Shown here: in pieces, positions 1 to 64,000 of the stretch
Layout of the letters: the number at the start of each line of letters is the position of its first letter
Numbering within the stretch: position 1 is the first letter of the stretch
Source: Desulfobacterales bacterium
GTDB lineage: Bacteria > Desulfobacterota > Desulfobacteria > Desulfobacterales > JAHEIW01
DNA length: 64,000 nt
Assembly: GCA_030066985.1 (NCBI GenBank)
Contig: JASJAN010000008.1
Span: forward strand, 62,001 to 126,000
Direction of reading: 5' to 3'
The notes under the pieces: model-generated
The model's database searches: none
What the model saw: the letters and a program-made list of their open reading frames with translations, nothing else
Told to the model about the DNA's origin: nothing
Position numbers and translations under genes: made by a program

Positions 1-123
1 ACCGCGGTCGATGCCATCCGAACAGTGGAAATTTCAATGACCGTACAGCAACCCGCCGGTCATAGCGGAATGGTCAGTCGAACCTATAAAACGCGGGTTA
101 GATGTCGCAATATCGGCCTTTAA
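1..123 (+). CDS. C-terminal end of a prepilin-like protein (PilW-type, partial)
   Basis: The window opens inside a gene. Frame 1 is open for 40 codons from the first base and stops at TAA 121-123. The tail ends in ...KTRVRCRNIGL, which resembles the C-termini of PilW-type minor pseudopilins (often VRxRN-G-L). The next gene starts 31 bases later and is a PilX-like protein followed by PilY1, the usual order in a minor-pilin operon. A role in priming type IV pilus assembly in the inner membrane is inferred from that context. The N-terminus, including the prepilin cleavage site, lies outside the window. Confidence 0.6.
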   Translation, partial: TAVDAIRTVEISMTVQQPAGHSGMVSRTYKTRVRCRNIGL

Positions 124-154
124 TCCTATTTAGCAGTTCTAAGGATGGTTATGT

Positions 155-634
155 ATGTCTAAAAAGTCGAGGCTATTAAAAAATGAGCGGGGCTACTTCC
201 TGATTGTATCGACACTCATGTTGTTGGCCTTGCTGACGATTATCAGCATTGCGGCCACCAATACGGCTAACACAGAAGTCCAGGTGGCGCGCAACGATGC
301 GATCTACCAGCGTAACCTGTATCTGGCAGAAGGTGCCGCCATGGAAGCTGTTGATCGAATTCAAAACGACACCAGCCCCCGTGAATTGGGCTTTGTCGTA
401 CCTGGGCTTAAGGTCATCGATGATGATAATTTTATGGATCATTGGGATGTTGAAGCCCAAAACACGGCATTTGACGCCACCGGCCAGACCCGATTTGTGG
501 CCGGTTACGAAGGAACGCCGCCCGGTTTCTCCCTGGGAATGGGCCAGCCAAAGATACATGGCTTTGCCATCTATGGCCACACCGAAAAACAGGGCGTGAC
601 AACGATTAAAATCGGGTATCGTAAAGCGTTTTAA
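155..634 (+). CDS. PilX-like minor pilin / pilus assembly protein
   Basis: A 159-residue protein. Residues about 10-40 form a basic start (KNERGYFLIVSTLMLL) followed by one hydrophobic helix, typical of the PilX N-terminal domain, in which the ER-G-x-LI pattern replaces the classic prepilin GF site. The helix is followed by the usual A-x-N-x-x-L-Y-L-A-E-G-A-A segment (residues 49-63). PilX-type proteins sit in the inner membrane with PilV, PilW and PilE and help initiate pilus assembly. The ATG at 155 is chosen because the ATG at 151 runs straight into a stop, and AAGGA lies upstream. It sits between a PilW-like tail and PilY1 in one operon. The pilX label is inferred from order and N-terminus. 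Confidence 0.75.
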   Translation: MSKKSRLLKNERGYFLIVSTLMLLALLTIISIAATNTANTEVQVARNDAIYQRNLYLAEGAAMEAVDRIQNDTSPRELGFVVPGLKVIDDDNFMDHWDVEAQNTAFDATGQTRFVAGYEGTPPGFSLGMGQPKIHGFAIYGHTEKQGVTTIKIGYRKAF

Positions 635-657
635 CAGCAGCGATCCAGGAGAGACCC

Positions 658-3600
658 ATGTTCACTAAAGACGGTCTGAATATGGATTCGAAAAACATAA
701 GATGTCGAAGCTTATGGCGTCCTCGGATGATTGGCTTTTGCGGTTTTATAATAGCCCTCCTGCTATGGGGTGCTTTGCCGACCTACGGTGACATTGATCT
801 GGCCGACGAGCCCTTGTTTACCAAAGTCAATCCACCTCCTACCAACCTCATGATCGTACAGGATGACTCGGGCAGCATGACCTATGAGATCCTGGTTAAG
901 GATATGTATGATGGGCAGTTTCCCAACCCGAACAGTACCTCCACACAGGGATATTGCTATGTTTTTGATGATATGAAGGATGGTGTCAACTATAACGATG
1001 AATGGCGATATCTGGGTGAAGAAGGCCGCAAATACTGGCGCTCGCAGTGGCATGAATACAATGTGGTTTACTACAATCCCTATACCATCTATAATCCCTG
1101 GCCCGACTACAGCGGAAAATCCTTCGTGCCGGCGGATACTGAAAAGCCACTGGTTCATCCCCTGCAAACCAAAACCCTCGACCTGGATAAAAAGGCTTTT
1201 AATGTTGACGGAGTCACCATCCCCTGGGCCCACTATTTTGTCAAATCAATAGATGGCCGCGTTTATCTGATAATCATGGATGCAGACAACGAAGAGAATC
1301 TATATTATACTTTCACCACCGATGGCGGCATAGAGCCCCTTGACAAGATACAAACCCTGACGCTTGTGTCGGATCCCCCGGAAGATATCTACCGTGATTA
1401 TAATTCAGATCGCCAGAATTTTGCCAATTGGTTTACCTATCACCGTCGGCGCGAATTTGTGGCCAAGGCCGCTATCGCCCGGGTCATGACAAACCCGGAC
1501 TTGACCGATGTGCGTATGGGCATACTGGGGATTAACAATAAAGTCGTTGTTCCCTTAAAGCCGGTCAGAGCGGTAATCGGCGGTGAATTTAATGATGATA
1601 CCGACACCCTGTTGGAAAATCTGTATGCCTACACATCCAGAGGGGGTACCCCGCTCAAACAGGGGCTTGAAAAAGTGGGTGAATATTACCAGGCCAATGA
1701 TGGTACTTTGGAAGGCGTTAAAGGGGATCTCCCCTATCCGTCAGTGGGAGGTGCCTGTCAGCAAGCCTTTACCCTCGTTGTTACCGATGGCTATTACAGC
1801 GACGAAAGCCATATCTTTAAAGGCAATACAGATGGCAGTAAAGCAGATCCCTATGGGAATTGGGGTGGCGGCAGTGAGCCCTATGAGGATAAATATAAGG
1901 ATTCTTTAGCGGATATTGCCATGTATTTTTACGCCGAAGATCTTCGTCCGGGACTGGAAAATCTGGTACCGACCAATAAATGGGATCAGGCTGCCCATCA
2001 GCACATGGTCACATTTGCGGTGGCTTTCGGGGTGTCGGGTACCCTCAATCACAAAGATTATGAAGATGATCGCACCAACCCGAATTACATGAAATATGTC
2101 ACCAAAAAGGACCCGCCCCGCGAATATGGTGATTATGTGGTCTGGCCGGAGGTAACTGCCCCCCGGCAGGCGCAGTCAATTGATGACTTGTGGCATGCCA
2201 CCGTCAATGGTCGCGGTGTGTTCGTTAATGCCGGCGATCCCGAGAAATTGGTTGAAGGGCTGCAGCAGATCATTAAAGACATCAAAAGCCGCCAGCCCAC
2301 TTCAATTGCCTCGGTGTCGGTCAACGGGGATCGGCTGTTTGGCAAAATCGGACCGGACCTTTTTATATTCCAGAGCAGCTACAGCTATATCGATTACCTG
2401 TGGTTTGGAGATGTCAAAGCCTACCGGGTCAATCAAACCACCGGTGAGGTTATCGAAGATCCGATCGAATGGTCGGCGGCGGCAAAACTCCAAAGCACCC
2501 CCTGGCAAACACGCAAGATATTTACGTTTGACGGTGAAACATTTGGTCAGCAATTTGATTTTGATGACTTGACCGATGATCAGAAGGCTAAGCTGGGTGC
2601 AGACGCTGAAAACACTGTTGATTTCTTAAGCGGTAAGGATCCCGACAGCGGCGGCAACCGTGTCAATATGCTGGGCGACATTGTGCATTCATCGCCGGTG
2701 TTTATTGATGATGTGGTTTATTTTGGTGCCAATGACGGTATGCTGCACGCCCATAAGGCCAAGGACGGCACCGAGCTGTTTGCCTATGTGCCCTATCTGG
2801 TATTTGATGATCTCAAGGACCTCGCCGATTCTGACTATGACCACAAATTTTATGTAGACGCGACGCCGACCGTGCAAAAAGGTGAAAAGCTGCTGACCAG
2901 CGGCGGAGAGCAAACCCTTCTGGTGAGCGGCTTGGGCGCCGGCGGCAAGGGATATTTTGCCCTGGATGTGACCCAACCGCTAGCCATGACAAAGAGTGAT
3001 GTCCTTTGGGAATTTCCAAATAAAAATTCGTCTGAGGACCATCAAAACGATATGGGGTATTCCTTCAGCAAACCGGTTATCGTGAAATCATACAGCAAGG
3101 CCCATCCCTGGATCGTCATCTTTGGCAACGGCTACAACAGTGAAAATGGAGACTCGGTTTTATTCGTCCTGAATGCTGTTAACGGTTCCGTAATCACCAA
3201 GATTATAACCGAAACGGGCCCGGACAATGGACTGTCCAGCCCCATCGCCGTGGACATTGATTTTGATGACGTGGTGGATTTTATTTATGCCGGCGATCTA
3301 AAGGGCAACCTGTGGAAGTTTGACCTGCTCAGCGATGATGCCCAAAAATGGGATGTGGCCTTTCGAAACGGCGGTCAACCGGCAGCGCTTTTTGGCGCTA
3401 CCGATCCGGACGGCAAGCCCCAGCCCATCACCACCCGGCCGGATGTCATGTTTCACCCGGAAAAACACGGATTGATGGTTTGCTTTGGCACCGGGAAAAT
3501 GCTGGCCAGCAGTGATATGGCGCGAACACAAGTTCAGACGCTTTACGGTATATGGGATTACGGGGACACGTTCTTTCAGGCGCCGGATAGCTGGAGTCCG

Positions 3601-4278
3601 GACGACAACACCGAGTTTGTGGGAGAATTTGAAAGCCGCAGTACAGACCCGGGTGTGAGAAAACTGTCCAATCCCTTCCTTTCGGAAAAGGTTAAGCTGT
3701 TGAAGCAAACCGCAGCCGATGTCGAGGTCGATTCAGAGGGCGCGAAAATTACGGTTCGAATTCTGTCAGCAGAAAAACCGCTTTGGCGCACCAAAGCCGA
3801 TCCAAACGGCGATGGCCAGTTCCCAAATCCCTCAGACAGCCAGGTCAATGATGTGGGCTGGTATCTAGACTTAGACGTGAATACAGGCGAACGGATCGTC
3901 AGTGATGTTATCCTGCGGGACGGCATTCTAATTGCCATTGGTTTTATCCCTTCACAAGGTGACTGCAAATCGGGGGGCGATTCGATGTTTATGGAGCTCG
4001 ACGCCTTTACGGGTGGAACCATTGGCGCCATTCAGTTTGATCTGCATGAAGATGGTATTGTGGGTGAAGACGATTTGGTCGAAGTCGACATCGATGGCAA
4101 AAAGGTCAAAATCCCGCCATCCGGCAAAAAACTGACGGGACTTTTACAGCCGCCGGCCATTGTTCAACTGAATGAAACAACCGAAAAGAAATATTTAAGT
4201 TCATCCAGTGGTGGTATCGTGGAAATTGCTGAAAAAACAGCCAAAACCGGTATCGCTTACTGGATGGAACTCCGCTAA
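658..4278 (+). CDS. pilY1: PilY1-like type IV pilus tip/adhesion protein
   Basis: A 1206-residue exported protein, about the usual PilY1 size. It has a signal peptide (hydrophobic run at residues 24-42), a von Willebrand A-like N-terminal half with a metal-site motif DDSGS at 69-73, and a C-terminal beta-propeller typical of PilY1. Within the propeller, around residues 864-880, lies an acidic D-x-D-x-D-D-x-x-D loop (DIDFDDVVD) matching the calcium-binding site that controls pilus extension and retraction in PilY1 proteins. It should act at the pilus tip or cell surface with the upstream minor pilins. AGGAG stands just before the ATG. The operon ends in a strong terminator. The PilY1 family call is firm; adhesion versus mechanosensing cannot be judged from sequence. 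Confidence 0.9.
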   Translation: MFTKDGLNMDSKNIRCRSLWRPRMIGFCGFIIALLLWGALPTYGDIDLADEPLFTKVNPPPTNLMIVQDDSGSMTYEILVKDMYDGQFPNPNSTSTQGYCYVFDDMKDGVNYNDEWRYLGEEGRKYWRSQWHEYNVVYYNPYTIYNPWPDYSGKSFVPADTEKPLVHPLQTKTLDLDKKAFNVDGVTIPWAHYFVKSIDGRVYLIIMDADNEENLYYTFTTDGGIEPLDKIQTLTLVSDPPEDIYRDYNSDRQNFANWFTYHRRREFVAKAAIARVMTNPDLTDVRMGILGINNKVVVPLKPVRAVIGGEFNDDTDTLLENLYAYTSRGGTPLKQGLEKVGEYYQANDGTLEGVKGDLPYPSVGGACQQAFTLVVTDGYYSDESHIFKGNTDGSKADPYGNWGGGSEPYEDKYKDSLADIAMYFYAEDLRPGLENLVPTNKWDQAAHQHMVTFAVAFGVSGTLNHKDYEDDRTNPNYMKYVTKKDPPREYGDYVVWPEVTAPRQAQSIDDLWHATVNGRGVFVNAGDPEKLVEGLQQIIKDIKSRQPTSIASVSVNGDRLFGKIGPDLFIFQSSYSYIDYLWFGDVKAYRVNQTTGEVIEDPIEWSAAAKLQSTPWQTRKIFTFDGETFGQQFDFDDLTDDQKAKLGADAENTVDFLSGKDPDSGGNRVNMLGDIVHSSPVFIDDVVYFGANDGMLHAHKAKDGTELFAYVPYLVFDDLKDLADSDYDHKFYVDATPTVQKGEKLLTSGGEQTLLVSGLGAGGKGYFALDVTQPLAMTKSDVLWEFPNKNSSEDHQNDMGYSFSKPVIVKSYSKAHPWIVIFGNGYNSENGDSVLFVLNAVNGSVITKIITETGPDNGLSSPIAVDIDFDDVVDFIYAGDLKGNLWKFDLLSDDAQKWDVAFRNGGQPAALFGATDPDGKPQPITTRPDVMFHPEKHGLMVCFGTGKMLASSDMARTQVQTLYGIWDYGDTFFQAPDSWSPDDNTEFVGEFESRSTDPGVRKLSNPFLSEKVKLLKQTAADVEVDSEGAKITVRILSAEKPLWRTKADPNGDGQFPNPSDSQVNDVGWYLDLDVNTGERIVSDVILRDGILIAIGFIPSQGDCKSGGDSMFMELDAFTGGTIGAIQFDLHEDGIVGEDDLVEVDIDGKKVKIPPSGKKLTGLLQPPAIVQLNETTEKKYLSSSSGGIVEIAEKTAKTGIAYWMELR

Positions 4279-4321
4279 TATCCAACCGTGTTTAAATAAG
4301 CGTTAGGCACCTGAAGATTGC

Positions 4322-4358
4322 AAACGTCTTTCAGCGCAAGCTGAAAGACGTTTTTTTT
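4322..4358 (+). terminator. Rho-independent terminator of the pilus operon
   Basis: A perfect 14-base inverted repeat (4322-4335 with 4340-4353) closes on a GCAA tetraloop, and a run of eight T begins at 4351. It lies 44 bases after the PilY1 stop. Confidence 0.93.
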
Positions 4359-4512
4359 GCGTGAGCAACGAAAGGCGGACAATGATGTTGCTGAAGACTG
4401 TGCACCGGTTGCCGTCAAACGGCACCGGTGTGATAGGCGAAGACTCCAGCCGGTAATGGCTTAGAATATGCATTCTTGGCCACCTGAGGTGGGTTGGGAT
4501 GTCTATTTTCAG

Positions 4513-5550
4513 CTATTCGGACGGAGAACGTATTTTTGAGCCCGGCTCAAACTCTCTGTCCGCACTGGTAACGATCACCGTGGCGGTTGTATCTTCGGTA
4601 TGAAGGACCAGCAACTCGGCAAATTCCACCGGCAGCAGCAGTGTGCGCGCTCTGCTTTTTGGGTGAATTCGTTCTGCTACCCGGTAGTAGACATTATAGA
4701 ATTGTCCGCGTTGAACCCCATCTTTTTTGCCTTTATCGATAAAGACGATCATGTGGTCGCCGATGAGCCGATTGTGATCCTCGGCCCGCACAACTTTGCC
4801 CTCCAGATCTTTGGGGCTTGATTTGATCACCACGTCCGGCAAGCGCCGAAAGTAGGGCATCAGCTGATCTTCAAGGTGGATCGGACGATAGGACTCAATG
4901 ACCGACGCAATGGCATAGGCGGGTTGAACCTGATTAATTTCCACCACTCCGGTCAATACGTGCTGGATGCCAATGTATGCGCCAGTGTGTATGTCCCTGA
5001 GCGGCGGCAATGTGCGAAAAACAGTGAAACGCTGGCCGGGCACCAGGCGGCCATTACCCTCCGGCCGGATATAGACAACATCCTCAGAGTTAATCATCTC
5101 TTTAGATTCCAGCACCTTAAATATGGCACCGTGGGAAGTGATGGGTTCCCGACGCACAAAACCCACGCGATCCACGGCGGTGTAGTTATAGTGGATGAGA
5201 TCCTCCAGGGTGGGGGGTGGCACCGGCGGTTTTTTGCCGGTTCCCGGTTTGCCGGTGGCCTGAGACCCGGTGCGTCGATACAACCGGATGCGCTCGCCGG
5301 GAAAGATGCGGTGCGGGTTGGCGATCTGATCGTTTTCACGCCACATTTCCGGCCACAGCCAAGCAGAATCGGAAAATTTACGGCTTAGATCCCATAAGGT
5401 ATCCCCTTTTTGGACGGTGTAATAAAAACCGGTTTCATGATTGACCACATTTTGCCCATCGGCTGCTACAAGCGCAAATGGCATGAGAAGGAACACAAAA
5501 AGGAAGATCGAGAGCCACATTTTGATTCTTGAGGGTATTTTAAAATTCAT
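4513..5550 (-). CDS. Exported LysM-domain protein
   Basis: A 345-residue protein with an N-terminal signal segment (residues about 10-30, ending ALVAADG) and a LysM domain at about 40-92 (YYTVQKGDTLWDLSRKF through the P-x-x-I-x-P-G motif). The remaining ~240 residues have no family I can name. LysM binds peptidoglycan, so a periplasmic or envelope role is likely. A GTG 12 bases upstream is in frame, but the GGAG at 5556-5559 would then be inside the gene. That GGAG is correctly spaced for the ATG at 5550, so this start is preferred. The gene is monocistronic, convergent with the pilus operon, and transcribed in the same direction as groESL. Confidence 0.8.
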   Translation of the reverse strand: MNFKIPSRIKMWLSIFLFVFLLMPFALVAADGQNVVNHETGFYYTVQKGDTLWDLSRKFSDSAWLWPEMWRENDQIANPHRIFPGERIRLYRRTGSQATGKPGTGKKPPVPPPTLEDLIHYNYTAVDRVGFVRREPITSHGAIFKVLESKEMINSEDVVYIRPEGNGRLVPGQRFTVFRTLPPLRDIHTGAYIGIQHVLTGVVEINQVQPAYAIASVIESYRPIHLEDQLMPYFRRLPDVVIKSSPKDLEGKVVRAEDHNRLIGDHMIVFIDKGKKDGVQRGQFYNVYYRVAERIHPKSRARTLLLPVEFAELLVLHTEDTTATVIVTSADREFEPGSKIRSPSE

Positions 5551-5673
5551 CAGACACTCCACGGGGTTTTTAGTTTTAGGGTCTCAGTAAAAGGTAACTT
5601 ATTTATAATAAGATTACCTGATTATGGCCAATTCGTCAAATTTTTTTGACCCTGGCGATGGCGTCCGCGCAAC

Positions 5674-5716
5674 AAAAAAGCTCTCACAGCACAGATGCCT
5701 GCCGTGAGAGCTTTCA
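5674..5716 (-). terminator. groESL terminator
   Basis: An 11-base perfect stem (AAAGCTCTCAC at 5677-5687 with its complement at 5704-5714) is followed on the minus strand by a run of T (the A run 5674-5679). It lies about 40 bases after the groEL stop. The plus strand also has a T run, so it may work in both directions. Confidence 0.9.
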
Positions 5717-5754
5717 TTTTTTTGTTGATGGGACTTAAATCGGCAAATCGTCGG

Positions 5755-7416
<1,662 letters not shown>

Positions 7417-7448
7417 TTAACCTCCATCGTAATACTCAAAATTATTCG

Positions 7449-7736
7449 TTAGCCGATAACGCCAAGCACGTCATCTTCGCGCATGATTAGATATTCCTCG
7501 CCTTCAATTTTAACTTCTGTGCCGGAATATTTACCAAATAGAATTCGATCACCCTTCTTGACTTCAAGGGCAATGCGTTTACCTTTTTCATCAAGCTTGC
7601 CGTTTCCCACAGCCACCACTTTGCCTTCAGCCGGTTTTTCCTTGGCGGTATCGGGGATGATGATTCCTCCCTTGGTCGTTTCCTCTTCTCGCACACGTTG
7701 AACTAAAATTCGGTCTTGCAATGGTCTCAGTTTCAT
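7449..7736 (-). CDS. groS: Co-chaperonin GroES (10 kDa)
   Basis: A 95-residue co-chaperonin that caps the GroEL ring. It begins [12 protein letters not shown] and contains the mobile loop ([19 protein letters not shown]), followed by [13 protein letters not shown] near the C-terminus. An in-frame TTG seven codons upstream would place the AAGGAG Shine-Dalgarno inside the gene, so the ATG at 7736 is the start. It is the first gene of the groES-groEL operon. No CIRCE operator is visible upstream; a pair of overlapping inverted repeats lies at 7891-7963. Confidence 0.97.
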
Positions 7737-7890
7737 AATCTTGAATCTCCTTGTCAAATAGCATTTATCTATAATTCCAGGTGCTAAAACTTTTAAACCT
7801 TATAACGTAATTCCCCTTATCTGTTCCGGGTAGAAACGTCACCTCCCTTCCAGCTGGTCTTTTTCTAAGCTAAGATGCGGTTTTTAATTT

Positions 7891-7963
7891 TCAAGAAAGG
7901 GTGTTATTCTGTTGGATTCACAGTCAGTTACGCTGGATTTCTTGACATAATAATCACCCTTTC
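7891..7963. promoter_or_regulatory. Overlapping inverted repeats upstream of groES
   Basis: TCAAGAAA (7891-7898) pairs with TTTCTTGA (7938-7945), and GAAAGGGTG (7895-7903) pairs with CACCCTTTC (7955-7963). The two pairs overlap in the left arm, so the structures would be alternative folds. They lie 155-230 bases upstream of the groES start. A role in heat-shock control of groESL, or as an operator, is only inferred from position. Confidence 0.35.
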
Positions 7964-8048
7964 GTGTTTGTAAAGAGGGCGGGCCTTAATTTTTTTATAT
8001 TTTTTTGATGGATGTTCACATGCTGATGGTAAGCTAAATTAATGTGGT

Positions 8049-8345
8049 TCAGGTGGCCGAGTTTTCACGGGATGCCTTGGATTCCTTGCTTGATGAGGAT
8101 GATTGCGCGGTCTGCGATCTTTTTTCTTTATTCGATTTTTTGGCAGCTGAGCTGTTGGTTTTTGATTTTTTCGCATAATCGGTGACGTACCAGCCGGTGC
8201 CCTTGAGATGAAAACTGCTCTGGGAAATCAGCTTGTGCAGTTTGCCACCGCAATGCTGACATTTTGTCAGCGGCTTGTCTGAAAATTTCTGAAAAATTTC
8301 CTCTACTTTTGAACACTTCGCACATTCATATTCGTAAATTGGCAT
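8049..8345 (-). CDS. FmdB-family zinc-ribbon protein
   Basis: A 98-residue protein beginning MPIYEYECAKC, the diagnostic start of the FmdB/CxxC_CXXC_SSSS family. Two cysteine pairs (C8-x2-C11 and C33-x2-C36, the latter CQHC) form a putative zinc ribbon over the first ~45 residues. The tail is low-complexity, rich in Ser, Lys and Ala. FmdB was named as a regulator of formamidase genes, but most members have no proven function. GGAGG precedes the ATG. It is a single gene between the groES upstream region and a metalloprotein gene, all on the minus strand. Confidence 0.85.
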   Translation of the reverse strand: MPIYEYECAKCSKVEEIFQKFSDKPLTKCQHCGGKLHKLISQSSFHLKGTGWYVTDYAKKSKTNSSAAKKSNKEKRSQTAQSSSSSKESKASRENSAT

Positions 8346-8485
8346 CTTCCTGCAACCTCCACAATCGTGTTATTGATCTAACGTTTTATTATATTGAACG
8401 AACCTGCTGCATGTCAATAGGGCTTTTGGCGGCTCCGGCGGAACAACCGGATTTAAACAAAGCGTGCGTTCACAGCAAAGTTTGA

Positions 8486-9166
8486 TTAGCGCTTGTGCAT
8501 ACCTTCTATCGGTTGGCGCCATTTGCGGTAAAATTCAAGAACTGGCATCAAACCCGTCACCTGCACCTGATTTAAGATTTGATGGGTATTTGCATGCACA
8601 CGTTTTTCTTCATCCAGCTTTTCGGTCGGCGATGCATCAAAATTTTGCAAAAATTTACTAAACCGCACAATGTGGATTAATTCATGGGTAATAATGTACA
8701 AACAAAAGGGATAAAGCGTAATGGACGGTGTCTTGTCCAGTACGGATTTAATCGCGTGATCTTGCAGGCATATCTTAAAATAATCAAATACACCGGACCC
8801 CAAAGCCGTATCCTTGCGCTGGCCTTCATAGCGGACAATTTGAGCAAATGGGCCGTCAACTATTTCTTCGGGCGCAAGATCCACCAATGTTTTGACATCA
8901 TATTTGGGGCGCAGCCATTCACTTGCAGACATCTTGAAGTGATTGCTGACAAGCTCCTCTGACATCGACACAACATTGTTAACGACGGCAATCTCCGCTG
9001 AGGAAAATGTTTTCAGATGATGCATGTCGGTTATATTTTGGTCGCATGGGTTAGCATTCGCTGGATCGTCGCGGCCAGACACATATGTCACGCATTTTAT
9101 CTTAGGTGCGCCGGTATGAGTGCTATCAGCGGGGTGATCATCGTTGTTAGCCGGCGTCCGTATCAC
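8486..9166 (-). CDS. Putative zinc metalloprotein with HELIH motif, function unknown
   Basis: A 226-residue protein (GTG start at 9166) that I cannot assign to a named family. Near residue 160 it carries HELIH within a hydrophobic helix (LYIITHELIHIVRF), the zinc-binding HExxH signature of gluzincin-type metalloproteases. An acidic stretch about 20 residues later (KLDEEKRVH) could supply the third ligand. No signal peptide is seen, so it is probably cytosolic. It overlaps the end of the upstream PilZ gene by 20 bases with the GTG start, which suggests translational coupling; an internal ATG near residue 47 is an alternative start. Confidence 0.65.
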   Translation of the reverse strand: MIRTPANNDDHPADSTHTGAPKIKCVTYVSGRDDPANANPCDQNITDMHHLKTFSSAEIAVVNNVVSMSEELVSNHFKMSASEWLRPKYDVKTLVDLAPEEIVDGPFAQIVRYEGQRKDTALGSGVFDYFKICLQDHAIKSVLDKTPSITLYPFCLYIITHELIHIVRFSKFLQNFDASPTEKLDEEKRVHANTHQILNQVQVTGLMPVLEFYRKWRQPIEGMHKR

Positions 9167-9650
9167 CTTGTATTTGTTGGTAGGCGATGGCTTCTTCTAA
9201 ACGATTGCGTGCGGCAGCGGTGTTTTGGACAAACTTGATGCCCATTCCCCGATGGATGACTTTATCTTGCGGCACATTCATATTCGACCATACAACTTCT
9301 GCATTGAGCGCAAAGGTCTCCTGATGCGGAACGTCTATGTAAAGCCGAAGTTTTTGATTTAAAGATATCGGCTCCTGGCAGATAATAAATGCCCCCCCGA
9401 GGCTGATATCTTTCAAACGGACTTTAATGGAGCTTTGGCCGATTTCCAATGCAGCCGACCAGGATATTTCCAGCCTCGGGTGCTGGCGCTTTTCCCTGGC
9501 GCGCTTTATTTCAGCGCTGTTAACGATCTGCGTCGATTGATCGGCACTCAATCTTTTTTTGATAAACGTATGAAAAAACCAAAAAATAATCAGGCCGATA
9601 AATAACGCCGCCCCGATACCAATGCTGGTTATAATAATGCTGCTATCCAT
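9147..9650 (-). CDS. Membrane-anchored PilZ-domain protein
   Basis: A 167-residue protein with one N-terminal transmembrane helix (about residues 5-26), a short linker, and a PilZ domain from about residue 55. The domain has the two cyclic-di-GMP binding motifs, an arginine motif in REKRQHPRLE and D-x-S-L-G-G in DISLGGAFI. It probably senses c-di-GMP at the membrane. The ATG at 9650 (MDSSIIITS) follows an AGGCG ribosome site; an in-frame extension to 9722 has no such site. It is coupled to the downstream HELIH-protein gene. The effector target is unknown, though a type IV pilus operon lies nearby. Confidence 0.82.
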   Translation of the reverse strand: MDSSIIITSIGIGAALFIGLIIFWFFHTFIKKRLSADQSTQIVNSAEIKRAREKRQHPRLEISWSAALEIGQSSIKVRLKDISLGGAFIICQEPISLNQKLRLYIDVPHQETFALNAEVVWSNMNVPQDKVIHRGMGIKFVQNTAAARNRLEEAIAYQQIQGDTDAG

Positions 9651-9789
9651 ATCGCCTGGTACACCACTATAGCATAAGCCGTTTTTATTTTCCAATTCCA
9701 AAAAAATGTAGACAGCCGACAATTGGGTATGTTATGTAACTCATTTATGATTGCAACACCGAATCAAACCTTAAGAGGGAGGTAGACCA

Positions 9790-9888
9790 TTGGGTAGTGT
9801 CGTCAAAAAACGCAGAAAGAAAATGAGAAAGCACAAACATCGCAAGCTGCTGGCCAAGACGCGTCACCAAAGACGAAAAGGCAAGTAA
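9790..9888 (+). CDS. bS22-like / AURKAIP1-COX24 domain small ribosomal peptide
   Basis: A 32-residue, extremely basic peptide starting at TTG: MGSVVKKRRKKMRKHKHRK followed by LLAKTRHQRRKGK. It matches the short AURKAIP1/COX24-domain proteins that include mycobacterial bS22 (MGSVIKKRRKRM...KHRKLL...TR.QRRK), a small-subunit ribosomal peptide. A strong Shine-Dalgarno (AGGGAGG, 9776-9782) sits 7 bases before the TTG, and a strong terminator follows 39 bases after the stop. It therefore looks like an independent, well-expressed short transcript. It is easily missed by gene finders because of its size and TTG start. The homology rests on recalled sequence, not a search. Confidence 0.85.
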   Translation: MGSVVKKRRKKMRKHKHRKLLAKTRHQRRKGK

Positions 9889-9927
9889 CGCATCCAGCGT
9901 CGTTTCTTGATCTTCTTTATCAACCAC

Positions 9928-9960
9928 AAAGCACCGCGCTTTGCAAGGCGGTGCTTTTTT
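9928..9960 (+). terminator. Terminator after the bS22-like gene
   Basis: A 10-base perfect stem (AAAGCACCGC 9928-9937 with GCGGTGCTTT 9948-9957), 10-base loop, then T run to 9960. In the minus direction it lies just after hflC but has only a short T run. Confidence 0.9.
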
Positions 9961-9972
9961 ATGCGCTTGTGC

Positions 9973-10908
9973 TTAAAATCCTTTCAGGTATTTTAAGAAT
10001 TCAGAATCAGTTGAAAGGATCAGTGAACTATTTTGCCCCAGGGTTTCGCGGTATATTTCAAGCGTTTGAACAAAAGAGTAGAACTCAGGATCCTTGCCGT
10101 ATGCTTCCGCGTAAATGATCGTTGCTTCAGCATCGGCATCGCCCTTAATTTCCTGGGCTGTTTTAAAAGCCTCGGATTCTATTTCCTGTAAATCCCTTTC
10201 TTTTTCACCCAGAATTTTTTGAGCCTCACCCTTACCCTCAGATCGGAACTTTTCAGCAATCTGGTTTCGCTCAGCAATCATACGCCCATAGACCGATTTT
10301 CTGACCTCCTCCACATAGTTGATACGCTTAATTTTAACATCCACCAGCTCAATGCCAAAAGGTGTCAATTTCGGCTGGGCCTGTTTTAAGATGCCCTGAG
10401 TGATTTCTTGGCGCCCCACTTCGATTTGAAAATAAACCCGAGTTCTACGCACGGAATCATCGAAGCCAACATCCCCGGTATCCAACTCGCGGTTGGAACT
10501 GCGCACAGCCTCTATTAGTTGATGAGAGGTAACAAAATTCCGAACGGCCGGGTCGATAATGTCATTGAGTTTGCCGACGGCGTTAAAGCGGTTGTTGACG
10601 GTCTGAAAGAATTTGATCGGGTCCACTATTTTCCAGCGGGCAAAGGTGTCCACCCAGATAAAGGTTTTATCCAAGGTCGGAATCTGGCCTGGATCGCCAT
10701 CCCACTCCAGCAAGTTTTTATTGAAATAATTGGCGGTCTGAATAAACGGAAGCTTAAATTTTAGACCCGGATCTGTTTTGGGCTCACCCACAATGCGGCC
10801 GAATTGAGTGACAACCACTTGTTCGGTTTCATCGACCGTATAAGCGGCGCCATAAATGATCAAGCCAATGATAGCCACAGGAATCAGAAATATACTTTTG
10901 TTTTTCAT
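9973..10908 (-). CDS. hflC: Membrane protease modulator HflC
   Basis: A 311-residue SPFH/band-7 protein. It has an N-terminal membrane anchor (residues 5-23), the typical VDETEQVVVTQFGRIVGEP strand, and a C-terminal coiled-coil that ends in the HflC-type pattern (YSFVQTLEIYRETL, then SEFLKYLKGF). With HflK it forms a large periplasmic-facing ring in the inner membrane that regulates the FtsH protease. It overlaps the upstream hflK by 4 bases (ATGA), so the two are translationally coupled. The length matches the family. Confidence 0.95.
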   Translation of the reverse strand: MKNKSIFLIPVAIIGLIIYGAAYTVDETEQVVVTQFGRIVGEPKTDPGLKFKLPFIQTANYFNKNLLEWDGDPGQIPTLDKTFIWVDTFARWKIVDPIKFFQTVNNRFNAVGKLNDIIDPAVRNFVTSHQLIEAVRSSNRELDTGDVGFDDSVRRTRVYFQIEVGRQEITQGILKQAQPKLTPFGIELVDVKIKRINYVEEVRKSVYGRMIAERNQIAEKFRSEGKGEAQKILGEKERDLQEIESEAFKTAQEIKGDADAEATIIYAEAYGKDPEFYSFVQTLEIYRETLGQNSSLILSTDSEFLKYLKGF

Positions 10909-11957
10909 TTTTCACCACTGCTTTGCTGTCCGACGTTAAACGATTGCCCCATGTTGAGTAGCGGCAACAGATTTTTTTGATCAGAATCGACGATATACTT
11001 TTTGCCAAGGTTTGGAAATGTTTGTTGGATCGTCTCCAGATACAGCCGTCGCTTGGTAATGTCTTTGGCGTTGACGTACTCATTGTACAGCGCAACAAAT
11101 CGGGCGGCATTTCCCTTGGCGCGGTTCACACGGTTCAAGGCATAGCCTTCAGCAGCCTTGATTGTTCTTTCGGCTTCACCGCGAGCGGCCGGGATGGCCT
11201 TATTGTAGTCTTCTCTGGCCTGATAGATCATTTGTTCTTTTTCCTGTACAGCCTGGTTAACCTCATTAAATGACGGCTGCACTGGCGGGGGGACATTGGT
11301 TTTTTTCATTTCGATGGTCACTATATGGATGCCGGTTTGGGCTTGGTCCAACTCAGCTTGCAACAACCCTTTGGCCTCAACCGCAATTTCGTCCCGTTTG
11401 CTGATAACCTCACTAACACTGCGATCACCTACCACCAGCCGCATAGTAGCCTCGGACATGTCGCGCAATATACGGCGGACATCTCGAACCTTGAACAAAA
11501 AGTCAAACGGATTTTTTACACGGAATTGAACAATCCAGGGCACAATGGCCACATTTAGATCCCCGGTAAGCATCAGCGCTTCACCTGTATTTTCAGTACC
11601 CGTCCTAAATCGAGAGGGCCGCACTTGCGGGGCGGTGGTGGTAAAACCGAATTCTTCTGTTTGGATCTCGCGCACGTTGACTTTGGTGACCTTTTCGATT
11701 CCAAGCGGCAGCTTAAAATTAAGGCCCGGCTGAGTGGTGCGCGTATAGCGACCAAATAGCTGCACCACACCAACTTCGTTTTGCTTGACAGTATAAACCG
11801 ACGTTATGGCCAGGGCGGCAATGATAATGACGATGATCACCAGAGGGCCGCCCGGGAATTTGACTTTTTTGATCTTTTCAACAAATTCATCCATCTGCGG
11901 CGGCACGCCGCCTCGGCCCTGTTGCTGCTGTTTTAGTTTTTCCCAATCCCAACTCAT
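10905..11957 (-). CDS. hflK: Membrane protease modulator HflK
   Basis: A 350-residue partner of HflC. A Gln/Gly-rich cytosolic N-terminus (MSWDWEKLKQQQQGRGG) precedes one transmembrane helix (about residues 37-55) and a band-7 domain (KQNEVGVVQLFGRYTRTTQPGL onward). A long coiled-coil (about 230-300) carries the family-typical YNKAIPAARGEAER segment. It is the first gene of hflK-hflC, with AAAGGA spaced correctly before its ATG. The 5' region (11958-12327) is shared with a divergent DUF721 gene. Confidence 0.95.
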   Translation of the reverse strand: MSWDWEKLKQQQQGRGGVPPQMDEFVEKIKKVKFPGGPLVIIVIIIAALAITSVYTVKQNEVGVVQLFGRYTRTTQPGLNFKLPLGIEKVTKVNVREIQTEEFGFTTTAPQVRPSRFRTGTENTGEALMLTGDLNVAIVPWIVQFRVKNPFDFLFKVRDVRRILRDMSEATMRLVVGDRSVSEVISKRDEIAVEAKGLLQAELDQAQTGIHIVTIEMKKTNVPPPVQPSFNEVNQAVQEKEQMIYQAREDYNKAIPAARGEAERTIKAAEGYALNRVNRAKGNAARFVALYNEYVNAKDITKRRLYLETIQQTFPNLGKKYIVDSDQKNLLPLLNMGQSFNVGQQSSGEK

Positions 11958-12327
11958 ATGATTGTTCCTTTGCTAAATTTGTCTGGCATAAGACAGCACT
12001 CACTATAACTTGTATCGAAAAACAGTTTTAGGTGACTGCGACCTTATGCCGGTTTGTGATTTCTTCTCTGGCAAGGAAACGGTTGCAAATTCTAAAAATT
12101 CTTAGATAAAATAAGTTACCCGGTCAATCAAGTCAAGCAAAAAGCAATCAGAAGAGTACAGCTGCTGCGAAGATAAATTTTGTACTTTACTCAACAAATG
12201 TGGAATTTAATGGCACTCGGCAATCATTGATCCGGAAGGGGTCGGTCGATAGGGCAACCGGCTAATCCGTATTGCGGCTTTGTTTGGGGTTCAACAATGG
12301 TCAAAATTTTGCTATAGTTTGGCCACG
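11958..12327. other. 370-base divergent intergenic region, hflK / DUF721 gene
   Basis: It separates divergent hflK and the DUF721 gene and must hold both promoters. I see no convincing -35/-10 pair, hairpin or small ORF. The in-frame upstream extension of the DUF721 gene (TTG at 12280) lacks a ribosome site. Confidence 0.4.
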
Positions 12328-12645
12328 ATGAACGACAAAGATAAGCGAACTGATCCTGTTCATATCGCAAATATCCTTGAAAATGTCTTAAGTGCCTACC
12401 GCAGCGAAGCTGATTCCGGGCTTAAGGCAGTTTGGCGGCTGTGGGATGCGGCGGTGGGGGAAGCGATTGCCCAAAATGCCCGTCCGGCAGCTTTTAAAGG
12501 CGACCTTCTGATTGTGCATGTCAACAACTCGACCTGGGTCCACCAGCTACAATTCTTGAAAAAGGACATCATCGCCGCCCTCAATGCAGCACTGGAACAA
12601 CCACTACTGGTGGACATCAAATTCAAAATCGGACCTATAAAATAA
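12328..12645 (+). CDS. DUF721 / DciA-like protein
   Basis: A 105-residue protein of the DUF721 family, whose better-studied members (DciA) load or activate the replicative helicase DnaB in bacteria lacking DnaC. The typical features are present: W-x-x-A-V-G-x-x-I-A-x-x-A-R-P (near 40-60), then a strand L-L-I-V-H-V-N-N-S-T-W-V-H-Q-L and a C-terminal L-V-x-x-I-K-F-K-I-G. The ATG at 12328 is preferred to an in-frame TTG at 12280. It is shorter than proteobacterial DciA, so a DciA role is inferred. Confidence 0.8.
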   Translation: MNDKDKRTDPVHIANILENVLSAYRSEADSGLKAVWRLWDAAVGEAIAQNARPAAFKGDLLIVHVNNSTWVHQLQFLKKDIIAALNAALEQPLLVDIKFKIGPIK

Positions 12646-12861
12646 ATCAAAACAGACATTTGTTCAGGTGATGTTGGTTTCAGGGCTCAAAGAACAGAAG
12701 ATGCCAAGATGGCTCCTGGCTGCTGATCACGACTCTGTTGCCCTTGGCCACGAGCTCGGGCCGAAGGGCTTGTCGCAGGCTGGCTTCTGGCGAGCAGCCA
12801 GCAGCGAGAAACCAGCGGCCAGTAAACCCGAAACCCGATCGAATTTACCTTAGTTAAGACG
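12646..12861 (+). repeat. Word-like low-complexity spacer
   Basis: The gap contains loosely repeated near-words (CTGGCTGCTG, GCTGGCTTCTGG, CAGCCAGCAGC, and AAACCCGAAACCC near the end), with inverted partial matches between 12714-12725 and 12797-12806. It is similar in style to the other intergenic cassettes in this window. No gene is seen in it. Confidence 0.4.
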
Positions 12862-13584
12862 ATGCCCAAGCTAACCGAAGATACGTTTTTTAACGGCAAA
12901 CTGCTCATAGAGCAAGACCCCCGGGGGTATCGATTTTCGATTGACGCTATTTTGCTCGCTTCTCATGCCAGGCCGCGTGCAGATGAGCGTGTCCTCGATC
13001 TGGGAACCGGTTGTGGTATTGTTCCTCTGATTTTAGCGTATCGTCACCCGGATATTACCGCTTTTGGCGTTGAAATTCAGCCAGAGTTGGCCCGCATGGC
13101 CGTTTCGAATGTCAACGCCAACCAGCTGCAAAATCGAATTACAATTCTATGCAATGATATGCGGGAATTAAAACCAGACATGCTGGGCGGGCCGGTGGAC
13201 CTGGTGGTCTGTAATCCGCCCTACCATAAACCGAACGCCGGTCGGTTAAATCCAAATCGGCAGCGCGCCATTGCGCGACACGAATTAAAAGTTAACCTGG
13301 ATGTCGTACTGCAAACAGTCAAACGCATCCTGCGGACCGCAGGTCGTTTTGTGACCATCTATACAGCAGATCGCACAACCGAGTTGTTGGTGCAAATGCG
13401 GTCACAAGGGATTGAGCCAAAGTCGATGCGGTTGATTCATGGAGAGTTATCGGCTGAAGCAAAGCTTATTTTGGTTGCCGGGACCAAAGGTGCTCAACCC
13501 GGCACCCGACTTGAGGCGCCCTTGATTCTTTACGAGTCGAACGGGGAATATACCCAGGAAGTGCAGGCTATGTTCATGCCTTGA
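12862..13584 (+). CDS. TrmN6-like tRNA1(Val) adenine-N6 methyltransferase
   Basis: A 240-residue class I SAM methyltransferase. SAM-binding motif I is VLDLGTGCGIVPLIL (about residues 47-61), the acidic strand is GVEIQPELA, and the catalytic motif is NPPYHKPNAGR (about 118-128). The NPPY motif and overall pattern match the TrmN6/YfiC group, which methylates A37 of tRNA1(Val). The Lys- and Asn-rich loop after NPPY fits this group better than HemK/PrmC. No strong ribosome site precedes the ATG. Two tRNA-Ser genes follow directly. The substrate is inferred from family. Confidence 0.82.
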   Translation: MPKLTEDTFFNGKLLIEQDPRGYRFSIDAILLASHARPRADERVLDLGTGCGIVPLILAYRHPDITAFGVEIQPELARMAVSNVNANQLQNRITILCNDMRELKPDMLGGPVDLVVCNPPYHKPNAGRLNPNRQRAIARHELKVNLDVVLQTVKRILRTAGRFVTIYTADRTTELLVQMRSQGIEPKSMRLIHGELSAEAKLILVAGTKGAQPGTRLEAPLILYESNGEYTQEVQAMFMP

Positions 13585-13643
13585 CAGTCTGTTTTAAAGA
13601 GGTTATTCAGTACTTTTTATGTTTTGATAAACCTTTTCAGGTC

Positions 13644-13735
13644 GGAAGGGTGGCCGAGCGGTTTAAGGCGGCGGCCTCGAAAGCCGTTGAGGGTCTTGTG
13701 GCCCTCCGTGAGTTCGAATCTCACCCCTTCCGCCA
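13644..13735 (+). tRNA. tRNA-Ser (anticodon CGA)
   Basis: A complete 92-base class II tRNA. The acceptor is GGAAGGG with CCCTTCC, discriminator G, and encoded CCA at 13733-13735. The anticodon stem is GCGGC/GCCGT with loop CTCGAAA, reading codon UCG. A long variable arm (about 13687-13708) is typical of serine tRNA, and the T loop is TTCGAAT. Confidence 0.97.
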
Positions 13736-13740
13736 GCTTC

Positions 13741-13833
13741 GTTATTTGTTAATGGTTATTGGTTTTTCGTTAGCCTAAAAAATAGAATATACGGTTTCGT
13801 TCCCAATAACCAATAACCAGTAACCAATAACTT
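13741..13833. repeat. GGTTATTG-type inverted word cassette (copy 1)
   Basis: Left arm 13741-13772 is built of GTTATTTGTTAATGGTTATTGG-like words. Right arm 13803-13833 is built of CCAATAACC units in the complementary sense. The ~30-base centre is unrelated. Together they can fold as a long imperfect hairpin between the two tRNA-Ser genes. The same words recur at 31520-31606 and 32243-32357. Confidence 0.75.
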
Positions 13834-13843
13834 GTTAAAATGC

Positions 13844-13937
13844 GGAGAGATGTCCGAGCTGGCTGAAGGAGCACGACTGGAAATCGTGTGTGCTGTCAAA
13901 AGCGGCACCGAGGGTTCGAATCCCTCTCTCTCCGCCA
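13844..13937 (+). tRNA. tRNA-Ser (anticodon GGA)
   Basis: A complete 94-base class II tRNA. The acceptor is GGAGAGA with TCTCTCC, discriminator G, and encoded CCA at 13935-13937. The anticodon arm is CACGA-CTGGAAA-TCGTG with anticodon GGA (codons UCC/UCU). It has a long variable arm and T loop TTCGAAT. It lies 108 bases after the tRNA-Ser(CGA). Confidence 0.97.
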
Positions 13938-14019
13938 TTTTAGTTTACGAAGCCAATTGGGGCGAAATTCATTCAAGATAATTGTTTCAGATATTATCGT
14001 CTCAGATGTCAATCAACTG

Positions 14020-14211
14020 GTTCAAATGTTCAGCGTTCAAAGGTTCAGAGGTTAAATAACAGAAGACAGAGGCCATAGGTCAGAAGACGGAGAACATAGA
14101 ACAAAAAAATGCCCCTATGTTCATTTTTGACTCTTGCATCTAACAACTGTTTGCTGTCACCTATCAACACAGAACCCAGAACGGGGAACCCTGAACCTTG
14201 GAACCTTAAAC
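14020..14211. repeat. GGTTCAGAGG-type inverted word cassette before dnaX
   Basis: The left part (14020-14057) has GGTTCAAATGTTCAGCG and AAAGGTTCAGAGGTT. The right part (14171-14211) has GAACCC, GAACCCTGAACC and TTGGAACCTT in the complementary sense. The middle has direct near-repeats (CAGAAGACAGAGG, TCAGAAGACGGAG). It fills the gap between tRNA-Ser(GGA) and dnaX. No SRP RNA is seen here, although ffs often sits at this place in other bacteria. Confidence 0.6.
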
Positions 14212-14223
14212 AGGCACTTCACG

Positions 14224-15900
14224 ATGTCCTATCTTGTTCTGGCGCGCAAATATCGTCCCCAGGCATTCGACCAGGTTGTCGAGCAGGACCATGTGACCCG
14301 CACACTGAGCAATGCGATCTCATCTGATCGGGTTGCCCATGCCGTGCTTTTTTCCGGACCGCGGGGGACCGGCAAGACCACCGCCGCCCGGATACTGGCC
14401 AAAGCAATGAACTGTCAGTCCGGCTCGCGTCCCATCCCCTGCAACGAATGCCGATCATGTGGTGAAATCACATCCGGCAATGCGGTGGACGTTTTCGAAA
14501 TTGACGGGGCCTCCAATAACAGCGTCGATCAGATCAGAGAACTGCGGGACCATATCAAGTATATGCCCGCCCACAGCACGTATAAAATTTATATAATTGA
14601 TGAGGTCCACATGCTCAGCATGCAGGCCTTCAACGCCCTACTCAAGACCTTAGAAGAACCGCCGTCTCACGTCATGTTCATATTTGCCACGACTGAGCCG
14701 CAAAAAATCCCGACAACCATTTTATCGCGCTGCCAGCGCCATGATTTTAAGCGCATCAGTTTAAAAGCCATCATTGCTCATATGAAAACCATATGCCAAC
14801 AGGAACATTTTCAGATACCGGAAGAGAGCTTGGTGCTGATTGCGCGCGAAGCCACGGGTAGCATGCGGGATGCGCTGAGCCTGCTAGACCAGGTGATATC
14901 TTGCTTTAAAGGCGCGGTCGACCACGGACAGGTATTGGATATATTGGGTGTTATGGATCGGAAATTTGTTTTCGATTTAAGCACCACCATTCTGCAGGGA
15001 GATATCGGTGCTATTCTAAACACTCTTGATGACTGTTACAGCCGGGGTCATGATCTTAAAAAGTTATACGAGGAGGTCCTCGAGCATTTCCGACATTTGT
15101 TGATCGTTAAAATGGGGCAAAATGTCGCAAAGCTGGTTGATCTTCCCAGCGCTGAAATCGAACAAATGGTTGCCCAGACAGAAACGGTAACCGCTGCTGG
15201 TTTAAACCAGGTGCTGGATGATCTTTTCCGAGAGCAAGCGTCTATCCGGCTTGCCACCGATACCAAACTGGCCTTTGAAATGGCCGTCATCCGAATCGTT
15301 CAAATGAGACCGGCTTTGCCGATAGATGAACTGATTGATAAGCTAGATAACCTCAGACAGGAAGTTTACAAAACGGCTGACGACCGGCGTCCGGCTCAGC
15401 AATCAGCTGAAGGCAGCAGATCACATTCCAACAAGCAGCGACCAGGTGACCCGGATGCGATGGCAGGACCGCAGGCGCATCAGGCCGTGCCAGAACCGCC
15501 AGAGGCCATTGCGCAACCTGCATCAGATCTTAAAACAACCTGGCGTCAACTCTATGATATTGTGTGCAAAGAAAATCCTTCTTTGGGGGCAAATTTGGCA
15601 AAATGCCGCTTAAAACAGGTGTCTGACGATGCCATCGAAATAGAGGTCTTTGACAATGGCTTTACTCTAAACATGCTCAAACGCGACAAAAACAAGGCGC
15701 TTTTGAAGAAGATTTGCACTGATTATTTTGGCACTGAAAAAAAAGTGGCATTAACTGCCTCTGCTGAATCTGAAGCGCAAAGCCCAAAAAAAAAATCCCA
15801 AAATGAGCAGCGCCAGAAGCAAAAGGCATTAAGCCATCCACTGGTAGCAGACGCCATTGAAATTTTTAATGGTAAGCTGATCGATATAAAAATACGGTAA
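14224..15900 (+). CDS. dnaX: DNA polymerase III gamma/tau subunit
   Basis: A 558-residue clamp-loader ATPase. It begins MSYLVLARKYRPQAFDQVV, the family signature, then Walker A GPRGTGKTTAARILA (about 45-59), a four-cysteine zinc site (C-x8-C-x2-C pattern in CNECRSC), Walker B IYIIDEVHMLS, and SRC sensor 1 (TILSRCQRHDF). The C-terminal half is tau-like with a Pro/Gln-rich linker and a Lys-rich end. An in-frame extension to 14134 lies in the repeat cassette and is not coding. It is the first gene of dnaX-ybaB-recR. An AAAAAAAAA run near 15787 is a possible slippage site, but its position near the C-terminus makes a gamma product there unlikely. Confidence 0.96.
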   Translation: MSYLVLARKYRPQAFDQVVEQDHVTRTLSNAISSDRVAHAVLFSGPRGTGKTTAARILAKAMNCQSGSRPIPCNECRSCGEITSGNAVDVFEIDGASNNSVDQIRELRDHIKYMPAHSTYKIYIIDEVHMLSMQAFNALLKTLEEPPSHVMFIFATTEPQKIPTTILSRCQRHDFKRISLKAIIAHMKTICQQEHFQIPEESLVLIAREATGSMRDALSLLDQVISCFKGAVDHGQVLDILGVMDRKFVFDLSTTILQGDIGAILNTLDDCYSRGHDLKKLYEEVLEHFRHLLIVKMGQNVAKLVDLPSAEIEQMVAQTETVTAAGLNQVLDDLFREQASIRLATDTKLAFEMAVIRIVQMRPALPIDELIDKLDNLRQEVYKTADDRRPAQQSAEGSRSHSNKQRPGDPDAMAGPQAHQAVPEPPEAIAQPASDLKTTWRQLYDIVCKENPSLGANLAKCRLKQVSDDAIEIEVFDNGFTLNMLKRDKNKALLKKICTDYFGTEKKVALTASAESEAQSPKKKSQNEQRQKQKALSHPLVADAIEIFNGKLIDIKIR

Positions 15901-16161
15901 GTCAAATTTTTAAAAATTATCAAAAAAAACATTGCTGTAGCCGGATAATTTTTTCTACAATTCCGTTAACTGCGTATCCTAAATGGATAGGCGTACAGCA
16001 ACGAATTTAAACCCAGTACACCCGCACCGGTTTTGATCCTGGCATACTGCTGTTTTTGTGCGGATGCCCCAAAAATCTTTCTGTTGCTTTAGGATCGACG
16101 GTGATCGGGATCCGAATGAAAAAAATCGCTGATCGTGTATCAGGCATTAGGAGGTAACGTG

Positions 16162-16473
16162 ATGAAAGGTATGGGCAATATGATGAAGCAGGCCCAAAAG
16201 CTTCAATCGCAGATGATGAAGCTGCAGGATGAGATGGCCGAAAAGACCTTAGAGACCACTGCTGGAGGCGGTATGGTGAAAGTTGTTGCCAACGGCAAAC
16301 AGCAAATTGTATCTATCCAGATCGAAAAAGAGGTCGTTGACCCAGAAGATGTCGAGATGCTGCAGGACCTGGTATTAGCCGCTGTTAACGAGGCGTTGGC
16401 CAAATCCCAGGAAATGGTAGCTGCAGAAATGAGCAAATTAACCGGTGGCTTGAACATACCGGGAATTATGTAA
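16162..16473 (+). CDS. YbaB/EbfC nucleoid-associated protein
   Basis: A 103-residue member of the YbaB/EbfC family, small dimeric DNA-binding proteins that almost always sit between dnaX and recR, as here. It starts with a Met/Gln-rich helix ([20 protein letters not shown]), then the family's G-G-G-M-V-K-V-V-x-N-G strand and an end-helix A-A-V-N-E-A. The ATG at 16162 has AGGAGG seven bases upstream. An in-frame ATG at 16135 lacks one, so it is not used. Confidence 0.95.
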
Positions 16474-16489
16474 TGCGGGCGCACATATC

Positions 16490-16551
16490 GAGAGCCGTGT
16501 TGCGAGTGCTCTCGATCCAAGTCGCAACGCGTAACCCGCACTGTGCGTGCC
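16490..16551. repeat. GCGGGTT/CGCAAC-type inverted words between ybaB and recR
   Basis: GCACATATCGAGAGCCGTGT, TTGCGAGTGCTCTCGAT and GTCGCAACGCGTAACCCGCAC form short inverted matches. CGAGAG pairs with CTCTCG, and TTGCGA pairs with TCGCAA. The words resemble the cassette at 33428-33559. Confidence 0.5.
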
Positions 16552-16627
16552 CAGACGCTGGCTTTTGATATAAGCCAGGTTAGATGGCAACAAACAGCAA
16601 CATCTTTTCAAAAGGTGAACGCAATAT

Positions 16628-17227
16628 ATGAGTCATTACCCGCCTTCGATCATCAATCTCATCCAGCGTATCGCCAAATTGCCTGGAATTGGAGAAAAAA
16701 CCGCCGAACGGTTGGCCATGCACATCCTGCGCTCGCCCCGCACGGAAGTTGAAAAACTCTCCAACAGTATCACTACGGCCAAAAATAAAATTCGCTTGTG
16801 CAAACAATGCTTTGGTCTCAGTGACGATGATATCTGTCAAATCTGTTCAAATCCTGCCAGGGATGCCGCTATCCTATGTGTGGTTGAACAGCCGGCCGAC
16901 ATGGTGGCCATGGAAAAATCAGGCGCATTTAATGGGCGCTATCATATTTTGGCGGGCGTGCTGTCTCCGATGAACGGCATCGGGCCTGAAGATATTCGCT
17001 TGGGCGAATTGATTGCCAAAATTGAAGGCGGACAGGTCAAAGAAGTGGTGCTGGCCACCAGTACCACCGTTGAAGGTGAAGCCACGGCTGCTTATATCAA
17101 AGAGCGCCTGGTAACTTATGCCATAAAGGTAACTCGAATTGCCTCCGGAGTGCCGATTGGCGGCGACCTGAAATATGTGGATCAGGTGACCCTTAGAAAA
17201 GCGATGGAGAAGCGCCATGACATCTGA
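16628..17227 (+). CDS. recR: Recombination protein RecR
   Basis: A 199-residue recombination mediator acting with RecF and RecO at gaps. The order is helix-hairpin-helix (IQRIAKLPGIGEKTAERLA, residues 11-29), a four-cysteine zinc finger (CKQC at 57-60, CQIC at 69-72), and a Toprim domain (ILCVVEQPADMVAMEKSG). The C-terminal Walker-like region ends RIASGVPIGGDLKYVDQVTL. The length is normal. It is downstream of ybaB and overlaps the next gene by 11 bases. Confidence 0.97.
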   Translation: MSHYPPSIINLIQRIAKLPGIGEKTAERLAMHILRSPRTEVEKLSNSITTAKNKIRLCKQCFGLSDDDICQICSNPARDAAILCVVEQPADMVAMEKSGAFNGRYHILAGVLSPMNGIGPEDIRLGELIAKIEGGQVKEVVLATSTTVEGEATAAYIKERLVTYAIKVTRIASGVPIGGDLKYVDQVTLRKAMEKRHDI

Positions 17228-17621
17228 TGAGCTGACCCCCGATGATATTTTCGATTGTCAGCGCTGTGGCGATTGCTGCAAAGGATATGGCGGCACCTAC
17301 CTTACTGAAGCAGATATTGATCGTATCTGTCGATATCTGGGTATAAATCCTGAGCGGTTTATAAAGGATGCCTGCCAGTTATCCGGAGGACAACCCGTCA
17401 TCGCGCAGGCTGAAAATGGCTATTGTATCTTGTGGGACCAGCAGTGCACGATTCATCCGGTGAAACCCCAAATGTGCCGGCGCTGGCCGTTTATCGAAAG
17501 TATACGTATTGATGCCGGAAACTGGCATGCCATGGCGTCCACTTGTCCCGGTATGCGTGTCGATGTCAGCGATGATCAGATTCATAAATGCATCGATGCC
17601 GTTATAAAAAAATCTCCTTGA
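17217..17621 (+). CDS. YkgJ-family cysteine-cluster protein
   Basis: A 134-residue protein with the zinc- or iron-chelating cysteine pattern of the YkgJ/UPF0153 family: CQRCGDCC-K-G (residues 14-22), then C-I-L-W-D, C-T-I-H-P and P-x-x-C-R-R-W-P (about 82-100). The metal and substrate are not known for most members. Its ATG lies within the end of recR (11-base overlap), so it is translationally coupled to recR. murI follows 13 bases later. Confidence 0.85.
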   Translation: MTSDELTPDDIFDCQRCGDCCKGYGGTYLTEADIDRICRYLGINPERFIKDACQLSGGQPVIAQAENGYCILWDQQCTIHPVKPQMCRRWPFIESIRIDAGNWHAMASTCPGMRVDVSDDQIHKCIDAVIKKSP

Positions 17622-17634
17622 ATGTCCCTTCATT

Positions 17635-18420
17635 ATGATTGGCATATTTGATTCAGGTGTCGGTGGCTTAACCGTTGTCAAGGCCATCCTGGATAAAATT
17701 CCGGGATATGATATCGTTTATTTTGGCGATACCGCCCATACACCTTATGGCACCAAGAGTGCTGAAACGGTGATCGGCTATACCATTAGCAACATAGAAT
17801 TCCTTTTGCGCCAGGGCGCCAAGATTGTCGTCATTGCCTGCAATACCGCATCCAGTGTTGCCACTGCGCAAGTACTCGAACAATTTAAAGTGCCCATTTT
17901 CGAAGTCATCACGCCTGCCGTCACAAAAGCCCTTGACGCATCGGCAAATCAGACGTTTGGCATCATTGGCACCCGCGCAACGATCACCAGTGGCGTCTAT
18001 GAAAAGAAAATCATCAAAAACCAGCCCAAGGCCCGGATCTATTCCGTTGCCTGCCCATTGCTGGTCCCTTTGGTCGAAGAGGGGTGGCTTAGTAAACGCG
18101 AGACGGCGATGATCGTCAAAAAATACCTGCAACCGCTTAAAACCCGGCAGATTGACACGTTGATTCTAGGCTGTACGCACTATCCACTTCTTAAAGATGT
18201 CATTCAGCGTAAAATCGGCAAACACGTTCAATTAATCGATTCTTCAATCTGCATTTCTCAGAGCCTTCAACGATTTTTAGCGGATCATCACGATATCGAT
18301 CAACAACTGGGCCGAAACGGCAACTTGTTACTTTTCGTATCTGATGTAACCGAGCAATTTAAAAAAATAGCCCAAATGACATTGAAAACCCGCATCACCT
18401 TTGAATGCGTCAGATTATAG
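17635..18420 (+). CDS. murI: Glutamate racemase
   Basis: A 261-residue enzyme converting L- to D-glutamate for peptidoglycan. The N-terminal motif GIFDSGVGGLTV, YFGDTAHTPYG, and both catalytic cysteines are visible: ACNTAS (about residue 66) and LGCTHYPLL (about 178). The length is normal. It starts 13 bases after the cysteine-cluster gene. Confidence 0.96.
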   Translation: MIGIFDSGVGGLTVVKAILDKIPGYDIVYFGDTAHTPYGTKSAETVIGYTISNIEFLLRQGAKIVVIACNTASSVATAQVLEQFKVPIFEVITPAVTKALDASANQTFGIIGTRATITSGVYEKKIIKNQPKARIYSVACPLLVPLVEEGWLSKRETAMIVKKYLQPLKTRQIDTLILGCTHYPLLKDVIQRKIGKHVQLIDSSICISQSLQRFLADHHDIDQQLGRNGNLLLFVSDVTEQFKKIAQMTLKTRITFECVRL

Positions 18421-18455
18421 CGTTTCTGACGCAGTATAGATCTAAAAGAGCGCCA

Positions 18456-19730
18456 ATGAAGGATCAGGAAAAAACGAGACAACAGCTTATACGGGAGTTG
18501 ATGGTACTGCGTGCACAGGCAGGGCAATTAGCATCGCAGCATCGACATACCAAACAGGCTCTAAGAGAAAGCCAGCAGCAGTTACAGCAGGCGCAAAAAA
18601 TGGAAACACTGGGGACCCTGGTCGCCGGGGTTGCCCATGAAATTAACAACCCCATCAACCTCATTATGTATAATTTGCCGCTCATTCAGAAAATTTGGTC
18701 CGATTTTTTACCGCTTTTAATTGAACGCAAAAAAGATTATCCAGACCAGAAGTTTGGTGGATTTACCTACGACTTTCTGGAAGACAATTTATCCCAGTTG
18801 GTGGGAGACATGGATATGGCTGCGAATCGGGTGGCCAAAATCGTATCTGATCTTAAAAATTTTTCTAAACAGTCAAATGTGGCTGAAAAATCTTCCCTGC
18901 AGGTCAATACGGCCGTTAAAAACGCCCTGCGTCTGGCCCAGACGACCCTGCGGAAATCCGACGTCAAAATTGAGTTGCAGCTGGATGACAATCTGCCGGA
19001 GATAGAAGGCAATCTGCAAAGTATTGAACAAGTTATCTTAAATATTCTCATCAACGCCGTACAAGCCATTCATCATGATAATGGCATCATCCGAATTCGC
19101 ACAGGATTTGAAATGAAAAGCGGGCGCATCCTGATTGCCATCGGTGATAATGGCCGTGGCATATCGCCGGCGATCGTCGATAGGTTATTTTTACCATTTG
19201 TTACCGATAAGCAGGAACAGGGGGGGACAGGTCTGGGCCTATCCGTCACCTATGGCCTCGTGCAGGCACATGGCGGTGACATTGCATTTGATACCCGGCC
19301 GGCGGAGGGGACAACGTTTACCATTTCGTTGCCGATCCTTCGAAAAAGTGATGCGGCCAAAATTCTGATTGTCGATGATGATCATACGATACGATCAATG
19401 CTCACCGAGGCCCTTGCCTTGAATAGACCCAGGCCGTTCTTAATTGAAGAGGCCTCTAACGGGATAGAAGCTTCAATAAAACTGGGTACCTATCGCCCGG
19501 ATCTTCTGATACTGGATATTTTCATGCCTGAAATGGACGGTCTTGAAGTTTGCCGTCTCATTAAAAATGAACCCGAGCTTTCGGATATGAAAGTGCTGAT
19601 TTCAACAGGCTACCCGGATCACACCAAGCTGGATATTATGGCCAAATTGGGTTTTGAAAACGTGATTTATAAGCCCTTTGATCTGGTGGAATTTGTCAAC
19701 AGAGTTGAGTCGATTCTGGCAGGTGATTGA
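18456..19730 (+). CDS. Histidine kinase with C-terminal receiver domain
   Basis: A 424-residue cytosolic hybrid kinase. The order is an N-terminal Gln-rich coiled coil (about 1-50), a HisKA dimerisation box with phospho-acceptor H61 in AGVAHEINNPIN, and a HATPase_c domain (N box N-I-L-I-N-A-V-Q-A-I, G boxes IGDNGRGI and GGTGLGLSV). The C-terminal receiver (KILIVDDD) has the phospho-acceptor near residue 354 in LDIFMPEMDG and K in YKPFD. No sensor or membrane segment is seen. The ATG at 18456 is chosen; an in-frame ATG at 18405 overlaps murI and lacks a ribosome site. No DNA-binding output lies next to it, so the partner is unknown. Confidence 0.9.
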   Translation: MKDQEKTRQQLIRELMVLRAQAGQLASQHRHTKQALRESQQQLQQAQKMETLGTLVAGVAHEINNPINLIMYNLPLIQKIWSDFLPLLIERKKDYPDQKFGGFTYDFLEDNLSQLVGDMDMAANRVAKIVSDLKNFSKQSNVAEKSSLQVNTAVKNALRLAQTTLRKSDVKIELQLDDNLPEIEGNLQSIEQVILNILINAVQAIHHDNGIIRIRTGFEMKSGRILIAIGDNGRGISPAIVDRLFLPFVTDKQEQGGTGLGLSVTYGLVQAHGGDIAFDTRPAEGTTFTISLPILRKSDAAKILIVDDDHTIRSMLTEALALNRPRPFLIEEASNGIEASIKLGTYRPDLLILDIFMPEMDGLEVCRLIKNEPELSDMKVLISTGYPDHTKLDIMAKLGFENVIYKPFDLVEFVNRVESILAGD

Positions 19731-19803
19731 ATCGATTGATGCCCTTTTGTCTAATACGACCGCCAGTGGTCAGTAACAACACCAGGCACCTCATTTGTCA
19801 TTG

Positions 19804-20892
19804 TTAAGCGGTTTTTTGGATGATATGAACATCGCGTTTGGGGTAGGGGATTTCAATGCCTGCCGCATCAAACCCTTCTTTGACGGCGTCGGTAATATGG
19901 GAAATTGTGTTCATCCGCTGCCGGGCATCCTGGATCCAAACCCGCAATTGTAGGTCCACCGAAGACTCGCCAAAATTTCGAACCACAACCTTTGCAGGTG
20001 GTTCTTGTGATACCCACTCGGTTTCATTGGCAACCTGCAGAATAATGTCTTTGGCTTTCTGCAAATCGGCATCATAAGCAATACCAATATTGATGCGAAC
20101 CCTGATTTTTTCAGAAATGTGGGTATAATTGATGATATCCCGCAGCATAATTTCATTGTTGGGGATGATAATGACGATATTGTCGGTGGTTTTAATCTTA
20201 GTGGCGCGCAGTCCGATATCGATCACGTCGCCCCAGGTGGCACTGCCGGTTGGTGCTCTCCAGACCTCAATGCGATCACCCACCTCAAACGGTCGATCAA
20301 TGATCAGTAAAATGCCGGCGATCAGGTTTGACAGCGTATCTTTGGCTGCAAAGCCGACAGCCACACCGGCTACCCCGGCGCCTGCAATAAATGGCACGAC
20401 ATTGACGCCCAGCATATCGAGGGCAATAATGATGGCCACGGTGTAAACGATAAAGTCGGAAAATCGAATCAGTAAATCAAAGACAATATCATCAATTTTG
20501 CTATCGGTTTTATGGGCCACCCGTGCCTGCAAATAGCGGATGGTGACGATCAAGAAATTTTTAACCGGCCCGGCAAACAGAATAACGAACAGGGCATAAA
20601 ATATTTTAGCGACGAATGGAAGTTTAAATACGGCGATCAGGTAGGTGCCGGTTAACAACACCAGCGTGTAGAAAAGGGCTTTGCGAAAGATTTTAAAAAG
20701 CGCCTCCTGAATGTCAATCAGGTTGATTTTTTGCATGCGCTTTTCAATAAAAGACAACAACAGCCGCATGATAAACCACACGATAAAAAAAGCGACCAGT
20801 GTTAGGGACACCTTCAATGCGATCTTCAGATAGGGGGCTTCTAAACCAAAAGCGGTTTCAAGTTTGGTAAACCAGTTGTTCAGTTGCTCCAT
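19804..20892 (-). CDS. MscS-family mechanosensitive ion channel
   Basis: A 362-residue inner-membrane channel. Several N-terminal helices precede the conserved pore helix (GVAGVAVGFAAKDTLSNLIAG, about residues 175-195). The following beta domain has RPFEVGDRIEV, and the family's C-terminal domain ends EIPYPKRDVH. It is larger than E. coli MscS (286) by extra N-terminal helices. A second, unrelated-length MscS protein lies at 37392-39110. Confidence 0.92.
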   Translation of the reverse strand: MEQLNNWFTKLETAFGLEAPYLKIALKVSLTLVAFFIVWFIMRLLLSFIEKRMQKINLIDIQEALFKIFRKALFYTLVLLTGTYLIAVFKLPFVAKIFYALFVILFAGPVKNFLIVTIRYLQARVAHKTDSKIDDIVFDLLIRFSDFIVYTVAIIIALDMLGVNVVPFIAGAGVAGVAVGFAAKDTLSNLIAGILLIIDRPFEVGDRIEVWRAPTGSATWGDVIDIGLRATKIKTTDNIVIIIPNNEIMLRDIINYTHISEKIRVRINIGIAYDADLQKAKDIILQVANETEWVSQEPPAKVVVRNFGESSVDLQLRVWIQDARQRMNTISHITDAVKEGFDAAGIEIPYPKRDVHIIQKTA

Positions 20893-21167
20893 GATGCACC
20901 TTTACTCCCACGTGCTATAAGCGTGCTTGCGTTTGGGTTGCGCTACCAATTGTCTGTCCATTTAAAAAAACGATGAATATCATCGCACCACCGCCACCGG
21001 ACACAGTAATCAGCGGGCCATTTCAGTGAAATTGATATAGGGGCGGGGGCGCTTATTCGCGCAATCATTGACATTCAATGGCGCTACAAACAGCGGCCGA
21101 AGCGGCAAAATGCCCCTAGCCTTCAGTAAGGAATGATCTGAATGTTGACTCAAAATGAAATTGCCCG

Positions 21168-21941
21168 TTAGGTTTCATTCGAGAAAAAGCTGGCCTTGAG
21201 ATACTCACGGTTTAAACGGGCAATATTGACGATAGACAGCTCTTTGGGGCATGCGTTTTCACATTCGCGGTGATTGGAGCAATTTCCAAAACCGCAGGCG
21301 TCCATGGTTTTGACCATATTAAGCGCCCGCCGGGCGGCTTCCGGTCTGCCCTGGGGCAGCAGCGCCAGCTGAGAAACTTTCCCGCTGACAAAAAGCATTG
21401 CCGAAGCGCTGGGACAGGCGGCTACGCAGGCGCCGCAGCCGATACAGGCGGCAGCGTCCATTGCTTTCTCAGCAACATCCTGAGCAATGGGCAGGGCATT
21501 GCCATCCGGTGCGCCGCCGGTATTGGCGGATATGAATCCGCCCGCGGCCATGATTTTGTCAAGCGCGCTGCGGTCCACCACCAGGTCTTTGACAACCTTA
21601 AAGGCCCGGGCACGAAAGGGTTCCACTATGATGGTATCCCCATCTGAAAATTGTCGCATGTGAAGCTGACATAACGTGGTTGCTTTCTGCGGTCCATGGG
21701 CTCTGCCGTCAACCACCGCACCGCAGGTGCCGCAAATGCCTTCACGGCAGTCATTGTCAAAGGCAATCGGATCCTTGCCTTCCAGCGTCAGCTGTTCGTT
21801 GACTGAATCCAGCATTTCGATAAAGGACATGTGCACCGATATATCGCGGGCGGTAACGGTCTCAAAATGCCCTTTTTTTTCTGTTCCTTGCTGCCGCCAG
21901 ACTTTAAGGGTTAGATTAAGGGTTTTGGGCAGTTTTTTCAC
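21168..21941 (-). CDS. sdhB: Succinate dehydrogenase/fumarate reductase iron-sulfur subunit
   Basis: A 257-residue subunit that carries electrons between the flavoprotein and the quinone site. The [2Fe-2S] site is [10 protein letters not shown]...C (about residues 61-85). The [4Fe-4S] site is [12 protein letters not shown] (about 146-157), and the [3Fe-4S]/second cluster cysteines are in [17 protein letters not shown]. It starts at GTG, overlapping the sdhA stop by 4 bases, so it is coupled. It is the last gene of sdhCAB. Direction (succinate oxidation or fumarate reduction) cannot be told from sequence. Confidence 0.95.
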
Positions 21942-23851
21942 TTATAACTCCTTTGGCTCAACGCCACGTTTTCAAACTCCAGAGGTTCTTTATGGTGTTT
22001 GGGCTTTTGATTGCTGCCGGCATATTCCCATACGGACACATGCGAAAAATTTTCATCATCGCGCTGGGCTTCGCCCTCTTCAGTCTGAGATTCTGTGCGG
22101 AAATGGCCGCCGCAAGACTCGCTGCGTTGCAGGGCGTCATGAATCATGATTTCGGCAAATTCCAGGCTGTCTGCCAGGCGTCCGGCTTTTTCAAGGCTTT
22201 TGTTATAATCCTTGTCCGTTCCCGGCACCAACAGATTTTCCCAGTATTCAGCGCGTAGATCTTGAATCAGCCCCAGGGCTTTTTGAAGACCTTTTTCCTC
22301 ACGGGACATACCACAGTAATCCCACATCACGCGACCCAGTTCGCGGGCGAAGTTGTCCGCAGTGCGCTTGCCCTTGATGGACATCAGCCGGTTAATACCG
22401 TCATTGACTGCCTGGGTGGTTTGCTTAAAGGCGTCATGGTCAGCATTGACCGATGACAGCGATGTCCCGGCAAAATATCCGCCAATCGTATAGGGGATGA
22501 TAAAGTAGCCGTCCGCCAGTCCCTGCATCAGGGCACTGGCCCCCAGGCGGTTGGCCCCGTGGTCGGAAAAATTGGCTTCCCCAAGTACGAATAATCCCGG
22601 AATCGTGCTCATCAGATTGTAATCCACCCATAATCCGCCCATGGTATAGTGAGAGGCCGGATATATCATCATCGGTTTCTGATACGGAGAATCATCGCTG
22701 ATGAGCTCATACATATCAAAAAGATTACCGTATTTTTTTGCAATGGTGTCTTTGCCATCGCGTTTAATTGCATCGGCAAAATCCAAATATACCGCGCAGC
22801 GTGTTAGGCCTACCCCCTTGCCGTCATCACACTGGGCTTTGGCCGCACGCGAGGCCACATCGCGCGGAACCAGATTCCCAAAGCTGGGGTACTTTTCTTC
22901 GAGGTAATAATCGCGATCTCCTTCGGGAATATCCTGCGGGTCCCGGATGTCACCGGCATTATGTGGCACCCAGACACGGCCATCATTGCGAAGGCTTTCA
23001 CTCATTAGCGTCAGTTTGGACTGGTGATCACCGGTATGGGGAATACAAGTGGGGTGAATCTGGGTAAAACAGGGATTGGCGAACACGGCGCCTTTGCGGT
23101 AAGCCCGAAATCCGGCGCCCACGTTGGAAGATTCAGCATTGGTGGAAAGATAATACACATTGCCGTAACCGCCTGTACACAGCACGACTGCATCGGCGGC
23201 ATAGCTTTCCAGTTCGCCACTGATCAAATTTCTGACAACAATCCCACGGGCCTGACCGTTGACCAGCACCAGATCCATCATTTCTCGTCGCGCGAATAAA
23301 GTGACCATGCCGGCACCCACCTGCCGCATTAGCGCACTGTAGGCGCCCAACAGCAGCTGCTGGCCTGTCTGGCCCCGCGCATAAAATGTTCGGGAGACCT
23401 GGGAGCCGCCGAAAGATCGATTGGCCAATAAGCCGCCATAATCCCGCGCAAACGGAACGCCTTGGGCGACACATTGATCAATAATATTGTTGCTCAACTG
23501 GGCCAGGCGATACACATTGGCTTCACGGGCCCGGAAATCTCCGCCTTTAACGGTATCATAGAACAGTCGCCAGATGCTGTCGCCTTCGTTGGTATAATTT
23601 TTGGCCGCATTGATTCCCCCCTGGGCGGCAATGCTGTGTGCCCGCCGCGGTGAATCCTGAATGCAAAAGGTTTTGACATGATATCCCAGCTCGGCCAGGC
23701 TGGCAGAAGCCGAGGCGCCCGCCAGACCGGTTCCGACCACGATAATGTCGAATTTGCGCTTATTGGCCGGATTGACCAGCTTCAATTCAAAGCGGTGACG
23801 GTCCCACTTTTCGGCCAGCGGGCCGGCCGGTATGTGTGCATCAAGTTGCAT
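21938..23851 (-). CDS. sdhA: Succinate dehydrogenase/fumarate reductase flavoprotein subunit
   Basis: A 637-residue catalytic subunit interconverting succinate and fumarate. The FAD-binding Rossmann motif is [12 protein letters not shown] (about 38-49), and the covalent-FAD histidine lies in [15 protein letters not shown]. The substrate-site segment HPTCIPH and the C-terminal H-Y-T-M-G-G are also visible. AAGGA precedes the ATG. The gene order cytochrome b, flavoprotein, iron-sulfur and the length fit the type-B (B. subtilis/Wolinella-like) complex used by many deltaproteobacteria. Confidence 0.96.
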
Positions 23852-23900
23852 TCGGCTATTCCTTTTTAATTGGCATTAATGCTTGTTTGTTTTAAATTTT

Positions 23901-23990
23901 ACCACGAAGTTCATGAAGACCACGAAGTAAATAATGTGAAGGGTTTTGTTGCATTCATCTTCGTGAGGCCTCGTGCACTTTGTGGTGAAT
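23901..23990. repeat. CACGAAG-type inverted word cassette between sdhC and sdhA
   Basis: The left arm (23901-23928) has ACCACGAAGTTCATGAAG and ACCACGAAG. The right arm (23957-23990) has CTTCGTGAGGCCTCGTG and CTTTGTGGT in the complementary sense. The cassette fills the 158-base gap within the sdhCAB operon and could form a hairpin in the mRNA. Confidence 0.65.
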
Positions 23991-24021
23991 CGGAAATCAT
24001 CATGAGCTTGACCTTAACCGT

Positions 24022-24663
24022 CTAGCCGATAGTCCATAGATAAATCGGTAGCAGTCCAAATCCCAAACCAATCGTCAGGCCGACAATCACACTCAATACC
24101 ATGAGAGCCGGCATATACTTGGGATGGTTAGCCCCAAGGGTTTGAAATGCACTCCAAAAACCGTGGCGTACGTGTAAAGCAACGATGATCATCACCAATA
24201 CATAGATGACCATATAAATGGGGTTGGCAAAGGCCGAGCGGACAATGTCAAAGATGGTTTGATCGCTTTTGTCCACAAAGCTGAAGTTGATCAGATGAAA
24301 GACCACAAATCCCAGAATGATTAATCCGGTATAAGGCATTGTCAAAGAACTGAGCGTACGCCCGCCCTCGGCCTGGTCATTTTGATAAGGCACAGATCTT
24401 GCTTTTAAGTTTTGGATAAAAAGGGTGATGCCGGTGATGACGTGAATTAACGCAAACACCAGCAAACCCAATTCAAGAACCGTTAGGATTGGACCCAGCG
24501 AGTGAAGTTTTTCAGCGTATGTGTTGAAAGCCGCCCCCCCCGCGTAAATGGTCAGGTTACCGGCCAGGTGGGTTACTAGAAAACCGATGAAACTCAAACC
24601 GGTAATGGCCATCAGCAGCTTTTTACCAACAGACGAGCTAAAAGTTTTGATCAGCCAGCTCAA
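24022..24663 (-). CDS. sdhC: Succinate dehydrogenase/fumarate reductase cytochrome b558 subunit
   Basis: A 213-residue membrane anchor with five hydrophobic helices, carrying two haems b and the quinone site. Candidate haem-ligand histidines lie in HLAGN, ALIHVITG, VFHLINF and ALHVRHG. The preferred start is TTG at 24663 (LSWLIKTF), four bases after GGAGG. The alternative TTG at 24684 puts that site inside the gene. It is first in sdhC-sdhA-sdhB. Confidence 0.9.
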   Translation of the reverse strand: MSWLIKTFSSSVGKKLLMAITGLSFIGFLVTHLAGNLTIYAGGAAFNTYAEKLHSLGPILTVLELGLLVFALIHVITGITLFIQNLKARSVPYQNDQAEGGRTLSSLTMPYTGLIILGFVVFHLINFSFVDKSDQTIFDIVRSAFANPIYMVIYVLVMIIVALHVRHGFWSAFQTLGANHPKYMPALMVLSVIVGLTIGLGFGLLPIYLWTIG

Positions 24664-24741
24664 TTTTACCTCCAATGTATACAATTAAGGACATAAGTGT
24701 ATACTTTTACACACAAATTTAAAAATAAAAAAGATTATTTT

Positions 24742-25311
24742 TTAATCGTTTCTGTTATTGGTGTCAATATATTTATTCAGCCACCAGTCGTCGCGATGGG
24801 TTTCCATTATGTTTCGGGCGACGTCTTTGCCAATTGTCGTTTGAATGCGATCAACAACATGCGGCAGCCACGTATCAGGTGGGGTATATCCAATATCGGC
24901 TAGATATTTTAGTTCGAGAATGAGTGCTATCTGGTCGGCATCATGCGCCAATTTGGCTTCGTCCGAGCGGTTTTGGTTGAATTCCTGGATCAAATCGGTA
25001 ATGGCGGCGCCAAATGGAAGATCCGCGGTTGTATCTTGCAGGGCCTTGGCCTCGTCGGCGGTTACATATGTTTTGTGCACGGTATTCAAATCACCGATCC
25101 TGGCCTCGGGCAAATCGTGTACTAGGCACATGCTGATCAATTTAAGGGCATCGACTTCGGGCTGTAACTGGGCCAACACATAAGCGATAAACGTCGTACT
25201 GAAGGTATGTTCCGCGACGGATTCCTTGCCGGATCCAAGAAAATGGAATCCTGATCGCGGAATTTCTTTGAGCATTTTAGCTTCAAACAGCAAGTTGGCA
25301 ATGTTTTTCAT
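24742..25311 (-). CDS. HD-domain hydrolase (YfbR/HDDC2-like)
   Basis: A 189-residue protein with the HD metal-site pattern: H in AEHTFSTTF (about 33), HD in CLVHDLPEARIGD (about 68-69), and a later D. The HDLPEA motif is typical of the YfbR/HDDC2 branch, which includes 5'-deoxynucleotidases that may cleanse the nucleotide pool. The ATG at 25311 follows GGGAG; an in-frame TTG at 25323 is rejected. It lies downstream of a CAGGTGTCAG word cassette. Confidence 0.82.
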   Translation of the reverse strand: MKNIANLLFEAKMLKEIPRSGFHFLGSGKESVAEHTFSTTFIAYVLAQLQPEVDALKLISMCLVHDLPEARIGDLNTVHKTYVTADEAKALQDTTADLPFGAAITDLIQEFNQNRSDEAKLAHDADQIALILELKYLADIGYTPPDTWLPHVVDRIQTTIGKDVARNIMETHRDDWWLNKYIDTNNRND

Positions 25312-25330
25312 AGCAGCTCCCAAGTAAAGT

Positions 25331-25484
25331 ACAGGTTTCAGGTGTCAGGTTTCAGGTGTCAGTGCTCAGTCATCACAGGTCAGAAAACAGCGAAGCGGTG
25401 CAAACAAAGCTTGTCCGCAGTTATCTTGGCATTGTAGTCGGATAACGGTTTACTGAAACCTGACACCTGAACACTGAAAACTTT
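25331..25484. repeat. CAGGTGTCAG-type inverted word cassette (copy 1)
   Basis: The left arm (25331-25370) repeats CAGGTTTCAGGTGTCAGG. The right arm (25451-25484) reads CTGAAACCTGACACCTGAACACTG in the complementary sense. The centre is unique. It lies upstream of the HD gene (minus) and before tolQ (plus). The words recur at 35411-35567. Confidence 0.75.
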
Positions 25485-25562
25485 TTAACAGCTAACACCA
25501 TAGTGAGGGTTGTCTTCAAACGCAACCCCAAAATTTGGGCACGATGACGGCCTTCAAACCTG

Positions 25563-25590
25563 TTGACACTTCACCTATATTCATTATACT
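25563..25590 (+). promoter_or_regulatory. sigma70-type promoter of the tol-pal operon
   Basis: TTGACA at 25563-25568 and TATACT at 25585-25590 are separated by 16 bases. It would start transcription near 25597, about 115 bases before the tolQ ATG. Confidence 0.65.
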
Positions 25591-25712
25591 TTAAAGTGTT
25601 TAGACGCATCATGACACATTCTAAGCGAAGGGTAGGTCAACAATCCGGCTGCTGTTAACCACGGTTTTGTTCTTATTTCATTAACCCCCAACTCGGAAGT
25701 GGAGATCTGTTT

Positions 25713-26462
25713 ATGGGTATTGCTCAGCTCGATATCGTCCATATGATCAGTAACGCGGGACCCATGGTTCAGTTTGTAATGCTGTTGCTGTTGTTTTTTT
25801 CAATTGTGTCCTGGGCCATCATACTGATTAAATATCGTTATATCCGTCGCGCTTTTAAAGAGTCGGCACAGTTCAGCGAATTTTTTTGGAAGAGCCGTGA
25901 TCTGTCCAATGCCTTTGCCAAAGCAAAACAGCTACCCGGCAGCCCCCAGGCACGCATTTTTCGAATCGGCTATGTAGAGCTTAAAAAGACGAGCCAGTCT
26001 GCGGCATCCAGCGTGGCACCAGATCCGACCATGAATAAAACATCCGGTAGTCAAAGCATGTCACTGGATGCCAGGTTCACAGGCACAGACAACATCAAAA
26101 GAGCGTTGCGTCGTGCCATTACTACCGAAATGACACGCATGACCCAGATGGTACCTTTTTTAGCGACTACTGGTAATACAGCACCATTCATCGGATTGTT
26201 CGGCACCGTATGGGGAATCATGAACTCTTTTATCGGTATCGGGCAGAAAGGTTCAGCCAATTTGGCAGTTGTGGCACCGGGAATATCCGAGGCCCTGGTG
26301 GCAACCGCGGCCGGTCTGGCAGCAGCAATTCCGGCGGTCATCGCCTATAATTTTTTTATGAGTAAAATACGTGTGGTCGAATCTGAACTCGATAGCTTTT
26401 CAGCTGACTTATTGAACATTATCGAGCGTGACATTCTGCGGACAGAGAGGAGAAGATCATGA
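25713..26462 (+). CDS. tolQ: TolQ proton-channel protein
   Basis: A 249-residue inner-membrane protein of the MotA/TolQ/ExbB family, part of the proton-driven TolQR motor that powers outer-membrane constriction. The N-terminal helix (about 17-38) is followed by a cytosolic loop with an unusual Ser/Thr-rich insertion (about 90-120). The family motif lies around LATTGNTAPFIGLFGTVWGI, and the third helix ends AAIPAVIAYNFF. It overlaps tolR by 4 bases. First gene of the operon. Confidence 0.94.
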   Translation: MGIAQLDIVHMISNAGPMVQFVMLLLLFFSIVSWAIILIKYRYIRRAFKESAQFSEFFWKSRDLSNAFAKAKQLPGSPQARIFRIGYVELKKTSQSAASSVAPDPTMNKTSGSQSMSLDARFTGTDNIKRALRRAITTEMTRMTQMVPFLATTGNTAPFIGLFGTVWGIMNSFIGIGQKGSANLAVVAPGISEALVATAAGLAAAIPAVIAYNFFMSKIRVVESELDSFSADLLNIIERDILRTERRRS

Positions 26463-26893
26463 AAGCTGGTGATAAAAGCGGCCAATTGATGTCCGACATT
26501 AATGTGACGCCGTTTGTGGATGTCATGCTGGTGTTGTTGATCATTTTTATGGTGACAGCGCCGATGATGATGCAGGGAATGGATGTCTCGCTGCCAGAAG
26601 CGACTGCAGAGCCGTTAGAATCCGAAAAAGAGCATTTAATTATCACCCTCAATACCCAGCATGAAGTCTTCATCAATGATTTCAAGGTTTCAGTCGACGG
26701 CCTTGGTGAAAAACTGACCAAAATTTTAGAAGGACGGTCTGAGCGGGAGGTCTTTCTCAAAGCCGATAAAAACATATCGTGGGGAATTGTGGCCCAGGTC
26801 ATGGCGGAAATTAAAGGGGCCGGTGTAGAAAAATTGGGAATGGTTACCGAACCCGAGAAGTTCGAAGAAGAACGTAAAAAGTCAAAATCTTAA
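26459..26893 (+). CDS. tolR: TolR membrane protein
   Basis: A 144-residue TolR/ExbD protein with a single N-terminal helix containing the proton-carrying Asp (DINVTPFVDVMLVLLIIFM) and a periplasmic domain. It works with TolQ to transmit proton-motive force to TolA. It is coupled to tolQ by a 4-base overlap, and tolA follows 5 bases later. Confidence 0.95.
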   Translation: MKAGDKSGQLMSDINVTPFVDVMLVLLIIFMVTAPMMMQGMDVSLPEATAEPLESEKEHLIITLNTQHEVFINDFKVSVDGLGEKLTKILEGRSEREVFLKADKNISWGIVAQVMAEIKGAGVEKLGMVTEPEKFEEERKKSKS

Positions 26894-26898
26894 TTGCC

Positions 26899-27807
26899 GT
26901 GCAGGATACCAAACATACTTACACCAGGCAATACCGAGGCAAGGAACCTGAGTCCCAGTCGATGGTGTTGCCGGTTGGCGTTTCATTTATTTTTCATCTG
27001 GTCGTTATCGGAGCGCTTATTTTTATGCCCGATTTTAGCGGTGGCTCACGATTTCGATCCGGGGTGGTAAATGTCAGCCTTGTTTCCCTGCCGTCGGCGG
27101 GTCCTCCAGCTGGTGGTCCGGCGCCGGCGCCCGCCAAGCCAGAGCCGGTCGTCAAAAAGCCGCCGCAAAAGCCTGCGGTCAAAATACCGGAGCCCAAACC
27201 TGTCCCGGTGGTTAAAAAGCCACCTAAGGCCGTTTCGCTGGCACCGAAAAAGAAAAAGGCCAAAAAGTCGCTGAAGAAAAAGACCTTAGACCGCTCAAAG
27301 GTAATTGATTCGGCGATTGACCGGATTGAAAAAAAAGTAGAGAAAACCGAAACTGATTCGGTGGCATCGGCCATTGAGGACCTAAAACGCAAAGTCGCTG
27401 CTTCCGAATCAACGGCTGGCAGTGGATCTGTAGGCAGCGCCTCCCAATCCCGAAGCGGTGCTGTGGGACCGGGCGGCGGATCCGGGAGCGGCGGTGCACG
27501 CGTGCAAGAATCCATATTGATTTACCAAGCTGAAATTCAGTATCAAATCCAAAAAAATTGGGCATTCTCACAGCAGCTGGCTGGTGAGAGTACAGAGCTG
27601 GAGGCCATTTTAGCGATAAAAGTATTGCGAAACGGGGAAATAGAGGATATTTGGTTTGACAAAAAATCCGGCAATGTGTACCTGGATGATTCGGCCTATA
27701 AAGCCCTGGTTAAATCAAACCCATTACCGCCGCTCCCAAACGACTACATGCGTCCATATTACAAAATCGGTTTACGCTTTGGCCCCAAAGGATTAAAACA
27801 AAAATAA
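26899..27807 (+). CDS. tolA: TolA/TonB-type energy transducer
   Basis: A 302-residue protein with one N-terminal helix (about 26-44) and a long Pro/Lys-rich stretch (VVKKPP repeats, about 75-130). A predicted coiled-coil segment follows, then a Gly/Ser linker and a C-terminal TonB/TolA-like domain (IQKNWAFSQQL ... YKALVKSNPLPPLP). It links TolQR to TolB and Pal across the periplasm. The start is GTG, 5 bases after the tolR stop and without a visible ribosome site, which suggests coupling. Confidence 0.9.
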   Translation: MQDTKHTYTRQYRGKEPESQSMVLPVGVSFIFHLVVIGALIFMPDFSGGSRFRSGVVNVSLVSLPSAGPPAGGPAPAPAKPEPVVKKPPQKPAVKIPEPKPVPVVKKPPKAVSLAPKKKKAKKSLKKKTLDRSKVIDSAIDRIEKKVEKTETDSVASAIEDLKRKVAASESTAGSGSVGSASQSRSGAVGPGGGSGSGGARVQESILIYQAEIQYQIQKNWAFSQQLAGESTELEAILAIKVLRNGEIEDIWFDKKSGNVYLDDSAYKALVKSNPLPPLPNDYMRPYYKIGLRFGPKGLKQK

Positions 27808-28060
27808 TTGCGATTTTACATAGCCGCCTATCGTGTGTGGCATGACCTGCTGTCGGTACACCTGAAGCAGGGGGTAAATAATAAAATCCGAGCTGTTTGG
27901 GCATCAAAAGCCCTATTCAACTGCATAAGACAAACCGGATGACAGGGTTGCTGCATTCGACAGAAGCCATAACAGGATCCCGTCGTCTGATGACCCAAAG
28001 GTTCTGGTCTTTGGCGTGCCACGCTGCATCAGATTCGGATTCAAACTACAAGGATCGACA

Positions 28061-29383
28061 ATGAGAAGAAGTGCAATAAAACTTTACATCCTGATTATGA
28101 GCGTTATGTTACTTTCACCGGCAATTTGTTGGGCGGAATATGATGTGATTGATATCACCAAACCGTTCCTGCGAAAAATTCCGCTGGCCGTGCCGTCCTT
28201 TAAAAATGCAACCGGCTCAGAGGCAGAAAAACAATCGTCACAAACAGCAGCCGATTTTCTTTCCGATTCTCTGGACTTTACGGGTTATTTCAAGATTTTG
28301 GATCGTGGATCCTTTCTGTTTGACCCGCAGACAAACGGTGTTACCCTGACAGATCTCAATTTTCAGAACTGGACAGTCGTCGGTGCTGAGCTTCTGATCA
28401 CCGGATACTATGAGCTCAATGGTGACAATATGACCATTGAGTTGCGTTTGTTTGACACCTTCAAGGCCCGGCGCGTACTCGGTAAAAAATACTCGGGAAA
28501 GCAGGCAAACCAGAGAAAAATTATTCTTCGTTTTTGCACCGAAGTGATCAAGTATCTGACCGGTAGCGAAGGCATATTTGGCAGTAAGATCGCATTCGTG
28601 TCCAACGGCACGGGCAACAAAGAGATTTATGTCAGCGCATTCGACGGATACAACCCCAGACGGTTGACAACAAACAACGCGATTACGCTCTTTCCGGCTT
28701 GGTCAAGCGACGGTAAGTGGCTGGCCTTTACATCGTATAAGTCCGGCAATCCGGATATTTATATCAGGGATCTGTCAAACGCCCGGGAATCAAAGCTCTC
28801 GAAACAAGGTATCAATATTACCCCGGCCTGGGTGCCGGGAAAATTCGAACTGGCGGCGACACTATCCTTTTCTGGGGATCAAGAAATTTATCTGTTGACT
28901 GGTTCAGGGAAAATTATTAAAAGGTTAACCAAAAGTCGCGGAATAGATGTAACGCCATCCTGGTCACCCGATGGCAAAAAATTTGCCTTTGTTTCCAACC
29001 GTTCCGGAAGCGCCCAGATTTACATCAAAGAGATCGCTTCCGGCAGAGTCAATAGACTGACCTATGAAGGGCAAAAAAATACTCAGCCCAGTTGGTCCCC
29101 ACGAGGCGACAAAATTGCTTACACCTCTCAAATGGACGGGGGGCACCATATTTTCACCATTGGAATTGACGGACAAGATCCGACACAACTAACCTACGAG
29201 CCCAGGGATAACGAAGCCGCTACCTGGTCTCCAGATGGTAGCTTAATTGCCTTTAGCTCTGATCGTGAAGGGCCAAGCCGTATTTACGTTATGACTGCTT
29301 TTGGCACTGACCAGCGACGTTTATTGGTTCTGGCCGGTGAGCAGACAAACCCCAAGTGGTCAATGAATCATCAAAATAACTAA
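28061..29383 (+). CDS. tolB: Tol-Pal system protein TolB
   Basis: A 440-residue periplasmic protein. It has a signal peptide (cleavage near ICWA-EYD), an N-terminal alpha/beta domain, then a six-bladed beta-propeller with repeated P-x-W-S-P-D-G blades (for example PSWSPDGKKFAFVS, PSWSPRGDKIAYTS). It binds Pal and TolA. The ATG at 28061 has AAGGA seven bases upstream; a GTG at 28016 is rejected. A 253-base gap precedes it, so tolB may have its own promoter. Confidence 0.96.
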   Translation: MRRSAIKLYILIMSVMLLSPAICWAEYDVIDITKPFLRKIPLAVPSFKNATGSEAEKQSSQTAADFLSDSLDFTGYFKILDRGSFLFDPQTNGVTLTDLNFQNWTVVGAELLITGYYELNGDNMTIELRLFDTFKARRVLGKKYSGKQANQRKIILRFCTEVIKYLTGSEGIFGSKIAFVSNGTGNKEIYVSAFDGYNPRRLTTNNAITLFPAWSSDGKWLAFTSYKSGNPDIYIRDLSNARESKLSKQGINITPAWVPGKFELAATLSFSGDQEIYLLTGSGKIIKRLTKSRGIDVTPSWSPDGKKFAFVSNRSGSAQIYIKEIASGRVNRLTYEGQKNTQPSWSPRGDKIAYTSQMDGGHHIFTIGIDGQDPTQLTYEPRDNEAATWSPDGSLIAFSSDREGPSRIYVMTAFGTDQRRLLVLAGEQTNPKWSMNHQNN

Positions 29384-29413
29384 GTGATGCTTGAATGTGA
29401 AAGGAGGAGAAAA

Positions 29414-29917
29414 ATGCAAAAGAAGACTTGGTTGATAATAGCCGTGTTGTTGGTAATCCCCGGGTTGCTGTTCACTGTTGGCTGTCAAAAGAAAGCAGTC
29501 TCTCAGGCGAAAGCACCCGCACCGGCTGCGGAACCCGCACCGGCTCCGGCACCCAAGCCGATGGCAAAGCCACCTGCGGGCTGGAATATTTCCCAAAACA
29601 ACATTTATTTTGAATTCGACAAATCCAGACTGACACCGATGGCACAGGATGTGCTTATGCGGCATGCGGCCTGGCTGCGCGAGAATCCCAATGCCACCGT
29701 CACGATTGAAGGCCACACCGATGAACGGGGAACCAATGAATACAACCTCGCTCTGGGGGATCGGCGTGCCGATAGCGCCAAGGCATTTTTGGTCGATCTT
29801 GGCATTGCATCATCGCGTCTGACCACCATCAGTTACGGTGAAGAACGTCCGCTGTGCATGGAGCAAACCGAAGAATGCTGGGCCAAAAACAGAAGGGCCC
29901 ATTTTGTGGTAAATTAG
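29414..29917 (+). CDS. pal: Peptidoglycan-associated lipoprotein Pal
   Basis: A 167-residue lipoprotein: signal peptide with lipobox (LLFTVGC), an Ala/Pro linker, and an OmpA-like domain with IYFEFDKSRLTP, VTIEGHTDERGTNEYN and the closing NRRAHF. It anchors the outer membrane to peptidoglycan and binds TolB. AAGGAGG is well placed before the ATG at 29414; an in-frame ATG at 29384 has none. Confidence 0.96.
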   Translation: MQKKTWLIIAVLLVIPGLLFTVGCQKKAVSQAKAPAPAAEPAPAPAPKPMAKPPAGWNISQNNIYFEFDKSRLTPMAQDVLMRHAAWLRENPNATVTIEGHTDERGTNEYNLALGDRRADSAKAFLVDLGIASSRLTTISYGEERPLCMEQTEECWAKNRRAHFVVN

Positions 29918-30000
29918 CACAACCGGTATCCCTTCTAGATGGGTGTCTGCTGCAGGGCAGATAGAATCTGGCAATGGTACCAGCCGAAAAAAATCATGAT

Positions 30001-30038
30001 AAACAGCAAGCGCAAGGATCTTTCTGCGCTTGCTGTTT
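30001..30038 (+). terminator. Hairpin after pal
   Basis: A perfect 14-base stem (30001-30014 with 30025-30038) around a 10-base loop, but followed by only a short T stretch (TTTAT). It may act as a terminator or as an mRNA-stabilising hairpin between pal and cpoB. Confidence 0.6.
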
Positions 30039-30050
30039 ATGGTGGTGACG

Positions 30051-30077
30051 CCCGCCCCAGCGGCGGGTCTCTTTTTT
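30051..30077 (+). terminator. Terminator-like hairpin before cpoB
   Basis: CCCGCC (30051-30056) pairs with GGCGGG (30062-30067), followed by TCTCTTTTTT. It is more typical of a rho-independent terminator than the hairpin just before it, and suggests part of the tol-pal transcription stops here. Confidence 0.65.
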
Positions 30078-30114
30078 GCCATCAAATCCGAAATTCGAAT
30101 AAAACCAAATAACC

Positions 30115-30963
30115 ATGAAAAGAATGCTTATGAGAAAACAGATGCTACGCTATGTCTTATTGGCCGGTCTGATGGGGGTCTGGGGATGCGCGACCCAATC
30201 AGATGTAAACACAATTGACACGCGCCTGACGGAGATGGAAATGCGTGATGCGCAGCAGCGCCAAAACAGAGTCGCGCTCGAATCGAATATTGAGGAAAGG
30301 AGCCAGGAACTCAGAAAGCAATCCGCCAGTTTGCGGGTGATACTTGAAGAAATGAACGAAGACATCCGGATACTGAGCGGTCGCCTTGAAGAAATGGAGT
30401 ATGCGCTCAAACAGCAACAGCAACAAGCAGCTGATTTAGAGAGCAAAAGAGAACAAAAACTGGACAGCTTAACGCAAAGCGCCGAGCAACATGCAGATCG
30501 GCTCAATCGCATGGAACAATATCTGAATTTGGAATCATCCAAAAAACGGGCAGCCGCAGTAGTTCCTGCTGCACCTGCCAAAAAGCGGTCATCGGAAGAT
30601 GAGATTTACCGATCCGCCAAACAGGCATTCGATCAAGGTGATTTCGACTCTGCACGCGAGAAGTTTAAGCAATTTATCAAGCAATATCCAAATTCGAAAA
30701 ATGCGGATAACGCTCAGTTTTGGATTGGTGAAATTTATTACCGTGAAAAATGGTATGAGAAAGCGATCCTTGAGTATCAAAATGTGATTGAAAAATATCC
30801 GAAAGGCAACAAGGCACCGGCTGCGCTTTTAAAGCAGGGGTTGGCATTCTCCAATATTGGTGATACGGCCAATGCCAAGCTGATTTTGCAAGAATTGGGT
30901 CGTAAGTATCCCAAATCTAACGAAGCCAAGGTGGCCGCCGAAAAATTGAAGACATTAAAATAA
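30115..30963 (+). CDS. cpoB: CpoB/YbgF cell-division coordinator lipoprotein
   Basis: A 282-residue lipoprotein (signal ending GVWGC, near residue 25). A long N-terminal coiled coil (about 30-140, Gln-rich) gives trimerisation, and three TPR units follow from about residue 165 (A-F-D-Q-G-D-F-D-S-A-R-x-x-F, then YYREKWYEKAILEYQ). CpoB links the Tol-Pal motor to PBP1B during septation in gammaproteobacteria; here the E. coli protein is not lipidated while this copy appears to be. Weak ribosome site at the ATG. Confidence 0.88.
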   Translation: MKRMLMRKQMLRYVLLAGLMGVWGCATQSDVNTIDTRLTEMEMRDAQQRQNRVALESNIEERSQELRKQSASLRVILEEMNEDIRILSGRLEEMEYALKQQQQQAADLESKREQKLDSLTQSAEQHADRLNRMEQYLNLESSKKRAAAVVPAAPAKKRSSEDEIYRSAKQAFDQGDFDSAREKFKQFIKQYPNSKNADNAQFWIGEIYYREKWYEKAILEYQNVIEKYPKGNKAPAALLKQGLAFSNIGDTANAKLILQELGRKYPKSNEAKVAAEKLKTLK

Positions 30964-30976
30964 GTCAAGCGCGAGA

Positions 30977-31474
30977 ATGGTTAAGATTATTGGCATAGAT
31001 CCCGGCCTAGCGGCCACTGGTATCGGAATTGTCAGCGGGTTGGGGCCAAAAATCGTTAGCTACTCTCTTGGATGCATTCATACCACCAAATCCACCCCTT
31101 TACCCGGTCGTCTCGATAAAATCTTTTCCAAGCTTCATCAACTCTTAAAAAATGAAAATCCGGATTTAATGGTCATCGAAGATGTCTATTCCTTGAACCG
31201 ATATCCAAAGTCGGGTATCATTCTGGGCCAGGTGACCGGTGTTATCCAACTGGCCGGTTTTCATGCAGGTATACCTGCCATCGAAGTACCGGTAAGAGAG
31301 GCCAAACAAATTTTAACGGGCAATGGCAACTCCAGCAAAGCCCAGCTTGAGAAGGCCGTGCGGCATCGATTGAACCATAAGACCCGCATCAAACCCGTCC
31401 ATGCATCCGATGCAGCCGGGCTGGCGCTTATTGGGTTATACCGCTATCAAGATGGGCTTGGTGCTGCAAAGTAA
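30977..31474 (+). CDS. ruvC: Holliday junction resolvase RuvC
   Basis: A 165-residue nuclease that cuts Holliday junctions. Catalytic acidic residues are visible in GIDPGL (D8), VIEDVY (E near 68) and HASDAAGLAL. The length is normal. It lies 14 bases after cpoB, then ruvA and ruvB follow with word-cassette spacers between them. Confidence 0.95.
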   Translation: MVKIIGIDPGLAATGIGIVSGLGPKIVSYSLGCIHTTKSTPLPGRLDKIFSKLHQLLKNENPDLMVIEDVYSLNRYPKSGIILGQVTGVIQLAGFHAGIPAIEVPVREAKQILTGNGNSSKAQLEKAVRHRLNHKTRIKPVHASDAAGLALIGLYRYQDGLGAAK

Positions 31475-31519
31475 TTCTGTGATTTCAAAATACACAAAGG
31501 CGCCTTTAATTTTTGGGCA

Positions 31520-31606
31520 TTAACCGTTAATAGTTATTCGTTATTGGTTATTCGATTGGGATCTCAGGACAGATTTGCTCCAATAACAAATAACCACTAA
31601 CTATAG
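31520..31606. repeat. GGTTATTG-type inverted word cassette (copy 2)
   Basis: The left arm (31520-31558) is TTAACCGTTAATAGTTATTCG then TTATTGGTTATTCGATTGG. The right arm (31580-31606) is CCAATAACAAATAACCACTAAC. It fills the ruvC-ruvA gap and ends just before the ruvA ribosome site. Confidence 0.75.
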
Positions 31607-31627
31607 TTTTTGGAGTGGAGCAACACC

Positions 31628-32242
31628 ATGATTGGTTATATTGAAGGCAAAATTTTGAAAAAAGAAGATGAACGGGTTCTCGTGCTGGCCAATCAGGTGG
31701 GGTATGAAATTTTGCTGCCGGCTTATGTGATGGAGACCCTAAAACCTCGCAAAGCCGGTGACGAGATCGCGCTTTATGTTTTTTATCAGCAAACCGAAAG
31801 GCAACCGAAACCGATCTTAATTGGGTTTAACCTTGAAGCCGAAAAAGAATTTTTTCAATCCTTCATTTCGGTCGAAGATATTGGGCCCTTAAAAGCTGTC
31901 AAAGCCTTGAGCATTCCGGTCAGTGATGTTGCCGAGGCTATCGAAAGTCGTGATGTTCAAAGCCTTACCCGGCTCAAAGGCATTGGTGCGCGGACGGCTC
32001 AAAAAATAATTGCTACCCTTGAAGGCAAGATGGGCAAATTTGCGCTTATTTGCAAAACCGAAAAACCCGAAGCCAAACCGGTGGAAGATTTTCCAGAGCA
32101 GGTTTTCGAAGTCCTTGCGAAGCAGCTTGGCCACAAGGCCGCTGATGCCAAGCGGATGATCGCTGACGCCCTTAAGCGCAAACCGGCGATAACCTCACCC
32201 GAACAGCTGTTAGATGAAATTTATCGGGGCGAAAAAGCGTGA
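31628..32242 (+). CDS. ruvA: Holliday junction DNA helicase subunit RuvA
   Basis: A 204-residue junction-binding protein. It has an N-terminal OB-fold (MIGYIEGKI), two helix-hairpin-helix motifs (LTRLKGIGARTAQKII, about 103-118), and a C-terminal UBA-like domain (DAKRMIADAL) that contacts RuvB. The ATG at 31628 follows GGAG. An in-frame start at 31610 lies within the spacer. Confidence 0.95.
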   Translation: MIGYIEGKILKKEDERVLVLANQVGYEILLPAYVMETLKPRKAGDEIALYVFYQQTERQPKPILIGFNLEAEKEFFQSFISVEDIGPLKAVKALSIPVSDVAEAIESRDVQSLTRLKGIGARTAQKIIATLEGKMGKFALICKTEKPEAKPVEDFPEQVFEVLAKQLGHKAADAKRMIADALKRKPAITSPEQLLDEIYRGEKA

Positions 32243-32357
32243 TGGTTATTCGTTATTGGTTAATGGTTATTGGTTATGGGTTATTTGAAAGTGTCAATCA
32301 CATCTGTCATAATGTTTCTAGTCTCTGAGCTTTTTCCAATAACAAATAACGAATTAA
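32243..32357. repeat. GGTTATTG-type inverted word cassette (copy 3)
   Basis: The left arm (32243-32283) repeats GGTTATTCGTTATTGGTTAATGG-like words. The right arm (32335-32357) is CCAATAACAAATAACGAATTAA. It starts within two bases of the ruvA stop and runs up to the ruvB ribosome site. Confidence 0.75.
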
Positions 32358-32369
32358 TTGGAGCAACAC

Positions 32370-33413
32370 ATGTCTGATGAGCTCATAAAATATTCTTCAG
32401 AAAAGAAAGGACTGATCAGCGGCTCAGCGTTACCTGAAGATCTGGAGTCGGATATTCTATCTTTGCGGCCGGAGCGGCTTACCGATTATGTGGGGCAGGA
32501 AGAAGTTGTCGAAACCCTAAAAATTGCCATCCAGGCTGCCACCCAGCGGGATGAACCCATGGACCATGTTTTATTTCATGGCCCCCCGGGCCTGGGTAAA
32601 ACAACCTTGGCGCACATTATCGCCAATGAGATGCAGGGTAATCTCACGGTAACCTCTGGCCCGGCCCTTGAAAAAGGCGGTGATCTGGTCGGTATTCTTA
32701 CCCATCTGGAGGCAGGTGACATTTTATTCATCGATGAAATCCATCGAACCCCCAAAGCGGTTGAGGAGTTTATGTATCCGGCCATGGAGGATTTTGCGAT
32801 TGATTTTATTTTTGACAAAGGCGTGCATGCACGCAGCCATCGCTATCGGTTGAACCGCTTTACATTGGTGGGCGCGACGACTCGCGTGGGCCTGCTGTCG
32901 GCGCCGCTGCGAGACCGATTTGTTATTTTTCGCAGCCTTGATTTTTATAACGATGACGACCTGGTTAAAATTGCCAAACGTTCTGCTAAACTATTGAACG
33001 TTATAATCGATACTGCTGGTGCAGTGGAGCTGGCAAAGCGTTCCCGGGGGACTCCCCGGATTGTTAATCGATTGCTCAAACGGGTGCGGGACTACAGCCA
33101 GGTGAAGGCCGACGGCGTCATCACCCAGGCAACTGTTGAGGGCGCTCTTGAATTGGAAGGAGTGGATAAAAGCGGTTTGACGGATCTCGATCGCCGCTAT
33201 TTGAAAACCATCATCGAATACTACACCGGCGGTCCGGTCGGAATTGAGGCAATTGCGGCCACGTTGCAGGAAGAATCCGATACATTGGTGGATATTGTCG
33301 AGCCTTATCTGCTGAAAATCGGTTTTGTGCTGAGGACCTCTTCCGGTCGAAAAGCCACTGAGGCGGCATATAAACATCTGGGCTTTCGGATACAGGGCAA
33401 GCTGTTTTCTTAG
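32370..33413 (+). CDS. ruvB: Holliday junction DNA helicase motor RuvB
   Basis: A 347-residue AAA+ motor that migrates Holliday junctions. Walker A is [13 protein letters not shown] (about 70-82), Walker B is ILFIDEIHR (about 123-131), followed by [17 protein letters not shown] (sensor 1 and arginine finger) and a winged-helix C-terminus. The ATG at 32370 follows TTGGAG; the earlier in-frame ATG at 32358 is in the cassette. Confidence 0.97.
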
Positions 33414-33427
33414 TGTTGGTCGGAAAA

Positions 33428-33559
33428 CGTGTTGCGGGTTACCCTTCGACTTCGCTCAGGCTGGTGAGTCTATCGAACCACGCGTTACGGGTTGCAAGCC
33501 GGTGATTCAAAAGAAATCGAGCACGTGTTGAACGCGCAACTCGCAACCCGAAACACGGA
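33428..33559. repeat. GCGGGTT-type inverted word cassette
   Basis: The left part is CGTGTTGCGGGTTACC at 33428, with a second copy CGCGTTACGGGTTGC at 33481. The right part (33533-33559) is GCGCAACTCGCAACCCGAAACACGG in the complementary sense. It fills the gap between ruvB and the SAM-hydrolase gene. Related words occur at 16490-16551. Confidence 0.65.
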
Positions 33560-33568
33560 ACGATTCAT

Positions 33569-34372
33569 ATGTCTGTGATTACAATGTTAACGGATTTCGG
33601 CACTGCTGATGAATATGTTGGTGTGATGAAAGGTGTTTTACTTTCGGTTTGCCCTGAAGTATCGGTGATTGATATTTCACACCACATCGATCCGCAGGAT
33701 GTCACTCAAGCGGCCTTGCTGATACCCGGTTATTTTCATTATTTTCCGCATGGAACAATCCATATTATCGTCGTAGACCCGGGCGTTGGCAGCCAACGCG
33801 CCATTTTAACCGTTCAATTTCGCAAGCATTTTTTTATCGCTCCGGACAATGGGGTGCTAAGTCTTTTGCTGAGAGATCAAAAATCTGATACAATTATTCG
33901 GGTAGAAAATTCCAATTATTTTCTCAAGCCGCTGAGCGCTACTTTTCACGGGCGCGATATTTTTGCTGCGTTGGCCGGGCATATGGCCTGCGGCACCAAG
34001 CTCGATGTGTTGGGCACCCGAATCCAAAAGCAGGACATCGTGCAGTTAAGCGATTTGACCTGTCAGGTTTCGGATAGCGGAGCGCTTGTTGGAAAAATCG
34101 TATCCATTGATCGCTTTGGCAATCTGATCACCAACATTGATTCGATTCAGTTGAATGCGTTGTGCGAATCGGATACGGCCAAGCAACCCCAGATTCAGAT
34201 CGGATCGCTGACGATTTACGGTATGACCAAAACTTATGCCGATGCGGACCCGGCGACACCGCTTGTTCTCATCGGCAGTCGCGGATATATGGAGATTGCC
34301 CTGAATTGCGGCAATGCGCAGCAGCAGTTGAATGCCCATAAGGGAGATCCCATTCGTGTAACCTTATCATGA
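33569..34372 (+). CDS. SAM hydrolase (DUF62/S-adenosyl-L-methionine hydroxide adenosyltransferase)
   Basis: A 267-residue member of the DUF62 family, which hydrolyses S-adenosylmethionine to adenosine and methionine (relatives include the fluorinases). The family motifs are clear: ITMLTDFGTADEYVGVMKGV at the N-terminus, IDISHHIDP, VVDPGVGS, FIAPDNGVLS and, in the C-terminal domain, VSIDRFGNLITNI. The start is ATG. It overlaps the next gene by 4 bases. Confidence 0.93.
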   Translation: MSVITMLTDFGTADEYVGVMKGVLLSVCPEVSVIDISHHIDPQDVTQAALLIPGYFHYFPHGTIHIIVVDPGVGSQRAILTVQFRKHFFIAPDNGVLSLLLRDQKSDTIIRVENSNYFLKPLSATFHGRDIFAALAGHMACGTKLDVLGTRIQKQDIVQLSDLTCQVSDSGALVGKIVSIDRFGNLITNIDSIQLNALCESDTAKQPQIQIGSLTIYGMTKTYADADPATPLVLIGSRGYMEIALNCGNAQQQLNAHKGDPIRVTLS

Positions 34373-35409
34373 ACATTGACAAGTATAAAAAAACACGCCG
34401 TCGGGGCGCTGACAGGCGCTGGACGCTATTATTTATCGGCGATCATGGAAAACAGTACACCATAAAGCGATTCAAGGTCATTATCGCGACGGTGGGGTGC
34501 GTATTTCTGCTGGTGCTTGCTTTTCTGGCAATTCTGTTATGGGGTCATCAAAAATCCCTTGCCGAAAATAAAGATCTTCAAAGACGATTGCAGAATTCAC
34601 AGCAACAGATCGAGACGCTGCGACATGAAAAAGAGATTCTGATGGCCCGACTGGTGGTCGCTGAATCACAATCCAAAGAATCGCGCCTAAATCAGACGCC
34701 TCAAAAAAATCCTATTGCCACCAAAGCGGCCGGCAACGTTGTGCCGCCGGCAAGCGTACCCAAGCCGGTTCCCAAACCCGAAAAAAAGCCGTCTGTTGCT
34801 GCGGCGCGCCAGCTCCCAGCAGCAGGTCCACAGGCAAATGAAACAGAAGCGGTGATGAAGGTCGCAGTGGATAATTTCAAGGTGTCACGTGATGCAGGCA
34901 AGGGGACCGTAACGGCACAGTTTAAAATAAAAAATACCAGCTCCGGCAACCTGCGCGCAGACGGTGTTGCGGTGGTCATATTAAAGGGTAACGATCTGAC
35001 AATATACCAGTGGTTGGTAATGCCGATGGTCGATCTTGTCGAAAATAAACCAACCGGTAAACGCGGTAAACGGTTTGTTATCAAACGGTTCCGCACCATG
35101 AATTTTACCTCGCGGGCACCGAAGTATGCCGATCAATTTCAGCTTGCTGAAGTCTATGTGTTCAGCAAGACCGGACAGCCGCTGCTAGAGCGGGAATTTG
35201 CCATCAAATTGCCCCCACTACCGGCTGTGGCCGTCGAATCACCGGCTGCAGCGCCACCGAAGGCAAAACCGGCTGCATCGCCGTCACAACCACCGTCATC
35301 TGAGCCCACGCCTGCCCAAGAGACACCTGCCAGCCCGTCTGCCCCCAGTGAAGATCCCACCGGGGGTGATGTGCTTGAAGAGTTGGAAAACGCACCGCCG
35401 GTATTTTAG
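34369..35409 (+). CDS. Membrane-anchored protein of unknown function with Pro-rich tail
   Basis: A 346-residue protein I do not recognise. It has a basic cytosolic start (residues 1-38), one transmembrane helix (about 39-60), a short coiled coil (about 62-100) and a Pro/Lys linker. A folded domain follows (about 160-280) with a strand-rich pattern (AQFKIKNTSSGNLRADGVAVV ...), and then a Pro/Ala/Ser-rich tail. The topology suggests an inner-membrane anchored periplasmic protein. It is translationally coupled to the SAM-hydrolase gene (ATGA overlap), but the two have no obvious functional link. Confidence 0.7.
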   Translation: MNIDKYKKTRRRGADRRWTLLFIGDHGKQYTIKRFKVIIATVGCVFLLVLAFLAILLWGHQKSLAENKDLQRRLQNSQQQIETLRHEKEILMARLVVAESQSKESRLNQTPQKNPIATKAAGNVVPPASVPKPVPKPEKKPSVAAARQLPAAGPQANETEAVMKVAVDNFKVSRDAGKGTVTAQFKIKNTSSGNLRADGVAVVILKGNDLTIYQWLVMPMVDLVENKPTGKRGKRFVIKRFRTMNFTSRAPKYADQFQLAEVYVFSKTGQPLLEREFAIKLPPLPAVAVESPAAAPPKAKPAASPSQPPSSEPTPAQETPASPSAPSEDPTGGDVLEELENAPPVF

Positions 35410-35410
35410 A

Positions 35411-35567
35411 TTTCAGGTGTCAGGTGTTAGGTTTCAGGTGTCAGCTTGCTGAATGTTTTATCGAGAGGTGTAGTTTCTCCGTCACAGCTATGATGTCACA
35501 GCCATCAGAGCCCACAGATGGGCCCTCTGGTCTAAAACTGACACCTGACACCTGAACACTGAAGCCT
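35411..35567. repeat. CAGGTGTCAG-type inverted word cassette (copy 2)
   Basis: The left arm (35411-35446) repeats TTTCAGGTGTCAGGTGTTAGG. The right arm (35536-35567) reads CTGACACCTGACACCTGAAC in the complementary sense. It fills the gap between two convergent genes, the plus unknown gene and the minus CYTH gene. Confidence 0.75.
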
Positions 35568-35569
35568 AT

Positions 35570-36187
35570 TTAGGTTTTAGCATCGCCAACTTCCAATTGA
35601 TTCAAAAAAGCGCCAACATCCAAGTCATCAGATTGGAAGTTGTCAAAGGTGACGTCCCCAAATGCAAGCTGGCGTTTTTTCTTGAGGAATTCAAATATTT
35701 CAAGATAATTCAGCAAAATACGTCTGTGCCACTTTAAGTCGAGCTGGGCGGCATGCTGCCGGATATGGTCCTCTGGGCCCTCGATTTCCAGGAAGGTGCC
35801 ATAAGGCATGGTATCCAGAAAAAAGGCTGTTGGACCCAGAATCAAGGTTTCACGCCATTTTTCATAGCGTTGCACCGCCCGCAGGCCCACCCGGACCAAG
35901 ATCTGATGCAGGGTCTCAAAGTCAGACACCTCGACTTCCAGTTCATTGAAAATCTTAAAATCCCGACTGGCCTTCGCCGGTCTGGATTTAAATGTCAGTA
36001 TGGCCTTTTGGTCCTGACGCAGTCGCAACAGGGAATGGTTCTTGATTAGGTTATGCCCCCTATCTTCGTAGCGAATATTGTTCTCAAATACACGCCCCAA
36101 CGATTCGGCCCCCAGAGCAACGATACGCCGCTGCATGCGGTCGATGTCTTCCAAGTAAAATTTGACCTCTACTTCACGTTTTTGCAT
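35570..36187 (-). CDS. CYTH-domain protein (class IV adenylate cyclase / triphosphatase-like)
   Basis: A 205-residue CYTH (CyaB/ThTPase) domain protein. The diagnostic E-x-E-x-K motif is at REVEVKFYL (residues 4-12), with later R-L-R-Q, tunnel strand LTFKSRP and the E-x-E-V pattern. CYTH proteins bind metal-triphosphate and include adenylate cyclases, thiamine triphosphatases and inorganic triphosphatases; which applies is not resolvable. The ATG at 36187 has AAGGA upstream, so the ORF extension to 36286 is rejected. Confidence 0.85.
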   Translation of the reverse strand: MQKREVEVKFYLEDIDRMQRRIVALGAESLGRVFENNIRYEDRGHNLIKNHSLLRLRQDQKAILTFKSRPAKASRDFKIFNELEVEVSDFETLHQILVRVGLRAVQRYEKWRETLILGPTAFFLDTMPYGTFLEIEGPEDHIRQHAAQLDLKWHRRILLNYLEIFEFLKKKRQLAFGDVTFDNFQSDDLDVGAFLNQLEVGDAKT

Positions 36188-36279
36188 GTTGACTGATCCT
36201 TGTTGTATGTGGATTACCCTTTTGTAGGACAATAAAAGCAAAATGAATGGGTTGTAAAGGGCCAATATTACTTTTTTGC

Positions 36280-36307
36280 TTGACAAGACGCTATATTTTG
36301 CTTAATT
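36280..36307 (+). promoter_or_regulatory. Candidate rplM-rpsI promoter
   Basis: A consensus TTGACA at 36280-36285 and a weak -10 (TTAATT, 36302-36307) are 16 bases apart, about 35 bases before the rplM start. The -35 is convincing, the -10 only partly so. Confidence 0.45.
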
Positions 36308-36341
36308 TTGCCGGATTATTTAATTTGAGGAGATCATAAAG

Positions 36342-36779
36342 GTGAAAAAATATACATTGAGTGCGAAACGTACGGACAACCCGCAAAAGTGGTATGTCAT
36401 TGACGCCAAAGGGGCTGTGCTGGGACGACTGGCGACCCAGGTGGCCCAGCGTCTACGCGGTAAACATAACCCCCAGTTTACGCCTCACGCAGACACCGGT
36501 GATTGGATAATTGTGATCAATGCCGATAAAATCACCTTGAGTGGTCGTAAAATGGACCAGAAGGTTTATTATCGTCACAGTGGATACATCGGCGGGTTAA
36601 AAGAAATTAAAGCCAAGGATCTGCTTGAAAAACAGCCTGAGGCCCTGGTGCGTTCCGCCGTTAAAGGTATGCTGCCCAAGAACAAACTTGGCCGACAGCT
36701 TTTTAAGAAGTTGAAAGTGTATGCCGGTGATGCCCATCCGCATGAAGCGCAACAGCCCGAAACGCTTTCATTTTCCTAA
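36342..36779 (+). CDS. rplM: Ribosomal protein uL13
   Basis: A 145-residue large-subunit protein, normal length. It opens [16 protein letters not shown] with the family pattern, then [18 protein letters not shown] and [13 protein letters not shown]. It starts at GTG, with GAGGAG upstream. It is the first gene of rplM-rpsI. Confidence 0.98.
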
Positions 36780-36817
36780 GATAAAAAAACCGTTTAACCC
36801 ATCATTTGAGGAACCCA

Positions 36818-37213
36818 ATGCCAAAAGAAAATATCTATTACGCTACCGGTAAACGCAAAAACGCCATTGCCAAAACATGGCTGACGCCCGGCAGCGGTAA
36901 AATTGTCATCAATAAACGCCCTTTGGAGGACTATTTTCCGCTGGAGACCTTGCAGACCGATTTGCAGGAACCCTTTAAGCTGACCAACACCTTCGGTTCC
37001 TTTGACGTCAATGTCAGCGTGAAAGGCGGCGGAATCGCCGGTCAGGCCGGAGCGGTTCGGCACGGCATCACCAAAGCACTCATCTTAACAGACGCCGATC
37101 TGCGGGCACCGCTGAAAAAGGCCGGTTTCGTCAAACGCGATCCCCGGGTCAAAGAAAGAAAAAAATACGGTCAGAAGGGTGCCCGGGCCCGCTTTCAATT
37201 TTCAAAACGTTAA
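36818..37213 (+). CDS. rpsI: Ribosomal protein uS9
   Basis: A 131-residue small-subunit protein whose basic C-terminal tail (ARFQFSKR) reaches the tRNA in the P site. Family motifs are [32 protein letters not shown] and [11 protein letters not shown]. The ATG at 36818 follows TTTGAGGAA. It lies 38 bases after rplM and has its own terminator. Confidence 0.98.
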
Positions 37214-37234
37214 ACGACTTTTTTGTTGGATAGC

Positions 37235-37268
37235 AAAGGGGAGAGACAAACGTCGATCCCCTTTTTTT
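37235..37268 (+). terminator. rplM-rpsI terminator
   Basis: AAAGGGGA (37235-37242) pairs with TCCCCTTT (37257-37264), followed by T to 37268. It lies 22 bases after the rpsI stop. Confidence 0.88.
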
Positions 37269-37391
37269 ACTGATGCCAACAAGATATGCTTCCAGAATGA
37301 CCTCCGAATAATAAAATCAACAAAGTATTTTGTTTCTTAATAATTTTTGTTAAGATTTTATTGCCATTCAAAATCCATCATCCTAAACACC

Positions 37392-39110
37392 ATGAAACTA
37401 TATCGGCTACATATCAGTCTCGTTTTTTACCTGGCGCTGCTTTTTTGTGGGCCGCTGGTTGAAGCGATCGAAGACCCAACTCCCCTCAAGCCGCCTGATA
37501 CCTCCAGTCCCCGGGCGACGACGAAAGTATTTAGAGACAATATAAACCGGGCCTATCAAAAAAGCCTGGTCAGTGGATATAAGAGACCCGATGTCGATGT
37601 TCATCTCGACCGTGCTGCTGCGTGCATTGACCTGAGCAAGGTTGCGCCCAACGTGGTCCAGGATGTGGGCGTCGAAACGGCATTGCTTCTGAAAGAGATC
37701 TTCGACCGCATTGAATTGCCGCCCTTTGAAGAGGTACCCGATAAAGCAACGGTTGATTCTGAAGGCCTGACGCGTTGGACGATTCCGAATACCGCCATAA
37801 CGATTGTCAAAGTTGAAGAAGGACCGCGTCAGGGGGAATTTCTCTTCAGCGCCGATACGGTTGCGCGCGTGCGGGAGTATTACGACAATGTGGCGCATCT
37901 GCCTTATAAATCCGGTGCCTCGGTTGGCGCCTATGAGGACTATATTTTTGGGCCCGGGCCGATGATTCCACAAAGATGGATCCGCAAACTACCCGCCTGG
38001 GCCAAATTTGGCATTCTGGATCAGGCGATATGGCAATGGTTCGGGATGTTGCTCACATTATTGATCGGGGGCGCACTGACTTTTCTAGTCTTTCGCTGGA
38101 CGCGGCACAGGCCCACTGATACTGAGAAAACAGATGCCGAACCCACGGTTGCCAGATGGTCCTGGCGCCGGCTGGCCTTCCCGGTCGTCTGGATTCTGCT
38201 CATCCTAATTAGTGACTATTTTTTGGACGAACAGATCAATATTACCGGCCAAGTACTTAAAATAACCAAAATTACTTTGCGGGTTCTCTTATTTATTGCC
38301 AGCGGCTGGGCCATTGTTGTCATTGGCAACGGTATTGCGGAATTTATCATCACATCCAAACGGGCCTTTGCCAGAACCATCGATGCCAATCTGGTGCGAC
38401 TCGTTACCCGCCTGGTCACTTTGGTGCTTTTGTTTGTGCTGCTGTGGAATACGAGTGATTACCTGGGGATGTCTTTTACCGCGGTGTTTGCCTCGGCCGG
38501 TATTGTTGGTCTGGGTATTGCCCTGGCTGCGCGAGAAACCCTGGCCAACTTTTTCGGGGGCATCAGCATTTTTTTGGATCGCCCGTTTAAATCCGGCGAT
38601 TATATTGTGCTGGATTCGGGTGAGCGCGGTCGGGTCGTCGAGGTGGGTATGCGCAGCACGCGGATCATCACCCGCGATGATATCCTGATTTCGATACCCA
38701 ATTCCCTGATCACCAATACCAAGGTCGTCAACCAAAGTGCCCCGCGCAACCGGTTCAGGGTGCGCATCAAAGTGGGTGTGGCCTACGGCTCTGATGTGGA
38801 CCAGGTGCAGGAAGTGCTGCTAACCGCTGCACGTGACAATAAAATGGTGGCCTTTGTGCCCGATCCGCGGGTTCGATTCCGGCAGTTTGGTGACTCAGCC
38901 CTTGATTTTGAGCTGCTATGCTGGGCACGGCGCCCTGAAGACAGGGGCCGCTTGGTGCATGAGCTTAACCTTCAAATTTATAAAGATTTTGCTGCCGCCG
39001 GTATTGAAATCCCCTTTCCACAACGCGATGTCCACTTGCAACCGCAATCCAAAGATTTTGAAAAAGCCGCATCATCACCTTTAACCCATAAGGCGGACAG
39101 CGCGGATTGA
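37392..39110 (+). CDS. Large MscS-family mechanosensitive channel with periplasmic domain
   Basis: A 572-residue channel. A signal peptide (LVFYLALLFCGPLVEA) is followed by a periplasmic N-terminal domain (about 30-195) and several helices. The MscS pore helix and beta domain follow (ASAGIVGLGIALAARETLANFFGG at ~375-398, then FLDRPFKSGDYIVL), and a C-terminal domain with IEIPFPQRDVHL. It is more like the larger MscK/MscM-style members than the 362-residue channel at 19804. The ATG at 37392 gives the complete signal peptide; the earlier in-frame start is rejected. Confidence 0.9.
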   Translation: MKLYRLHISLVFYLALLFCGPLVEAIEDPTPLKPPDTSSPRATTKVFRDNINRAYQKSLVSGYKRPDVDVHLDRAAACIDLSKVAPNVVQDVGVETALLLKEIFDRIELPPFEEVPDKATVDSEGLTRWTIPNTAITIVKVEEGPRQGEFLFSADTVARVREYYDNVAHLPYKSGASVGAYEDYIFGPGPMIPQRWIRKLPAWAKFGILDQAIWQWFGMLLTLLIGGALTFLVFRWTRHRPTDTEKTDAEPTVARWSWRRLAFPVVWILLILISDYFLDEQINITGQVLKITKITLRVLLFIASGWAIVVIGNGIAEFIITSKRAFARTIDANLVRLVTRLVTLVLLFVLLWNTSDYLGMSFTAVFASAGIVGLGIALAARETLANFFGGISIFLDRPFKSGDYIVLDSGERGRVVEVGMRSTRIITRDDILISIPNSLITNTKVVNQSAPRNRFRVRIKVGVAYGSDVDQVQEVLLTAARDNKMVAFVPDPRVRFRQFGDSALDFELLCWARRPEDRGRLVHELNLQIYKDFAAAGIEIPFPQRDVHLQPQSKDFEKAASSPLTHKADSAD

Positions 39111-39113
39111 ATC

Positions 39114-39895
39114 TCAGCCGGCTGTCTGCCCCTCAACACAGTTGTCTGAATTGACGCGTCTATGAAACAGGCGTTGATACTGAATCATGGCGCTAAGGGT
39201 ATGCTGGACGTAGTCGATACGCGCTTCGCTGACGCGCCGGTTAAACGATTGGTTAAAACCGGGGTGGCTTTGCGGTGCAACAGCTGTTAGCGGCGGCCAT
39301 CAATTGACAGCAATTTGGCCGCTGCCAGCAGGACCCAGTGATCGGCCTCAACCTCGGTTTTATGGGCACGGCTGCTTGCTAAATATACCAGGGCATCGAC
39401 AGCCGCCTTCAACCAGAGCGGTGAAGGGTCAAGTTCATAGAGCATCAGCAATCCCAAGGCCGCTTCACCCGGATAGTAAAGGGATTTCCATTTATCCCAG
39501 CGACCGCCCTCGGTCGGTATATATTTGCTGTAAAAACTGCCATTCGGTTTTTGCATATAGCGAAGAAAGTGTCCCAGTTTTTGCAGATCGGCGACGGATG
39601 TTTCTTCGGGCGCTATTTTTTCGGTACCGAGCAAAGTCACCAGTCCTAAACCGGTGCCACCCAGTTTGGCCTGCCGGGTTGGCGAGCTCAAGCTCAAATG
39701 CGGCTCGGACCAGATCGTCAGTAGGTCGGGCCGGTCAGGGACAGGGTCCATGGCCCTCTGCTTTAAAAATCGCCCGGCGCGGATCATGGCGGCCTGGACC
39801 CGATGATTCGGTTGCGGATTTAAATACATGGCCATTGGGTGGCTTTCGGCAGGAAAACAACGGATACCCGATTTGCAAATCAGCGGTTTTCTCAA
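39114..39895 (-). pseudogene. Frameshifted remnant of an alpha/alpha-barrel-like protein gene
   Basis: On the minus strand one open frame (39895 to a stop at 39287) encodes a Trp/Tyr/Gly-rich segment (GSFYSKYI, KWKSLYYPGEAALGLLMLYE) that looks like part of a helical alpha/alpha-barrel. After that stop, another frame (stop at 39114-39116) continues for about 55 codons with protein-like composition (SEARIDYVQHTLSAMIQYQRL). This suggests a frameshift near 39290-39320 in a once-longer gene. The only start for the first part is a TTG without a clear ribosome site, so the 5' end may also be lost. A weakly expressed gene ending at 39287 is the alternative. Confidence 0.55.
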
Positions 39896-40010
39896 GCCGA
39901 TCTGAAGTCATCAGTCTGTTTGCCGATACCGCATCGATCTTGACAATTGATGCAAATCCTTTAAAGATGGAGCGACCATCAATCCTAAACTTTTTACAAG
40001 GAGACTGACA

Positions 40011-40790
40011 TTGGAAAAAGACGTTTGGTTGCAGAACCTGACTTGGGAGGATGTCAAACAGAGAACCGTCGAATGCCAGGGGACGATTATCCTGCCAATC
40101 GGCAGCACTGAACAACACGGTGCCCATCTGCCGGTGGGAACCGATACCATGGTAGCCAATGCGATTGCCGAAGCGGCAGCCCAGAAAGCCGGGGTGTTGG
40201 TGGCACCGCCTTTATGGTTTGGCTGGAGTCCGCATCATCTGGTTCTGCCGGGCACGATGTCGATCAGAGCCGAGGTACTGATCGAGGTTGCTTTTGACAT
40301 GATCAAATCCCTTGCCAGCCATCATTTTGATAAATTTATCCTGCTCAACGGTCATCGGATCGTTAATGTGGCCTGGATGCAAATCGCAGCCGAAAGAGCG
40401 AAAAGGGAGTTGGGCGTCATGGTGATCATATTCGATCCGGCCTATATGTCCAAAGAATTCACAGCAGGGATTGAGTGGGGTGAAGTCGGCCATGCCGAAG
40501 AGATCGAGGGCTCGCATATGTGGTATTGCTATCCGGATCTGGTGAAGATGGACAGGGCCCAAGACAACCCCCACCAGCATGATCCCATCTATCATGTGGA
40601 TCCGCGCTATGCCGGTGATACCCTCTGCTATGTTCCCAGCAGCCCGGCCGAAATGGAGGTGCTGGCTAAAAAATCCGGCGGCACCTCAGGGGTTTCAACA
40701 AAGGCTTCACAGGCGTTGGGCAAGAACTATCATGATCATCTGGTTGAGCGCATGCTGGAGGCCATTGCCTTTTTACAAAAACAGTCCTAA
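40011..40790 (+). CDS. Creatininase-family amidohydrolase
   Basis: A 259-residue member of the creatininase/creatinine amidohydrolase family, metal-dependent enzymes opening cyclic amides. Family motif LPIGSTEQHGAHLPVGTDT (about 29-47) supplies Glu, His and Asp metal ligands; the HAEEIEGSHM segment near 165 supplies another Glu. The NGHGGN motif usual in this family reads NGHRIVN here (about 114). It starts at TTG with AAGGAG seven bases upstream. It stands at the head of the lactam/peptide block, convergent with accC. The substrate is not known; a cyclic amide is possible given pxpABC nearby. Confidence 0.83.
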   Translation: MEKDVWLQNLTWEDVKQRTVECQGTIILPIGSTEQHGAHLPVGTDTMVANAIAEAAAQKAGVLVAPPLWFGWSPHHLVLPGTMSIRAEVLIEVAFDMIKSLASHHFDKFILLNGHRIVNVAWMQIAAERAKRELGVMVIIFDPAYMSKEFTAGIEWGEVGHAEEIEGSHMWYCYPDLVKMDRAQDNPHQHDPIYHVDPRYAGDTLCYVPSSPAEMEVLAKKSGGTSGVSTKASQALGKNYHDHLVERMLEAIAFLQKQS

Positions 40791-40800
40791 CCGCATCAGT

Positions 40801-42159
40801 TCAGTCAGGGTCGTTCCATTTTTCCAGAAAATGGGTGTCGATGTTGCCACGATTAAAATCTTCATCTGCCAACACCTGTTGATGGAAGGGGATCGTGGTC
40901 TTAATACCCTCAATTTGAAATTCGGCCAGCGCTCTTTGCATGCGCTTAATGGCCATGCGGCGATCGGCGGCCCACACCACTAATTTACCAATCAGGGAAT
41001 CATAAAAAGGCGATATGTGATATGGGTTGAAAATATGGGTGTCAATGCGCACACCCGGCCCGGCCGGCAGGATCAGATCGGTGATGTCACCGGGGGACGG
41101 CATAAAGTTGTCATCCGGATCGGCGGCATTAATGCGGCACTCCAGCGACCAGCCGTTCAGGTGGATGTCATCCTGCTTCAGTGTTAATTTTTCTCCCTGG
41201 GCCAGCAGAACCTGCTGCTGCACGATATCGATTCCGGTCACCAGCTCGGTGACCGGGTGCTCGACTTGAACCCGGGCGTTGACTTCCATAAAATAAAAAT
41301 TTTTGTTTTTATCCACCAGAAACTCGATGGTGCCGGCATTGGTGTACCCGACCAGTCGGGCGACCTGAATGGCAGTCTCTCCCAATTTGCTTCGCAATTC
41401 TTCATCAACAAAAGGGGAGGGCGACTCTTCAAGTAGTTTCTGATAACGCATCTGGATACTGCATTCCCGCTCTCCCAGATGAATAAAGTTGTCGAAATGA
41501 TCGCCGAGTATCTGGATTTCGATGTGACGCGGCTTTTCGATATATTTTTCAAGATAGAGGTCCGGGTTGCCAAAGGCTGCACGGGCCTCCCCGGAAGCCA
41601 CCGCAACGGCATCCGCCAGCTCCTTTTGGTCATGGGCGATGCGCATACCTCTACCGCCTCCGCCCCCCGAGGCCTTCAAGATAACTGGATAGCCTACATC
41701 AGCGGCAATTTGAAACGCTTCTTCAGGTGAGGATATGATGTCTTCACTTCCCGGTATAATCGCAATGCCAGCTGCCATTAGGTTTTTGCGGGCTGCTGAT
41801 TTGTTGCCGGATGCAGCGATGCACTCAGCTGATGGTCCGATAAATATCAGTTTGTTATCCACACACGCTTGGGCAAAATCAGCATTTTCAGACAAAAACC
41901 CATACCCGGGGTGGATGGCAGCGACATCATTATTGGTTGCCGCCTGGATGATGCGATCGATGTTCAAATAGCTTTTGCGGCTTAGTGCAGGGCCAATATG
42001 AACAGCTTGATCCGCATATTTGACATGCAGCGCGTCTGCGTCCGCCTCTGAATAGACCGCTACGGTTTCAATGCCCATTTCCTTGCAAGCGCGTATGATC
42101 CGAACGGCGATCTCACCTCGGTTGGCGATCAAGATCTTGTTAAACGGCTTCTGTGCCAT
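40801..42159 (-). CDS. accC: Biotin carboxylase
   Basis: A 452-residue ATP-grasp enzyme that carboxylates protein-bound biotin. It begins NKILIANRGEIAVRIIRACKEMG and carries the glycine-rich lid KASGGGGGRGMRI (about 162-174), the EKYIEKPRHIEIQ segment and the active-site MEVNARVQVEHPVTE. The length is normal. It lies downstream of accB with an 18-base gap. It is not linked to accA/accD here, but it is close to pxpB and pxpC, homologues of urea-carboxylase carboxyltransferase domains, so a role other than fatty-acid synthesis is plausible. Confidence 0.94.
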   Translation of the reverse strand: MAQKPFNKILIANRGEIAVRIIRACKEMGIETVAVYSEADADALHVKYADQAVHIGPALSRKSYLNIDRIIQAATNNDVAAIHPGYGFLSENADFAQACVDNKLIFIGPSAECIAASGNKSAARKNLMAAGIAIIPGSEDIISSPEEAFQIAADVGYPVILKASGGGGGRGMRIAHDQKELADAVAVASGEARAAFGNPDLYLEKYIEKPRHIEIQILGDHFDNFIHLGERECSIQMRYQKLLEESPSPFVDEELRSKLGETAIQVARLVGYTNAGTIEFLVDKNKNFYFMEVNARVQVEHPVTELVTGIDIVQQQVLLAQGEKLTLKQDDIHLNGWSLECRINAADPDDNFMPSPGDITDLILPAGPGVRIDTHIFNPYHISPFYDSLIGKLVVWAADRRMAIKRMQRALAEFQIEGIKTTIPFHQQVLADEDFNRGNIDTHFLEKWNDPD

Positions 42160-42177
42160 TGAGAACCTCGGCTGAAT

Positions 42178-42444
42178 TCAATCCGTCTGGGATGTAGCGG
42201 TCTCGATTTCGATCAGCTCCTGGTTTTTCATGACCGGTTCTTCATTCTCAACCAGAATTTTTTTGACCGTTCCGGGCTGATCCGCCCGTAGCTCAGTGAA
42301 TATTTTCATGGATTCAATCATACAGACCACATCTGATGCATTCACCTTTTGGCCAATTTCCACAAGTGGTTTTTCTCCCGGGGCTGAGGCCCGATAAAAG
42401 GTCCCCATGACCGGTGAAATGATTTTGTATGTGTTCGCTCCCAT
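42178..42444 (-). CDS. accB: Biotin carboxyl carrier protein (biotin/lipoyl domain)
   Basis: An 88-residue protein that is almost only a biotinyl domain, with the modified lysine in ESMKI (near residue 50) instead of the usual EAMKM. Start-region motif ISPVMGTFYRASAPGE is typical of acetyl-CoA-carboxylase-type carriers, but the long N-terminal region of AccB is missing. The ATG at 42444 has AAAGGAG upstream; an in-frame TTG at 42462 is rejected. It is the first gene of accB-accC, divergent from the TRAP genes. Confidence 0.9.
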   Translation of the reverse strand: MGANTYKIISPVMGTFYRASAPGEKPLVEIGQKVNASDVVCMIESMKIFTELRADQPGTVKKILVENEEPVMKNQELIEIETATSQTD

Positions 42445-42594
42445 TCCGCTATCTCCTTTCAACGCTTAGAAATCATATACAATTTGCGCAGGATTACGTT
42501 CCCATCTGAAACCGGTGTTGCGCTTGGTTTGCGGTATTCATATCTAACTATTTTAAAAAACTGATGATCGTCCCTTTTTTTAAATAAAACACGC

Positions 42595-42621
42595 TTGACA
42601 CATATTTGGAATATATGTCAA
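42595..42621. promoter_or_regulatory. Palindromic operator-like site upstream of dctP/accB
   Basis: A 27-base palindrome: TTGACACATATT, centre TGG, AATATATGTCAA, with one mismatch in 12 paired bases. It lies between divergent accB and the TRAP operon, about 58 bases before the dctP start and 150 before accB. It is the size and form of a dimeric repressor site (for example GntR- or IclR-type). No regulator gene is found nearby. Confidence 0.5.
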
Positions 42622-42678
42622 CTTAAATTTCGAATTGTTCAGTATCCCATCACATCATCGTAAAAGGAGGAATTGATA

Positions 42679-43671
42679 ATGAAAAAACTGATGCTTGTTT
42701 CGCTGTGTCTCATTTTTGTCCTCATGTCTTTTTCAGGTGCTTTGGCCAAGACGAAATGGGATCTGCATTTGAACTATCCGGCCGGCAACTTTCATTCAAA
42801 GGGTGCTCAGGAATTTGCCGATAAGGTAAAGGCAGCCACCAACGGGGAGCTGACGATTGTACTGCATCCCGGTGCTGCATTGGGCTTTAAGGGGCCCGAA
42901 CTGCTGCGCGCGGTGGCTGAAGGACAGCTGGTTGTTGCCGAAGTTCCTACCGGCATGGTCGAGGGTGATGCTCCCACACTGGCGCTAACCGCCCAGCCCT
43001 TCATTTCGAGCAACGCCTTTGAGCAACGCCTTTTGTATCAGCTGGCCAAACCGACCTATGCCAAAATCTTAAAAAAATTCAATCAGTTCACCCTGTACAC
43101 TTCGGTATGGCCGTTTTCCGGCATTTATACCCAGCGGGCTATCGATGCACAGGGAGATCTGAAGGGTCTTAAAATGCGGGTCTATGACGGCACCGGGCTC
43201 GCGTTTGGTAAAGCGACCGGCATTGCCGCCCGCAAGATGCCCTTCAGCGAAGTCTATCCTGCGATGAAGGCCGGGTTGTTGGATTCCATGTACACCTCGT
43301 CGGTGTCCGGCGTTGATGCCAAGGCCTGGGAGGTCCTTAAGTATTTTACGCCCATCAATATTGTCGGCCCGGTGAATATGATCAACGTCAACCTGGATGC
43401 CTGGAACAAGCTGCCCAAAAACATCCAGCAGACGGTGCTTGAGATTGCAGCTCAAATGGAAGACGATATGTGGAACCTGGCCGGCGACATGGACCGCAAA
43501 AGCCGGACCAAACTGATGGAAAACGGCATGAACATCAAGCCCGTCAGCAATGAATTCCGCATGCAATTGGACGCCATTGGCAAGCAGCTGCGAACCGAAT
43601 GGGCCAAAAAAGCAGGGGCCGACGCCCAAAAGATATTAGAAGAATATGAACGGATAACGGGACGTCGCTAG
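42679..43671 (+). CDS. TRAP transporter substrate-binding protein (DctP family)
   Basis: A 330-residue periplasmic protein with a signal peptide (cleaved near GALA-KTK). The DctP family pattern is present: P-x-x-x-x-H-x-K-G-A-x-x-F-A, LHPGAALGFKGPELLRAV, and F-x-G-x-Y around 145-150 (WPFSGIY), then MPFSEVYPAMKAGLLDS. The typical conserved Arg (LKMRVYDG, near 170) binds carboxylate ligands. The ATG at 42679 follows AAAGGAGG. With the two downstream genes it makes a complete sodium-dependent TRAP system. Ligand unknown; oxoproline or another amide acid is possible from context. Confidence 0.92.
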   Translation: MKKLMLVSLCLIFVLMSFSGALAKTKWDLHLNYPAGNFHSKGAQEFADKVKAATNGELTIVLHPGAALGFKGPELLRAVAEGQLVVAEVPTGMVEGDAPTLALTAQPFISSNAFEQRLLYQLAKPTYAKILKKFNQFTLYTSVWPFSGIYTQRAIDAQGDLKGLKMRVYDGTGLAFGKATGIAARKMPFSEVYPAMKAGLLDSMYTSSVSGVDAKAWEVLKYFTPINIVGPVNMINVNLDAWNKLPKNIQQTVLEIAAQMEDDMWNLAGDMDRKSRTKLMENGMNIKPVSNEFRMQLDAIGKQLRTEWAKKAGADAQKILEEYERITGRR

Positions 43672-43694
43672 CCGGACTTTGCGATCACACAATT

Positions 43695-43730
43695 GAGCAG
43701 GCCTGCACCAAGACGTTGCCGGGCTTGCTC
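43695..43730 (+). other. Intercistronic hairpin between dctP and dctQ
   Basis: GAGCAGGCC (43695-43703) pairs with the complementary GGGCTTGCTC region (43721-43730) with one mismatch, and no T run follows. Such hairpins often stabilise the binding-protein mRNA so it is made in excess. That role is inferred here. Confidence 0.45.
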
Positions 43731-43759
43731 ACTTCCACAACCGATCCGATGGTGTCAAG

Positions 43760-44263
43760 ATGAGCAGCCTTGTGCGGTTGATTGAAAACCTCAGTAACTG
43801 GGTGGCCCGGATTTCTGCGGTTATGCTGGGGCTGATGACCCTATTGATTCTGGTTGAAATCTTTCTTTGGAACACATTTTCAAAAACCACGCTGATTGCC
43901 GATGAGTACTGCGCCTATGGCCTGGCGGCCATTATTTTTCTGGGAGCCGGCTATTGCCTGAAAGAAAAGGGGCACATCCGCATTACCCTTGTGCTGGGCT
44001 TTTTGCCGCAAAAATTATCCAGAATCATCACCTTTGTGGCCACCGGTGTGACCACGCTGTTTATGGGTTACTTGTGGTGGTATCTGTTAAAAATGGTACG
44101 GGCGGCCATACGCTATAATTCAACCTCAGGGACGCTGACCAACACCCCTTTGTGGATACCGCAAGTGGTGATGCTCATCGGCGCCGCCTGTTTTTTGCTG
44201 CAGCTGTTTGCCACGACCCTAAAAACCTATGAGGCCATCGAAACTGGGGAGGAAGTCGTCTGA
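43760..44263 (+). CDS. TRAP transporter small permease (DctQ family)
   Basis: A 167-residue membrane protein with four predicted helices and the DctQ pattern (L-x-x-x-G-A-x-Y-C-L-K-E-K-G-H-I-R around residues 65-80). It is the small integral subunit joining the DctP receptor to DctM. The stop overlaps the start of dctM (TGATGG). Confidence 0.9.
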   Translation: MSSLVRLIENLSNWVARISAVMLGLMTLLILVEIFLWNTFSKTTLIADEYCAYGLAAIIFLGAGYCLKEKGHIRITLVLGFLPQKLSRIITFVATGVTTLFMGYLWWYLLKMVRAAIRYNSTSGTLTNTPLWIPQVVMLIGAACFLLQLFATTLKTYEAIETGEEVV

Positions 44264-45570
44264 TGGAAGCGAACCTGATGATGGCGCTGGTCGTTTTCGG
44301 CATATTATTTTTGACGCTGGCATCCGGTATCTGGGTGGGATTTTCACTGTTTATTGTCGGCTTTATGGGCATGGTCATCTACAGCCCGCTGCCGGCCGGC
44401 AACAACATGGCCTCCTCAGTATGGGCCACCATTGAAAAATGGGAATATGTCGCCCTGCCGCTGTTTATTCTGATGGGAGAAATCCTGTATCGCTCCGGAA
44501 TTTCCGAAAAACTGTTTAAGTCTCTGGTGCCCTGGCTCTACCGGCTTCCCGGCGGGCTGCTCCTGATGAACATCGTCTCGTGCACGCTGTTTGCCGCGGT
44601 CTCAGGCTCAAGCGCTGCCACAACAGCCACCGTCGGCCGCATCACGCTGGCTGAGTTTGACAAGCTGGGCTATGACCGACGCCTGGCCATGGGCTCTTTG
44701 GCCGGGGCCGGCACCCTGGGATTTTTGATACCGCCGTCTTTGATCATGATCGTTTATGCCATTTTAGCAGAGGTGTCGATTGGCAAAATGTTTATGGCCG
44801 GTATTTTGCCGGGTTTGCTGCTGTCAGGCATTTATTCCTGCTACATCATTTACCGCGGTATCCGCAATCCTGAGATTGCACCCAAAACCCAAGAAAGCTA
44901 CAGTTGGAAAGAGCGGCTGGTGGGCCTCAAGGACCTGGCACCCACCGTGATTTTGATTCTGATGGTTTTGGGAAGTATTTATGGCGGTGTGGCCACCCCG
45001 ACAGAAGCAGCCGCTTTAGGGGTTTTGGGCGCTACCGTGTTTGCGTTTCTCAACCGCCAGATGAATTTAAAAATTCTATTTGAATGTCTGGTGGGCGCGG
45101 TGAAAACCAATGCCATGATCATGATGATCGTTGTGGGCGCCGGTTTTTTATCGCGGGTCATGGGATTCTTGGGCATCCCGGCGGCCATTACCCGCACGAT
45201 CACTGAATTGGGTCTTTCCCCTTATATGCTGATGATCCTGCTGGGTGTCTTTTATGTCATCCTGGGCTGTCTGCTCGATGGCTTCTCGATTGTGGTGATG
45301 ACATTGCCCATTGCCCTGCCCATGGTAACGGCTGCCGGTTTTGATCCCATCTGGTTTGGCATCTATCTGATCCTGATGGTGGAAGTCAGCCAGATTACGC
45401 CACCAGTAGGTTTTAACCTGTTTGTCATTCAGGGCTTGACGGACGAGCCGATCGTGCGGGTGGCCAAGTACGCCTTACCCTTTTTCTTTTTGATGCTCCT
45501 GACAACGGCCATTCTGACGATTTTCCCTAAAATTGCGCTGTTTCTTCCTAACTTGATGACCATGAAATAG
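44263..45570 (+). CDS. TRAP transporter large permease (DctM family)
   Basis: A 435-residue transmembrane protein with about 12 helices, the ion-coupled translocation channel. Characteristic motifs include A-A-V-S-G-S-S-A-A-T-T-A-T-V-G (about 108-122), FLIPPSLIMIVYA, GVATPTEAAALGVLG and QITPPVGFNLFV. Coupled to dctQ. pxpA follows 44 bases later, so the TRAP genes and pxpABC appear to be one operon. Confidence 0.95.
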   Translation: MEANLMMALVVFGILFLTLASGIWVGFSLFIVGFMGMVIYSPLPAGNNMASSVWATIEKWEYVALPLFILMGEILYRSGISEKLFKSLVPWLYRLPGGLLLMNIVSCTLFAAVSGSSAATTATVGRITLAEFDKLGYDRRLAMGSLAGAGTLGFLIPPSLIMIVYAILAEVSIGKMFMAGILPGLLLSGIYSCYIIYRGIRNPEIAPKTQESYSWKERLVGLKDLAPTVILILMVLGSIYGGVATPTEAAALGVLGATVFAFLNRQMNLKILFECLVGAVKTNAMIMMIVVGAGFLSRVMGFLGIPAAITRTITELGLSPYMLMILLGVFYVILGCLLDGFSIVVMTLPIALPMVTAAGFDPIWFGIYLILMVEVSQITPPVGFNLFVIQGLTDEPIVRVAKYALPFFFLMLLTTAILTIFPKIALFLPNLMTMK

Positions 45571-45614
45571 GCCGCCGTTAGGATGGCACTTTTTTTGTTG
45601 AAAGGAGGCCTGCA

Positions 45615-46388
45615 GTGAAAAGAATCGACCTCAACTGCGATATGGGCGAGAGTTTTGGTGCCTATAAACTGGGCATGGATGAAGCGGTCATCGAATACAT
45701 TACTTCTGCTAATATTGCCTGCGCCTGGCACGCCGGTGATCCGTCGGTAATGAGCCACACGGTTGCCATTGCGGTTGAACATGGCGTGGGGGTAGGCGCC
45801 CACCCGGGATACCCTGATTTGCTGGGCTTCGGGCGCCGCAACCTGGATTGCTCCATGGATGAGCTGCGCAATTACGTCATCTATCAAGTCGGTGCTCTGC
45901 AGGCGTTTTGCAGCGCTCATGGGACCCGCCTGCAGCACGTCAAACCCCATGGCGCGCTGTATTTGACAGCTGTCGAAAATGAAGACGTCGCGCGGGCAGT
46001 TGCCGAAGCCATCGTACAGGTGAATCCGGATCTGCTGTATGTCGCATTGGCCGGTGCCAAAGGGCAACTCATGACGCGTATTGGCCAGGAAGTCGGACTC
46101 AAAGTGGTTTACGAAGCCTTTCCAGACCGGGCTTACAGCCCTGAAGGAACCCTGGTCTCCCGGCGCCTACCCGGGGCGGTGATCAAAGATCCCCAGGCGG
46201 TTTCAGAACGGGCACTTAAAATGGTTCAAGAAGGTGTTGTCATTGCAGCCGACGGCACCACCATCCCGTTAGAAGCCCAAACTTTGTGCGTGCATGGTGA
46301 CAATCCTGAGGCGGTGGCGCTTGTCAAAGGCATTCGCCAAACGCTTGAGGCCGATGGGGTAGCGGTAACGCCCATGGGAAAGGAATGA
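45615..46388 (+). CDS. pxpA: 5-oxoprolinase subunit A (LamB/YcsF family)
   Basis: A 257-residue protein of the LamB/YcsF family. It opens IDLNCDMGESFG, then ANIACAWHAGDP, VGAHPGYPDLLGFGRR and KPHGALY, all family hallmarks. In bacteria PxpABC hydrolyses 5-oxoproline (pyroglutamate) with ATP to glutamate. The GTG start follows AAAGGAGG. It is followed at once by pxpB and pxpC. Substrate specificity is inferred from the family. Confidence 0.93.
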   Translation: MKRIDLNCDMGESFGAYKLGMDEAVIEYITSANIACAWHAGDPSVMSHTVAIAVEHGVGVGAHPGYPDLLGFGRRNLDCSMDELRNYVIYQVGALQAFCSAHGTRLQHVKPHGALYLTAVENEDVARAVAEAIVQVNPDLLYVALAGAKGQLMTRIGQEVGLKVVYEAFPDRAYSPEGTLVSRRLPGAVIKDPQAVSERALKMVQEGVVIAADGTTIPLEAQTLCVHGDNPEAVALVKGIRQTLEADGVAVTPMGKE

Positions 46389-46395
46389 GTGCCTG

Positions 46396-47103
46396 ATGCC
46401 AAGCGGTTTGTTTGAAAAGGCGCGGTTTCGCACCGCAGGTGATCGTGGGTTGCTGGTTGAATACGGCGATGTCATTGATCCGATGGTCAACAATAAGGTC
46501 AGGTCCATGGCCATCGTAATGGATGCCGATCCGCCACAAGGGGTGATTGAGATCATCCCCACCTACCGCTCCCTGCTGATTATTTATGATCCGGTAGTGA
46601 CCCATCCCGATGCGCTTCAAAAAATGCTGGAAACATCTGAAGATCGGCTTGACGACATCCAGATAGCATCCCCACGCACTGTTGAAATTCCCGTCTGCTA
46701 CGGGGGAGAGTTCGGTCCTGACCTCGACACCGTCGCTGATGCCAACAGTTTAAAGGCAGCCAAGGTTATCGAGCTGCATTGCGAACCGGAATACTTGATC
46801 TATATGGTGGGCTTCACGCCCGGCTTTCCCTTTTTGGGGGGGCTTTCCGAAAAACTGTACACCCCCCGGTTGGAAACCCCGCGTACCCTGGTACCGGAAG
46901 GGTCGGTAGGGATTGCCAACAACCAGACCGGTATATATCCGGTTGCCAGTCCCGGCGGATGGCAGCTGATCGGCCGCACCCCGGTCAAATTATTTGCCCC
47001 CGAGCGCAAAAATCCATTTCTGTACCAGGCGGGAGACCGGATTAAATTCAAGCCCATCTCGGCTGAAGATTATGCCAAGCGGATCAAAGAGGAGGCAACA
47101 TGA
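46396..47103 (+). CDS. pxpB: 5-oxoprolinase subunit B (KipI/allophanate-hydrolase-1 family)
   Basis: A 235-residue member of the KipI family, related to one half of the carboxyltransferase domain of urea carboxylase. Motifs are GDRGLLVEYGD at the start, PVCYGGEFGPDL, and the conserved YMVGFTPGFPFLGGL (about 137-151), then TPRLETPRTLVPEGSVGIA. It overlaps pxpC by 4 bases. The PxpB/PxpC pair is obligate in known 5-oxoprolinases. Confidence 0.92.
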   Translation: MPSGLFEKARFRTAGDRGLLVEYGDVIDPMVNNKVRSMAIVMDADPPQGVIEIIPTYRSLLIIYDPVVTHPDALQKMLETSEDRLDDIQIASPRTVEIPVCYGGEFGPDLDTVADANSLKAAKVIELHCEPEYLIYMVGFTPGFPFLGGLSEKLYTPRLETPRTLVPEGSVGIANNQTGIYPVASPGGWQLIGRTPVKLFAPERKNPFLYQAGDRIKFKPISAEDYAKRIKEEAT

Positions 47104-48047
47104 AGGGGGTATTTTCCATACTGACGCCGGGTGGCTATACCAGCATTCAGGATCAAGGGCGTTTCGGCTATCAGCAAATGGGTATTCCCGTTTCCGGTGT
47201 TCTGGATGCGTTTGCCTTCCACTGCGCCAATCTGCTTGTGGGCAATCCGAAGAACAGCGCTGTAATGGAAATCACCGTCATGGGGCCCCGTCTTGAGATT
47301 ATGGCAGAAGCCGATCTGGCGGTGACCGGTGCTGACATTAAAATGACCTTAAACGATCAACCTTTGGAAACCTGGGCTTCATTTAGCGTGAAACCGGGCG
47401 ATGTGCTCGATATCCAACAGGTCAAAAGCGGCTGCCGCGCCTACCTGGCTGTTAACGGCGGCATCGACGTTCCCGAAGTGATGGGCAGCCGATCCACTTA
47501 TGTGGGGGCCCAGATCGGCGGTTATCATGGGCGGCTGCTAAAAGCCGGTGATGTGATTGATTGCGTACCGGGCAGACCCCTGGTCTCACAGCGGCAAATG
47601 CCCTCTGAAATGATCCCCGCATACCCGCCAGAGCTGACCATTCGAGCGATCCCCGGACCTCAGGACGATTTTTTCAAAGAAGGTCTTGACGTTCTATTTT
47701 CCTCGGATTTTATGGTCAGCACCAAGGCCGATCGTATGGGCTACCGGCTTCAGGGGCCGCAGGTGAAGATCCACGAAGGGATGCCCAAAAGCATTATCTC
47801 GGAGCCCACCATGCCGGGTGGGGTTCAGATTCCGGCTGATGAACAGCCGATCATTTTAATGGTGGAGCAAACCGTGGGCGGCTATACTAAGATTGTGACC
47901 GTTATCTCGGTGGATCTGCCCCGGGTGGCGCAATCCACTCCCGGAGATACCATCCGTTTTGAAAAAGTTTCATTAGAAACAGCGCATGCCCTCTATCAGG
48001 AGCAGCAAAAGAAACTGCAGGCATTGGAGGACCAGCTAACAGGCTAA
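47100..48047 (+). CDS. pxpC: 5-oxoprolinase subunit C (KipA/biotin-dependent carboxyltransferase family)
   Basis: A 315-residue KipA-family protein, the other half of the urea-carboxylase-like carboxyltransferase pair. It opens ILTPGGYTSIQDQGRFGYQQMG(IPVSG), then AYLAVNGGIDVPEVMGSRSTY and SEPTMPGGVQIPADEQPIILM. It ends the TRAP-pxp operon. Its annotation as biotin-dependent carboxyltransferase family and the nearby accB-accC make a carboxylating activity possible. Confidence 0.93.
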   Translation: MKGVFSILTPGGYTSIQDQGRFGYQQMGIPVSGVLDAFAFHCANLLVGNPKNSAVMEITVMGPRLEIMAEADLAVTGADIKMTLNDQPLETWASFSVKPGDVLDIQQVKSGCRAYLAVNGGIDVPEVMGSRSTYVGAQIGGYHGRLLKAGDVIDCVPGRPLVSQRQMPSEMIPAYPPELTIRAIPGPQDDFFKEGLDVLFSSDFMVSTKADRMGYRLQGPQVKIHEGMPKSIISEPTMPGGVQIPADEQPIILMVEQTVGGYTKIVTVISVDLPRVAQSTPGDTIRFEKVSLETAHALYQEQQKKLQALEDQLTG

Positions 48048-48167
48048 TAACAGCATCTATTAGGCCTTACATTAAGGATCTGATTGCACCAACCTTCAAT
48101 TGCTGGCAGTACGCAAAATGAATGATCGTTGGCGACGTTCGTGCACTGCCTGAATAAATTAGGGATC

Positions 48168-48268
48168 GTTGCAAAAGAACAGGGACCGGTGCGGTGCTGC
48201 TTACTGCTACAACGATCAAATTAACAGCCAATGCATTGTTATCGTGTCCTTATCTGTTCTTTTGCTAC
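48168..48268. repeat. Inverted repeat in the pxpC / M24 peptidase gap
   Basis: The 305-base gap 48048-48352 between convergent genes contains CGTTGCAAAAGAACAG (48168-48182 region) and its near-complement CTGTTCTTTTGCTACG (48254-48269), 15 of 16 pairing, around a centre with ACGATC words. No gene or clear terminator is seen in the rest of the gap. Confidence 0.5.
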
Positions 48269-48352
48269 GAGCCCTTATGTCCGAGTTTGCACGACTTTCG
48301 CCAGCGATTATTCATGCAGCGCTTCAATCGATAAAACTTCCCAACCCTGCAA

Positions 48353-49552
48353 TCAAACAATCACAACCTCATCCGGAAACCGTCCTAGCGGCACCAACCC
48401 GTCGTCTGTCACCTTATGGGTGTTTTCAACGCCCACCACGCCTTTTTCAGGGAAAATAAGCTTGGGCTCCAACGCCAGGGTCATACCTGCCTCAAGCGCA
48501 AGCTTTTGACCGGCTGCCAGAAAAGGGTACTCATCCAGCTCGACACCGACGCCATGCCCGACAAAGCGAATTCTTTCCTTGCCAACGCCCATAAAATACT
48601 CGTCGTAACCGCGGTTGCGCGTCCATTCCAGGGCCAGATCGTAAATATTGCCGCAGGTAACACCGGGCTTGGCTTCGGTTTTAATCACGTCCTGCAGCTC
48701 GATCATGGCGGCATGCGCTGCCATCAAATCATCCGGCAGTTCCCCGATGGAAAAAATGCGGGCATGGTCCGAGTAATAGCCGTTTAAAGCAAAGACGTAG
48801 TCCACCAGCACCGGTTCGTGCTGTCGGATGGGTCGAAAACTCGGGCCCTGGGCCACCGCCGGGCTGGTGCCGGCGCCGCCGGTGGGGGATGACAGGAAAC
48901 TGGGGACTGCAGCGGACGACCCGGCCATCAGGTGCCCGTAAAACATTTCAGCGCCCCACAATCGCATGCGCACAACGCCCTGATGGCCGCGTTTGCGGGC
49001 TTCGGCTTCAACCAGACCGGCCAGCTCAAGTTCGGTGATGCCCTCCCGCAACAGCCCGGGGACCTGCTCGGCCACCTCGTCCGACAGCCGGGCGGCCTGT
49101 TGAATCCGCTCGATTTCATATGGGGATTTGATTGCCCGCACCAGGCGGATCAAATGCGATATGTCGACCAGCTGATGGCCGGCAAACATTTTTTCGTAAT
49201 GACGGTAGAGGTTGACCGACAACACATCAAACTCCATGCCGATGGTGTGCGGCATCTGGACGTCATACTGTTGCAGGATATCCGGTATGGCTTTGGGAGA
49301 TGGCAGCGGCACAATGCGCGATAAAGAAGACTCGGCAATGGCGCGGTCAAAGTTTTTATAAACCATTAAGACCGGCTCGGCCTCAACCGGGATCAACAGG
49401 TGAGCTTCCTGGATGGTGCCGCTAAAATAAAACAGATCGGCGCGCTGCAGGAGTAGGGCAGCTTCGATGTGGTTTTCCGCAAGCTGCTTTTTTAAGTGCG
49501 CGATGCGCTGGTCAATTTCCGATTTGGGGGTATTGTTGCGGGTATCGTACAC
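48353..49552 (-). CDS. M24 family Xaa-Pro peptidase
   Basis: A 399-residue pita-bread metallopeptidase of the creatinase N plus M24 type, which removes or cleaves residues before proline. The N-terminal domain is about 1-150. Metal ligands follow: Asp in VDYVFALNG and YYSDHA, His in FVGHGVGVELDE, Glu in ALEPKLIFP, and Glu in VGVENTH. It starts at GTG with AAGGA upstream. It is directly downstream of the opp importer on the same strand, so it likely degrades imported Pro-containing peptides. Confidence 0.93.
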   Translation of the reverse strand: MYDTRNNTPKSEIDQRIAHLKKQLAENHIEAALLLQRADLFYFSGTIQEAHLLIPVEAEPVLMVYKNFDRAIAESSLSRIVPLPSPKAIPDILQQYDVQMPHTIGMEFDVLSVNLYRHYEKMFAGHQLVDISHLIRLVRAIKSPYEIERIQQAARLSDEVAEQVPGLLREGITELELAGLVEAEARKRGHQGVVRMRLWGAEMFYGHLMAGSSAAVPSFLSSPTGGAGTSPAVAQGPSFRPIRQHEPVLVDYVFALNGYYSDHARIFSIGELPDDLMAAHAAMIELQDVIKTEAKPGVTCGNIYDLALEWTRNRGYDEYFMGVGKERIRFVGHGVGVELDEYPFLAAGQKLALEAGMTLALEPKLIFPEKGVVGVENTHKVTDDGLVPLGRFPDEVVIV

Positions 49553-49591
49553 AGGGCAATTCCTTTTCTGATTTTGTCGTATTATCGCGCT

Positions 49592-50602
49592 TTATAAAAC
49601 CGGGTCCGTGCCGTTCCGGTCCACCTTCCAGCAGCGGACCCGATGGTTCGGGCCGACGGTGTCGAATTCAATCGCGTCGTTTTCGCAGCGCTCCTCTTTG
49701 AGCGGGCACCGATCCTGAAAACTACACCCCTCCGGCGGGTTTAGCGTCTGGCCGGCCTCATCTTCGGTTGCTTTCATTTCTGGGTCAATGTTGCGATCGG
49801 CATCCGGAATTGCGGACAGCAGCAAATGGGTATAGGGATGGAAAGGATGATCAAAAAGCGCATCGGCAGGTGCATACTCCATGATATGGCCCTTGTACAT
49901 CACTGCCACCTGGTCGCACAGATACCCGACCACATTCAGATCATGGGAGATGAACAAATAGCTCAACGCCAGCTGTGCCTGGAGATCTTTCAATAGGTTA
50001 ATAATCTGGGCCTGGATCGAGACATCCAGCGCAGAAACCGGCTCATCGCAAATGATCAAAGCGGGCTCCACACTTAGGGCGCGCGCAATACCAATGCGTT
50101 GACGCTGACCGCCACTGAATTCATGCGGGAAGCGATCGCTGTTGGCTGGTGACATGCCGACCATTTTCAATAATGTTTCCAGTCGTTGTTCTTGTTCGGC
50201 GCGGCTTTGAATACCGGCGATCTTGAGACCCTCGGCAATGGATTGCCCGACGGTCATGCGCGGATTCAAAGAGCCGTAAGGATCCTGAAAAATGATCTGT
50301 ATTTCCTTGCGCAGCGGTTTCATTTCTTTTTCATCCAGCTGGGTAATATCCTGCCCGTTGAAGAGGATTTGGCCCTCATCGGCTTCTAAAAGCTTTAGAA
50401 TCAGGCGGGCCACCGTGGTCTTGCCGCACCCGCTTTCACCTACCAACCCAAGGGTCTTACCCTTTTCAATCTGAAAACTAACACTTTCCACCGCCTTAAC
50501 CCAGCCGGTGATTTTTTGAAAAAATCCCCTGCGGATAGGAAAATATTTTCTAAGGTCTTGCACTTGCAAAATGGCGTTGTTCTGGGAACCGATTGCATTC
50601 AT
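49592..50602 (-). CDS. oppF: Oligopeptide ABC transporter ATPase OppF/DppF
   Basis: A 336-residue ATPase: Walker [10 protein letters not shown] (about 53-61), Q-loop, signature [15 protein letters not shown] (the FSGGQRQ here), Walker B LIICDEPVSALD, then H-switch SHDLNVV. The C-terminal oligopeptide-transporter region has the cysteine-containing segment GCSFQDRCPL. It powers uptake of peptides with oppD. It lies 13 bases downstream of oppD. Confidence 0.95.
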   Translation of the reverse strand: MNAIGSQNNAILQVQDLRKYFPIRRGFFQKITGWVKAVESVSFQIEKGKTLGLVGESGCGKTTVARLILKLLEADEGQILFNGQDITQLDEKEMKPLRKEIQIIFQDPYGSLNPRMTVGQSIAEGLKIAGIQSRAEQEQRLETLLKMVGMSPANSDRFPHEFSGGQRQRIGIARALSVEPALIICDEPVSALDVSIQAQIINLLKDLQAQLALSYLFISHDLNVVGYLCDQVAVMYKGHIMEYAPADALFDHPFHPYTHLLLSAIPDADRNIDPEMKATEDEAGQTLNPPEGCSFQDRCPLKEERCENDAIEFDTVGPNHRVRCWKVDRNGTDPVL

Positions 50603-50615
50603 TGGATCATCTCAT

Positions 50616-51599
50616 CTATTGACCAAAAAGAACCGGACAGCGGGCATGGTGTCCGTCTTCATATTCACACATGGTTGGATATTGTTCCCGGCAGGTCTGA
50701 ATGGCGTGCCGGCAGCGCGGATGAAACGGGCAGCCTGCAGGTTTGTAAGCCGGATTGGGAACTGTGCCGGGTATGCTATACAGCCGCTGGCCTCTCTTTT
50801 CGCGATTGGGAAGCGATGCTAGCAGCGCCTGGGTATAGGGATGTTTGGGCGTTTTTAAAACAGCATCTTTTTTTCCCTGCTCGGCGATCATACCGGCATA
50901 CATCACACAAATTCGATCGGCCACCTTTGAGACCACCCCCAGATCGTGGGTGATATATAAAACCGACATAGACCGCTCAGTTTGGATACGCTCCAGCAGG
51001 CGTAGAATCTGGTCCTGAACGGTGACATCCAGTGCGGTGGTGGGCTCATCGGCGATGACCAGTTCCGGATCACAGGCCAGTGCCATGGCAATCATTACGC
51101 GTTGGCGCTGGCCGCCACTCAGTTGATGCGGGTAGTCATTTAAGCGTTGGGCCGGATCGGCAATACCGACATCTTTTAAAAGTTGCGCACTGCGGTGGTT
51201 GACTTCGTCCTGGGGTGCCGTCTGGTGAACCTGGATGGCCTCGCCGATTTGATCACCAATGGTAAAGACCGGATTTAAGGATGTCAGGGGTTCCTGAAAA
51301 ACCATGGCGATTTGATTGCCGCGGATTGACTGCATTTCATTATCATTAAGATCCAGTAGATTTTGATCGCCAAATAAAATACGTCCACCGGCAATTTCCC
51401 CGGGTGGGATGGGAACCAGCCCCATGACGCTCAGCGCCGTGACAGTCTTGCCGCAACCAGACTCTCCGACCAAACAGACGGTTTCTTCGCCGTCGACATC
51501 AAAACTAACGCCGTCCACTGCCCGGGCGATTTCATCCTCGCTGTGAAAGTAAATTTTTAATTCTTCTACTGTAAGTAATTTATTTGTATTATTATTCAT
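50616..51599 (-). CDS. oppD: Oligopeptide ABC transporter ATPase OppD/DppD
   Basis: A 327-residue ATPase with Walker [14 protein letters not shown] (about 41-53), signature [15 protein letters not shown], Walker [13 protein letters not shown] and H-switch THDLGVV. The C-terminal peptide-transporter segment is [11 protein letters not shown]. It pairs with OppF. A 204-base gap containing a long hairpin separates it from oppC, unusual in an otherwise tight operon. Confidence 0.95.
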
Positions 51600-51656
51600 A
51601 CGTGATTTCTATCGCCTGTTTGCAACTTGTTCGCAAATATGTGAAACAAAAAATAA

Positions 51657-51803
51657 CCTAAACTGTTTTCGAGGCTTTTAGATTTTGTTCGATAGCAAGG
51701 CGGAATGTGATTCAAAAACGGAGCGTACACGTTAGTACGCGAGCATTTTGAATCGCATTGCAACACAGCTATCGGGCAAAAGATGACAGCATTGAAAATA
51801 GTT
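51657..51803. repeat. Stop-codon-anchored nested hairpin, copy A (between oppC and oppD)
   Basis: One long imperfect hairpin fills the oppC-oppD gap. The inner stem is GCGTAC (51723-51728) with GTACGC (51735-51740) around ACGTTA. The middle stem is 51704-51717 with 51746-51759 (14 pairs, one G-T). Outer stems include TTTTGTTCGATAGC (51683-51696) with 51768-51781, and a further imperfect arm reaching the oppC stop (51804-51806). A 16-base core beginning GATTCAAAAAC (51709-51724) is identical in copy B (61426-61605). Confidence 0.8.
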
Positions 51804-52973
51804 TTAATGTCGGTCGCGAAGCTTGGGGTTGAGCACATCCCGCAACCCCTCTCCGAATAGGTTGAACGACAGCACCACAATCAATATGGCGATTCCGGGC
51901 ACAAATGTCAGCCAGGGGGCATCAAAAATAAACCCTTTGCCGCCGGACAAAATGTTTCCCCAGGTGGCATAGGGCGGCGGCACGCCGAAACCCAGGAAGC
52001 TCAGACCGGCTTCGGTCAAAATGGCGCTGGCGATGCCGATGGTCGCCGAAACCAGCACCGGTGCCACTGCATTGGGGATCATGTGACGAAAAATGATGCG
52101 AAAATTGCTCAACCCCAGCGCCCGCGCAGCAGCCACAAAGTCCTGTTCTCTTAATGACAGAAACTCGGCGCGCACAAACCGGGTGGCACCCATCCAGCTG
52201 GTTAATCCAATTACGACCATGATATTGTAGATGCTGGCCGGCAGCAGGGCCACAACCGTCAGGATCAGGAAAAAACTGGGAAAGCAAAGCATGATGTCGA
52301 CAAAACGCATTACCACCGTATCAATTGAAATGGTCTTAAAATACCACATGCGCTTACCGATGGATCTGTTTTTGGCTTTAACAGACTTTTTCATTCTCAG
52401 CGAAATCAAGATACAACCGCAGCCGCAGATCAAAACGGCAACGCCGGCCCATATGAGTTTGCCGATTATCAGCAATACACCAATGATCAGCAAAGTTGCA
52501 GTCAACAACTGTCCAATGCGAATATGGCGACTGCCGTAATAGCCGGCAATGCCGCCCAAAAATATGCCGATCAGCACCGAAATGCCGACGGCCACAAAAC
52601 CGACGGTCAAAGAGACCCAGGACCCCTGCATCATTCTGGCAAAGATATCGCGGCCCAGATCATCGGTGCCGAATATGTAAACACCCAGTTTGGGGACCTC
52701 CGTGGGTTGTAGCCGTTCTATATTGGGTCTGGCCAGCGGCGGGCGCAGTTTATCCTGTAAGCGCACCTGGGCAGGATCCAGAACCGGCTTGCTGCCGCGT
52801 GTTAATGCAAAGCCGGCGATGGCCAAAAAGAAAAAGAGAATGAAAAAAACCATGCCGGCAATCGCCAGTCTGTTTTGTTTGAAAAGGCGCCAGAACTCTT
52901 GCAGACGGGTGCGTTTGGGTGCCAGCGGTTCATCCAGCTGGATATCTTGGATGTCTGTATCTGTATGTTCCAT
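51804..52973 (-). CDS. oppC: Oligopeptide ABC transporter permease OppC
   Basis: A 389-residue inner-membrane permease. It has a normal OppC N-terminus and first helix, then FGTDDLGRDIFARMMQGS and the EAA loop (QDFVAAARALGLSNFRII, then HMIPNAVAPV). An insertion of about 68 residues (about 149-216) stands between the GYYG turn and the IDTVVMRFVDIML helix; it includes two extra hydrophobic segments and a basic stretch. It overlaps oppB by one base (TAATG). Confidence 0.93.
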   Translation of the reverse strand: MEHTDTDIQDIQLDEPLAPKRTRLQEFWRLFKQNRLAIAGMVFFILFFFLAIAGFALTRGSKPVLDPAQVRLQDKLRPPLARPNIERLQPTEVPKLGVYIFGTDDLGRDIFARMMQGSWVSLTVGFVAVGISVLIGIFLGGIAGYYGSRHIRIGQLLTATLLIIGVLLIIGKLIWAGVAVLICGCGCILISLRMKKSVKAKNRSIGKRMWYFKTISIDTVVMRFVDIMLCFPSFFLILTVVALLPASIYNIMVVIGLTSWMGATRFVRAEFLSLREQDFVAAARALGLSNFRIIFRHMIPNAVAPVLVSATIGIASAILTEAGLSFLGFGVPPPYATWGNILSGGKGFIFDAPWLTFVPGIAILIVVLSFNLFGEGLRDVLNPKLRDRH

Positions 52974-53932
52974 TACAACCGAATCCTGGGGTCTACCACC
53001 ATATAGAGCAAGTCTGAAATAAAGGTGCCAATCAGTACCAGCACCGCGGAGACAAAGTTAAGGGTTAAGATGATCGGATAATCGCGCGCTAAAATCGCTT
53101 CATAGGCCATGCGGCCCATACCGGGCCAGGCAAAAATGGATTCAATAATGACCGAGCCGCCGATCAGACCCGGCAGGATTAAGCCAAACATGGTCACAAA
53201 CGGCAGCAAGGCGTTGCGCAGGGCATGTTTGTAATGAACCTGATCGGGGGCCAGCCCTTTGGCTTTGGCGGTGCGGACATAATCCTGGCCTTCGACCTCG
53301 AGCATCTGACTGCGCACATAGCGCGATAGTACGGCGATACCGGCGGTGGCCCCCAGCAAAGAGGGCAGCAGCAGATGCCAGATGCGATCCATGATGCGAT
53401 TAAAGCCCGAGATCTCGCCCATGCCAAAGGTCTCCATACCGATGACCGGCACATGAAACTGGTTGACCACAAAAATAATTAGGATATAGGCGAAAAAAAA
53501 TCCGGGAATCGAAATCAGAAGATAAGAGAAAAAAGTCGAGCTGCGGTCATAAATGCCCCCTCTGAAGATAGCCGACCGGATGCCCACCGGAAATGAAATC
53601 GTCCAGGTCAGGATGGTGCCGACAATAAACAGCGGCAGGCTGTTGAGAAAGCGCTCCCATATCTTTTTAAAAACCGGCTGATTGTCTTTCCAGGAAATGG
53701 TTTTGCCGGTGAATAGATCGCGATAAAAATACAGATATTGGCGGTAGAGGGGCTTGTCCAGATGAAATTCGGCGCGAAAGCGCTCCACCATTTCGCGGGT
53801 GAATTTGGGATTCATGGGATCCACCTGGCTGGGCTCACCGGGGGCCAGGTGGATAATCAAAAACGAGACGATCGAAACAAAAAAGAGCGTCACAATTTTT
53901 TGGACGATACTGCGGCCGATAAAAGAGATCAT
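52973..53932 (-). CDS. oppB: Oligopeptide ABC transporter permease OppB
   Basis: A 319-residue inner-membrane permease with about six helices. The first helix is followed by the family's HLAPGEPS, and the EAA loop is GQDYVRTAKAKGLAPDQVHYKHALRNALLP. C-terminal segment LILPGLIGGSVIIESIFAWPGMG is typical. It follows oppA by 24 bases and is coupled to oppC. Confidence 0.95.
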   Translation of the reverse strand: MISFIGRSIVQKIVTLFFVSIVSFLIIHLAPGEPSQVDPMNPKFTREMVERFRAEFHLDKPLYRQYLYFYRDLFTGKTISWKDNQPVFKKIWERFLNSLPLFIVGTILTWTISFPVGIRSAIFRGGIYDRSSTFFSYLLISIPGFFFAYILIIFVVNQFHVPVIGMETFGMGEISGFNRIMDRIWHLLLPSLLGATAGIAVLSRYVRSQMLEVEGQDYVRTAKAKGLAPDQVHYKHALRNALLPFVTMFGLILPGLIGGSVIIESIFAWPGMGRMAYEAILARDYPIILTLNFVSAVLVLIGTFISDLLYMVVDPRIRL

Positions 53933-53956
53933 GTTTTTACCGTTGTTTAACCGTGA

Positions 53957-56086
53957 TTAGGGTGCAAATTCAGGCGTTTGTGCCAGTTTAATCCATTGGT
54001 TGAAATGAAATGTATAACTACCTGTTCTTGTTGGTTTAATTTTCCGGTATACGATGTTAGCTGAATTATCAAATGCTTTGATCACGATGCGTTTATCCAG
54101 AATCGCGGTCCAACGGCTAACAAATAGGAAAGTGTAGGGCTGCTCATGGGCGATAATCGCATGCAAGCGGTGGCAGTATTCGACCAGCTGCGCGTGATTG
54201 TATTCCTGACGGATTTTAATAATCAAATCATCCGCTTGGTTGTTTTTGAAACCTACAAAATTAAGCTGATTGTAACCGGTCTGACTGGAATGCCAGATTT
54301 GGTAAAGATCGGGGTCGAGCGGCATGGACCAGCCTAAAACCAGGGCATCAAAATCCAATTTATTGACCCGCTCCTGAATAAAGACCGCCCATTCCACCAG
54401 ATCGGTGCGCACATCGATGCCAATTTGCTTCCATGAATCCTGGGCAATGGCCAGAATGGCCTTGCGGATATCGTTACCGTTGTTGGTGATGAGCTTAAAT
54501 TGAAGCCGCTGGCCATCTTTTTCAAGCCAACCCTGGTCGTTGCGTGTCCACCCGGCCTCAGCCAGCAATTTCAGAGCGCCCCGCGGATCATAAGGTACGG
54601 GCGCGATATGGGGGTTATAAAAATCGGTCTGTTTGGGAAAGGGACCAGTGATGCGCTCGCCCTGGTTATACAATACGAATTCGATAATCTTGTTGACATC
54701 GATGGCCATACTCAAGGCCTGCCGCACCCGGCGATCATCAAAGGGCTTACGTCGCAAGTTATACCCGATATAGGAGAAACCCATTGAGGTGCCGGAGAAA
54801 CTTTGGAAATTGGGATCGTCCTTCAAGCGTTTGACCTGGTGCGGCTCGACCCCGTAACTGTCGATGGTGCCGGCATAAAACTCTATTTCCTGGGTCAGCG
54901 GATCGGGAATAACGCGAAATACGTATTTTTCATAATGGGGCGGCCCTTCCCAGTAATCATCAAAGCGATCGAGGATGATATATTGGTCGGACACCCACTC
55001 ACGAAACACAAAGGGACCGCATCCGATGGGTTGGCGGTTAAAACCGCTTTGACGAATCGAAAATGATGTGGGGTCCTTGGCCAGTTTGAGCGCTTCTTTT
55101 TTCAGTGCGGCGTCATTGAGCAGATGCTCGGGCAGGATGCCCATCGCCCATGATCCGATGGCCGGTGAATACAATCGTTTATACACAATCTGCACGGTCA
55201 GCGGATCGATGACCAGCACCTGTTTGACCGGCTCGTAACTGGAAACGCGGGGTGAGAGGTTGCGGGGGTCCATGATGGCATCGTAGGTAAATTTGACGTC
55301 ATGGGCATCAAAAGTGTGGCCGTCATGAAATTTAACATTGGGCCGCAATTGAAATTCGATGATCGGATTGTGTTCCACCGCGGGCAGAAATTTTTTGGCC
55401 AGGGCATTCAGCAGATCTGTTTCTACCTTTGGGGTGGTCACCAGATATTGTGCGCCGTCAAAACTGTAGAAATAATCCTTGCCCAGAATCTGGCTGAGAT
55501 TGACAAACAGATCCTGGTCAACCGTTTTGAGTTCAAGCTTAATCCGGGCCGGAGCGGATAGCGTGATGTCGATTTTTTGGGTCTTTTGGTCGTCAGCGGG
55601 ATCCCTGACCTGCTCGCTCATCCGCTCTGTGCGGGCCGGAACCAGGGAAACCGCTACGATGTTGTCCAGCGTTTGCCGAAGCGCTTCGGAGTATGGGGCA
55701 GTCTGATTGCGGGCGGCTTGGATCAGATCGATAATGGCCTGAGGGCTGGCTTGATCCAGACCGGGGATACTGGCGGCAGCATTGACATAAAAAAAGGCCT
55801 CCTCGAAAATGTCCCAAGAAGTTGCCAGACGTCCCCTGAAACGCAGCTCTTCATCCCGGTCAATGAGGCCTTCAAAGACCTTATCTGTGATTTCACTGCT
55901 GGCGCTGTCGGCCGATAAAATCGGGTTTAAAATAGCGGCGTCACCAATGGAGGCATTGATATACTGCGTCAGCCGCTGAGGGTTGCCTTTGGCCTGCTCC
56001 TCATAGGTGGGGACCCAGAAATAAGATTGCAGCAGGATCAAGGACAGCACCAGCGGTGCCAGAATGAGAAAGTTTTTGGTAGTCAT
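53957..56086 (-). CDS. oppA: Oligopeptide ABC transporter substrate-binding protein OppA
   Basis: A 709-residue extracytoplasmic binding protein (SBP_bac_5 family), unusually long against a typical 530-600. The N-terminus is one hydrophobic helix (about 7-28) without a lipobox cysteine, so it may be anchored rather than a lipoprotein. It carries the family segments KFHDGHTFDAHDVKFTYDAI, IGCGPFVFREWVSD and RVRQALSMAIDVNKII. The first ~250 residues include an additional segment (about 110-230) not usual for OppA. It is the first gene of opp proper, after the small anchored protein. Confidence 0.92.
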   Translation of the reverse strand: MTTKNFLILAPLVLSLILLQSYFWVPTYEEQAKGNPQRLTQYINASIGDAAILNPILSADSASSEITDKVFEGLIDRDEELRFRGRLATSWDIFEEAFFYVNAAASIPGLDQASPQAIIDLIQAARNQTAPYSEALRQTLDNIVAVSLVPARTERMSEQVRDPADDQKTQKIDITLSAPARIKLELKTVDQDLFVNLSQILGKDYFYSFDGAQYLVTTPKVETDLLNALAKKFLPAVEHNPIIEFQLRPNVKFHDGHTFDAHDVKFTYDAIMDPRNLSPRVSSYEPVKQVLVIDPLTVQIVYKRLYSPAIGSWAMGILPEHLLNDAALKKEALKLAKDPTSFSIRQSGFNRQPIGCGPFVFREWVSDQYIILDRFDDYWEGPPHYEKYVFRVIPDPLTQEIEFYAGTIDSYGVEPHQVKRLKDDPNFQSFSGTSMGFSYIGYNLRRKPFDDRRVRQALSMAIDVNKIIEFVLYNQGERITGPFPKQTDFYNPHIAPVPYDPRGALKLLAEAGWTRNDQGWLEKDGQRLQFKLITNNGNDIRKAILAIAQDSWKQIGIDVRTDLVEWAVFIQERVNKLDFDALVLGWSMPLDPDLYQIWHSSQTGYNQLNFVGFKNNQADDLIIKIRQEYNHAQLVEYCHRLHAIIAHEQPYTFLFVSRWTAILDKRIVIKAFDNSANIVYRKIKPTRTGSYTFHFNQWIKLAQTPEFAP

Positions 56087-56095
56087 TTCAGATTT

Positions 56096-56737
56096 TTATA
56101 ATGTTTCTAAAAGCTTAAGAATTGATGTTTTTTTCTTTTGGATGAGATCGGTTTCAATGTCATCGGGATTCAATCCCGCCGCCCGGTCAAGATAATCCAA
56201 AGCCGCCTCGAGCCCGTCACGGGTCCCTCGAGTGGCCGCTACATCGGCTTTGTAAAAAAGGATCATGCGGTCAATCTGATTGATGCGCGCATGTGCTGTT
56301 TGACGGCCATCTTCGGTGGTGGTAAAAGACAGGGCCCTGTTCAAATAAGATTTAATGCCCACAAAGTCTGGCATCCCGGTCACGGCCATCAACGCATCAG
56401 CCTTGCTCAAGTAAAAATTAAAGGCCAGCGGATAAACCGCCTCCCTTGTGTAGGCGGGCTTAATGGCAGTCGGTTTTTGCACACCCGGCATAATCAGTAT
56501 ACGCTTTTTTCCGCCCGGGGAAAAGGTTCCCTGCCAAATTTCCACTGCGCCGGCTGCACAGACAAGATAATATTTTTCTGCATTGCGGTAGCTGGCATGA
56601 ACCACCAGCCCCATCAGGACGACCAGAACCAGCACGACCATACCCACAAGCATTGCACGCCGCGATAAGCGCAATCGAAAAGAGCGCCGATCGGTTTGTG
56701 TTCGCTTTTCAAGGTCATCGGAGTTTGCGTTTGGCAT
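56096..56737 (-). CDS. Membrane-anchored helical protein upstream of oppA, unknown
   Basis: A 213-residue protein with a basic cytosolic start, one transmembrane helix (about 28-50) and a helical region that looks TPR-like (about 95-200). I do not recognise it. It lies 9 bases upstream of oppA on the same strand and so is probably the first gene of the opp operon. The ATG at 56737 has GGGG six bases upstream; the TTG one codon earlier is also possible. Any role in peptide uptake is inferred from position. Confidence 0.7.
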   Translation of the reverse strand: MPNANSDDLEKRTQTDRRSFRLRLSRRAMLVGMVVLVLVVLMGLVVHASYRNAEKYYLVCAAGAVEIWQGTFSPGGKKRILIMPGVQKPTAIKPAYTREAVYPLAFNFYLSKADALMAVTGMPDFVGIKSYLNRALSFTTTEDGRQTAHARINQIDRMILFYKADVAATRGTRDGLEAALDYLDRAAGLNPDDIETDLIQKKKTSILKLLETL

Positions 56738-56740
56738 CAA

Positions 56741-57123
56741 AAACCCCTTTGAAATCTCTGATGGCTGTCCTATAATATATGTTGGATCTAGCGATAGATG
56801 GACTCAGCGGATGCGCAAACAAGGCGGGTGCATCCAAGCCGTTATTACTTTTAATACGTAATTATTTCACCTTGTTGTCGATTCGTCAAGATGCGACTTC
56901 GATCATAGGCCATTGCTGGTCGAACGGCGTCCGTCCGTTGCGGACATGCAGTAGCGCGCAAATCGATGCATTGGTTGATAATTTTTACTGCGAACTTGAT
57001 TGGCGGCTATTCTAAGCGCACTGAACATGATACACTTATGAAATCGGAAAAAAATGAACCATCGGATACAAACCGGCAAAAGAATCCTGCTGCTGGCCGC
57101 ATAATGTGTTGAGGCAACGCTAA
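56741..57123. other. 383-base divergent intergenic region, opp operon / aspartic protease
   Basis: It separates the divergent opp leader gene and the retropepsin-like gene. It holds one good plus-strand promoter (56749-56776). No conserved ORF or strong hairpin is seen in the ~340-base leader downstream of it. An in-frame reading frame at 56779-57015 has no protein-like pattern. Confidence 0.4.
56749..56776 (+). promoter_or_regulatory. sigma70-type promoter with long downstream leader
   Basis: TTGAAA (56749-56754) and a consensus TATAAT (56771-56776) are 16 bases apart on the plus strand. The first plus gene starts only at 57124, so this promoter would give a leader of about 340 bases or drive a small RNA. 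Confidence 0.5.
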
Positions 57124-57867
57124 ATGATGATGAAAAAAATGTGCTTCTTCAAGCTATTTCTTATCGTAATTCTATTGAGTCTAGCGCTCCCGCTGCAGGC
57201 GGAGTTCTACAAATACGTCGACGACGAGGGGCATGCGTTTTTCGTTGAAGACCTGAGCCGGGTCCCCCCTAAGTATCGCAACCGGGTTGAGGTCTATCGG
57301 GAGAAGTATGACCATTTGCCGGATGAGCAAAAAAAATCCAAACTGGAAAATGAGCAGGAACAGCAACAGGCACTAGAGTTTGAAAGACAGCGCCAGATGG
57401 AGCAGGAACTGCAGCAGGCGGCGGAACAGGAAGAGGCGGAACGAAAACGTCAAGAGGAGCTGGCCAAGGCCGAATTGCAGGAAACCTCTGTAATCATCAA
57501 AGGCAACCGGGTTTACGTTCCCACCACGATCGGAAACAACGGTGTTGAGGTGCAGACTTTGTTGTTGCTGGATACCGGCGCTTCACAGACCGTTGTTCAC
57601 CGCGAAATTGCCGGTCAACTCAATATCATCGCGCTTAAAAAGGGGCTGTCACAGGTCGCAGGCGGCCAGAAAATCTATACCGAAATGGGAAAAGTAGACT
57701 ACATCATAATCGGCCCGCATACCCTAAAAGGCGCCAATATTCTGGTGATTAACCACGAGGGGGCCGCGGTCGCCCATCAAGGGCTGCTGGGAATGAATAT
57801 CCTCAGACATTTCAATTACAACATCGACTTTGAAAATCAGATGATGGTGTGGCAACCCGCTGAATAA
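57124..57867 (+). CDS. Exported retropepsin-like aspartic protease with N-terminal DUF4124-like segment
   Basis: A 247-residue protein. It has a signal peptide (ending LPLQA), a short segment YKYVDDEGHAFFVEDLSRVP resembling DUF4124 (about 29-60), a long Glu/Gln-rich coiled coil (about 70-125), and a single retroviral-type aspartic protease domain with catalytic LLLDTGASQTVVH (about 150-162) and closing LLGMNIL. Single-domain aspartic proteases act as homodimers. It is probably periplasmic. Substrates unknown. Confidence 0.85.
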   Translation: MMMKKMCFFKLFLIVILLSLALPLQAEFYKYVDDEGHAFFVEDLSRVPPKYRNRVEVYREKYDHLPDEQKKSKLENEQEQQQALEFERQRQMEQELQQAAEQEEAERKRQEELAKAELQETSVIIKGNRVYVPTTIGNNGVEVQTLLLLDTGASQTVVHREIAGQLNIIALKKGLSQVAGGQKIYTEMGKVDYIIIGPHTLKGANILVINHEGAAVAHQGLLGMNILRHFNYNIDFENQMMVWQPAE

Positions 57868-57986
57868 ATTCTGCTGACGGTTCAGTGCTTTTTTATACAC
57901 CAGCGCACCCATCGACTGGTTCCCAAAAACGACAGAATTCATCTGGCTAGTCTGTTTGCTGCAGAAAAATTTATGAATCAGCTCAT

Positions 57987-58883
57987 ATGTGGAAGTCGCA
58001 AGACATCTTAGACTGGGGGATCGAGGTTGTACGGTGGTTTCAGCAATTCAGTCCTGCGCTTGATTGGCCGTTTATCAGTCTGACCTTCCTGGGAAACCTT
58101 GAATTTTTTCTTTTGTTTATGCCCCTGCTTTATTGGTGCTGTGATCGTCGAGCTGGTGCCAGACTGCTCGTTCTATTTTTACTCTCTGCCTATATTAATT
58201 CTGTCGCCAAGGTGATATTTTCTCAACCGCGCCCCTTTGAATATGATTCCAGCGTAAAACAATTGGTGCATGCCGGTGGCGGTGGCTTGCCAAGCGGACA
58301 CACGCAAAGCGCGGTGGTGGTGTGGGGGTATCTGGCTGCACAGGTGAATAAACCCCAATTGTGGGTTTTGGCTGGTCTTTTGATGATTGGCATACCGCTT
58401 TCGCGGCTTTATTTAGGGGTGCATTTTCCGACCGATCTGATCGGTGGCTACGTTATCGGTGCCGTTCTGTTGGTGGTGTATTTGCACTTTGCCCCCAAGG
58501 TCGAAAGTTGGCTGGCTCAGAAACCAATATATTGGCAACTGGCTGTGGCCATTTCACTGCCGATGGCGCTGATTCTGCTTAATCCCAAGGGCGCCCGGTA
58601 TTCCTTGTTAGCCAGTAGTTTTCTAGTCGGCTTTGCGCCGGGGATGATACTTGAGCGCCGTTGGGTTCGCTTTCAGTCAAATGGCAGCTGGTTAAAGCGG
58701 TCAGTTCGATATGTGGTGGGCCTGGTAATGCTTGCTGCCCTGTGGAAAGGGCTCATCATGGTTTTTGACGGGCTGGCACCACAGGCGCTTTTTAGAACCT
58801 TGCGGTATGCCCTGATGGGTTTGTGGTGCACCTGGGGCGCACCCTGGTTGTTTGTGAGAATGAAACTTGCCCGAGCCGGATAG
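57987..58883 (+). CDS. PAP2-family membrane phosphatase
   Basis: A 298-residue membrane protein with the three-part PAP2 signature: K-x6-R-P in KVIFSQPRP (about 73-81), PSGHTQS (about 97-103), and SRLYLGVHFPTD (about 137-148). It probably dephosphorylates lipid phosphates such as undecaprenyl pyrophosphate in the inner membrane. The extra C-terminal helices (about 180-298) make it longer than a minimal PAP2. Confidence 0.9.
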   Translation: MWKSQDILDWGIEVVRWFQQFSPALDWPFISLTFLGNLEFFLLFMPLLYWCCDRRAGARLLVLFLLSAYINSVAKVIFSQPRPFEYDSSVKQLVHAGGGGLPSGHTQSAVVVWGYLAAQVNKPQLWVLAGLLMIGIPLSRLYLGVHFPTDLIGGYVIGAVLLVVYLHFAPKVESWLAQKPIYWQLAVAISLPMALILLNPKGARYSLLASSFLVGFAPGMILERRWVRFQSNGSWLKRSVRYVVGLVMLAALWKGLIMVFDGLAPQALFRTLRYALMGLWCTWGAPWLFVRMKLARAG

Positions 58884-59001
58884 CCTCGACGTATGAATCC
58901 ACTGGGTGCATTGACGTTTGCAGTCTGGTGTGAGATTTTCACGATCGACCATGGTCGACTGCCAAATGGCAAAACCAATATCCATTCTTTGGTAAAACGT
59001 C

Positions 59002-59376
59002 ATGATTTATCATATCCTCGCCGATGTGGTATTGTGCGTCCATTTTTTATTTGTGGTGTTTTCGCTTTTAGGGGCGCTTTTGCTGGTCCGTTGGCCTAAA
59101 ATGGTATGGGGTCATTTGCCGGCCGTCGGCTGGGCCGCCTGGATTGAGTTTTCTGGCAACATTTGCCCTCTGACACCGCTAGAGAACATGCTGCGTATCC
59201 GCGCGGGGGGAAGCGGTTATGCAGGTGACTTCGTGGGGCACTACCTTTTGGGCGTACTGTATCCCGACGGTTTAACACGTCAGACCCAGATCATCCTGGG
59301 AGCGCTTGTGCTGGGTGTAAACCTGGTCATATATGGATATGTGTTTTTTTGGCGCAAAAGAAAAGCGGACGCGTGA
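59002..59376 (+). CDS. DUF2784 membrane protein
   Basis: A 124-residue integral membrane protein with three to four hydrophobic segments. It matches DUF2784: begins YHILADVVLCVHFLFVVF, has W-x-E-F-S-G-N-I-C-P-L-T-P-L-E-N at about 46-62 and a C-terminal helix. Function unknown for the family. Confidence 0.88.
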   Translation: MIYHILADVVLCVHFLFVVFSLLGALLLVRWPKMVWGHLPAVGWAAWIEFSGNICPLTPLENMLRIRAGGSGYAGDFVGHYLLGVLYPDGLTRQTQIILGALVLGVNLVIYGYVFFWRKRKADA

Positions 59377-59518
59377 GCACAAGCTTTTTCAAAAAGACGA
59401 TCAACTTTTTGGGCGCAAAACCATTTGTGCGATTTTCACCTGAACACGCCATGCGTGCAAGCGCAAACAAAACTGGCTTGCACATCCATGAACTGGACAT
59501 ATTGAAAGGAGCCCTGTT

Positions 59519-59917
59519 GTGCAGACAAATCCAGATACGCATCGCAAGACCATTGGTTATATCCTGTGGCTTTTCGGTTTTACCGGTTCCCATCGTTTCT
59601 ACTATGGCTACCCACTTCTGGGAACCGTCTATTTTTTTACGCTGGGCATACTTTTCATCGGCTGGATCATCGACTTGTTTCTGATTCCATCCATGGATCG
59701 CAAGGCTGATTTTCGGTTTAAGGCCGGTCGGGTAGATTATAACCTGGCGTGGATTCTGCTGACATTTCTGGGGATTTTCGGCATCCACCGCATGTATATG
59801 GGCAAATGGCTGACCGGCATCCTGTACCTGCTTACAGGCGGGCTGGTGGGATTCGGGTTGATCTATGATTTCTGGACCTTAAATGATCAGGTAACCTTGG
59901 TCAACAGCAAAGCCTGA
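59519..59917 (+). CDS. TM2-domain membrane protein
   Basis: A 132-residue protein with two TM2-like units: GFTGSHRFYYGYPLLGTVYFFT then IGWIIDLFLIP, and GIFGIHRMYMGKWLTGILYLLTGG then GLIYDFWTLN. The G-x-H-R-x-Y-x-G motif followed by a D in the second helix is the TM2 hallmark. The GTG start has AAAGGAG upstream. Function unknown; tandem duplication is visible. Confidence 0.88.
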   Translation: MQTNPDTHRKTIGYILWLFGFTGSHRFYYGYPLLGTVYFFTLGILFIGWIIDLFLIPSMDRKADFRFKAGRVDYNLAWILLTFLGIFGIHRMYMGKWLTGILYLLTGGLVGFGLIYDFWTLNDQVTLVNSKA

Positions 59918-59953
59918 CGATATTGCCCGGTTCTTATTCATCTTGAAAACAAT

Positions 59954-59976
59954 ACCGCGAATTAAACGCGGTTTTT
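59954..59976 (+). terminator. Terminator after the TM2 gene
   Basis: ACCGCG (59954-59959) pairs with CGCGGT (59967-59972) around a 7-base loop, followed by T to 59976. It lies about 36 bases after the stop. Confidence 0.75.
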
Positions 59977-60131
59977 GTGCCCCGTGTTGGTGTCGATACC
60001 CGCCGCTGAAGACGCTCACCGACGTCATCTGCCGTCCGCTTTTTCCCAACAGTCGATTTTCAGGTTGACAGCACCAGGGTCAGCCATTAGTTTGCGTTTT
60101 TGAGATAATTCTCATAAAGGAGCGTATTGTC

Positions 60132-60563
60132 ATGGTTAGACCCCAGAAAAACCGCATGGTCGGCTATAAGCCGGAGATCAGCTATTTCAAACCCCGGGGG
60201 ACGCCCATGATGCAGCTGGAAGAAGTTCGCTTGACCGTCGATCAACGCGAAGCCATCCGTTTGTCGGATCTGCTCGGCATGTCACATGAAGATGCCGGTC
60301 AGCGCATGGGCGTATCGCGCGCCACATTTGGCCGCATCATCCAGCGCGCACGATACGTGGTTGCCGATGCGTTGATCAACGGCAAGGCGATTAATGTCGG
60401 GGGCGGAAATTATCGGATCGTCGATCAAAATCGCATATTTCGCTGCAAAAGCTGCAACCATGTTTGGGAAGAGGCAAAAGGAATGGGCAGGCCGCGTCAT
60501 TGCCCGGGGTGTCAAAAAAAGGATTTTAAGCGTTTGATAACAAACGGGTCCTCAACCCGTTAG
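60132..60563 (+). CDS. UPF0251 (DUF134) DNA-binding protein with C-terminal zinc ribbon
   Basis: A 143-residue protein. The first ~100 residues match UPF0251/DUF134 (MVRPQKNRMVG, YFKPRG, L-x-x-D-x-x-E-A-I-R-L-S-D, then helix-turn-helix E-D-A-G-Q-R-M-G-V-S-R-A-T-F-G-R-I). The C-terminal end adds CKSCNHVWE ... CPGC, a zinc ribbon not present in all members. It is probably a transcription regulator. It precedes the Mrp-type ATPase gene by 28 bases, a common pairing in anaerobes. Confidence 0.88.
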   Translation: MVRPQKNRMVGYKPEISYFKPRGTPMMQLEEVRLTVDQREAIRLSDLLGMSHEDAGQRMGVSRATFGRIIQRARYVVADALINGKAINVGGGNYRIVDQNRIFRCKSCNHVWEEAKGMGRPRHCPGCQKKDFKRLITNGSSTR

Positions 60564-60591
60564 GATAACTTCCACATAGGAGAACATTAAA

Positions 60592-61428
60592 ATGGTCGAT
60601 ATTCAAGACAGCATGCCGCCTGATCCAGAAAAGGCAGAAGAACAAAAGGAAGCGGCGGTCAGAGCGTCGCTGCAGAAAATTAAGCAAAAAATCATTGTCA
60701 TGAGTGGCAAAGGGGGCGTCGGCAAAACCAGCACGGCCGTCAATCTATCGCTGGCCCTTGCCGATGCCGGGCATCAGGTGGGTATCATGGACGTTGATTT
60801 GCACGGCCCGGATGTGCCCCGCATGCTGGGGTTAGACGGAATGCCCCAACTGGGACCCAATCAAAAACTGAGGCCAATGGCTTACTCGGCAAATTTAAGC
60901 GCCATGTCAATAGAGTCTTTTATCCCCGGCAAAGACGACGCGATCATTTGGCGCGGACCGATGAAGTTTGCGGCCATCCGCCAGTTTATCGGCGATGTTG
61001 ACTGGGGAGCACTCGATTTTCTGGTAATTGACAGCCCTCCGGGTACCGGTGATGAACCGCTGACAGTGGCTCAAATTGTTTCGGATGCACGGGCCGTTAT
61101 TGTGACCACCCCCCAGGAGGTGGCTTTGGCCGACGTTCGCAAATCGATTAATTTCTGCAAGACCGTCAAAATGAACATCTTTGGTCTGGTGGAGAACATG
61201 AGTGGTCTCAACTGTCCCCATTGTGGTGAGATGATCGATCTGTATGGCTCCGGCGGCGGTGAAAGAACTGCCAAGCAAACCGGCATTCCTTTTCTGGGCA
61301 AGATTCCCTTCGATCCCAATGTCGTCGCCTGCGGGGATTCGGGGGCCTGCTATCATAAAGTCCATGCCGATACCGCTGTGTCAAGGGCCTATGCGGATGT
61401 GGCAAAGAAGTTAGCAAAACTAACCTGA
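60592..61428 (+). CDS. Mrp/NBP35-family iron-sulfur carrier ATPase
   Basis: A 278-residue P-loop ATPase that carries or inserts iron-sulfur clusters (Mrp/ApbC, NBP35). Walker A is MSGKGGVGKTSTAVNLS (about 38-54). The Mrp-type signature has IDSPPGTGDEP, TTPQEVALADV, and the C-terminal NCPHCG near 205 with the C-x2-C that holds the bridging cluster. Ribosome site TAGGAG before the ATG. It forms an operon with the UPF0251 gene. A stop-anchored hairpin begins at its TGA. Confidence 0.93.
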   Translation: MVDIQDSMPPDPEKAEEQKEAAVRASLQKIKQKIIVMSGKGGVGKTSTAVNLSLALADAGHQVGIMDVDLHGPDVPRMLGLDGMPQLGPNQKLRPMAYSANLSAMSIESFIPGKDDAIIWRGPMKFAAIRQFIGDVDWGALDFLVIDSPPGTGDEPLTVAQIVSDARAVIVTTPQEVALADVRKSINFCKTVKMNIFGLVENMSGLNCPHCGEMIDLYGSGGGERTAKQTGIPFLGKIPFDPNVVACGDSGACYHKVHADTAVSRAYADVAKKLAKLT

Positions 61429-61605
61429 AGTCATCTCAAAAATGCGTCTAACCCGCCAGAGGCGGGCAAGCGCCCAATGGTCCGCCAATATTCGTGGCGG
61501 ATTAAAAACCGATTCAAAATACTCGAATACTAGCGTGTATGCTCCGTTTTTGAATCGGTTTTCGCCTTGCCCTTGGACGTTATCCACTATTTTTGAGATA
61601 ACTTC
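61426..61605. repeat. Stop-codon-anchored nested hairpin, copy B (after mrp)
   Basis: The outer arms GAAGTCATCTCAAAAAT (61427-61443) and ATTTTTGAGATAACTTC (61589-61605) pair, starting within the mrp stop (TGA 61426-61428). The middle stem is 61504-61519 with 61547-61562 (AAAACCGATTC type), and the inner stem is GAATAC (61525-61530) with GTATGC (61537-61542). Read on the minus strand, its core matches copy A at 51709-51750, while stem bases differ in compensating pairs. A segment near 61452-61466 (CCCGCCAGAGGCGGG) forms a further small stem. Confidence 0.8.
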
Positions 61606-61680
61606 CATCATCATTTTTCATAGAGCAGATCCTTTTAAAATATCTCTTAAATTGGTTGTCCAAGATTTACTCGGCGTAAA

Positions 61681-61859
61681 GGTCATGTTTTTTTCTGAAA
61701 GGCGCTATGCAGTTAAATGATCACCATCGTACGAAGTGGCCTGATATTTGGGATGATTAGTATGCTATTATTTGGGTATATAACAGTGTAGATTTCATGC
61801 CAAATATCAGGCCACAGGCAACTTACATTTCATAGCGCCTGGAAGAAAATGACATGACC
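61681..61859. repeat. 180-base imperfect palindrome, MITE-like
   Basis: The terminal arms are GGTCATGT...AGGCGCTATG (61681-61709) and its complement (61831-61859), and GTGGCCTGATATTTGG (61736-61751) with the perfect complement at 61800-61815. A 48-base centre is unpaired. The outer 29 bases match at 24 of 29 positions, and the inner 16 match fully. No transposase is encoded. It ends about 40 bases before the MBL-hydrolase gene. Confidence 0.75.
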
Positions 61860-61900
61860 GTTACAGTTCTAAAAATAGTTTCACAGAACAAGTAAATGCG

Positions 61901-62737
61901 ATGACTATAAAGATTACGACGCTGGTTGAAAATACTGTCGCGATTGGCAGCAGCCGCGAGCTCATCGGTGAGCACGGCCTGGCTTTTTTGATCGAAACCG
62001 GAGCGCGACGCATTTTGTTTGATACCGGGCAATATCTGGCCTTAAAAAACAACGCCCGCGTCCTCGGCAGCGATCTGGCAACGATCGATACGGTGGTGCT
62101 CAGTCATGGGCACTACGATCATGCCGGCGGCTTGAAGCACCTGTTGGTGCATAATTCAAATTTTTCGCTCTACGCCCACCCCGATGCCTTCAACGACAAA
62201 CTCATTAAGCGCAAAGGTCAATACCGTAAAGTTGGGATCCCGATCAGCGAAAAAGATCTGGCCTCACAAGGGGTTACCATATGCCTGGATGCCGCACCGG
62301 TGGAAATTGCCCCCAACATGATGACCACCGGTGAAATACCCTTGCAGTCCGCATTTGAAACCGTAGCGGAGAGATTTTATACCGAAAAAGACGGGCACAA
62401 GGTTCCCGATTCGCTGGCTGATGATCAGGCCTTAATCCTGAAAACCGGCAAGGGGTTGGTTGTCGTTCTGGGGTGCAGCCATCGGGGCATTATCAATACC
62501 TTGAATCATGTGTGTCACATCACCGGCCAAAAACAAATTTACGCGGTTATGGGGGGGCTGCACCTTGTCAAAACGAGCGGCGAAAAGCTGGACACCATCA
62601 TGCAGCATTTGCAGGGCTTTAAATTGGAAAAAATTGTCGTGGGGCATTGCACCGGCAACCAGGCCATTCAAGCAATGTTTGCACGCTTTAAAGACAAGGT
62701 CGTTATCAATACGGTCGGAAATACCATAACTTTCTGA
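61901..62737 (+). CDS. MBL-fold metallo-hydrolase (COG1237-type)
   Basis: A 278-residue metallo-beta-lactamase-fold protein with the metal motif VLSHGHYDHAGGLKH (about 66-80), and further His in CSHRGIINT and GGLHLVK, then VGHCTG near the C-terminus. The full pattern resembles the COG1237 group, which includes the archaeal enzyme of the 7,8-dihydropterin aminobenzene phosphate pathway. The reaction here is unknown. It is a single gene. Confidence 0.87.
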   Translation: MTIKITTLVENTVAIGSSRELIGEHGLAFLIETGARRILFDTGQYLALKNNARVLGSDLATIDTVVLSHGHYDHAGGLKHLLVHNSNFSLYAHPDAFNDKLIKRKGQYRKVGIPISEKDLASQGVTICLDAAPVEIAPNMMTTGEIPLQSAFETVAERFYTEKDGHKVPDSLADDQALILKTGKGLVVVLGCSHRGIINTLNHVCHITGQKQIYAVMGGLHLVKTSGEKLDTIMQHLQGFKLEKIVVGHCTGNQAIQAMFARFKDKVVINTVGNTITF

Positions 62738-62785
62738 CGCCTTATTTTTACACATCAACCGGACTTCCTATCCAGCAGCCAAGCC

Positions 62786-63271
62786 TTAATTCCCAAATCT
62801 TCCGTCATCAACTGTGTTTCTTGCAGCGGTGGTTTTTTGTCCAAGCCAGCCGATGCGCTCCGTATGGCGAACGTCAAATTCGGGCACATAGGGCTTAATA
62901 TCCAGCAGCGGCGTATTGTCGACAATATCGATGTCTTTGACAGAGAGAATTTGATACTCAATCCGAATGAGTCGAACGATGGACAGACCAATTGGGTTGG
63001 GACGGGCAGGTGCGCGCGTGGCAAATAAACCGCGCTCGGCATCATCTAAAAAAGGCGTGATTCGCAGTCGATAGGGTTGGGCCAAATGGCAATGATAGAT
63101 GAGGATAATGTGTGAGAAGCCTTCAAGGTCCTGCAAACCGGCAACAAATTCATCAAAAATTTCAACCTCCGCCTTGACATCAGCGCCGCCGACTGGCTGG
63201 ATGGGTGTGCCCTCAAGGCGCTCAAATGGTGTGTGAATCGTTCCGATCGGTTTGTAATCTACAGTATCCAA
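62786..63271 (-). CDS. trmO: tRNA m6t6A37 methyltransferase TrmO
   Basis: A 161-residue protein of the TsaA/YaeB/TrmO (UPF0066) family, which N6-methylates t6A37 in tRNA-Thr. It opens YKPIGTIHTPFE and has the signature FSHIILIYHCH, then G-L-F-A-T-R-A-P-A-R-P-N-P-I-G-L-S (about 80-96), DNTPLLDIKPYV near 120. It starts at TTG with GGGAG upstream. It is downstream of three small-protein genes on the same strand. Confidence 0.92.
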   Translation of the reverse strand: MDTVDYKPIGTIHTPFERLEGTPIQPVGGADVKAEVEIFDEFVAGLQDLEGFSHIILIYHCHLAQPYRLRITPFLDDAERGLFATRAPARPNPIGLSIVRLIRIEYQILSVKDIDIVDNTPLLDIKPYVPEFDVRHTERIGWLGQKTTAARNTVDDGRFGN

Positions 63272-63294
63272 ATATATCTCCCGTGTGGATTTTT

Positions 63295-63480
63295 TCAGTT
63301 TTTTGATGAGATCTCATCATCAAAGTTCTTTTGGGTTAAAAACCAGATCGTGCAGGACTCGCGGAATTTGCAGTAGATATCCGGGTCGCGGCAATCCAGG
63401 CAGTCCGCGCACATGTAGATCTGGTGCTTGCTGCATTCGTAGCGGGTTTCGCGCTCCGGATGGTTTGAACACTGTCCCAA
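63295..63480 (-). CDS. Small cysteine/histidine-rich putative zinc protein
   Basis: A 61-residue protein with a B-box-like cross pattern: C-S-N-H (4-7), C-S-K-H (about 16-19), C-A-D-C (24-27), then further cysteines, giving C-x2-H...C-x2-H...C-x2-C. It probably binds one or two zinc ions. The TTG start has AAAGGA six bases upstream. It is between a coiled-coil peptide gene and trmO, all on the minus strand with short gaps. Function unknown. Confidence 0.72.
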   Translation of the reverse strand: MGQCSNHPERETRYECSKHQIYMCADCLDCRDPDIYCKFRESCTIWFLTQKNFDDEISSKN

Positions 63481-63491
63481 TTAGTTTCCTT

Positions 63492-63668
63492 TTATTCCTT
63501 CAGTTTTTCAATCTGTTTTACGAGCGCATTGCGTTCGTCTTCAAGCTCAAACAGCTGCATCATGATAGGGGGCTTGACGGAATGGGCCGGCATGCGTTTA
63601 TTGACTTCCGCAATTTTTTCATCCACCTTTTTCAGTTTTTCCTCTAATGCCTGCAGATCCGATTTCAT
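63492..63668 (-). CDS. 58-residue helical coiled-coil peptide, unknown
   Basis: A small gene with ATG at 63668, AAGGA seven bases upstream and TAA at 63492. The 58 residues form two charged helices (SDLQALEEKLKKVDEKIAE and FELEDERNALVKQIEKLKE) around a central MPAHSVKPPIMMQ segment. The pattern is an antiparallel helical hairpin. I do not recognise the family. It lies 12 bases upstream of the cysteine-rich protein and probably shares its transcript. Confidence 0.7.
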   Translation of the reverse strand: MKSDLQALEEKLKKVDEKIAEVNKRMPAHSVKPPIMMQLFELEDERNALVKQIEKLKE

Positions 63669-63753
63669 ATATCACGTTCCTTATGCGAATTTTTCAACCG
63701 GTAAACGGGCTAACCCACCAGAGGCGGACACGCGGGCAACGGGCTCAACAGTC

Positions 63754-63975
63754 TTAATCAACATGCGGCCATCTTTCCCCCTCCCGCTCCTCAGCAAAAT
63801 AACAGAATCGATTCCACTCCAGCTCTTTACCGGAAAGCGGGCAGCGCAGCTTAACCTTGCGATCGCTGATACCGACAACCTCCCAATCGCCCTTGCGCGG
63901 TCCGCCATCGATATAAATTTTCTGGCCAACGGCAAAAGGGTAGGGCTTAAAATAAAGCACGGTTTCGTTGCTCAT
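63754..63975 (-). CDS. 73-residue protein with SH3-like fold pattern, unknown
   Basis: A small protein beginning MSNETVLYFKPYPFAVGQKIY. Its alternating strand pattern (GQKIYIDGG, WEVVGISDRKVKLRCP, LEWNRFCYF) resembles a small SH3-like barrel. The ATG at 63975 follows GAGGAGG. It heads a minus-strand run of three small genes and trmO, with an 85-base gap before the next one. Function unknown. Confidence 0.72.
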   Translation of the reverse strand: MSNETVLYFKPYPFAVGQKIYIDGGPRKGDWEVVGISDRKVKLRCPLSGKELEWNRFCYFAEEREGERWPHVD

Positions 63976-64000
63976 ATCAACCTCCTCAACTTACCCTCAT

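Follow-up and report, generated by a model that had tools for sequence, protein, structure and literature searches.

The window, a stretch of 64,000 nucleotides from a Desulfobacterales bacterium (contig JASJAN010000008.1, positions 62,001 to 126,000), carries on its minus strand an oppC-type permease gene followed by an ABC ATPase gene of the oppD/F type. Most of the 204 nt between them, as counted from the ends of the open reading frames, is taken up by a hairpin element, copy A. A second element, copy B, lies beside an Mrp/NUBPL-type ATPase gene on the plus strand, and each of the two starts at the stop codon of the preceding gene (Table 1). An earlier note on this DNA had described the oppC-oppD gap as a single nested hairpin of 197 nt sharing a core with copy B. 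On inspection of the sequence both copies are present where it placed them and the core is indeed shared (51695-51755 against 61510-61570, 85% identity over 61 nt), although the length of the gap was slightly off and the note did not mention that the two copies lie on opposite strands and are therefore inverted relative to each other. The stems that it quoted also exist, AATGTGATTC/GAATCGCATT having one G.T wobble on the plus strand. The region of copy A (51600-51803) folds at -53.7 kcal/mol (z -3.6 against shuffles) and that of copy B (61420-61610) at -74.8 kcal/mol (z -8.5).

Table 1. Coordinates of the two hairpin copies, their parts and the adjoining genes in the window
Feature	Position	Strand	Remarks
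Copy A, whole element	51655..51808	+	R2 positions 1-154; cmsearch 149.7 bits (R2 includes copy A); R1 98.6 bits
oppC stop codon TAA	51804..51806	-	Outer helix begins with its third base (51804)
P1, gene-side arm of outer helix	51789..51804	+	Partner 51660-51675; R2 structure applied to the match
P1, other arm	51660..51675	+	R2 structure
P2, one arm	51683..51696	+	Partner 51768-51781; R2 structure
P2, other arm	51768..51781	+	R2 structure
Internal loop L2, AAGGC side	51697..51701	+	Faces 51762-51767 (AACACA); conserved among copies
P3, one arm	51702..51719	+	Partner 51743-51761; contains the middle stem of the earlier note
P3, other arm	51743..51761	+	R2 structure
P4 hairpin GCGTAC-acgtta-GTACGC	51723..51740	+	With its flanks the most conserved part, common across phyla
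Copy B, young subfamily	61426..61605	- (folded strand)	Nested CCGCC...GGCGG hairpins at 61452-61504
Copy B, model matches	61422..61610 (R1); 61495..61572 (R2 core)		R1 147.7 bits (C8:123422-123610); R2 core 75.6 bits
TGA stop of Mrp/NUBPL-type ATPase gene (60592-61428)	61426..61428	+	Where copy B begins
ABC ATPase gene after copy A (oppD/F type)	50616..51599	-	PF00005, PF08352
oppC-type permease gene before copy A	51804..52973	-	PF00528, PF12911

The element is about 150 nt long, contains no gene and forms one long imperfect helix, P1 to P4, which is interrupted by conserved internal loops. Read on the gene strand from the stop codon, the order is P1, CATC, P2, CTGYGTTA, P3, TGCTC and P4 (GCGTAC-TATCGT-GTACGC), followed by CTCCRC, P3', CGCCTTG, P2', TCTAA and P1'. 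The loops and P4 are conserved and the helices are not; in P1 the sequence varies from copy to copy while the pairing is retained. Copy B, with its nested hairpins, belongs to a young subfamily and copy A to an older, diverged one.

The earlier note was right to speak of a hairpin family and had named a lack of further copies as grounds for abandoning it, but its picture of two copies gave way to a high-copy, dispersed family once the covariance-model search that it had recommended was run. Model R1 was built from 22 copies of four species (alignment A1), includes neither window copy and has a structure lacking P2. In the same genome (G000) it gave 146 hits, representing at least about 120 distinct places, among the best 150 of 2865 candidates, while copy B alone as a DNA query gave at least 45 matches with 40 of 137 candidates scored. 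In three other species of the genus R1 gave 96, 60 and 67 hits. A second model, R2, represents the antisense strand and contains copy A; it matched all six genomes of the taxonomic family that were searched and, with 15 candidates scored per genome, 32 of 198 genomes and 27 of 145 genera of the phylum, the own genome included. Since only part of the candidates was scored in these searches, the copy numbers are lower bounds. The exact core pattern occurs in at least 120 stretches of named genomes, the matches listed including Desulfobacterales, Rhodanobacter, other Lysobacterales, Woeseiaceae, other Gammaproteobacteria, Nitrospinota and Nitrospiria; viral contigs had no exact match to it. All 50 distant loci match R2 at E<=0.1, and in 43 the match extends along the entire model; this is not an independent count, since the loci were selected by the core pattern or by R2. 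One locus (L363; G088:C1, 898670-899886) holds four tandem copies about 355 bp apart with very similar spacers of about 205 bp. The analyses below use 113 of the roughly 120 places in G000, seven edge fragments or odd ones being left out, together with 47, 13 and 9 copies from the sister species G003, G001 and G002. All four are draft genomes, and gene context was assigned by ORF-length rules rather than by gene prediction.

Several smaller repeats accompany the family. A second, small hairpin family (CCGCC...GGCGG) has invaded loops in some of the copies. Hairpins of CCGCCAGAGGCGG and TCCGCCAATATTCGTGGCGGA are nested in this way in copy B and in L112, L119 and L129; they are missing from the G001 counterpart of the copy C43_20025, a case of a hairpin entering hairpin loops. 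An insert of about 50 nt (CCAGGATAAATGGATTACACATCTATTTT...AAGGTGTGCAT) lies in the 5' L2 loop of L101, L133, L135, L173 and L344, and a TTGAACACCTTAAT...GATGTGAAATCCCGC module, another modular repeat, is found downstream of other copies. Nine copies (L165, L167, L168, L170, L171, L172, L174, L175 and L178) are a short variant of 85-86 nt with CCGCCGGAGGCGG or a close version of it in place of the inner half. Directly after copy B, at 61736-61815, lies a second palindromic repeat with arms of 36 nt (GTGGCCTGATATTTGGGATG...); a similar stretch in the right flank of C43_20025 (L118) in G000 indicates that it is probably a further repeat family. Degenerate short interspersed repeats (CAGGTGTCAGGTTT..., GTTATTGGTTATT...), partly inverted, occur in the window at 25325-25376, 35393-35574, 13738-13831 and 31523-32283, one set sitting between two tRNA genes (13644, 13844).

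The stem changes seen between copies A and B had been taken as compensatory and as a sign of selection on structure, and this was borne out in alignment A2, which comprises 40 of the 113 own-genome copies and in which the helices covary strongly. Paired cells amount to 92.0% as against 77.1% in shuffles, and 41 of 55 pairs have changed on both sides (28.4 in shuffles), as have 345 cells (111.7). The covariation score of 0.510 compares with 0.227 in the shuffles. None of 500 shuffles attained any of these four measures, and pairing fell to 29-49% when partners were slid out of register; the unpaired stem differences that would have spoken against the family were thus not what was found. In A1, which is mostly of the young subfamily, both-side changes were seen in 2 of 15 P3 pairs as against 9 of 18 P1 pairs.

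The strand on which the pairing was maintained can be read from the mismatches. Of the 69 copies of plain length, 59 could be parsed by anchors and 10 were dropped; in the 59, with a neutral alignment in which A.C and G.U were both treated as mismatches, the gene strand has 36 A.C against 0 G.U in P3, 76 against 7 in P2 and 36 against 33 in P1. The R2 structure was chosen by a script that gave G.U a weight of 0.7, so that G.U counts based on R2 lean towards wobble. The antisense strand also has the lower RNA folding energy in 107 of 113 copies in G000, 45 of 47 in G003 and all 13 and 9 in G001 and G002. It folds better in the distant copies as well (30/30, 9/9 and 4/4 by group, the group of 30 including one Fenollaria copy), a result that is biased because these copies were recruited by R2, an antisense model, or by the core pattern. 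In the E. coli-type relative the opposite strand is favoured in three of four copies. The hairpin that the earlier note placed in the opp operon is there, with the correction that the constrained strand is the plus strand of the window, antisense to the opp genes. We infer that in this clade selection acted on the antisense strand, either as RNA or as single-stranded DNA.

Of these two, DNA appears the likelier, since, of the 65 at-stop copies whose far neighbour is known, only 29 have a convergent one, and no promoter-like signal was seen in the flanks: there is no excess of -10-like sequence on the antisense side (4.45, with 4.54 in shuffles), and past the first ten or so bases of the far flank conservation is slight. 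The same findings, together with far genes that can be as close as 4-16 nt, make it improbable that the conserved molecule is an RNA of the antisense strand, whether an independent sRNA or the 3' UTR of a convergent gene, for all that the fixed-column G.U pairs and the strand energies agree with it. The pairing also bears on the idea of a classical MITE, mobilised by an IS transposase that acts on its terminal inverted repeats. Pairing between the arms would then be left over from these repeats or from template-switch repair. The size, the inverted repeats, and the TA bias, nested insertions and turnover reported here would suit such an element, and in the literature ERIC is usually called MITE-like. 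However, the outer P1 bases vary even in the young subfamily, in which P3 is nearly constant, and since they differ among copies they cannot be a terminal repeat recognised by sequence. Furthermore, arm repair would erase A.C and G.T equally, but the wobbles persist in fixed columns on one strand. We therefore consider a classical MITE unlikely, if somewhat less so than an antisense RNA.

The note had suggested inspecting whether further copies begin at stop codons, and in G000 72 of 113 do so directly, on the stop of an open frame that is 90 codons or longer. The corresponding figures are 26 of 47 in G003, 8 of 13 in G001 and 4 of 9 in G002. By the same rule the right end gave 0/113, 2/47, 0/13 and 0/9 (G000, G003, G001, G002), even though a stop triplet on the reverse strand is present there anyway in 92/113, 41/47, 10/13 and 8/9; at the gene end of the G000 copies the triplet is present in 95 of 113. 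Among the 41 copies off a stop codon, 11 have such a stop no more than 45 nt away, 13 begin at most 60 nt from the start of a divergent gene, and the remaining 17 show neither. The outermost base pair includes the third base of the stop and covaries with it: in a count repeated with the register set by other positions, TAA faced T in 52 of 60, TAG faced C in 35 of 36 and TGA faced T in 8 of 8, with 6 unplaced. TGA, the stop at copy B, is rarer at element-bearing stops (9/72) than in long ORFs of the same loci (44/209) or of the window (17/47). At the far end TA is the right-hand dinucleotide in 36 of 109 at-stop and 19 of 55 other copies, that is 55 of 164 against a background of 0.082, or about 8%; 18 of 182 copies are unplaced in this count, and its choice of register favours a purine start. 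Since TA flanks both ends in only 33 of the 164, a TA target duplication is not proven.

In the distant lineages 13 of 45 copies start on an open-frame stop (offset 0-5). Nine of these are in Desulfobacterota (L225, L230, L276, L226, L289, L296, L357, L362 and L372) and four are of the Rhodanobacter/Lysobacterales type (L260, L280, L263 and L292, the records of the last two naming only Proteobacteria). None of the one or two copies tried in each of G209, G088 and G121 starts on a stop codon, and L257, L276 and L286 have an open-frame stop at the other end.

The genes concerned are unrelated, the C-termini of 67 of the 71 upstream proteins showing a mean column identity of 6% and the host genes falling into 131 Pfam families. 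They include core genes, one copy lying between rplW and rplB, about 16-20 nt before the start of rplB. Since copies adjoin such unrelated genes, opp has no special role; the parts in mRNA processing or uneven oppD/F expression that the note raised would be conjectural. The rplW-rplB copy, and likewise copy A within opp, also makes termination of transcription unlikely. The A-tract or T-tract look of some P1 arms and a solo P1-like hairpin at one G001 stop codon might suggest intrinsic or bidirectional terminators, but a U-tract after the stem is hardly enriched (a T-run follows 19% of copies as against 11% in a control stretch) and terminators would not require the conserved internal loops; we regard this as very improbable. 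That single G001 site also prompted us to consider insertion of the element into the loop of an older stop-codon hairpin, which is not favoured since stems at stops are rare (0-3 per offset among 78 window ORFs) and none was present at the empty sites read. On a rough reckoning, with TA making up 8% of dinucleotides and a spacer of about 130 nt, the TA of the stop codon would be about one in ten of those available, whereas 64% of copies are found there, which would imply either targeted insertion or severe later selection.

Comparison with the sister species shows the element coming and going at these stops. The gene ends of ten young copies were examined in G001 and G003. Six (C33_69184, C13_54100, C4_120035, C10_21525, C51_35334 and C3_13581) have an empty counterpart in one or both species that stops at the same codon, and C36_18638 has one that is a single codon longer; the counterparts of C3_34387 and C5_23674 are deleted or decayed elements on the same stop, and for C23_71947 no counterpart match was found in the two genomes. 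The genes of C1_93331 and C52_6848 are without the element and retain the stop in MB3D_Bin_18. At oppC the element is present in G000 and G001, present with P3-P4 deleted in G003, and absent from G002, which has the same stop codon. Since empty sites keep the same stop, the element did not shorten the genes but arrived at an existing stop, and by this comparison the stop codon is older than the element. Sequence divergence of the intergenic DNA means that no target duplication can be read at the empty sites.

Replacement is also evident from the aligned sites. The stop of C35_57317 carries an old-type copy in G000 and G003 and a young-type copy in G002, and at C3_161427 the stop in G001 bears a different copy, beyond which lies the 3' half of one of the G000 type. 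At one convergent gene pair the element sits on the stop of one gene in G000 (L043, C7_49301) and G001, and in G003 (L090) it has the reverse orientation and is found towards the other gene. Of the 47 G003 copies, 13 have a partner among the 113 G000 copies at the same place and in the same orientation, and 34 have none; in the shared copies pairing is largely kept where the helices differ (e.g. C16_59832), and C3_126405 has been kept in place in three species with compensatory changes. Insertion and turnover are thus shown by comparison of the sequences, and mobility is supported by the filled and empty sites.

That pairing is kept in place suggests a function, for which a simple parasite would have no use. 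Copies retained with compensatory changes would suit a cis-acting element of the mRNA, located where the ribosome stops, whose hairpin would be opened by the arriving ribosome and would control the stability or translation of the surrounding genes, its position being kept by selection. The exact position and fixed orientation at stop codons and the copies inside operons (opp, rplW-rplB) accord with such a role, as does the orientation-dependent mRNA destabilisation by ERIC cited by Delihas; for Yersinia ERIC, such control of the stability or translation of adjoining genes is reported. Against this, the mRNA strand is the worse fold and has A.C in its helices where the opposite strand has G.U, 34 of the 47 G003 copies have no counterpart in place and orientation among the 113 G000 copies, and the host genes are unrelated. 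We therefore hold an mRNA element to be doubtful, though the most credible of the alternatives.

A mobile repeat was one of the options offered in the earlier note, and copy number, turnover and filled and empty sites now support it. We propose, at about even confidence, that we are dealing with a non-autonomous mobile hairpin of the general type of ERIC/IRU, which moved by way of its folded antisense strand and inserted at stop codons, its pairing being kept afterwards. What is recognised and mobilised would be a single folded strand, the one antisense to the gene beside which the element ends up. Recognition would not be through a terminal-repeat sequence, since these repeats differ among copies and only their pairing is kept. 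Insertion would take place beside a TA, mostly that of a pre-existing TAA or TAG stop, and the element would supply or keep the purine that completes the stop, so that the gene stays whole. With time a copy would acquire compensatory changes, and it would sometimes lose internal parts or give way to a different copy at that stop. Conjectural in this proposal are the passage through a single strand, TA as the target and the involvement of an enzyme, and the preference for stop codons might be caused either by insertion coupled to translation termination or by strong later selection. Counting against a mobile hairpin are the 19 Y1 transposase loci of the genus, none of which has an R2 match nearby, TA on both sides in only 33 of 164 copies, the pairing kept in place, the TGA stops (9/72), the off-stop copies (41/113), the mere 13 of 45 distant copies at stops and the three with an open-frame stop at the other end, the strand preference of the E. 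coli-type relative and a left arm that has no visible derivation from the empty site.

Comparison with known systems places the element among several that share parts of its design. The attC sites of integrons follow a stop codon, work as a folded bottom strand and vary in their stems while the pairing stays; they have GTT/AAC core boxes, with the R box GTTRRRY and AAC in both arms. Identity with attC was rejected since the R-box GTTRRRY/AAC columns are not conserved in A2, and unlike attC the element is dispersed after core genes and not found in cassette arrays. In the REP/RAYT system, whose repeats are GTAG-tagged palindromes, a folded single strand is the mobile form. Membership in that system was likewise rejected, as none of 19 Y1 transposase loci in the genus, Y1 being the type searched, had an R2 match nearby. 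According to one source, REPs are 20-40 bp long and their ends often provide a TAG stop to flanking ORFs (PMC3733652), which gives the contact with stop codons a precedent. Among RNA families, Rfam gave two tRNAs and nothing else for the window, and for sets of 8, 8 and 7 sources, with E cut-offs of 1 or 0.5, it had no match at the gathering level. The Xanthomonas sRNA sX9 (RF02228) has the apical hairpin in common with E. coli-type copies, on the gene strand, in a short match of 30.7-32.3 bits that is below the gathering score (44); the desulfobacterial copies tried gave no match to it. Among the papers listed by term searches of the literature none was seen to describe the hairpin family, the texts of De Gregorio 2005 and Wilson and Sharp 2006 lying outside this scope, and searches with sequence strings gave unrelated matches only. 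Papers drawn on include PMC2759123, PMC2229807, PMC2267715, PMC3733652 and PMC6337395.

The nearest described kind in design is ERIC (IRU, RU-1; 127 bp), which the literature describes as a single long imperfect intergenic hairpin in many copies, with TA ends and an orientation-dependent effect near genes. The desulfobacterial element is likewise a long imperfect, gene-free intergenic hairpin in many copies; a conserved short terminal inverted repeat, as in ERIC, was not found, P1 varying and pairing alone being kept. Unlike ERIC, its helices diverge with compensation, its fold is strand-biased and it contacts the stop codon exactly. The apical GGAGCxTAC..GTAxGTGA of ERIC and the flanking segments align end to end with R2, weakly (18.8 and 21.3 bits) but as the top match in the right place and strand (E 0.021 in 40 kb, the next match having 16 bits), so that a sequence link is only suggestive. 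Of two ERICs examined, one starts 1 nt after the ybhI stop and the other about 55 nt after psuT. YPAL (RU-2) of Yersinia, compared by description only, is similar in size (167-169 bp), in being a hairpin and in being MITE-like, and differs in that its ends are listed as without TA.

By sequence, relatives of the desulfobacterial repeat exist in Gammaproteobacteria, E. coli included. The link is clear for a repeat of about 152 bp in E. coli, Salmonella and Klebsiella, which matches R2 end to end (positions 1-154) with 46.4, 36.5 and 44.6 bits in L394-L396 and was found by BLAST in 5375 of 5426 E. coli genomes, at a median of 5 places. This repeat (L394-L397) may be RSA, a 152-bp family of E. 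coli. In strain N3 a copy identified by BLAST, and outside the R2 scoring, occupies the gap between qseE and qseG. It sits a few nt past the stop of qseE, an arrangement resembling that of copy A between oppC and oppD. Unlike the desulfobacterial element, the repeat has few copies, and three of the four fold better on the gene strand. We put forward more tentatively, as somewhat unlikely on present evidence, a mobile-hairpin family extending across phyla, with base-exact insertion in one orientation at translation stops through a folded single strand of the template side, of which ERIC and the E. coli repeat would be the enterobacterial members. If this is true, the stop codon would be recognised through translation or its by-products, for which, to our knowledge, there is no known example. 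RelE cuts mRNA inside the ribosome, separating the second from the third base of a stop codon in the A site, and mRNA cleaved in this manner could mark the site; alternatively, the DNA opened just behind the last ribosome could do so. Copies number in the hundreds, their covariation is strong, the folding strand is clear, and occupied as well as empty orthologous sites are available. The family makes the mechanism testable and poses a sharp question, namely what reads a stop codon in DNA, for one hairpin design that spans Desulfobacterota and Gammaproteobacteria.
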